From positions 1 through 25,979 of IMG/VR virus record IMGVR_UViG_3300005086_000086: DNA of 25,979 nt, one strand, 5' to 3'. The position numbers and the translations under genes are program-made. Origin of the DNA: a virus. Shown here one piece after another: positions 1 through 25,979 of this stretch. The notes beneath the pieces are model-generated. The model searched no databases. It saw nothing but the letters and a program-made list of their open reading frames with translations, and was not told where the DNA came from. Each line of letters begins with the position of its first letter. Position 1 is the stretch's first letter.

Positions 1-1
1 A

Positions 2-91
2 AAAAAATATGTTAATAAAAGGATGTCCAGCTTAATAAAAGAAGCAGCAAAACAAGGAGTATGTTTAAGTGAAATTGCTAACAATAAATAA
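2..91 (+). CDS. 3' end of an upstream gene (partial)
   Basis: Reading from base 2 the frame stays open to a TAA at 89-91 and encodes a C-terminal tail that includes SSLIKEAAKQGVCLSEIANNK. It would overlap the next gene by 23 bases, the same kind of overlap seen at other junctions in this window. The next gene's ribosome binding site, AAGGAG, lies inside it. The fragment is too short to assign a family. It could also be non-coding sequence that happens to be open. Confidence 0.35.
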   Translation, partial: KKYVNKRMSSLIKEAAKQGVCLSEIANNK

Positions 92-584
92 CACACCTTA
101 TAATTTAGATTGTGTGCCCGACGAAGTAGAATCAGTTGACGATTGCCTTCGTTATTGTGTCGTCGACACGTCAGACAAAAATTACATTGATTACTTTTTT
201 GTCCCTCTTATATTTTTGGAATCTTTTTATGCACCAGCAATTGTGCTAAATATAAACGGACATAAAATAAAAATGCCGTTAGACTGGTCAATCTTGATAT
301 GCGACGAACACTTTAACGAAATGGATATTATGCCGCTGACGGAAATAAATGACAGAGGATTTAAAACAGTTGTGTATAATCCGTTAAAAAGCATGATGCC
401 AATTCCAGTAGATGTTGAAATTGCTGATGTTTATACAAGTGTAAAATGGCACATGCCGAAGTTAAAATACGGACATTTATTGCCTGTGCCAATAGAAGAC
501 AAAGAAAAACCACTGTGTGCATATTTTGTTAGAGATGCGAACAAAGTATCAACACCGTTTGATCCTGCACATTTATTTGAATAA
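69..584 (+). CDS. Conserved phage protein of unknown function (171 aa)
   Basis: The start is GTG at 69, about 10 bases after an AAGGAG ribosome binding site. An ATG at 61 is ruled out because its frame stops after three codons. The protein has no signal peptide or membrane helix. Its middle contains MPLDWSILICDE (about residues 69-80) and its C-terminal half contains the hydrophilic pattern VKWHMPKLKYGHLLPVP followed by PLCAYFVRD. From memory this matches a hypothetical family common in marine T4-like phages, but I cannot name a function. It is followed after 11 bases by the next gene, so the two are probably co-transcribed. The position next to replication-linked genes suggests early or middle expression, which is inference. 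Confidence 0.85.
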   Translation: MKLLTINNTPYNLDCVPDEVESVDDCLRYCVVDTSDKNYIDYFFVPLIFLESFYAPAIVLNINGHKIKMPLDWSILICDEHFNEMDIMPLTEINDRGFKTVVYNPLKSMMPIPVDVEIADVYTSVKWHMPKLKYGHLLPVPIEDKEKPLCAYFVRDANKVSTPFDPAHLFE

Positions 585-595
585 GGGTGTTACTT

Positions 596-1075
596 ATGGC
601 TAAGAAAGCAACAAAATCTAAATCGCCTATTAATATATTTGAATTAACAAAAGCCGCCGACACATGCGACACTGGCTTTTATAGTAGGCTATCTGACGAT
701 GCCAAAAAAGCATTTGTGCCATGGACCGCAATGATATGGGTTTCGTCAGTGAATGATAAAGGTCTCGCACCACATGTATTAGATTTAGTTAATGAATATG
801 TAAACAAAAACTTTTCGTCATTAACTAAGCATCCAGAATTGCTTTGGAAACTAATGACAGTGCAAGGTGTTGGATCAACTTACAAACACATGTGGCCGGG
901 CGTTCCAAAAGGAAAAAAGAAGTCCAAAATACAGAAATTTTTATCTTCTGTTTACCCAAGTTATAGCTTAGATGATCTTAAAATATTAGAACGATTAAAT
1001 ACAAAGGAAGATTTGATCCAATTAGCCAAAGAATACGGATATGATGATAAAGAAATTAAAGAGTTGTTCAAATAA
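596..1075 (+). CDS. Conserved phage protein, possible clamp-loader small subunit (gp62-like)
   Basis: I chose ATG at 596 (MAKKATKSK) rather than the in-frame GTG at 587 because GGGTG lies in front of the ATG and would otherwise be inside the gene. The 159 residues are mostly helical and end in a charged tail (YDDKEIKELFK). The arrangement of an FVPW segment, a VNEYVNK segment, then a helix and a lysine-rich PKGKKKSK stretch resembles by eye the layout of T4-type gp62, the small clamp-loader subunit that works with gp44. That resemblance is weak and unproved. The neighbouring mini-DnaE and zinc-finger genes make a replication role plausible. The 3' end overlaps the next gene by 35 bases. Confidence 0.75.
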   Translation: MAKKATKSKSPINIFELTKAADTCDTGFYSRLSDDAKKAFVPWTAMIWVSSVNDKGLAPHVLDLVNEYVNKNFSSLTKHPELLWKLMTVQGVGSTYKHMWPGVPKGKKKSKIQKFLSSVYPSYSLDDLKILERLNTKEDLIQLAKEYGYDDKEIKELFK

Positions 1076-1862
1076 GCCGCAAAGTGTTGTTGTTGTGACC
1101 GGCGGCTTCGATCCTGTTACGCCTGCCCATATATCTTTATTTCAAGAAGCTGCAAAACTTGGCGACATGTTAGTTGTATACGCAAACAGCGACGAGTGGC
1201 TTCGTCGCAAAAAACGAAAAGCATTTATGCCTGGTGAAGATCGTTGTAATATTTTATCGGCTATTGGGTGTGTTGACGAAGTTGTGTTAATGGAAAGTGA
1301 CGACGATACTGACGACACGTCTGTCGCCGCCATCAAAGATGCATTGACACGACATAAAGACAGCAAGATAATATTTGCAAACGGTGGCGACCGAACAAAA
1401 AGCACCACGCCCGAACAAAAGCATTTCCTAGGTGTAGACAAAGTAGAGTTTGTATTTGGTGTAGGAGGGGCAGAAAAAACACATGCAAGCAGCGTGTATT
1501 TAAAAAACTGGACACAAGATTTGACAACTCGCCGCTGGGGGCATTATAATGTGTTGTATTATACACCAACATGCAAGGTAAAAGAGTTGGTGTTGAGTCC
1601 AGGCAGATTCATAAGCTTGCAAAAGCACTATCATAGAAAAGAATATTGGGTCATTGTCTCTGGGACAGCAGAAGTTGTCCTTAATGATACTACAAGCATA
1701 AAAATGCCCGGCGATATGGTGCGTGTCGATATTGAAGAAAAGCACAAAATAACAAACATTGGGCAAGACGAATTAAAGATAATTGAAGTACAACTAGGAA
1801 GTTATCTTGAAGAAGACGACATTGTGAGATATGAAAAAATTGACGAAGAAAGCGAAAAATAA
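1041..1862 (+). CDS. Nucleotidyltransferase-cupin fusion protein
   Basis: Residues 17-155 form a cytidylyltransferase-type domain. It has GGFDPVTPAH at 21-30, where TPAH stands for the HxGH nucleotide-binding motif, and an ASSVYL segment near 149-154 in place of the usual closing (S/T)SS motif. Residues 165-267 form a cupin like the C-terminal domain of type II mannose-6-phosphate isomerases: PGRFISLQKHYHRKEYW at 187-203, with metal ligands likely H196, H198 and H235, and an EVQLGSYLEEDD ending. Such domains activate or isomerise sugars for glycan synthesis, so a role in altering surface sugars or nucleotide sugars is plausible. The first domain varies from the standard HxGH, so activity is uncertain. 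ATG at 1041 lacks a clear ribosome binding site; translation is probably coupled to the overlapping upstream gene. Confidence 0.85.
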   Translation: MMIKKLKSCSNKPQSVVVVTGGFDPVTPAHISLFQEAAKLGDMLVVYANSDEWLRRKKRKAFMPGEDRCNILSAIGCVDEVVLMESDDDTDDTSVAAIKDALTRHKDSKIIFANGGDRTKSTTPEQKHFLGVDKVEFVFGVGGAEKTHASSVYLKNWTQDLTTRRWGHYNVLYYTPTCKVKELVLSPGRFISLQKHYHRKEYWVIVSGTAEVVLNDTTSIKMPGDMVRVDIEEKHKITNIGQDELKIIEVQLGSYLEEDDIVRYEKIDEESEK

Positions 1863-2526
1863 GTGCAAGTTTTGTAACAAATCGTTTACACAAGAAAAAA
1901 CTCTTGCAACACATTTATGCCCAAAGAAAAAGCGGTATAATGATAAAGACACTAAGTCGTCGCGGCTTGGGTTTTTGTTCTATCAGAAGTTTTATAAGTT
2001 AACAACACGAGCTAAAAAACCAAAAACATTCGAAGACTTTATAAACAGTCAATTATATTTGTCGTTTATTAAGTTTGGCCGGTATGCTGAAAGTCAACGC
2101 ATAATTAATCCAGAAGCATTCTTAGAGTATTTAGTGAAAAACGGAATACCTATGAAAAAATGGACCGATATTGACGTATACTATGACTATTTGCATGAAT
2201 TGATGAAAAAAGAACCGGTTGAAAAAGCAATTGAACGTTCTCTTGTTACTATGAGTAAATGGGCCGAAAAGAACGGCGAATCGTTTAGTGACTTTTTTAG
2301 AAAAGTTAATATAAATGAAGCAACATATATTATCACATCTGGAAGAATTAGTCCGTGGGTTTTGTACTTAGCAGATTCTGCAGAAGAACTGTTTTCAAAG
2401 CTAACTGAAGAACAAGGGAGAATGATTGCAAAAATAATTGATCCAGACATCTGGGCAGTGCGTTTTAAGATTAGAAAAAAAGATGTTGAATTTGTGCAAT
2501 CTATACTAAAGGAAGCTAACCTATGA
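1831..2526 (+). CDS. Zinc-finger-bearing conserved phage protein
   Basis: The N-terminus holds a single C2HC-type zinc finger, CKFCNKSFTQEKTLATHLC, at about residues 12-30: CxxC, an aromatic residue, then H-x-C, followed by a basic KKKR patch. The remaining 200 residues are helical and charged, with the patterns FIKFGRYAESQRI, FFRKVN and SGRISPWVLY. I recognise the layout from marine T4-like phage genomes, where it is unassigned. The finger suggests binding to DNA, RNA or a protein partner. The gene starts 32 bases inside the upstream gene and its stop overlaps the next start in an ATGA arrangement, so translation is coupled on both sides. T4-like phages use small zinc proteins in late transcription and recombination, but no specific role can be read here. 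Confidence 0.85.
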   Translation: MKKLTKKAKNKCKFCNKSFTQEKTLATHLCPKKKRYNDKDTKSSRLGFLFYQKFYKLTTRAKKPKTFEDFINSQLYLSFIKFGRYAESQRIINPEAFLEYLVKNGIPMKKWTDIDVYYDYLHELMKKEPVEKAIERSLVTMSKWAEKNGESFSDFFRKVNINEATYIITSGRISPWVLYLADSAEELFSKLTEEQGRMIAKIIDPDIWAVRFKIRKKDVEFVQSILKEANL

Positions 2527-3092
2527 CAGATCGAGCAGATATCGACATTGACGTATATGACCGAGACAAAGCACTGTCTATTGTAAAACATCACCTCGCC
2601 ATGATGGACAAAAATGGTGAAAAAGTTAAGCACAATACGGGTGTGTATTTTCAAGACATTCCGTTTGACCCATTTACTAATATTTCGACCATAGAGTATA
2701 AAGAAGCAGATGAATTAGGGTATTTTAAAATAGACATACTCAATGTTCATCTTTATAAAGACGTTAAAGATGAAGAACACTTGTTGCGGCTGATAAACAC
2801 AGAACCAAAATGGGAACTATTTGAAGATGAAGAAGTAGTTAAGCAGCTATTTCATATTGGTAATTATTTTAGCGTATGTAAAAAGTTTAAACCACGTAGT
2901 ATAGAAGATCTTGCAATAATATTAGCATTAATAAGACCAAGCAAAAAGCACTTACAAGAATGCGATAAAGAAACAATTTTAAAAGAGATTTGGAAAAAGC
3001 CCGAAGATGGCAGTTATTATTTTAAAAAATCGCATTCTATTGCGTATGCAGTAGCAATTGTAGTACAGCTAAATTTGCTGTGCGGTGTTTAA
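2523..3092 (+). CDS. Miniature DnaE-like protein (Pol III alpha palm motifs, 189 aa)
   Basis: This short protein carries motifs of bacterial DNA polymerase III alpha in the right order. RADIDIDVYDR at residues 4-14 corresponds to the PDFDVDF active-site motif; D6 and D8 match E. coli D401 and D403. HNTGVYFQDIP at 37-47 matches the HacGVVIs region. LGYFKIDILNV at 65-75 matches the KFDFLGL motif, with D71 for D555. LFHIG, DLAIILALIRP and YYFKKSHSIAYA (165-176) match later conserved blocks. Family members exceed 1000 residues, so PHP, most finger, thumb, tail and clamp-binding regions are absent. It starts within the upstream stop (ATGA). A full polymerase is unlikely. It may be a domesticated regulatory, structural or decoy version. 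The homology is by eye but rests on several blocks. Confidence 0.85.
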   Translation: MTDRADIDIDVYDRDKALSIVKHHLAMMDKNGEKVKHNTGVYFQDIPFDPFTNISTIEYKEADELGYFKIDILNVHLYKDVKDEEHLLRLINTEPKWELFEDEEVVKQLFHIGNYFSVCKKFKPRSIEDLAIILALIRPSKKHLQECDKETILKEIWKKPEDGSYYFKKSHSIAYAVAIVVQLNLLCGV

Positions 3093-3481
3093 TTTTTAAT
3101 TATAAGTTTTATTTGTCTTCTTTTAATTCGCTTAGTTAATAAATTATTTAGCGATGTAACTGGGCCAAATAGTATTTCTGTTTCTTTAAGCTTAAATGTT
3201 TGTAAGCATTCGCGGAACTGTGACATAGCTCCTTGCATAAAAATGTTTATCGGAAGTAATCGATTAGACTCATTCCACCACGACTCGCCGCATTCTAAAA
3301 ATAATCGTTTTTGTTCAGCAGTTGGTATCTTTTCATAGTTATAAAAGCTGATCATTTTGTCGTTGGTGTTCTGCACAATACCAATAAGTTCTTTGCCTTG
3401 CCAAGACATGCAAGTTAAGAATGGATATGCCCGCTGAATTAATTCTTTATCTTTGCTTGTTATTGTTATTTTGTTGCTCAT
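3089..3481 (-). CDS. Conserved phage protein on the minus strand (130 aa)
   Basis: This is the only convincing gene on the minus strand. It converges with the preceding gene, and their 3' ends overlap by four bases. Its ATG is preceded on its own strand by AGGTA at nine bases. The protein contains YPFLTCMSWQGKELIGIVQN, a SWWNESNR block, PINIF, and a C-terminal FGPVTSLNNLLTKRIKRRQI. From memory this order (RAYPFL, GIVQN, WWxESNR, PINIF, GPVTSL, KRR) marks a family conserved across marine T4-like phages, with no known function. The composition and the conserved tryptophan pair argue against a shadow reading frame. The promoter would lie in 3482-3540, where I see only weak -10-like TAGATT preceded by TGC. 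Confidence 0.8.
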   Translation of the reverse strand: MSNKITITSKDKELIQRAYPFLTCMSWQGKELIGIVQNTNDKMISFYNYEKIPTAEQKRLFLECGESWWNESNRLLPINIFMQGAMSQFRECLQTFKLKETEILFGPVTSLNNLLTKRIKRRQIKLIIKN

Positions 3482-3564
3482 GTATGTATTTACCTGATTT
3501 AAAATCTAGCAATAAAAATATGTGATAAAGTAAAGAATTGGCAAAACCATTCTTGATATTTTAT

Positions 3565-3572
3565 GATAAATA
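3565..3572 (+). promoter_or_regulatory. T4-type late promoter (GATAAATA)
   Basis: GATAAATACACTAAAAGG matches the T4 late-promoter box TATAAATA at seven of eight positions and lies 20 bases before the ATG of the probable tail protein. Transcription should begin near 3579, leaving a short leader with the AGGTAGGG ribosome binding site. In T4 the sigma factor gp55 with the sliding clamp reads this motif; those partners are outside this window. Confidence 0.75.
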
Positions 3573-3591
3573 CACTAAAAGGTAGGGTTTT

Positions 3592-4419
3592 ATGCAGCAC
3601 AATATATATTTATATGAAACAATTTATCATTTGGTGTATGATGACACCCTAACATGCTTTAGGACAAATAATATGGCGATGCACAATAACATAATCAAGA
3701 TACATAAAGGCGTAGACAACTCAATTAAGTTTCGTGTTTATAACAGGGACAGAAAACCACAAGCAATCGATCACCGCTCTGTAAGGGTTCGGATTTTTGA
3801 TCCGTCGTCTAAAGAAGTAATCATTGAGCGTTACGCAGATCATTTAGCAGAAAAAGGTCTTGTAGAGTTAAAAATATTAGAACCAGATCTGTCTGACATT
3901 TCTGAAGGATATTACAAAATGGTCATAACTTCTGGAGAAGAACTAGTACCAGGCCTCGCAGACCAAATAATTCAAACGCCGTTCTATTCTGACGAAAACG
4001 AAAACGCTGTGCTGAACGTAGAAATAACAGGCCAAGCCCACGTTGAGCCTAAACCAACATATAAAATAACAGAGTGGGTTCCGCACAATACAGAACAAAG
4101 ACCTAATGTTTATTATTCAAGTGCAGTACCTGCAGGCAGAATACACAGCTATACAAAATCTATTCATACAATAGCAATGCATTTTGAAAACTATACAGGC
4201 AAGATTGAGTTTTATGGTTCACTTGAAGATGTGCCAGGTACAAACTTGAATGGATTTTTCCCAATACAAACAAGCACAGGAACAAACGTAATTGAAGTTG
4301 AAAACTATACAGGCATAGTCCCGGTTGTATTACAAATCAATTGCATGTGGTTTCGTTTTGTCAGAGAAGATTCGTCATTGAACAGTGGTCAAATAAAGAA
4401 AATAGAAGTTAGAAATTAA
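3592..4419 (+). CDS. Probable baseplate or tail structural protein
   Basis: A late promoter 20 bases upstream marks this as a late gene. The region around residues 34-60 (IKIHKGVDNSIKFRVYNRDR) followed by VRVRIFDPSSKEVI resembles the N-terminal beta domain of phage baseplate-upper proteins, which takes programmed deformation terms at the same place. The C-terminal half is beta-rich, with two NYTG segments (MHFENYTGKIEFYGSLEDVP and VENYTGIVPVVLQ) and an arginine-lysine end. There are no catalytic motifs. I use the ATG at 3592 because AGGTAGGG precedes it. A second start at 3673 (MAMHNN) is possible and would remove 27 residues that look unlike the rest. Calling it a virion protein is well supported; the exact position in the particle is inference. 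Confidence 0.8.
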   Translation: MQHNIYLYETIYHLVYDDTLTCFRTNNMAMHNNIIKIHKGVDNSIKFRVYNRDRKPQAIDHRSVRVRIFDPSSKEVIIERYADHLAEKGLVELKILEPDLSDISEGYYKMVITSGEELVPGLADQIIQTPFYSDENENAVLNVEITGQAHVEPKPTYKITEWVPHNTEQRPNVYYSSAVPAGRIHSYTKSIHTIAMHFENYTGKIEFYGSLEDVPGTNLNGFFPIQTSTGTNVIEVENYTGIVPVVLQINCMWFRFVREDSSLNSGQIKKIEVRN

Positions 4420-4428
4420 AATTAACGC

Positions 4429-4456
4429 TTGACTTTTTTGTGTATTTTGTTATAAT
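4429..4456 (+). promoter_or_regulatory. Strong sigma70-type promoter for primase-helicase
   Basis: TTGACT at 4429-4434 and TATAAT at 4451-4456 are separated by 16 bases, with an extended -10 TG at 4448-4449. Transcription should begin near 4463 and run through the primase and helicase genes. This is the best host-type promoter in the window and implies early expression by the host polymerase. Confidence 0.8.
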
Positions 4457-4490
4457 ACTATAAGATCATCATTGACAAGGAAGTCGCGTT

Positions 4491-5543
4491 TTGGACCAAT
4501 TACTTGCCACATTATACCAAGAAATTTTGTTGTGTCTTGGCCCGCTAAAAAAGACACCATCTGGCTGGCACAAGCAAAATTGCAAGCTATGTCATTTGAA
4601 AGGACATAATCCCGACAAACGACGACGGTTTGGCATATTATACGAGCCAGGGCAGTCTATTGGTGTTCATTGCTTCAATTGTGGATTTTCGTCTAGGGTA
4701 GAAGTTGGCAAAACAATGCCCAAATCATTTGGATGGTTCTTACGTGCAATCGGAATGCCAGAATATAATGTTAAGCGTTTTATATTTGAACTGTATAAGC
4801 AAAAAGTTAGTCCTGGCGACAAGCCTAAAATTGTATTAAAAAAGAATATTGCAGATATGTGGGCAGAAACTAGTCTTCCGCCTGGCGCTAAAACAATTCG
4901 CCGCCACGTAGAAGAAGGGTGTACTGACCCGCACCTTTTAAAAGCAATTACATATTTAGAAGAGCGGCGGCTTTTATATCCTGATGATATTTACTGGTGT
5001 TCGACTAAAGAAAAGTTGTTGTATAAGTATGTGGTGTTGCCATTTTATTATCAAGGAAAGGTTGTTGGATACACTAAAAGAATAGTTGGCAACCCACCAA
5101 GCAAAGAAATACCAAAGTACATACACGAAAAGCCGCTGCATTATATTTACAACTTAGATAAACAAAAAAGCAGTTCGCGTAATTATGTAATTGTTGCCGA
5201 AGGGGTGCTTGATGCTTTTCTTGTTGATGGCATTTCGCCACTAACCAATACTATTAGCCCTGAGCAAGCAAATTTAATAAATAGTCTAAACAAGCAAGTT
5301 ATTGTTGTGCCAGATCACGACAAAGCCGGACAAGTTATGATTGATATTGCTTTACAAAATAACTGGGCAGTATCATTCCCGCCTTGGAGCAAAGATATTA
5401 AAGATGTCGCAGATGCGTCAAAAAAATACGGAAGAATTTTAACTGTCCAGAGTATCCTTGAGCATGTAGAAACAAGCCAATTTGCTATTAAATTAAAAAG
5501 AAAAATGATGACGACAATTAACAAGGAGAGTTATGGAAACTAG
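4491..5543 (+). CDS. gp61: DNA primase (T4 gp61-like)
   Basis: It makes RNA primers for lagging-strand synthesis at the phage fork. The N-terminus has a zinc-binding domain with CKLC at 31-34 and CFNC at 61-64. The toprim catalytic domain follows, with VIVAEGVLDAF at 233-243 (E237 as the general acid) and VVPDHDKAG at 272-280 (D275 and D277 as metal ligands), then KDIKD at 301-305. The length of 350 residues fits T4 gp61. The start is TTG at 4491, about eight bases after AAGGAA and behind the strong promoter; no ATG fits the zinc domain. The TTG may hold expression below that of the helicase, whose start overlaps the primase end by 11 bases. The adjacent helicase is its natural partner in the primosome. 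Confidence 0.93.
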   Translation: MDQLLATLYQEILLCLGPLKKTPSGWHKQNCKLCHLKGHNPDKRRRFGILYEPGQSIGVHCFNCGFSSRVEVGKTMPKSFGWFLRAIGMPEYNVKRFIFELYKQKVSPGDKPKIVLKKNIADMWAETSLPPGAKTIRRHVEEGCTDPHLLKAITYLEERRLLYPDDIYWCSTKEKLLYKYVVLPFYYQGKVVGYTKRIVGNPPSKEIPKYIHEKPLHYIYNLDKQKSSSRNYVIVAEGVLDAFLVDGISPLTNTISPEQANLINSLNKQVIVVPDHDKAGQVMIDIALQNNWAVSFPPWSKDIKDVADASKKYGRILTVQSILEHVETSQFAIKLKRKMMTTINKESYGN

Positions 5544-6933
5544 TATTGCCGAATATACAAAAGAAGTAGAAGACTTATTCATTTCGATGATGCTATGTGA
5601 CCCAGAGTTGTATGTTCGGTGTAAGGGCATTCTCAAGTCGACGTATTTTGAAGATAGACAAAATGCAAAAACTGTCGATTTCATGAATGAACATTATATG
5701 AAGTTTTCTGATTTGCCAACATATGAGCAGATCAAAGCAGTTGTAGGCAAAGAAGTTGATAGATTGTCGGGAATGCACGAAAGCCACAAAGATTGGTTTT
5801 TGGCAGAATTTGAACAGTTTGCACGACATAAGTCGTTAGAGAGAGAAATTTTAAATTCGGCGCCTTTGCTAGAACAAAAGCGTTACGGCGAAGTTGAAGA
5901 CAGGATCAAAAAAGCAGTACAAGTAGGGTTAGTAAAAGACTTAGGTACAGATTATTTCGAAAATCCAGCTGAACGCCTCGAAAACTTGCGAGACAACGAC
6001 GAAATGTTTTCAACTGGCTGGCGCGACATCGATAAAAAACTGTATGGCGGATTTACTCGCGGCGCATTAAATATTTTTGCAGGGCAATCTGGCGCTGGTA
6101 AAAGTATATTTTTGCAAAATTTAGCACTTAATTGGGTAGAGCAAGGACTTAATGTAGTTTACCTTTCGTTGGAATTAAGTGAAAAATTGTGTTCTATGCG
6201 ATTCGACTCAATGATTTCAAATTATTCAACAAACGAGTTATTAAAAAACGTCGACGATGTAAGTTTGCGTGTTGCTGCCTTTCATAGAGCGCATAAAGGC
6301 CGCTTGTGTATTAAGCAAATGCCAAACGGGTGTACAGCAAATGATGTGTTGGCGTACATAAAAGAATATGAAATACAAAAAAATATTAAAGTAGACGCAG
6401 TTTTGCTAGACTATTTAGACTTGTGTATGCCGATGAGTGTGCGTGTCAATCCGTCAGACATGTTCATTAAAGACAAATATGTTTCAGAAGAACTTCGTAA
6501 CTTAGCAACACAATTAGATGTTTTATTCTGCACTGCCTCACAGTTAAACCGTGCTTCACACGAAGAAATAGAATTCGACCACCAGCATATTTCGGGCGGT
6601 ATATCTAAAATCAACACTGCTGACAATGTAATTGGTATATTTGTAACCCCTGCAATGAAAGAAAGCGGTCGTTACCAAGTACAGTTTATGAAAACTCGTT
6701 CAAGTAGCGGCGTTGGCTCTAAAGTTGATCTAAAATTTGATGTAAAAACATTGCGCATTTCTGATTTAGAAGAAGGGGAAGAATCTTCAATGTCTAAAAC
6801 AACATCTAATATCATTAATAACTTAAAGACTGGGTCTGTTATTAAAGAACCTGCCAAAAGTAGTCCTACCAAAGGCAACGATGTCCTTGAAAAGAGCGCA
6901 AAATTGCGCGACATCTTGAAGAAAGGAAAATAA
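5533..6933 (+). CDS. gp41: Replicative DNA helicase (T4 gp41 / DnaB family)
   Basis: A hexameric 5'-3' helicase that unwinds the fork and loads the primase. The N-terminal domain (1-150) is helical and less conserved. The RecA-like motor follows: Walker A GQSGAGKS at 184-191, VVYLSLELSE at 208-217 carrying the catalytic glutamate, Walker B LLDYLD at 291-296, and FCTASQLNR at 332-340 with the sensor glutamine. The C-terminus is a polar linker ending in lysines. Its 466 residues match T4 gp41 (about 475). ATG at 5533 has AAGGAG eight bases upstream within the primase gene, so the two are translationally linked. T4 gp41 normally needs the gp59 loader, which is not in this window. Confidence 0.95.
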   Translation: METSIAEYTKEVEDLFISMMLCDPELYVRCKGILKSTYFEDRQNAKTVDFMNEHYMKFSDLPTYEQIKAVVGKEVDRLSGMHESHKDWFLAEFEQFARHKSLEREILNSAPLLEQKRYGEVEDRIKKAVQVGLVKDLGTDYFENPAERLENLRDNDEMFSTGWRDIDKKLYGGFTRGALNIFAGQSGAGKSIFLQNLALNWVEQGLNVVYLSLELSEKLCSMRFDSMISNYSTNELLKNVDDVSLRVAAFHRAHKGRLCIKQMPNGCTANDVLAYIKEYEIQKNIKVDAVLLDYLDLCMPMSVRVNPSDMFIKDKYVSEELRNLATQLDVLFCTASQLNRASHEEIEFDHQHISGGISKINTADNVIGIFVTPAMKESGRYQVQFMKTRSSSGVGSKVDLKFDVKTLRISDLEEGEESSMSKTTSNIINNLKTGSVIKEPAKSSPTKGNDVLEKSAKLRDILKKGK

Positions 6934-6948
6934 TAATACTGTTTAAAC

Positions 6949-6956
6949 GATAAATA
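6949..6956 (+). promoter_or_regulatory. T4-type late promoter (GATAAATA) abutting a GTTTAAAC palindrome
   Basis: GATAAATACATTAAG lies 28 bases before the GTG of the first gene in a seven-gene run, 6984-11940. The eight-base palindrome GTTTAAAC at 6941-6948 touches the box on its upstream side. The run has no other clear promoter or terminator except an intragenic TATAAATA at 10965-10972. Confidence 0.72.
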
Positions 6957-6983
6957 CATTAAGCAACGTAAAAGGGTAATGTT

Positions 6984-7226
6984 GTGCGAAAAAGTATATT
7001 TGAAGAACTAAACGAACTGTTTCCTGTGTTAAAAACAGACGAGGTACTAGATACCCGTGCAACACACATAATCGCATCTGTGATTAACTTGTTTAAATTT
7101 ATTGACGAGTCATACCCAGACGAAGAAGCAGATTATCTTAAAAAGCGTTTTATAAGCAGCATCAAAGGAAAAGACCCTAAGAGATTTTCTCGGGCCCTTG
7201 CAAAGGTTGCAAAAGAAGGCAATTAA
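6984..7226 (+). CDS. Small conserved phage protein (80 aa)
   Basis: GTG at 6984 follows AAAGGG and the late promoter, so this is the first gene of a late operon. The protein is helical and charged and begins MRKSIFEELNELFP, whose LNE resembles the (I/L)xE sites cut by T4 prohead protease. The middle reads NLFKFIDESYPDEEADYLKKRF and the C-terminus KDPKRFSRALAKVAKEG. I recall a similar short family in marine T4-like phages, without a function. The next gene starts three bases after its stop, so the two are translated together with the ligase-like protein. A small accessory or internal head protein is a reasonable guess, no more. Confidence 0.8.
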   Translation: MRKSIFEELNELFPVLKTDEVLDTRATHIIASVINLFKFIDESYPDEEADYLKKRFISSIKGKDPKRFSRALAKVAKEGN

Positions 7227-7228
7227 GT

Positions 7229-8704
7229 ATGAACTTAAAAATGTTGTCAAATCCTATGTTTGAAGGAATATCGCACATCGAAGATCTGGCAGTGGATCAG
7301 TTTATTGATGCACTAAAGAATTTCGAACACTACGAAATTTCCGAAAAAGTTGATGGGTCTAATCTTCAGTTTGGATATGACGAAAACGGGTTTTATACAA
7401 GCCGCGAAACAAAAAACGGAACAGAAAGAATGCGTAGTGTTGACGAGTATCCCATACAGTTTAACACAACATTTCAAAGGTCTGCCCATGCAGCACTTGA
7501 AAAAGTGTTCCCCATAATTAAAAAGGCTGGTGCTATTAAGAAAGGCGATAGTGTTGATGTTGAAGTTCTTTTTGGGAAATTGCCCAATGTTGTGCCTTAC
7601 GATAGTTCAGTTAATCGGATTATATTTTTGCGCCCAGCGAATGGCACCCCCAACATCGAAGAAATGAAAAAAGTTTTGCATAACAAGACAGTGTCTGTTA
7701 CAATAGACGCACCGTTTACTCTTGACGGAAAAACAATAAATACGCAACCAGAAACACACGTTTGGGCATTTGCAAAAACGCCAACAACTGATGCAAAAAG
7801 TATAACTAATACAGACTTGTGGGCGACTGTTAAGAATAAGTTAGACGAATTAGAAAACTTTTTGTTGCGGCCGTCGGGGATATATAACTTTAGTAATGCG
7901 GAAATTTTGAGTATTCCGCTAAACAAGCGACCAGAATCTGTTGCACAACAGGATTGGAAATCGGTAAAAGAAATAATTAAAAAGAAAAGACAAGAAATTA
8001 ATAACAAAATATATACTGTTGATAAAGAAGCAGGGCATGTCTCTGGTCTCAAACATGAGATTAAAGAATTGTTGTTAGACCAGCTAGTAAGAAAGATAAA
8101 ATCTTCGTTCGGCCCAGAAATAACAGATGGCGGATGGATTGAAGGAGTTGTGTTTAGAAACAAAGAAAACAATAGCATGTTTAAAGTTGTTGACAAAGAT
8201 ATGTTTACCGCTGTCAAAAATTTTGCATGGAAAGTTAGGGACGACCTCACAAGCAAGCCAAAAAGCTTAAAAGCGGTGAATTCGTTTAACGGCAAATTAT
8301 TAGTCGGGTTAGCAACTTCGCTTGGTCATCCTGAACTCGGCACAATGCAAGCAAAGCGACATTTAAGAAAGCTAGGAAAAACACCACAAGAAATTATAGA
8401 CACAATTTCAAAAAATGTAAAATTTGAAAGTGTCAAACAGTATTGGATTAAATTTATTGAAAAAAAGCAAGAAGAATTTGATGACTTACTAGAAACATAT
8501 AAAAACGAGTATAAAGACTATCGAGTTACAATAAAAGACAGAGAGTTTACATACGATGACGAGATTCATAAGCGAACATTGCAATCGTTTGCTGTGATGA
8601 AAAAAACACTTGACGAAATGGAAAGAAAAGCTCGTCTAGCTAAGTCAACAGCCGACCTAGTAATGATACTTGTTGGTCGGCAACTAAGTGAGCTAGGAGG
8701 CTAA
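7229..8704 (+). CDS. RNA/DNA ligase-like nucleotidyltransferase
   Basis: The protein belongs to the covalent nucleotidyltransferase (ligase) superfamily. Motif I EKVDGSNLQFG at 39-49 carries the lysine (K40) that would be adenylated. TSRE at 57-60 fits motif Ia. VDVEVLFGKLPN at 109-120 fits motif III. WIEGVVFR at 303-310 fits motif IV. FKVVDKDMF at 318-326 fits motif V. The N-terminal MFEGISHIEDL resembles RNA ligases of large phages. The C-terminal third (about 340-491) is helical and lysine-rich and could bind nucleic acid. It sits in a late operon with a polymerase-beta-type nucleotidyltransferase at 9502, which suggests RNA end repair. Its length of 491 residues exceeds T4 Rnl1 or Rnl2. 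It could act on RNA, DNA or nicked hybrids; the sequence does not say which. Confidence 0.85.
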   Translation: MNLKMLSNPMFEGISHIEDLAVDQFIDALKNFEHYEISEKVDGSNLQFGYDENGFYTSRETKNGTERMRSVDEYPIQFNTTFQRSAHAALEKVFPIIKKAGAIKKGDSVDVEVLFGKLPNVVPYDSSVNRIIFLRPANGTPNIEEMKKVLHNKTVSVTIDAPFTLDGKTINTQPETHVWAFAKTPTTDAKSITNTDLWATVKNKLDELENFLLRPSGIYNFSNAEILSIPLNKRPESVAQQDWKSVKEIIKKKRQEINNKIYTVDKEAGHVSGLKHEIKELLLDQLVRKIKSSFGPEITDGGWIEGVVFRNKENNSMFKVVDKDMFTAVKNFAWKVRDDLTSKPKSLKAVNSFNGKLLVGLATSLGHPELGTMQAKRHLRKLGKTPQEIIDTISKNVKFESVKQYWIKFIEKKQEEFDDLLETYKNEYKDYRVTIKDREFTYDDEIHKRTLQSFAVMKKTLDEMERKARLAKSTADLVMILVGRQLSELGG

Positions 8705-8709
8705 TTATT

Positions 8710-9090
8710 ATGGCTAACATTATTAAAATAACTATATTATCGATCGCATTTTTGTTTTTGTGGGCGTGTGACGATCAATCTAATTTAACAAAAGACTTTG
8801 ATAGAGCAAACAAGCCAATTGTGTTGCGTGTGTTTGTTCACAAAAATGAAAAAGAAGTTACAGAAGCATACAAAAAACATCTTGGACCAGAACTTAAAAA
8901 TGACAAGTATGCAAATGCTTTGCGAGAAGGCTGGGCAACATGGAGCCCTGCAAGTGTCCAAGAAAACCCAATATGCGATGTGCATGTTGTAGAGCCACGT
9001 TCTGTAAAAGATAAAAGAGTTATAGAAACGTGGGGACACGAGTTGGTGCACTGCATTTATGGAAAATATCACAAACCTGGGGTACGATGA
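8710..9090 (+). CDS. Predicted lipoprotein with HExxH metallopeptidase motif
   Basis: The N-terminus is a type II signal peptide: a short positive start, hydrophobic ITILSIAFLFLW, then WAC with the lipidated cysteine at residue 20. The -2 tryptophan is unusual, and D21 at +2 would favour retention at the inner membrane. Near the C-terminus, TWGHELVHCIYGKYH (107-121) contains HELVH with a further histidine at +7, so H110, E111, H114 and possibly H121 could bind zinc. It is not the exact metzincin spacing HExxHxxGxxH. The whole mature part is only about 107 residues. Late expression and membrane anchoring suggest a role in lysis or in modifying the envelope for assembly or superinfection, which is inference. 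The next gene starts in the stop (ATGA). Confidence 0.8.
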   Translation: MANIIKITILSIAFLFLWACDDQSNLTKDFDRANKPIVLRVFVHKNEKEVTEAYKKHLGPELKNDKYANALREGWATWSPASVQENPICDVHVVEPRSVKDKRVIETWGHELVHCIYGKYHKPGVR

Positions 9091-9500
9091 TGGATGACAT
9101 AAAACAAATACGCGAAAAATACGAAAGGTATAAACAAGAGCACAAGGCGATGTCTGAATTTATAGACACACCACTTACTAAAAAGATTAGTAATATTGTC
9201 TTTAATAAAGGCAATATATTTAAGCTCTTGTTTTTAAGTGCATATCCAAAAGATGCAGAAACAACTACAACGGAATTAAAAAAGGCAGGATTCGACGACG
9301 AAACAATAAAGCATATTTCACTATTATATAGAAGTGCATTTAAAGATGTTGCAAAGAACAATGAATTGCCAATAATGACAGATAAAAGTTTTTTTGCAAA
9401 CATAAAAATTGATCCAGCTGTTGAATTTAACAAAAAAGCATTTTATGACGAGTTAGAACAAGAATTTTTAAATAAATTGAAATATAGCAGGAAGATATAA
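9087..9500 (+). CDS. Hypothetical late protein (137 aa)
   Basis: I place the start at ATG 9087 because it overlaps the TGA of the lipoprotein gene in a typical ATGA junction; the frame is open upstream but that part lies inside the lipoprotein gene. The product is helical and strongly charged, starting MMDDIKQIREKYERYKQEHK. It has a hydrophobic patch NIFKLLFLSAYP at about 43-54 and ends in KLKYSRKI. There is no signal peptide or known motif. Its stop is one base before the next gene, so it is part of the same translational unit as the nucleotidyltransferase. I do not recognise it. Confidence 0.75.
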   Translation: MMDDIKQIREKYERYKQEHKAMSEFIDTPLTKKISNIVFNKGNIFKLLFLSAYPKDAETTTTELKKAGFDDETIKHISLLYRSAFKDVAKNNELPIMTDKSFFANIKIDPAVEFNKKAFYDELEQEFLNKLKYSRKI

Positions 9501-9501
9501 T

Positions 9502-10401
9502 ATGAAATTGTTTGAAGTTGAAATGCCAATTAAAGAAGGCGGCAACGCAATAAAAATGTCGTCTCGCATTAATCAAGAAAATGTTGAAGCAACACTAGAC
9601 TCAATATATAAAACACTTTTGCCAAGACTTAATATAACAAAAAGTGACATTGGGCTATTAGGAAGTACCGGCAAAAAAGCACCAGGCGATTCTAGTGGCG
9701 ACATTGATCTTGCAATTAGTGTGCAAGCAATCATCAAAAACAACGAAGAAATTGAAACACCAAAAGAATTATATGATTTTATCTATAAGGTTGCAAGCGA
9801 CTTGTCGCCCGAAGTTAAAGATATGCGAGGCATGGGAATTATTAGTTTAGCGTGGCCTATTGTTAATGCAGATGGCAGACAAGACAACGAATATGTTCAG
9901 CTTGATTTAATGACTGTAGATAGCGTAGATTGGGCTAAATGGGCATATTATTCGCCTGCATGGAACGAGTCCCCATACAAAGGTTTATACAGAAACGAAT
10001 TGCTGTATGCTATAGCAAAATACATGGATTACGAAACACTCAAAACCGCACTAGATAAAGAAGGCAACGAAGTTGACGTGGAATGGAAAAGAAACTTTTT
10101 TGACTTAGGCAAAGGGTTGTTGACAGGACAACAAACAAGAATGGGGAAAAAGGGGATTGTTAAAACAACAAAAACAATTAATAAAACATTGTTAACAGCC
10201 GACCCAAGAAAAGCAGCTAAAATGATGTTTGGGCCAGATGCCGAACCAAATGATTTGTTAACATGGGAACAAACTTTTGCTGCGGTTATGGATAAAGACT
10301 TTGTATATGCCGATAAAAGAAACGATATTTTAAAAATGGCAAAAGAAGGGATACTTAGAAAAGGGTTCCCAGTGCCACCAGAACTAGACCAAGTAGTGTA
10401 A
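9502..10401 (+). CDS. Polymerase-beta-type nucleotidyltransferase
   Basis: The signature of the polymerase-beta nucleotidyltransferase superfamily is clear: LLGSTGKKAPGDSSGDIDLA at 52-71 gives the GS motif and the two metal-binding aspartates D67 and D69, and YVQLDLM at 131-137 supplies the third, D135. Enzymes of this type add nucleotides to RNA ends, proteins or antibiotics. The C-terminal half is helical, with FFDLGKGLLTGQQTRMGKKG near 195-220 and a lysine-rich end, and may bind substrate. The N-terminus MKLFEVEMPIKEGG resembles the short tags on other late proteins here. Being in one late operon with a ligase-like protein favours an RNA-repair or tailing role. A toxin-type enzyme that modifies tRNA is another possibility. 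Confidence 0.85.
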   Translation: MKLFEVEMPIKEGGNAIKMSSRINQENVEATLDSIYKTLLPRLNITKSDIGLLGSTGKKAPGDSSGDIDLAISVQAIIKNNEEIETPKELYDFIYKVASDLSPEVKDMRGMGIISLAWPIVNADGRQDNEYVQLDLMTVDSVDWAKWAYYSPAWNESPYKGLYRNELLYAIAKYMDYETLKTALDKEGNEVDVEWKRNFFDLGKGLLTGQQTRMGKKGIVKTTKTINKTLLTADPRKAAKMMFGPDAEPNDLLTWEQTFAAVMDKDFVYADKRNDILKMAKEGILRKGFPVPPELDQVV

Positions 10402-10415
10402 AAAGAGAGGGAACA

Positions 10416-11162
10416 ATGTACAAAAAAGAGTGGCCATTTAATAGCACAGATAATGAAGAAGAAAAATTTTCTTTCTTACGCTCGCTTGACGAAAGCAAAT
10501 TTATTAGAAATAAAAACGATTTATCTGCAATAGATTATAAAGCAGGAAGTCAACTATTATATTTATATGTCATTGCATTGTATGCACTGGCGCAAGAATC
10601 AGAAACAGAAATGAGTGCGCGCCAATATGCGGCTGCCGCTGCCGCGTTTAATAACTTTGACCACTATCGTGTTTCTTTAAATGACCTGTATAATTTATGT
10701 CACTTGTTTTTTGGAGACACAAAGTATGGTTCTGTTGATCTTGAAGTGCAGTACAAAAAAGATATTACTGTCGGAAAATACATGATTCGTTATTTGCGTA
10801 GCATTGCACAAGACAAAGCTAAATCAACAGACTTATATGTTTTAGCAACTAAGTTAGAAAACATGTTAAATATGGATAACTCTATATTTAAAAACATACG
10901 ACGAGAAATTACCAACTGGGACAAACTTCGCCCAGCGGATAAAAGCAGTGTATTTAAAAAATTGTATAAATACATACGAGCAATTAGTATGCGAGCAGAC
11001 TTGCTTCCGTTTATAAAAAAGCACACAGGACCAGTCGACTCGCTAACAAAAACACAAAAAACAGCATTAGGTGTTGCTGCTATAGTAGGCGGCTTCGCCG
11101 CAGGTTATAAGTTAACTAGGAGAAAAAAAAATGAAAGGACTTTTCGAAAATATAATCAATGA
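10416..11162 (+). CDS. Hypothetical late protein with C-terminal membrane helix
   Basis: ATG at 10416 follows GAGAGGGA. Most of the 248 residues are helical and charged, and include an alanine-rich stretch QYAAAAAAFNNF at about 70-81. Near the C-terminus, TALGVAAIVGGFAAGYKL (about 216-233) looks like a single membrane-spanning helix, followed by the basic tail TRRKKNERTFRKYNQ, which would stay in the cytoplasm. Such a tail-anchored layout could suit a protein attached to the host membrane during assembly, or one that crosses it during DNA entry, but I recognise no family. A TATAAATA box at 10965-10972 inside the gene might give extra transcripts for the gene that follows. Confidence 0.75.
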   Translation: MYKKEWPFNSTDNEEEKFSFLRSLDESKFIRNKNDLSAIDYKAGSQLLYLYVIALYALAQESETEMSARQYAAAAAAFNNFDHYRVSLNDLYNLCHLFFGDTKYGSVDLEVQYKKDITVGKYMIRYLRSIAQDKAKSTDLYVLATKLENMLNMDNSIFKNIRREITNWDKLRPADKSSVFKKLYKYIRAISMRADLLPFIKKHTGPVDSLTKTQKTALGVAAIVGGFAAGYKLTRRKKNERTFRKYNQ

Positions 11163-11940
11163 ATTTGAAGAAGAGCTTGTCGGAATGGATTTAAAAACAG
11201 CAGATGTTACTGATCACGAAAAAGAAAAGCTTGAGTTGATCCAAGACATGCTAGCCGAATACGAAGAAGACCCACAACCAAACAAAGAAGAACAAATTGC
11301 AAACTTAATCAACGAACTAGTTGAATATTTGCAGCAAAAACAAGACGACATCGACGACAATATTAAAAAAGTTGGCAAAAATGCGTATGCATTAGGGTTT
11401 TATGTTGCAGAACCAATTGCAGAACTTCCTGAAAATTTTGCAGGCGCGTTTGCAGTAGAAGGCTATACAGATGAAGCAAAGCTTCCTGCTGTAGCAGCAA
11501 CATTGTTTTTAGATGATATGGATGCAAAAGAAGCAATTGATCGTGCAGTTCTTTTTGCATCAAAGAAGTTTAAAAAGTCGCCACTTCATTACAGAAAACG
11601 ATTCATTAATGATATTCACTGTCTTGTTAAAAAAGCATCTAAAAAGATTAAAGAATCTGGCGAGCTTGCAAACAAAAAAGTGTTTGACCTCGAAAACCCA
11701 GATGTACTAGTACACGGTTTCGGCGTATTAAATAAAAACAGTGTTAAACAAAAGGTATTGCAAAGAATTGATGCTGCAAGAAATGCAGTTGTTGAAGACG
11801 ACTATGATCTTGCATACTATCACTTATATAGAGATAGCTTAACAAGCGACTTTTTGTCTGCGCTCATTGATGTTGAAGAAGAATTAAATACACCAGTGAT
11901 GAAGCGAAAAATCACAATGATGAAGCGCAAAAACCAGTAA
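11131..11940 (+). CDS. Hypothetical late protein, possible internal head protein (269 aa)
   Basis: The start overlaps the previous gene by 32 bases and has AGGAG in front. The N-terminal MKGLFENIINEFEEE contains INE, an (I/L)xE site of the type cut by T4 prohead protease. Residues up to 110 are very acidic and helical (KEEQIANLINELVEYLQQKQ). The central part is more globular and hydrophobic, with ALGFYVAEPIAELPENFAGA and VAATLFLDDMDAKEAID. Around 175-220 comes a lysine-rich segment, and the end MKRKITMMKRKNQ is basic. An acidic-then-basic layout with a possible cleavage tag would suit an internal head or scaffold-associated protein. This is inference; no known motif was found. It is the last gene of the late operon. 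Confidence 0.78.
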   Translation: MKGLFENIINEFEEELVGMDLKTADVTDHEKEKLELIQDMLAEYEEDPQPNKEEQIANLINELVEYLQQKQDDIDDNIKKVGKNAYALGFYVAEPIAELPENFAGAFAVEGYTDEAKLPAVAATLFLDDMDAKEAIDRAVLFASKKFKKSPLHYRKRFINDIHCLVKKASKKIKESGELANKKVFDLENPDVLVHGFGVLNKNSVKQKVLQRIDAARNAVVEDDYDLAYYHLYRDSLTSDFLSALIDVEEELNTPVMKRKITMMKRKNQ

Positions 11941-11955
11941 AAAATGCCATAAAGT

Positions 11956-11963
11956 GATAAATA
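11956..11963 (+). promoter_or_regulatory. T4-type late promoter (GATAAATA) for the 77-aa gene
   Basis: GATAAATA stands 69 bases before the ATG, farther than in most late units here, leaving a leader of about 60 bases. That leader holds the hairpin at 11975-12002 and an AAGGAG ribosome binding site at 12017-12022. Confidence 0.7.
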
Positions 11964-11974
11964 AAAGTGTAAGG

Positions 11975-12002
11975 CAATAAGTATAAAACAATTTGCTTAT
12001 TG
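11975..12002 (+). promoter_or_regulatory. Leader hairpin ahead of the 77-aa gene
   Basis: CAATAAGTA at 11975-11983 can pair with TGCTTATTG at 11994-12002 (nine pairs, one G-U), with a ten-base loop. It begins soon after the expected transcription start at about 11970. A 5' hairpin of this kind can protect a phage late mRNA from decay; that role is inferred. Confidence 0.5.
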
Positions 12003-12031
12003 ACCAAAAAAATTTTAAGGAGAAATAAACA

Positions 12032-12265
12032 ATGACTCAAAAAGTAAACGGATTGATTCCAGAAGCTGGTTCTTTCATCGAAGGCGGATCAGTTATTTTT
12101 GTAAGAAAAGCAGCAACTTCTTTGACAGAAGCAGACGTTTTAGAACTTCAAGCAGAAGGCGTTATTATCATGTTAGAAAACGATGGTACTAACACTTATG
12201 CTGCATTAGGTTATGCAAGCGAAGCACCAGCTGGTTGGACAGTTGGCACTTTTGCAGTAGCTTAA
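12032..12265 (+). CDS. Small, probably abundant late protein (77 aa)
   Basis: This gene stands alone between its own late promoter and a strong terminator. AAGGAG precedes the ATG by about nine bases. The protein is neutral to acidic, beta-rich and without cysteine: LIPEAGSFIEGGSVIFV, a helix LTEADVLELQAEG, then VIIMLENDGTNTYAALGYA and a PAGWTVGTFAVA end. The codons favour GCT, GGT, ACT and TCT more than the neighbours do, the usual mark of high expression. Monocistronic late control plus biased codons suggest a protein made in many copies, such as a head decoration or tail component. I recognise no family, so the virion role is inferred. Confidence 0.82.
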   Translation: MTQKVNGLIPEAGSFIEGGSVIFVRKAATSLTEADVLELQAEGVIIMLENDGTNTYAALGYASEAPAGWTVGTFAVA

Positions 12266-12280
12266 TTTTTTAAAACTACT

Positions 12281-12309
12281 AAAAACGCCGCTAAATGCGG
12301 CGTTTTTTT
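12281..12309 (+). terminator. Rho-independent terminator
   Basis: AAAAACGCCGC (12281-12291) pairs with GCGGCGTTTTT (12297-12307) around a TAAAT loop and runs into a seven-base T tract. It is a textbook terminator 16 bases after the stop of the 77-aa gene. The A tract on the left arm would allow partial function from the other strand too. Confidence 0.92.
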
Positions 12310-12351
12310 ATGGCTGAGTTTCCAATAATAATGTTTTTGTATTTAAAAATA

Positions 12352-12359
12352 GATAAATA
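12352..12359 (+). promoter_or_regulatory. T4-type late promoter (GATAAATA)
   Basis: GATAAATA lies 21 bases before the ATG at 12380 and behind the terminator at 12281-12309, so it starts a fresh unit covering 12380-14106. AAGGGG at 12364-12369 serves as the ribosome binding site. Confidence 0.75.
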
Positions 12360-12379
12360 AAGAAAAGGGGTTTTAAAAT

Positions 12380-12841
12380 ATGCCAGAAAAAATACACGGA
12401 GCTTCTGGTGCTCTTCAGAGTTTAACAGATAATATACGGTACTATGAGGTTTTTGTTTTATCGCCTGGCGCGACAACCGACCCAGCTACCGCAACAGATG
12501 TTAATATATTTGTCACCGGAAATATAACAGACGTGAGTCAAAAAAACTTCGAAGTATTAGTTCAATCTATAGGATTAAGGGCAATGCCTGTTGTGATGAA
12601 CGACCCTGTTCCTGTTGCTGATGTTGCAGCAGAAGGTGCAACGCAGATAGCAGGCGAAGGATACAAATGGAAGTTTGCTGTAGAGCGCGGCGACATATTC
12701 AACAACGATGGCCCAAACGGAACAATTGGCCCAACAGGATTTTTAATCGACGAACTCGACGGCATTGTATTAGCAAATGCAACAGTTTTAAAAACTAAGG
12801 GCGCCGGCCAAAACATAGAATTTAAATTGTCGGAGTTTTAA
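12380..12841 (+). CDS. Probable virion structural protein (153 aa)
   Basis: This is the first gene of a late unit. The protein is rich in beta-forming residues, glycine, asparagine and threonine, with few lysines, which is typical of particle proteins. It opens MPEKIHGASGALQ, carries YYEVFVLSPGATTDPATATD and IFVTGNITDVSQKNF, and continues with AAEGATQIAGEGYKWKFAVE and GTIGPTGFLIDELDG. There is no signal peptide, membrane helix or catalytic motif. I cannot place it in a named family; a tail, neck or head-surface protein would all fit. Its TAA stop overlaps the next ATG by one base, so the two are translated together. Confidence 0.75.
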   Translation: MPEKIHGASGALQSLTDNIRYYEVFVLSPGATTDPATATDVNIFVTGNITDVSQKNFEVLVQSIGLRAMPVVMNDPVPVADVAAEGATQIAGEGYKWKFAVERGDIFNNDGPNGTIGPTGFLIDELDGIVLANATVLKTKGAGQNIEFKLSEF

Positions 12842-13125
12842 TGATTATTCGAGATATAATAAACGAAAAAACAGAAGTGTGTGAAGCAAGAATGGTGTGG
12901 GCACGTTCGGGCAATAAAGTTGTCAAAAAGTACCGTTGCACGTCAGGGCCACGCAAAGGAAGGGTTGTATCATCACCCGGACAATGTAACAAACCAATTG
13001 ACATAAAACGACGTCTAAGACTTAAACAAACTAAAGCACGCCAAGGCGCAAGAATGGCAAGAAAAGCTCGTAGAACAAAACGAACAAACCCAGCATCTAA
13101 AATGTTAAGGAAACTAAACAAATGA
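12841..13125 (+). CDS. Small, very basic conserved phage protein (94 aa)
   Basis: About a third of the residues are lysine or arginine, and the C-terminal half is almost a basic ladder (KRRLRLKQTKARQGARMARK, then ARRTKRTNPASK). The middle has VVKKYRCTSGPRKGRVV and SPGQCNKPIDIK, with two cysteines about 20 residues apart. I recall the same signature (YRCTSGPRKGR, PIDIKKR, NPASK) in marine T4-like phages, unassigned. The N-terminal MIIRDIINEKTE has an INE site like the capsid-targeting tags of T4 internal proteins. A DNA-binding protein packaged in the head is a good hypothesis. It starts in the upstream stop and ends in the next start. Confidence 0.82.
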   Translation: MIIRDIINEKTEVCEARMVWARSGNKVVKKYRCTSGPRKGRVVSSPGQCNKPIDIKRRLRLKQTKARQGARMARKARRTKRTNPASKMLRKLNK

Positions 13126-13670
13126 ACATTTATAAAAAAGTAAAATATATTGCAGAATCGACATTAGCTGATCAAGTAGCAGATTATCTTGATATTGATG
13201 TAGATGACGTAAAAAAGAAAATAAAATTATTAACATTTTCTGATTACTTAGATTTAGCACAAGCACTAAAAGCAAACGACGATAAAAAAGTTCGTATGTA
13301 TATAGAAGAGGGTGATAATCCGTTCGGATCATTTGGCAAGTTTAGTAAGCCGTCGGCAACAAAGCAAGACAATAAAAACAGCAAAGAAGTTAAAACAGGC
13401 GACGAAGTAAACATTCAATCAGGAGACGAGTCAATTCCTGCAACAGTCAAAAGTGTATCAAACGACGATGTTGTTGTACAAACACACAAAGGCACCGAGC
13501 GAGTCAAAAAAGACGAAATCATCGACGAAGACGAAATAAATCGTATAAAAGCTTTAGCAGGCGTTAAAGAAACAACATCAGCTGGTTGTGTTGCTTCTGT
13601 TGCAATGCCATTGGGCGGTGTACAAAAAAGAACAGAACCAAAGAAAAAAACAAAAAAGTCAAAAAAATAA
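13122..13670 (+). CDS. Conserved late protein with SH3-like segment (182 aa)
   Basis: The gene starts in the previous stop (ATGA). The N-terminal NIYKKVKYIAESTLA contains IAE, like the cleavage site of T4 internal protein III. Residues about 15-65 are helical. A polar linker follows (FGKFSKPSATKQDNKNSK). Residues about 90-128 (KTGDEVNIQSGDESIPATVK, then VVVQTHKGTERVKKDEI) look like a small SH3/KOW-type barrel. The end has INRIKALAGVKETTSAGCVA, MPLGGVQKR and a lysine tail. The SAG-VASVA-PLGG-QKR segment resembles a tail motif I recall in marine phage proteins of unknown role. A prohead core or internal protein is possible but unproved. Confidence 0.78.
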   Translation: MNIYKKVKYIAESTLADQVADYLDIDVDDVKKKIKLLTFSDYLDLAQALKANDDKKVRMYIEEGDNPFGSFGKFSKPSATKQDNKNSKEVKTGDEVNIQSGDESIPATVKSVSNDDVVVQTHKGTERVKKDEIIDEDEINRIKALAGVKETTSAGCVASVAMPLGGVQKRTEPKKKTKKSKK

Positions 13671-13671
13671 T

Positions 13672-14106
13672 ATGAAACTTAGCGAGCAAATTAAAGAACG
13701 CATATTAAAAAAGATTGAAGAATCTGTTATTGATTCTGTTAAGCGTTATTCTGTTAAAAAAACAAAACATGGCTATAAGTATCATAACTTTTTAATTAAA
13801 AAAGATAGCTACGGGTTTTACGATTGTATAGAAAACGGCGAGCCTGTGTTTGAATGTATTGCTTCGTTTGAATTAGCAATTTTATTTTGCTATAATCATT
13901 TGTTTTTACATAGCTCTGACGTAAGCAAGCAGTTACAAGATTTAAATGACATATTGTCAAAACAGAAAACTAACATGATTTATTATAAATCGTGTGTTAA
14001 AAAAATGCCCGAACGAAATGAAATACTCCGCGCTCGCATAAACGAAAGTATGTTAGTTTATGCGAGCGGAATCAAAAAAGTTCGAGCATTATCAAGAAGA
14101 ATTTAA
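13672..14106 (+). CDS. Hypothetical late protein (144 aa)
   Basis: ATG at 13672 is one base after the upstream TAA; the frame is open farther upstream but that part lies inside the previous gene. There is no clear ribosome binding site, so re-initiation is likely. The protein is basic: MKLSEQIKERILKKIEESV (with IKE as a possible (I/L)xE site), then SVKKTKHGYKYHNFLIKKDS, a globular YGFYDCIENGEPVFECIASF segment, a helical region and RALSRRI at the end. I recognise no family. Its last part contains a 13-base-pair inverted repeat at 14031-14068. It is the final gene of the unit that begins at 12352. Confidence 0.75.
   Translation: MKLSEQIKERILKKIEESVIDSVKRYSVKKTKHGYKYHNFLIKKDSYGFYDCIENGEPVFECIASFELAILFCYNHLFLHSSDVSKQLQDLNDILSKQKTNMIYYKSCVKKMPERNEILRARINESMLVYASGIKKVRALSRRI
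14031..14068 (+). repeat. 13-bp inverted repeat inside a coding region
   Basis: CGCTCGCATAAAC at 14031-14043 is an exact inverted copy of GTTTATGCGAGCG at 14056-14068, with a 12-base spacer. It lies within the 3' end of the 144-aa gene and codes for ARINESMLVYASG. No T tract follows, so it is not a standard terminator. Confidence 0.8.
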
Positions 14107-14107
14107 A

Positions 14108-14139
14108 CCATTGCCACACTCTGGCTTTAATGGCTTTTT
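14108..14139 (+). terminator. Possible rho-independent terminator
   Basis: CCATT (14108-14112) pairs with AATGG (14129-14133), and GCCA (14113-14116) with TGGC (14122-14125), leaving a small bulge; CTTTTTA follows. It lies directly after the 144-aa gene and 11 bases before the next late promoter. The stem is interrupted, so strength is uncertain. Confidence 0.42.
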
Positions 14140-14149
14140 ATCATATTTT

Positions 14150-14157
14150 GATAAATA
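14150..14157 (+). promoter_or_regulatory. T4-type late promoter (GATAAATA)
   Basis: GATAAATATAAG lies 27 bases before ATG 14184. Its position supports that ATG over the earlier in-frame ATG at 14130, which would lie upstream of the transcription start. Confidence 0.75.
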
Positions 14158-14183
14158 TAAGAAATAATCAAAGGAAATGTCTT

Positions 14184-15308
14184 ATGTTATTAAATGAATT
14201 TAATATTTTACAAAAATCGGGCAATGTTTTTACAGCATTAAAAACATTGTACGGAATAGAGCTACCTAAATCACAAAGTGTAGAGAAGCTAAAAGAAGGC
14301 CGCGAAACCGCAGGCAAAATTCTTGCTAAGCTAAAAGAAAAAAATTGCAAAATCAACGACAAAGAGCTTTTAAAATACTCTTTGATGTATGAAGCGTTTG
14401 ATAAGCTTATTAAAGAAGCAAACAGTGATGCAATCAACATAGACGAAGTTTTTGAAACAATCACCGAGCATTTGTTGATTACTGAGTCTGACGAAGAAAT
14501 TGACGATATTGCTAATACAATTTGTGATTTACTCGAAGACTATTACGACCCAAATAGCGAAACATCATACGTGGGTGACAAGCAAGCTAAAGCTGCAAAA
14601 TCATTTCTTGGGTTAGCTGACGATGACGATGATCTCGATAAGCCAGTTAAGCCAAAATTTAAAAATCCTCACAAAGTAGTAAAGCTAGACAAAGAAGCCC
14701 GCAAAAAAATAGCACAGGCATTAAAACAATTTAAACAAACATATAAAGAAGAGGAAAATATGGACACTGGGAAAATTTTGGAAGCTAAAGAATCATATGT
14801 TAAGCAATTGCGAACATTAGTCGAAGGCGAAATTGAACAAGCTGAAGTTATTATGGCTTCAAAAAGCTTTTCGCAAGACTTGCAAGATATGATTGAAAAG
14901 GTAGGTCGCTTAATGAACGAAGATTTAGGCCCTGTTGTTGATCAAATGCGCGACACATTTGGTAGTGATGTTAGCTCTGTGTTTAGCGAAATGATGAGCA
15001 ATCAATTGCAAGAGGTAATCGACGAACTTCGCGATGCTAAAGACAAAATTGACTCGTCTGTTGAAGCTATTGCAACAGGTCGTTTGCCGACAAACAACGA
15101 CATGGAAAGAGCAAGCATCGAAAAGCCAGCAGTTGACGCCAAAGCTGACGCCGAAGCTGACGATGTTATTGCTGACCCAGAGCAAGAAATTGACGAACCA
15201 TTAGGTCGAGAAGCAAAAGAGTCTGCTGAAGACAAAAGAAAAGCACTCGAAGAGAAGATCAAAAAGCTAGAAGAAAAAGTTTTAGCAGCACGAGAAAAAG
15301 CAAAGTAA
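14184..15308 (+). CDS. Acidic coiled-coil late protein, possible prohead core protein (374 aa)
   Basis: I start at ATG 14184 (MLLNEFNILQKSG) because AAGGA and the late promoter lie just upstream, whereas the ATG at 14130 precedes the promoter box. The protein is long, helical and acidic. Highlights are a DDDDD run with a PKFKNPHKVVKLD linker, a helix series LVEGEIEQAEVIMASKSFSQ, GRLMNEDLGPVVDQMRDTFG and SNQLQEVIDELRDAKDKIDS, then AEADDVIADPEQEIDEP. The last 40 residues are a strong coiled coil (KRKALEEKIKKLEEKVLAAR). Acidic, helical, late proteins of this sort form the prohead scaffold in T4 (gp22, gp67, gp68), but I cannot align it to one of them. The next gene begins immediately after the stop. 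Confidence 0.8.
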   Translation: MLLNEFNILQKSGNVFTALKTLYGIELPKSQSVEKLKEGRETAGKILAKLKEKNCKINDKELLKYSLMYEAFDKLIKEANSDAINIDEVFETITEHLLITESDEEIDDIANTICDLLEDYYDPNSETSYVGDKQAKAAKSFLGLADDDDDLDKPVKPKFKNPHKVVKLDKEARKKIAQALKQFKQTYKEEENMDTGKILEAKESYVKQLRTLVEGEIEQAEVIMASKSFSQDLQDMIEKVGRLMNEDLGPVVDQMRDTFGSDVSSVFSEMMSNQLQEVIDELRDAKDKIDSSVEAIATGRLPTNNDMERASIEKPAVDAKADAEADDVIADPEQEIDEPLGREAKESAEDKRKALEEKIKKLEEKVLAAREKAK

Positions 15309-15635
15309 ATGAAAATCTTTGAAGTTATTTCAGTAGACGCCGACAATATAGAAGCAGACTTAAATAGTCTGCTTATCTCATTAAAAGCTAATAATGTAAC
15401 AGATGTTCCAACAGTCAAGCTTGTAAAGTGGCTTCGGGCAATGGGCCACAATGTTAGCGAAGATAGCTTATTGAATATTTTGCACAATAACCCGATTGTG
15501 CAAAATGCAACAACTTTCCGAGTATCTTTGTCGGGCTCTGTGAGCGATATAGACACTTCGGGCGACAAGAAGAGTGACGAAGAAGTAGAAAAGCTCGCTG
15601 CAAAAGCAGCAAAAAAGAGCATAAAAAAGCACTAA
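15309..15635 (+). CDS. Small late protein, possible prohead or internal protein (108 aa)
   Basis: ATG at 15309 follows the previous stop with no gap, so translation is coupled. The N-terminus MKIFEVISVDADN is close to MKLFEVEMPI of the nucleotidyltransferase. A compact helical region follows (about 25-65, VKLVKWLRAMGHNVSEDSLL), then a short beta segment (TTFRVSLSGSVSDID) and a lysine-rich end (KLAAKAAKKSIKKH). It has no cysteine, signal peptide or catalytic motif. I do not recognise it. The basic alanine-lysine tail would suit DNA contact in the head. Confidence 0.75.
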   Translation: MKIFEVISVDADNIEADLNSLLISLKANNVTDVPTVKLVKWLRAMGHNVSEDSLLNILHNNPIVQNATTFRVSLSGSVSDIDTSGDKKSDEEVEKLAAKAAKKSIKKH

Positions 15636-15650
15636 AAGGTAAAGTATAGT

Positions 15651-16727
15651 ATGTCTTGTAATAACCAAACACAATTTATCACCGCAAGTCAAGCTAGGAT
15701 TGCAGGAAGGGACAACAATGTTATTTTTCAGGAAATATGTGCAATCCAGCAAGCAATACTCGACGCAATTGATAATGGCCGGTTAGAAGTGGTTGTTGCA
15801 GACAATAGCCCAATGACATCAGTCAACGAAATTAAGAGTGTTACTATTTTAAACTCTGGAACAGGGTACGAAGTTTTTAAAGCATCGGCGACAATTTCGC
15901 ACCCAAGCGGCACTGGTGCATTAATAACACCGATTGTTTCAGGAAGCATTATTACTGGGTTTAGCATCGACGCGCCCGGTACAGGGTATGATCCTGTTAA
16001 GCCTGTTGCAGATTTAACTACACTCGGCAGCGGCAATGCTGATGTTCAGCTGATTGAGTTTGACGGACAAATTATAGAGGCAAACATATTAGTTCCAGGA
16101 ACAGGATATGTTCCAGGAACACAAATTCCAGTTATACACCCTAACGGCGTTAATGCTAATATTCAAATAGCAACAGTAGATACATTTGGTGCTATTACGT
16201 CTGTTAATATTGTAAACCCAGGGCAAAACTATAACACAATATATCCTGAAGTCGTTATAGATCACCCAACGGGCACCGGCTTCCGCGGTGTTGTAGAAAC
16301 TAATGTCGGCCAAGTTGTAAATATAATCGTGGTCGACGGAGGCTCGGGATACGGCGATATAAAGCCTAGTGCGAATGTAATTGATACTCGCGGCTCCGGT
16401 GCAGTGCTTGATGTTGTTTTAGACAACGGCCAAATTGTTAATATTAATGTCGTTAAAGGCGGCGCAGGGTACACAGCTCAAGCAACAATTGAAATTGTTG
16501 ATAGTCCTGTTGGTACCGGCTCCGGCGCAGTTGCTATACCACAAGTTGACACAGACGATTATAATTCTGTTGATTATTATCGTGTGTGGGCAGGTCACGA
16601 AACAAGCCGGGAAATAACAGACCAGCTTAACCAAGTTTCTGAATATTTTAGGAAACTTGGATATACAATTCAGATCGAAGTAAACCCGTTAACATCAAAT
16701 ACTATACAATGGCACGTCTTGTGGTAG
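15651..16727 (+). CDS. Virion protein with six 40-residue GxGY repeats
   Basis: A polar helical N-terminal domain (1-55; ASQARIAGRDNNVIFQEICA, QQAILDAI) is followed by six beta repeats. Their anchor motif falls at residues 70 GTGY, 110 GTGY, 150 GTGY, 191 GQNY, 231 GSGY and 271 GAGY, an almost exact 40-residue period; each unit also has a P-G-T-G-A-like turn and an hPxGxG block. The C-terminal domain (about 305-358) includes YYRVWAGHETSREITDQLNQ and YFRKLGYTIQIEVNP, ending WHVLW, a module I recall at the end of marine phage structural proteins. Such repeats build fibrous or surface structures. The gene ends the late unit starting at 14150. A tail-fibre or head-surface role is inferred. Confidence 0.85.
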   Translation: MSCNNQTQFITASQARIAGRDNNVIFQEICAIQQAILDAIDNGRLEVVVADNSPMTSVNEIKSVTILNSGTGYEVFKASATISHPSGTGALITPIVSGSIITGFSIDAPGTGYDPVKPVADLTTLGSGNADVQLIEFDGQIIEANILVPGTGYVPGTQIPVIHPNGVNANIQIATVDTFGAITSVNIVNPGQNYNTIYPEVVIDHPTGTGFRGVVETNVGQVVNIIVVDGGSGYGDIKPSANVIDTRGSGAVLDVVLDNGQIVNINVVKGGAGYTAQATIEIVDSPVGTGSGAVAIPQVDTDDYNSVDYYRVWAGHETSREITDQLNQVSEYFRKLGYTIQIEVNPLTSNTIQWHVLW

Positions 16728-16738
16728 TCAAATAGTAT

Positions 16739-16767
16739 TTGCATATATTCAATTTTTTTGCTATAAT
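16739..16767 (+). promoter_or_regulatory. Sigma70-type promoter with start at the ATG
   Basis: TTGCAT at 16739-16744 and TATAAT at 16762-16767 are 17 bases apart. The expected transcription start, six to eight bases past the -10, falls on or beside the ATG at 16774, which suggests a leaderless mRNA. No Shine-Dalgarno sequence lies in front of that ATG. Confidence 0.7.
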
Positions 16768-16773
16768 TATTAA

Positions 16774-17439
16774 ATGATAATAACATCTCCTTACACTTAT
16801 AAAAAAATTAAACAGGTAAACTTACCAGATCGCCGCGTGTACGACGTTGGTGAGTCTCGTATGCTACCTAGTGTTACTACAATTTTGTCGGCAACAAAAA
16901 GCGCCGAAAGTAAACAAGCATTAGACGATTGGAAAGCTCGTGTAGGCAAAGAAGAAAGCGAACGAATTACAAACCAGTCTTCTACAATTGGGTCGGAAAT
17001 GCACGACAATTTAGAGAAGTGGATTTTAAACAAAGAAAAGCCCGCCGGCACAGTCATGTCAAAAATGTTAACAAAGTTGATTATAAATAACGGGCTTAAA
17101 CATGTTGACGAAGTGTGGGGGACAGAAGTTCCATTGTACTACCCAGAGTTATATGCCGGAACAACAGATTTGGTTGGGATACACAAAGGAACACCAGCCA
17201 TAATAGACTTTAAGAATAGTCGCCAAAATAAACTAAAAGAATATGTCGAAGATTACTATCTACAATTAACTGCGTATGCGTTAGCACACAACAAATTGTA
17301 TAACACAAATATCAACAAAGGTGTTATTATGATGGCATGTCATAGTGGCAATTACATGGAATTTATAATCGAAGATAGTGAATTTGAAATGTGGACTAAT
17401 AAATGGCTTGAAAGGGTGTCACTGTATTATTCAAATTAA
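16774..17439 (+). CDS. PD-(D/E)XK nuclease (RecB/Cas4-like exonuclease family)
   Basis: The fold is shown by three blocks. LPSVTTILSATKS near residues 31-43 is typical of this phage nuclease family. GTTDLVGIHKGTPAIIDFKN (about 130-149) holds the core: the first aspartate, then D-x-K in IIDFKNS. YYLQLTAYALAHN (about 161-173) is the QxxxY motif of RecB-type nucleases. At 221 residues it is a single-domain enzyme. It probably degrades or trims DNA ends in recombination, replication or packaging. It is transcribed from its own sigma70-type promoter, unlike the late genes on both sides, which fits an early role in DNA metabolism. The ATG at 16774 includes the conserved segment before LPSVTT, so I keep it despite the missing ribosome binding site. 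Confidence 0.88.
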   Translation: MIITSPYTYKKIKQVNLPDRRVYDVGESRMLPSVTTILSATKSAESKQALDDWKARVGKEESERITNQSSTIGSEMHDNLEKWILNKEKPAGTVMSKMLTKLIINNGLKHVDEVWGTEVPLYYPELYAGTTDLVGIHKGTPAIIDFKNSRQNKLKEYVEDYYLQLTAYALAHNKLYNTNINKGVIMMACHSGNYMEFIIEDSEFEMWTNKWLERVSLYYSN

Positions 17440-17461
17440 TAAGCAATAATTGTAAAAAAAG

Positions 17462-17469
17462 TATAAATA
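17462..17469 (+). promoter_or_regulatory. T4-type late promoter (TATAAATA)
   Basis: A perfect TATAAATA, followed by CACTAAAG as at 3565, lies 22 bases before ATG 17491. AGAAGGA gives the ribosome binding site. Confidence 0.82.
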
Positions 17470-17490
17470 CACTAAAGAAAGAAGGACGTT

Positions 17491-18450
17491 ATGGCAGATA
17501 TTACAATTACAAGAATACAGCACCGTCGAGGACGAAAAGTTGATTTACCGCAGCCTTTGCGTCCCGGCGAATTAGGGTTTTGTCTTGACACTAAAGAATT
17601 GTTTATTGGGCAAGAACCAACAGAAACTGTACCAGGTCTACATGCATTTAGTTCTGATATGTTTGCAACGGTGCAAACACACATGGACAACGATATTGTA
17701 GTTTCAACAGTAGACCCAGGTCAGTTACCTTTAGCAGAAGCAACAATAACAGCATTAAAGAATACGCTAGAAAGCCAGCCTGAAATATTAGAAGTTATTG
17801 TAAATGTTGCAGACGACAAACTTGTCGTAGCAGGTCGCCCAGCAAGTGGATTTAATAATGTTGACGTTGTAAATACATGTTTAACCCAATTAGGATTACA
17901 AGCGTATGTTTTGTCAACAGTTACTGGCGCGTCACTAACATTAGACACAGACGGTTTTGCATTGGCATCAACACATGCATTTGCAAACGCAGTTTCGTCG
18001 GCAGTTAATTTTGTGTCTGCACAGGGGTTAACTACGTCCAACCTCAACTTAATGATTTTGACCGAAGCGTCAGATTTAGCAACTGGCTTTGCAGCAGACA
18101 TCATTGCACAGCCAGTTTCGATTAATTTATTGCCGTCGAGCCCTGCCTCGTCCCCAATCCCAGAATTGACATTTGATGTTTCTGAAAGCGATATCATAAA
18201 TATCGATTATTCAGTTTCATTCTCAAGTGGAACAAACTCATATACCTCAGTAGGTAAATTAACAATTGCAGTAGATCAAACATTAGCAACTGCATCTCTT
18301 GTTGATGATAACAACGAAGTGTCAAACATGTCTAACAACATTACGTTCCAAGCTGCATATTCTGCAGGACAAGTAGTTGTTAGATATGTACACAATTTTC
18401 CAAACACAGTAACATTAAAAACAATGACAAAGCGTTGGACAAAATTCTAA
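17491..18450 (+). CDS. Tail-fibre-like protein with Mtd-type N-terminal motif
   Basis: The N-terminus reads ITRIQHRRGRKVD, then LRPGELGFCLDTKELFIG at about 23-40. The order RRG, L-x-x-GEL-x-F-x-x-DT, ELFIG is the hallmark of the N-terminal domain shared by many phage tail fibres and the major tropism determinant of Bordetella phage. A helical connector follows (VDPGQLPLAEATITALKNTL), then beta-rich, serine- and threonine-rich regions with VDVVNTCLTQLGLQAYVLST and a C-terminal TLKTMTKRWTKF. It has a perfect late promoter. It is probably part of a fibre or a protein bound to it. There is no tyrosine- or lectin-type variable region and no nearby reverse transcriptase, so diversification of the Bordetella kind is not indicated. 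Confidence 0.83.
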   Translation: MADITITRIQHRRGRKVDLPQPLRPGELGFCLDTKELFIGQEPTETVPGLHAFSSDMFATVQTHMDNDIVVSTVDPGQLPLAEATITALKNTLESQPEILEVIVNVADDKLVVAGRPASGFNNVDVVNTCLTQLGLQAYVLSTVTGASLTLDTDGFALASTHAFANAVSSAVNFVSAQGLTTSNLNLMILTEASDLATGFAADIIAQPVSINLLPSSPASSPIPELTFDVSESDIINIDYSVSFSSGTNSYTSVGKLTIAVDQTLATASLVDDNNEVSNMSNNITFQAAYSAGQVVVRYVHNFPNTVTLKTMTKRWTKF

Positions 18451-18451
18451 G

Positions 18452-18889
18452 ATGAAAAATTGGAACAATTTGAGCAGTTCTGACCGTATATTTGCTTGGC
18501 GGGAATTTAGACAATCGATAGACGAATTGCCTAAAAAGAAAAAAATTCAAAAGATTGCAAAATTTTTTAGCACGATCCCGATAGCTCGTCGTTACATAGA
18601 CTACTATACACCAGAATCGTGGCCATCTCCGTGGGAGATTTTGCACCATGGCTGGTCATGTCAGAGTTCGATATCGTTGTTAATAGCATATACATTACAA
18701 ATATCAACTAATGTGAATTTTGATTTATGGCTTATAGATGATTCTGATGATGTATATCTTGTTATTGTGTTAGAAGATGGCGGAGTCATGAATTATGAGC
18801 TAGGAAAGGTTATTAATATAAATACAATTGCTAAAACGATAAAAGTATTACACAGATACAAATCAACAGTTTTAACACAATACAAATGA
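18452..18889 (+). CDS. Conserved phage protein with YYTPESWPSPWEIL motif (145 aa)
   Basis: The ATG is one base after the previous stop. The N-terminal 45 residues are charged and helical (DELPKKKKIQKIAKFF). The signature IDYYTPESWPSPWEILHHGW at about 49-68 is followed by CQSSISLLIAYTLQ, a block I recall from hypothetical proteins of marine T4-like phages. A beta-rich end follows (VNFDLWLIDDSDDVYLVIVL, then MNYELGKVI). The cysteine after the tryptophan-rich motif and the conserved tail hint at a papain- or transglutaminase-like fold, but I see no confident His-Asp partners. No function is assigned. It shares the late unit that begins at 17462. Confidence 0.78.
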   Translation: MKNWNNLSSSDRIFAWREFRQSIDELPKKKKIQKIAKFFSTIPIARRYIDYYTPESWPSPWEILHHGWSCQSSISLLIAYTLQISTNVNFDLWLIDDSDDVYLVIVLEDGGVMNYELGKVININTIAKTIKVLHRYKSTVLTQYK

Positions 18890-18898
18890 GAGGTAAAT

Positions 18899-19216
18899 AT
18901 GTTATTAACACAAGAACACAAAGATAAAGTTATGTCGATTAAGCTAGTTACTGGCGACGAAATTATTGCTAAAATAGTCGACGAATCTAGCGAAGATTTT
19001 ATTCTTGAGCGACCACTGAGACTATTATTGCAACCAGTCGATGGCCAAGGTAATATGTCGCTGACATTTGCTCCGATTGCACTTGCATACAACATTGACT
19101 TAGTTAGCACAGTTTCTGTTTACAAGCATTCGGTTGCGTTTTTACACGAAGCACCTGCTGAAATTGAAAAACACTATCTTGCCCAAGCAAGTGGCATTAA
19201 ACTTGCAACACAATAA
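18899..19216 (+). CDS. Small Sm-like candidate protein (105 aa)
   Basis: ATG at 18899 has GAGAGG in front. After a short helix the sequence IKLVTGDEIIAKIVDESSED gives the pattern of an Sm fold: a strand, a G-[DE]-E turn and a second strand, then FILERPLRLLLQ, MSLTFAPIALAYN and VSTVSVYKHSVAF as further strands. The end, APAEIEKHYLAQASG, is helical. I recall related phage proteins described as Sm-like or left unassigned. Sm proteins bind RNA as rings, so a link to mRNA or host RNA handling is possible, but the RNA-binding residues cannot be identified by eye. It follows the YYTPESWP protein by nine bases. Confidence 0.75.
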   Translation: MLLTQEHKDKVMSIKLVTGDEIIAKIVDESSEDFILERPLRLLLQPVDGQGNMSLTFAPIALAYNIDLVSTVSVYKHSVAFLHEAPAEIEKHYLAQASGIKLATQ

Positions 19217-19249
19217 CTACAAACAAAAACAAACAAAGGAGAACACAAC

Positions 19250-19519
19250 ATGAAACACGCAAAAACCCCATATGAAATTCGTCTAAATTTACTAGAATTG
19301 GCATATAACATTAAATGTGATCAATATAGATTTTTGCTTGAACAAAACGAGCTATTTAAGTCGATATTAAGCAATAATTCTTTAAGTGATGAAGACAAAG
19401 AGCTTATTAGTAAGCATGCCAATAATGTGGCCTCAGCAAAACCGCCAACAGCCGATGACATTGTTGCAGTTGCTACACTGTTAAACGAGTTTGTGTCTAA
19501 TCAAAAAGATCGTGATTGA
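19250..19519 (+). CDS. Small conserved phage protein (89 aa)
   Basis: AAAGGAG lies nine bases before ATG 19250. The protein is helical. It opens MKHAKTPYEIRLNLLELAYN, a pattern I recall in short marine phage proteins, then a mostly charged middle with LSDEDKELISKHANN and a C-terminal helix DDIVAVATLLNEFVSNQKDR. No signal peptide, membrane helix or metal motif is present. It is the last gene before a promoter and structured leader at 19516-19615. No function can be suggested from the sequence. Confidence 0.78.
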   Translation: MKHAKTPYEIRLNLLELAYNIKCDQYRFLLEQNELFKSILSNNSLSDEDKELISKHANNVASAKPPTADDIVAVATLLNEFVSNQKDRD

Positions 19520-19544
19520 TTTTGCCACATTAATTCTGTATAAT
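19516..19544 (+). promoter_or_regulatory. Sigma70-type promoter ahead of the SleB-RNR block
   Basis: TTGATT at 19516-19521 and TATAAT at 19539-19544 have a 17-base spacer. The start would fall near 19551, giving a leader of about 65 bases that carries the alternative hairpins at 19567-19607. It overlaps the stop of the 89-aa gene. Confidence 0.65.
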
Positions 19545-19566
19545 TATATATAAGAATACAGATTTA

Positions 19567-19607
19567 TAAGGTGTAGGATAAAACCCACACCTTATTATTG
19601 AAAGGTG
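19567..19607 (+). promoter_or_regulatory. Leader with two mutually exclusive hairpins over the ribosome binding site
   Basis: Hairpin A pairs TAAGGTGTAGG (19567-19577) with CCCACACCTTA (19584-19594): ten pairs and one mismatch around a six-base loop. Hairpin B pairs CACCTT (19588-19593) with AAGGTG (19602-19607), which is part of the ribosome binding site for ATG 19616. Forming A frees the ribosome site; forming B hides it. A is the stronger on pairing alone, so the default state is probably open. Known riboswitch motifs were not recognised. Confidence 0.5.
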
Positions 19608-19615
19608 AGGCAACT

Positions 19616-19855
19616 ATGGCTACAACATTAACATACATAACAAAACAATACGGTTGTCGGGCAGCTAAATTAAAGCGGCTTGCAAAAGAAGTTACCTCAA
19701 TGGTAACAATAACATTTAAGCCTTACAAAGGCCAGCGAGCAATAAATTTTACATTTTATAACGAAGAAGATGCACTCTCTTTTTGTATGCAAGCAGAAGC
19801 TTTGCCGGACTGCACACAAAACAAAATGATAATAAGGGACGCAAAAGATGATTAA
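19616..19855 (+). CDS. Hypothetical protein behind the structured leader (79 aa)
   Basis: I use ATG 19616, five bases after AGGTGAGG, rather than an upstream TTG at 19598 that lies before the ribosome binding site. The protein is small and basic: ATTLTYITKQYGCRAAKLKR, then VTSMVTITFKPYKGQRAINF with TFYNEEDALSFCMQAEALPD and the end IIRDAKDD. The central strand-helix pattern (FTFYNEEDALSFC) suggests a small alpha/beta fold, but I recognise no family. Its last bases overlap the start of the KTSC gene by eight. Confidence 0.75.
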   Translation: MATTLTYITKQYGCRAAKLKRLAKEVTSMVTITFKPYKGQRAINFTFYNEEDALSFCMQAEALPDCTQNKMIIRDAKDD

Positions 19856-20066
19856 AAAGAAGGTTGAAAGTTCAAATATATCACAAATTGGATTTGAAGC
19901 CGGGCTGCTCGAAGTCACATTCAATAGTGGTAGCACATACCAATACTTTGATGTAGACGAGAAGTTGTTTGAAGATTTTTTAAACGCAGATAGCAAAGGA
20001 AAATTCTTCTATACACAAGTTCGTGGGCAATTTGATTATGAAAAGCTAGAAGATAAAAAGGAGTGA
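19848..20066 (+). CDS. KTSC-domain protein (72 aa)
   Basis: This is a single KTSC domain, named after the conserved lysine-threonine-serine-cysteine family positions. The pattern VESSNISQIGFEAGLLEVTF, then SGSTYQYFDVDEKLFEDFLN and SKGKFFYTQVRGQFDYEKL is typical: a short N-terminal strand, a YQYFDV block and an SKGKFF-RG end. Such small domains occur in phages and bacteria, sometimes fused to lysyl-tRNA-synthetase-like or nuclease proteins, and have no established role. It overlaps the previous gene by eight bases and is four bases before the next ATG, so it is translated with the cell wall hydrolase. Confidence 0.88.
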   Translation: MIKKKVESSNISQIGFEAGLLEVTFNSGSTYQYFDVDEKLFEDFLNADSKGKFFYTQVRGQFDYEKLEDKKE

Positions 20067-20070
20067 AACA

Positions 20071-20646
20071 ATGAACGAGATGTTGTGTAGTGTGTTGTTT
20101 GTTTTTAATTTGATGTGCAATAATGCAAGCATACACAAAGAACCAGCAGTATCGTTCAATAATCACAATTATCAAGAAATAAACTTTAGGTTTTCGTTGC
20201 CTGAAGGCAGCGAATCCGAACTCAAATGTTTAACAAACAACATTTATTATGAAGCAAGGGATCAGTCACGCCAAGGAAAAATTGCTGTTAGTTACGTGAC
20301 ATTAAATCGTGTTAAAGATTCGCGTTTCCCTTCAACCATTTGTGGTGTTGTTAAGCAAAAAAGAAACGGTGTTTGTCAATTTTCGTGGTATTGCCAAGGA
20401 CACGATTGGACACCTTCGTTTATAAACGACGAAAATCAATTAGTATTAAAAGAAAAGAATATGTATAAAGTGTCTTACGAAATAGCACTTTATACATATC
20501 TAGGTTACATACAGGATAATACACAAGGTGCAACACACTATTATAATCATAATATTGTGAGGCCGAAATGGGCAAAATATTATCCAGTGACGGTAGTTTA
20601 TGAAGATCACACATTTAAGAAGCGGATGATAAATAGTCCGCTATAG
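20071..20646 (+). CDS. SleB-family cell wall hydrolase (possible endolysin)
   Basis: The protein matches the SleB-type hydrolase domain, which cuts the glycan strands of peptidoglycan. CLTNNIYYEARDQ at 53-65 carries the likely catalytic glutamate E61. KIAVSYVTLNRVKDSRFP at 70-87 and CQFSWYC at 102-108 follow, and GATHYYN at 153-159 closes the domain. The N-terminus (residues 4-20, hydrophobic, cysteine-rich) could be a short signal or membrane anchor, so it may reach the periplasm without a holin. AAAAGGAG lies in front of the ATG at 20071. It lies upstream of the reductase gene. It is a good endolysin candidate, though a role in host entry or wall remodelling is possible. Confidence 0.9.
   Translation: MNEMLCSVLFVFNLMCNNASIHKEPAVSFNNHNYQEINFRFSLPEGSESELKCLTNNIYYEARDQSRQGKIAVSYVTLNRVKDSRFPSTICGVVKQKRNGVCQFSWYCQGHDWTPSFINDENQLVLKEKNMYKVSYEIALYTYLGYIQDNTQGATHYYNHNIVRPKWAKYYPVTVVYEDHTFKKRMINSPL
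20628..20635 (+). promoter_or_regulatory. Possible late promoter inside the sleB 3' end (GATAAATA)
   Basis: GATAAATA lies in the last codons of the hydrolase gene and 36 bases before the reductase ATG at 20672, within the spacing seen for other late boxes here. A chance match is possible because the bases also encode MINS. Confidence 0.42.
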
Positions 20647-20671
20647 AATTAAAAAAAGGAGAATATTTATT

Positions 20672-22768
20672 ATGGACAATGTTATTAAGTTTAACTCAGG
20701 GGGGTTTGAAAAAACAAGTAACCCTGACTATAGTCGCTATGTCGCACTATCAAGATATTGCCGTTGGATTCCCGAAAAGAACCGACGCGAAACATGGGAA
20801 GAAGTTTGTGAACGAGTTGCAAACTTTTGGAAAGAAAGATACCCACAATTTGCAGAAGACATCGACAAATGTTTCGACCTGCAAAAAAACCTCGAAGTTA
20901 TGGGAAGTATGCGAGCAAATATGACTGCCGGTCCTGCTCTAGCACGAGACAATGTTGCTGGGTACAACTGTTCGTTTACAACAATTAGTGGCGAAGGCGA
21001 AACAATTACATTTGAACATGAAAAAATTGATTCTCCTGTCGAAATACATCTGAAAAATCCTGTCGACTGGGACGAGCTGATGTACATATTGATGTGCGGC
21101 ACAGGTGTCGGCTTCAGTGTTGAACGACAGTATGTTAACAACCTGCCTAAAGTTGGAAAGCCACTAAACAGACGCGGTTATTTGGCAAACAACAAAAATT
21201 ACCCTGGTGTTCCAAAAGAAGAAATTAGCCGCATCGACAAACAAGCAAATAAAATTATTGTCCATGATTCTAAATACGGCTGGGCTTCTGCACTACGAAT
21301 CTTGATTTTTGAATTATACAACGGCAACTTTGATATTACATGGGATTTGTCGGGATTGCGTCCAGCAGGCGCACCATTAAAAGTATTTGGTGGTCGCAGC
21401 TCAGGCCCAGAACCACTTAATAACTTATTTGAGTTTGTTAAAAAAGTATTTATTAATGCCGAAGGCCGAAAATTGACTTCTATTGAATGTCATGACATTT
21501 GTTGTAAAATTGCAGAAATTGTTGTTGTTGGCGGTGTTCGTCGTTCTGCATTAATTTCTCTATCAAACCCAACAGACGATCGTATTCGTCGAGCAAAAAC
21601 AGGACAATGGTGGGAAGAAAACCCACAGCGAGCATTAGCAAACAATTCTGCTTGTTATACAGAAAAGCCAGACTTTGAATTTTTCTTAAATGAATGGCAT
21701 GCATTGTACGAAAGTAAGTCAGGCGAGCGCGGGATTTTTTCTCGTGTGGCTAGTCAGCGAAAAGCTGCAGAAAGTGGCCGACGAGACCCTAATTGGGATT
21801 TTGGAACTAATCCTTGCAGCGAAATTATTTTGCGACCACACAGCTTTTGTAACTTGTCAGAAGTTGTCATTCGTCCAACCGATACCTTAAAGCAGCTAGA
21901 ACATAAAGTTAAGGTTGCAACAATTATTGGTACATTCCAAAGCACACTAACTGACTTCAAATATTTGAGACAAGCGTGGAAGAAAAACGCAGAAGAAGAA
22001 CGCCTATTAGGTGTGTCTATGACAGGGATTATGGATCACCCATTTATGTCTGGGGAAATTGATAAACTTGATGAATCGTGGTACGGAAATGCTGATTGCA
22101 GAACCTTACCTGAAGTTTTAGAATATTTGCGTCAAGTTGCAATTGACACTAACAAAGAATGGGCTAAAAAGCTTAAAATTAACCAGTCTGCTGCAATCAC
22201 TTGTGTTAAGCCATCGGGCACAGTTTCGCAATTGACTGACACAGCGTCTGGAATTCACCCTCGCTTTTCACAATATTATATTCGTCGTGTAAGGAGCGAT
22301 ATTAAAGATCCACTAACACAGTTTTTAGTTGATCAAGGTGTTCCACACGAATTAGATCATTTGAGCAGCGATGTGATGGTATTTAGTTTTCCAATAAAGT
22401 CGCCAGAATTGTCAACTAAGGTGTCGGACGTAAACGCAACTAAGCAATTAGAGTTGTGGAAAATTTATTACGACCATTGGTGTGAACACAAACCGTCGAT
22501 TACTGTTTATTATAAAGACGAAGAGTTTTTAGAAATTGGCAATTGGCTATATAAAAACTTCGACGACATTTCGGGTGTTAGTTTCTTGCCTTACAGTGAT
22601 CACTCGTATAAACAAGCACCATACGAAGAAATTGGCGCAGACGAATATGAAAAACTTGCTGCATCATTTCCTAAAATTGACTGGTCTAAGTTCGAAGAAT
22701 ACGAAAAAGAAGACACTACAAAAGGCTCGCAAGAACTGGCATGTACTGCTGGTCAGTGCGAAATTTAA
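20672..22768 (+). CDS. nrdJ: Adenosylcobalamin-dependent ribonucleoside-triphosphate reductase (class II)
   Basis: The enzyme turns ribonucleoside triphosphates into deoxyribonucleotides with a B12 radical. The layout matches the monomeric Lactobacillus leichmannii enzyme (739 residues; here 698). C100 in GYNCSFTT corresponds to C119. NPCSEIILRPHSFC at 380-393 has the thiyl cysteine C382, E384, and C393, with the same 11-residue gap as C408 and C419. The C-terminal ELACTAGQCEI has C691 and C696, spaced as C731 and C736, which pass electrons to the active site. All catalytic residues seem present, so it should be active. AAGGAG precedes the ATG by ten bases. Unlike class I enzymes it does not need oxygen but does need host cobalamin. 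Confidence 0.95.
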   Translation: MDNVIKFNSGGFEKTSNPDYSRYVALSRYCRWIPEKNRRETWEEVCERVANFWKERYPQFAEDIDKCFDLQKNLEVMGSMRANMTAGPALARDNVAGYNCSFTTISGEGETITFEHEKIDSPVEIHLKNPVDWDELMYILMCGTGVGFSVERQYVNNLPKVGKPLNRRGYLANNKNYPGVPKEEISRIDKQANKIIVHDSKYGWASALRILIFELYNGNFDITWDLSGLRPAGAPLKVFGGRSSGPEPLNNLFEFVKKVFINAEGRKLTSIECHDICCKIAEIVVVGGVRRSALISLSNPTDDRIRRAKTGQWWEENPQRALANNSACYTEKPDFEFFLNEWHALYESKSGERGIFSRVASQRKAAESGRRDPNWDFGTNPCSEIILRPHSFCNLSEVVIRPTDTLKQLEHKVKVATIIGTFQSTLTDFKYLRQAWKKNAEEERLLGVSMTGIMDHPFMSGEIDKLDESWYGNADCRTLPEVLEYLRQVAIDTNKEWAKKLKINQSAAITCVKPSGTVSQLTDTASGIHPRFSQYYIRRVRSDIKDPLTQFLVDQGVPHELDHLSSDVMVFSFPIKSPELSTKVSDVNATKQLELWKIYYDHWCEHKPSITVYYKDEEFLEIGNWLYKNFDDISGVSFLPYSDHSYKQAPYEEIGADEYEKLAASFPKIDWSKFEEYEKEDTTKGSQELACTAGQCEI

Positions 22769-22773
22769 TGCTT

Positions 22774-22799
22774 AGTGTGGCGGGTAACTCCGCCACACT
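22774..22799 (+). terminator. Strong hairpin after nrdJ, terminator-like
   Basis: AGTGTGGCGG (22774-22783) pairs perfectly with CCGCCACACT (22790-22799) around GTAACT. The stem is GC-rich, but only TTTACA follows, so termination may be partial. It may also protect the nrdJ mRNA end. The thyA ribosome binding site lies just after. Confidence 0.6.
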
Positions 22800-22817
22800 T
22801 TACACAGAGGGTATTAT

Positions 22818-23660
22818 ATGGATCAGTACATTGCATTAGGTAAGAGAATTTTAGCTGAAGGACAGTGGGTTGACAATAAAAGAACTGGAACTCGCTGCTT
22901 AACTGTTATAAATGCAGACTTTGAGTACGACGCGAACGAATTTCCGTTAGTGACTACAAGAAAAGCGTATTGGAAATCTGCGATTGCAGAATTGCTTGGA
23001 TATTTGCGTGGGTATAGTTCTGCTGCTGATTTCCGTAAGTTAGGATGTAACACATGGAATGCAAATGCCAACGAAAACAGCGACTGGTTAAATAACCCTG
23101 CACGCAAAGGCGAAGATGATATGGGCCGAGTTTATGGCGTGCAAGGTCGCTCATGGCAGTCGCCCGACGGCAAAGTAATTGATCAATTGCGCAAAGTATA
23201 TGATAACTTGCACAATAACATCGACGACCGCGGCGAGATTTTAACATTTTACAATCCGGGCGAATTTCACTTAGGTTGTTTGCGTCCTTGTATGCATACA
23301 CACACTTTTAGTTTAGTAGGCGACACTTTATATCTGACGTCATATCAAAGATCAGTTGACGTACCACTTGGATTAGTGTTTAATATGCCACAAACAGTTG
23401 TTTTATTAAGGTTAATGGCCCAGATCACAGGACATAAAGCAGGCAAGGTTTATCACAAAATGATAAATTGTCATGTTTATGAAAACCAGCTTGAGTTATT
23501 CAAAGATCAATTAAAGCGCGAACCTTATCCGCTGCCAAAACTTAATATAAACCCAGACATTAAAACACTAGAAGATATCGAAACATGGGTTACCACCGAC
23601 GACTTCGAAGTGGTAGGATATCAACACCACCCTGCGATATCATATCCATTTAGTGTGTAA
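22818..23660 (+). CDS. thyA: Thymidylate synthase (ThyA family)
   Basis: It makes dTMP from dUMP with methylenetetrahydrofolate. Motifs: KRTGT at 21-25 (phosphate), E58, W80 in NTW, catalytic C158 in [22 protein letters not shown] at 176-189 with R178, D181 and N189, and H219 and Y221 in NCHVYENQ. N189 favours dUMP, since dCMP hydroxymethylases have aspartate there. Two differences from the E. coli enzyme stand out: the R126-R127 pair is R138-G139, and W83 is replaced by alanine at 83. Such changes occur in phage variants and might loosen specificity towards hydroxymethylation. AGAGGG precedes ATG 22818. At 280 residues it is slightly longer than E. coli ThyA (264). Confidence 0.93.
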
Positions 23661-23669
23661 AATAAGTCG

Positions 23670-23697
23670 CTTTTATGCAAAAAACTTGTCATAAAAG
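23670..23697 (+). repeat. Inverted repeat abutting the folE late promoter
   Basis: CTTTTATG (23670-23677) and CATAAAAG (23690-23697) are exact inverted copies 12 bases apart. The right arm touches the TATAAATA at 23698. It may end thyA transcripts or serve as a binding site. Confidence 0.7.
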
Positions 23698-23705
23698 TAT
23701 AAATA
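23698..23705 (+). promoter_or_regulatory. T4-type late promoter (TATAAATA) for folE
   Basis: A perfect TATAAATA lies 58 bases before ATG 23763. The leader, from about 23711, ends in AGGAGGTAA, the strongest ribosome binding site in the window. Confidence 0.75.
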
Positions 23706-23762
23706 CTATGCTACCAGCAAGCGGTTGGATAGTAATCAATTAAAAATATTACAGGAGGTAAT

Positions 23763-24443
23763 ATGTCTTTAAATAAACACAAATGCGACCCCGAATTAGG
23801 AAAAAAGGTTCGCGACCATTTAATCAGCCTTGGCCTTGAAACACCGATGTGCAGCAATGGGTTAAGCGTAAAAGAAAAAATTTCTACCATTGAACGCCAC
23901 TTCGCAGAAATAATGAAAACACTGGAGTTAGACTTAACAGATGACAGTTTACAAGATACTCCAAAGCGTGTAGCTAAAATGTATGTGAGTGAAATTTTCT
24001 ATGGATTAGACTACGAAACATTTCCAAAGTGTACAGCAATTGCAAACAAGTTCGAAGCCGACGAAATGATTATAGAAAAGAATGTTAACGTGATGAGTTC
24101 ATGCGAGCATCACTTCATTACAATCGACGGTTTAGCAACGGTTGCGTACATACCAAAGAAAAAAGTGATTGGTTTGTCAAAAATGAATCGCTTAGTGGAA
24201 TATTTTTCGAAGCGCCCGCAAGTTCAAGAGCGCTTAACAGCACAAATTCATGCTGCATTATGTTTTATTTTGGAAACAGATGATGTTGCAGTTGTAATTG
24301 ATGCAAAGCATTTTTGTGTAGCTGCGCGTGGTGTTGAAGACACGGGTAGTTCAACAGTAACAAGCAAGCTGAGCGGCGCGTTTAAAAACGACCCTGCAAC
24401 ACGCCAAGAATTTATGTCTATAGCAAACTCAATGGGCTGCTAA
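23763..24443 (+). CDS. folE: GTP cyclohydrolase I
   Basis: FolE turns GTP into 7,8-dihydroneopterin triphosphate, the first step to both folates and 7-deazaguanines. SSCEHHF at 112-118 gives the zinc ligands C114 and H117 and the catalytic H116; HFCVAARGV at 183-191 gives the third zinc ligand C185. KVIGLSKMNRLVEYFSKRPQ at 134-153 and QERLT complete the signature. The N-terminal 50 residues are an extended helical part, usual for the family; total length 226 residues fits. AGGAGGTAA precedes the ATG closely. With the QueD-like gene downstream it fits a queuosine-type pathway; with thyA upstream it also fits folate supply. The late promoter is unusual for a nucleotide-metabolism gene. Confidence 0.95.
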   Translation: MSLNKHKCDPELGKKVRDHLISLGLETPMCSNGLSVKEKISTIERHFAEIMKTLELDLTDDSLQDTPKRVAKMYVSEIFYGLDYETFPKCTAIANKFEADEMIIEKNVNVMSSCEHHFITIDGLATVAYIPKKKVIGLSKMNRLVEYFSKRPQVQERLTAQIHAALCFILETDDVAVVIDAKHFCVAARGVEDTGSSTVTSKLSGAFKNDPATRQEFMSIANSMGC

Positions 24444-24510
24444 CTCTTAGGAGCAATATCTGGCGACTTTGAAGTGGCTGTCATGTATTTGTATTGAAAG
24501 GAGACACACA

Positions 24511-24966
24511 ATGTTAGACAAAATCATGAAACACAAAGAACAAGGCAAAACAATTGGAATAACATTTAGTTGTTTTGATTTATTACATGCCGGACACTGT
24601 GCAATGCTAAGTGAAGCAAGGGCTTATTGTGACATTCTAATTGTGGGATTGCAAACAGATCCTACAATTGATCGTCCAGAAAAAAATAAGCCTGTGCAAA
24701 CGGTATTTGAGCGATGGGTTCAATTACAAGCATTGAAAGACGTCGACTATATCATTCCTTATGCAACAGAACAAGAACTTGTAGATCTTCTTTTAATGAT
24801 ACGACCAGATTTTCGTATAATTGGAAGCGAATACAAAGGCAAAAACTTTACAGGGTGTGACATAGAAGATATAAAAGTGATATACAACCGCCGAGACCAC
24901 AGCTTTAGTTCTAGCTCACTTAGAAAGCGTATATTTGAAGCAGAAGAATCCAAGCGAAAGCAATAA
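24511..24966 (+). CDS. Cytidylyltransferase-like protein (RfaE C-terminal / glycerol-3-P type)
   Basis: I place the start at ATG 24511, ten bases after GAAAGGAG, rather than an upstream in-frame TTG. TIGITFSCFDLLHAGHCAML at 14-33 carries the HAGH nucleotide-binding motif. DRPEKNKPVQTVFERWVQL follows (the RxR-type loop), then DFRIIGSEYKGKNFTG and the closing FSSSSLRKRIF. The domain transfers CMP or ADP to a sugar phosphate or glycerol phosphate. Its 151 residues make one domain. It lacks the kinase half of RfaE. The host surface sugar or lipid pathway may be the target, as may a phage-made modified nucleotide. It sits between folE and a queD-like gene, so a role with them is worth considering. 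It is the second cytidylyltransferase-type gene in the window. Confidence 0.9.
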   Translation: MLDKIMKHKEQGKTIGITFSCFDLLHAGHCAMLSEARAYCDILIVGLQTDPTIDRPEKNKPVQTVFERWVQLQALKDVDYIIPYATEQELVDLLLMIRPDFRIIGSEYKGKNFTGCDIEDIKVIYNRRDHSFSSSSLRKRIFEAEESKRKQ

Positions 24967-24996
24967 GCAAAGCTTTTAAAAAGTGTTTGCTTTTTT
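24965..24996 (+). terminator. Rho-independent terminator after the cytidylyltransferase
   Basis: AAGCAAA (24965-24971) pairs with TTTGCTT (24986-24992); a short inner stem CTT/AAG is possible; the T tract runs to 24996. It closes the folE-cytidylyltransferase unit. Confidence 0.62.
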
Positions 24997-25016
24997 CGCT
25001 TGTGTTGTTGTATAAT
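24987..25016 (+). promoter_or_regulatory. Possible sigma70-type promoter ahead of queD
   Basis: TTGCTT (24987-24992) and TATAAT (25011-25016) are 18 bases apart. The -35 overlaps the right arm of the terminator. Together with the late box at 25060 this would give queD early and late control. Confidence 0.5.
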
Positions 25017-25034
25017 ATGCACTTTAATCGAATA

Positions 25035-25056
25035 GTTATAACTTGGGTGTTATAAC
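25035..25056 (+). repeat. Paired GTTATAAC palindromes upstream of the queD late promoter
   Basis: GTTATAAC occurs at 25035-25042 and 25049-25056 with TTGGGT between. Each copy is a perfect palindrome, so the pair can also form an eight-pair hairpin. It ends three bases before the GATAAATA box and may be an operator or RNA element. Confidence 0.75.
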
Positions 25057-25059
25057 AAT

Positions 25060-25067
25060 GATAAATA
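25060..25067 (+). promoter_or_regulatory. T4-type late promoter (GATAAATA) for the QueD-like gene
   Basis: GATAAATACAATGTAAGG lies 20 bases before ATG 25087, with TAAGGA as the ribosome binding site. Confidence 0.75.
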
Positions 25068-25086
25068 CAATGTAAGGATAAAACGT

Positions 25087-25587
25087 ATGAGTACACGATA
25101 TAAATACACTAGCACAAAGGAATACGTTGATAAGTTTCCAGTTGCATATAGACAGTGGCGCGCAGATAGTCACTGTAATATATTGCACGGTTACGCATTT
25201 TCGATAAAGTTTTATTTTGGTACAAACGATCTTGATGTTCGTAACTGGGCTGCTGATTACGGCGGCCTGGGCGAATTAAAAGACTTTTTAGATCAGCTGT
25301 TTGATCATAGGGTTTTGGTAGCCGAAGATGACCCGCATCTAGATTTGTATCTAGAAATGGAGAAGCGTGGAATTGCTAAACTAACACGCTTGCCAAAGTT
25401 AGGGTGTGAAGCATTAGCAGACATGTTGTATAAATATGTCAACGGTGTTTTTATTCCGGATAAGTGGGGCAAAGGTGAAGCTGAGCGGCTGTGGTGCTAT
25501 CGTGTTGAAGTTCGTGAAACACAAACAAATATGGCATTTCGTGAAGGACATCGTGAAGATAATGAAGATTTGTTTTCGGACTTTTAG
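25087..25587 (+). CDS. queD: QueD-like 6-carboxy-tetrahydropterin synthase homolog
   Basis: QueD converts dihydroneopterin triphosphate, the FolE product, to 6-carboxytetrahydropterin on the way to preQ0. Recognisable blocks are HCNILHGYAFSIKFYF at 29-44 with the catalytic cysteine C30, the catalytic DH pair D73-H74 in LFDHRVLVAEDD, GCEALADMLYKYVN at 106-119, and WCYRVEVRET at 136-145 with the substrate glutamate E142. Two of the three usual zinc histidines are missing: the AAH of the family is VAY (Y21) and HGH is HGY (Y36); H29 and H34 remain. I recall that cyanophage relatives share FPVAY and HGY, so this is a phage subfamily and not decay. Its reaction may differ. QueC and QueE were not seen here. 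Confidence 0.85.
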   Translation: MSTRYKYTSTKEYVDKFPVAYRQWRADSHCNILHGYAFSIKFYFGTNDLDVRNWAADYGGLGELKDFLDQLFDHRVLVAEDDPHLDLYLEMEKRGIAKLTRLPKLGCEALADMLYKYVNGVFIPDKWGKGEAERLWCYRVEVRETQTNMAFREGHREDNEDLFSDF

Positions 25588-25596
25588 TTAAGCATT

Positions 25597-25979
25597 ATGA
25601 ACTTATCGTTAGCAGAAAACGCACTATACAAGTATTTGCTGCATCACCCGTATGTAGTGTCTAACATTACTGATCCGACATTCGCAGATGAATTGTATAG
25701 TGCGCTAACAAATTCTAAAATAACACTAAATGTCGACAAAATGCCAGATGTGAGCGAAAGTGATAAACACGACATTTTGTTAAAAGTGTTAAATGGAGAC
25801 ACATCAGCAGCGACAGTAAGTATGTCCTTTCGTGTAGCTGCTAAATTTGTATCATCAATTTATACTTATCACGGGGGTTGGCCAGCAGACATATACATGT
25901 GGTATTGTTCTGGGGAAGAAGGTCGTTTGTCATCGCGAATAGAATTATTATTAGACGAAGTAGGTGCAAAATGGACACC
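25597..25979 (+). CDS. Start of a gene cut by the window edge (127 codons seen)
   Basis: ATG at 25597 opens a frame that runs to the end of the window with no stop, so the 3' end is missing. The start is nine bases after the queD stop; no strong ribosome binding site is seen, so re-initiation is likely. The visible part begins MNLSLAENALYKYLLHHPYV, includes VSMSFRVAAKFVSSIYTYHG and a cluster PADIYMWYCSGEEGRLSSRI. It reads as a helical globular protein with no signal peptide. I do not recognise the family. Confidence 0.75.
   Translation, partial: MNLSLAENALYKYLLHHPYVVSNITDPTFADELYSALTNSKITLNVDKMPDVSESDKHDILLKVLNGDTSAATVSMSFRVAAKFVSSIYTYHGGWPADIYMWYCSGEEGRLSSRIELLLDEVGAKWT

Follow-up and report, generated by a model that had tools for sequence, protein, structure and literature searches.

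A minimal DNA polymerase III (Pol III) alpha divided over two proteins was described by Iyer et al. (2021; Viruses 13:63, PMC7824862) in group 2.2 jumbo phages, and a truncated alpha protein of 172 amino acids was already noted in the paper on phage CBB (PMC5259590). The Pol III alpha of group 3.2 phages is a single chain with an N-terminal PHP domain (PMC7824862). Experiments on the two-protein form following the report by Iyer et al. (2021) were not found in the literature, and DNA polymerase is not mentioned in a 2026 review of jumbo phages. The window considered here, i.e., the whole stretch of DNA which was analysed, is a fragment of about 26 kb (25,979 bases) from an uncultured phage, and it contains an open reading frame (ORF) with similarity to family C polymerases.

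Translation of positions 2523–3092 (plus strand) yielded 189 amino acids and a stop codon. It confirmed what a sequence-only reading of this DNA had pointed out, namely motifs of Pol III alpha in their usual order: PDxDID (D6, D8), KHxxG (H37), KxD (K69, D71), LAxxLAxIRP and FKKSHxxAYA, the last two being present as LAIILALIRP and FKKSHSIAYA in what would be truncated fingers. The DIDID motif (2538–2552, plus strand; D6, D8, D10) corresponds to PDFDVD of E. coli DnaE (D401, D403, D405), with the split point immediately upstream of DIDID; K69-I-D71 (2727–2735, plus strand) was paired by hhalign with K553-F-D555. In this register, H37 is equivalent to H511 and R138 to R639, and the three catalytic aspartates of the sequence-only reading, D6, D8 and D71, correspond to D401, D403 and D555. 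The protein has about one sixth of the length of E. coli DnaE (189 of 1160 residues), as that reading had also stated. The shortening is reflected in the distances between motifs, since D8 and H37 are separated by 29 residues compared to about 107 in E. coli, and RP and FKKSH by 28 compared to about 115.

The proposed membership in the DnaE family was borne out by profile searches. The ORF matched phrog_11778, annotated as "DNA polymerase" (E = 2.1e-70), and phrog_405, a C-family polymerase of 1190 positions (E = 1.4e-7), where it maps to positions 441–452, 578–686 and 776–809. A match to the Pfam model DNA_pol3_finger (E = 7e-4) was under the curated cut-off of that model. When a family of 20 relatives was compared by hhalign with E. 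coli DnaE, residues 509–642 were aligned (E = 0.0037), with pairing of KHNTGV and KHAGGVV, FKIDILN and KFDFLGL, and IRPSK and FRPGP. A phmmer search of solved structures with the single sequence gave chance matches only; thus, the ORF is connected to Pol III by profiles and by the fold.

For the latter, an AlphaFold2 model was obtained from an alignment of 46 sequences from the window and IMG/VR loci, with a pLDDT of 93.2. The best matches in the PDB found by Foldseek were Pol III alpha and other C-family entries. A structural aligner placed 187 of the 189 residues on residues 968–1293 of PolC (Z 9.9, rmsd 3.6) and 185 residues on 397–778 of E. coli Pol III (Z 8.8), while the first entry outside the family reached a Z of 4.9. 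As modelled, the protein is the palm and fingers of Pol III/PolC, aligned over its whole length, which agrees with a protein of the DnaE type as proposed in the sequence-only reading.

The Gly-Ser nucleotide-binding motif, which in Pol III is located just upstream of PDxDID, is absent from the ORF and from the 26-kb window. Five related genomes were searched with Pol III families, and the four larger genomes were found to contain another small ORF, which matches Pol III just before PDxDID. In phage Paride the C-terminus of this protein, GRGSSVASYVLFLIGVHKVDSLKYNLDIKEFLK, is the Gly-Ser motif of DnaE, and the protein ends at the point where the ORF of the window begins (RADIDID). It was aligned by hhalign with residues 323–393 of E. 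coli DnaE (E = 5.9e-6) and maps to positions 357–440 of phrog_405. Because the Gly-Ser motif is carried by a separate gene in the relatives, the ORF of the window would represent half of a family C polymerase (the C half) and not one alone, and its description as a stand-alone minimal enzyme has to give way to that of one part of a catalytic core which is divided between two proteins. The model of the N half was poor (pLDDT 57.7) and gave no usable fold match, which leaves its fold putative. Poor folding of the N half by itself is compatible with a requirement for a partner, and proves nothing.

The two halves occur together with great regularity. When the 60 best phage records were listed for either half, the two lists had 59 records in common. 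The one record with only the C half is 109 kb long, compared to about 350 kb for the other records of its group. The one with only the N half, among the 60 best for that half, is not among the 60 matches listed for the C half. No match to the N half was found in a contig of 221 kb (L148), which may be a fragment. The N half is present in relatives with larger records; the window, a 26-kb fragment, lacks it, and for this phage the presence of the pair is deduced from its relatives. A fused single-chain version was not found among 199 N- or C-half ORFs of the fetched loci, none of which exceeded 260 amino acids; this sample was biased towards the closest 80 loci per scan, and distant fused forms could escape it. 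In a separate observation, two partner proteins (P0003 and L032:1510–2028) matched phrog_13169 and phrog_7513, which are phage families of about 460 amino acids, with the Gly-Ser region of the partner matching near their C-terminal end. These matches hint that additional phages have split Pol III genes as well.

From the profiles, the model and the co-occurrence of the halves, together with the conservation and the gene neighbourhood described below, we consider it probable that T4-like, jumbo-type phages have a minimal family C (Pol III alpha) polymerase core composed of two subunits, and that the ORF of the window encodes the C-terminal one, with the halves presumed to pair.

Relatives of the C half were numerous. 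With tblastn against phage records, 63 records were found at a query coverage of at least 80%, all with less than 60% identity; they included PA5oct-type Pseudomonas phages, Agrobacterium phage Atu_ph07, Sinorhizobium phage Phosso, Salicola phage SCTP-2, RaK2, 121Q, CBB, GAP32 and others. Homologues of both halves were found in RaK2, PA5oct, Atu_ph07 and 121Q. Profile-guided scans of IMG/VR yielded at least 566 matching stretches for the C half and at least 538 for the N half, and the same split point was present across hundreds of viral contigs. An alignment of 90 C-half sequences showed no variation at D6, D8, D10, H37, G40, K69, D71, R138, P139, K141, K168 and H171; the catalytic aspartates are thus conserved in other phages, a point which the sequence-only reading had wished to see checked. 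In 58 N-half sequences (Paride numbering) the GRGS residues, including R138, G139 and S140, were invariant, followed by S144 and Y145. Median dN/dS, determined for unsaturated pairs, was 0.17 for each half; both halves are under purifying selection.

The surroundings of the C half are conserved as well. Its upstream neighbour (1831–2526, plus strand; phrog_11058, E = 1e-64) encodes a protein with a zinc-finger-like CxxC at the N-terminus, and its stop codon overlaps the start of the C half. This gene was a neighbour in 98 of 108 loci and, where the order was checked, was always upstream and on the same strand; its product is a possible accessory protein. On the other side, a gene of phrog_11637 (3089–3481, minus strand; E = 1e-31) is convergent with the C half; it was found in 103 of the 108 loci, and in 101 of these it was likewise antisense to the C half. 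Primase and helicase genes follow, the former gp61-like (4491–5543, plus strand; phrog_47 DNA primase, E = 1.6e-22), the latter a gp41-like gene for a DnaB-like replicative helicase (5533–6933, plus strand; PF03796, E = 2.7e-18; phrog_19, E = 2.1e-69). The N half is located in relatives a few genes from that of the clamp loader gp44. Wherever zinc-finger protein, half-polymerase and primase were all present (77 of 77 loci), they were arranged in this order on one strand. Decay of a dnaE gene acquired from a host, in line with the word relic in the sequence-only reading, could account for the large deletions relative to DnaE; we regard it as barely credible and have rejected it, in view of the low dN/dS, the invariant catalytic residues, the occurrence in hundreds of viral contigs with an identical split point, and the unchanged gene order.

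Two other groups of genes in the window may be mentioned. Positions 1041–1862, inside the conserved cluster, encode a nucleotidyltransferase (CTP_transf_like) fused to a cupin of the mannose-6-phosphate-isomerase type; this fusion was found in 5 of the 108 related loci and thus looks like a lineage-specific insertion. Between 20672 and 25587, genes for a B12-type ribonucleotide reductase, thymidylate synthase, GTP cyclohydrolase I, a cytidylyltransferase and 6-pyruvoyl-tetrahydropterin synthase are present, which are perhaps part of a route to 7-deazaguanine (queuosine-like) or another base modification.

A family B polymerase would be expected in T4-like phages, and the sequence-only reading had remarked on a family C fragment in this setting. 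Both types do occur together in relatives: a family B polymerase was found in RaK2, Paride, Atu_ph07, Slicko01 and the IMG/VR records G001, G003 and G004, with the motifs DxxSLYP and DTDS intact in RaK2, Paride, Atu_ph07 and G001. A family A polymerase was not found in five relatives searched, two of which are IMG/VR contigs and maybe fragments. The split Pol III alpha would therefore be an additional polymerase-like protein of the T4-like replisome, besides the family B enzyme. In Atu_ph07 (L037, L040) the family B polymerase is distributed over two frames of 578 and 418 amino acids, and in Paride (L038) it is interrupted; a split intein has been reported for MIJ3, a relative of PA5oct. Alishewanella phage Slicko01 (141 kb, L208) contains both halves of the Pol III alpha, at 8611–9126 and 19968–20576, about 11 kb apart, besides a family B polymerase in two open frames of 578 and 322 amino acids. 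The split polymerase thus exists outside the usual jumbo size, well below 200 kb.

Several of these phages also encode a DnaQ-like exonuclease. It was rejected as a constant partner, since no such gene was found in Slicko01 and the contigs G003 and G004, out of seven records which were searched; two of these three may be fragments. Phage proteins which take over host machinery exist in general, and the C half resembles host Pol III; it could then be imagined as an inert decoy or regulator, mimicking host Pol III alpha and binding subunits of the host replisome (clamp, tau or epsilon), with the DnaQ-like exonuclease as another potential target for binding. Alpha binds clamp, tau and epsilon via its C-terminal domains and PHP, and exactly these regions are missing here, whereas the catalytic aspartates and the lysine are invariant in 90 relatives. 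Loss of the parts which contact other host subunits, together with retention of the catalytic ones, makes a decoy improbable. The patchy finding of the DnaQ-like gene, with the same reservation about fragments, also speaks against it, as does the near-constant partner with its matching Gly-Ser motif; the isolated decoy of the sequence-only reading does not agree with another half encoded elsewhere in nearly every phage carrying the C half.

According to the preferred explanation, a two-subunit polymerase core, the two chains would pair and form one nucleotidyltransferase active site of the pol-beta type, in which the NTP would be held by the N half and two metals by the C half. Alongside the family B polymerase, primase, helicase and clamp loader, the paired halves might carry out primer extension, gap-filling or repair. 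Neither protein contains PHP, most of the thumb and fingers, or the clamp-binding and OB parts. With the thumb reduced to this extent, binding of DNA by the core may be weak, and low processivity is to be expected because thumb and clamp-binding parts are missing, unless a neighbour supplies a grip on DNA; the phrog_11058 protein as this supplier is speculation. The same losses (see the spacings above) would suit a two-subunit nucleotidyltransferase which has kept the fold and lost template copying, e.g., a terminal transferase, or a role in DNA binding or assembly within the T4-like replisome; pol-beta-fold enzymes include many non-templated transferases. This we consider unlikely, though less so than a decoy. 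Conservation of the finger motifs IRP and FKKSH, in which R138, P139, K168 and H171 do not vary, suggests that contacts to dNTP or template were retained. For the stronger proposal, that the halves constitute an active, obligately two-chain and nearly thumb-less family C polymerase, serving as a dedicated second polymerase in a T4-like family B replisome and extending well below jumbo size, we would put the chances for and against at about equal.

Should the halves indeed assemble into a functional polymerase, its family C core would be very small and could show the minimum which is required for Pol III chemistry. A replisome with two unrelated polymerases would, if true, bear on the origin of the bacterial and archaeal-type replication machineries.

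With DnaE and PolC, the two halves share the Gly-Ser, PDxDID, KxD, LAxxLAxIRP and FNKSH motifs, in this order across both proteins, and the topology of palm and fingers over 187 residues; they differ by being two chains, by the absence of PHP, clamp-binding, OB and C-terminal domains, and by the deletion of most of the thumb and fingers. The full-length Pol III alpha of phages (phrog_405; phage G and c-st type, group 3.2) has the family C catalytic core as well, in a single chain; in the relatives of the window the core is divided, and their genomes also encode a family B polymerase. The closest counterpart is the split Pol III alpha of group 2.2 phages (PMC7824862), which shows, as do relatives of the window, a division into an NTP-binding and a Mg/template-binding part, distant genes, and a family B polymerase in the genome. 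Since this idea has been in print since 2021, the window adds a member and supporting statistics, and not a new kind of system. New here are this member itself, from a fragment of an uncultured phage, with a C half 54–56% identical to the Atu_ph07 and PA5oct-type proteins, the near 1:1 pairing, the catalytic invariance, the fold of the C half, the purifying selection, and the presence of both halves in a phage of 141 kb.
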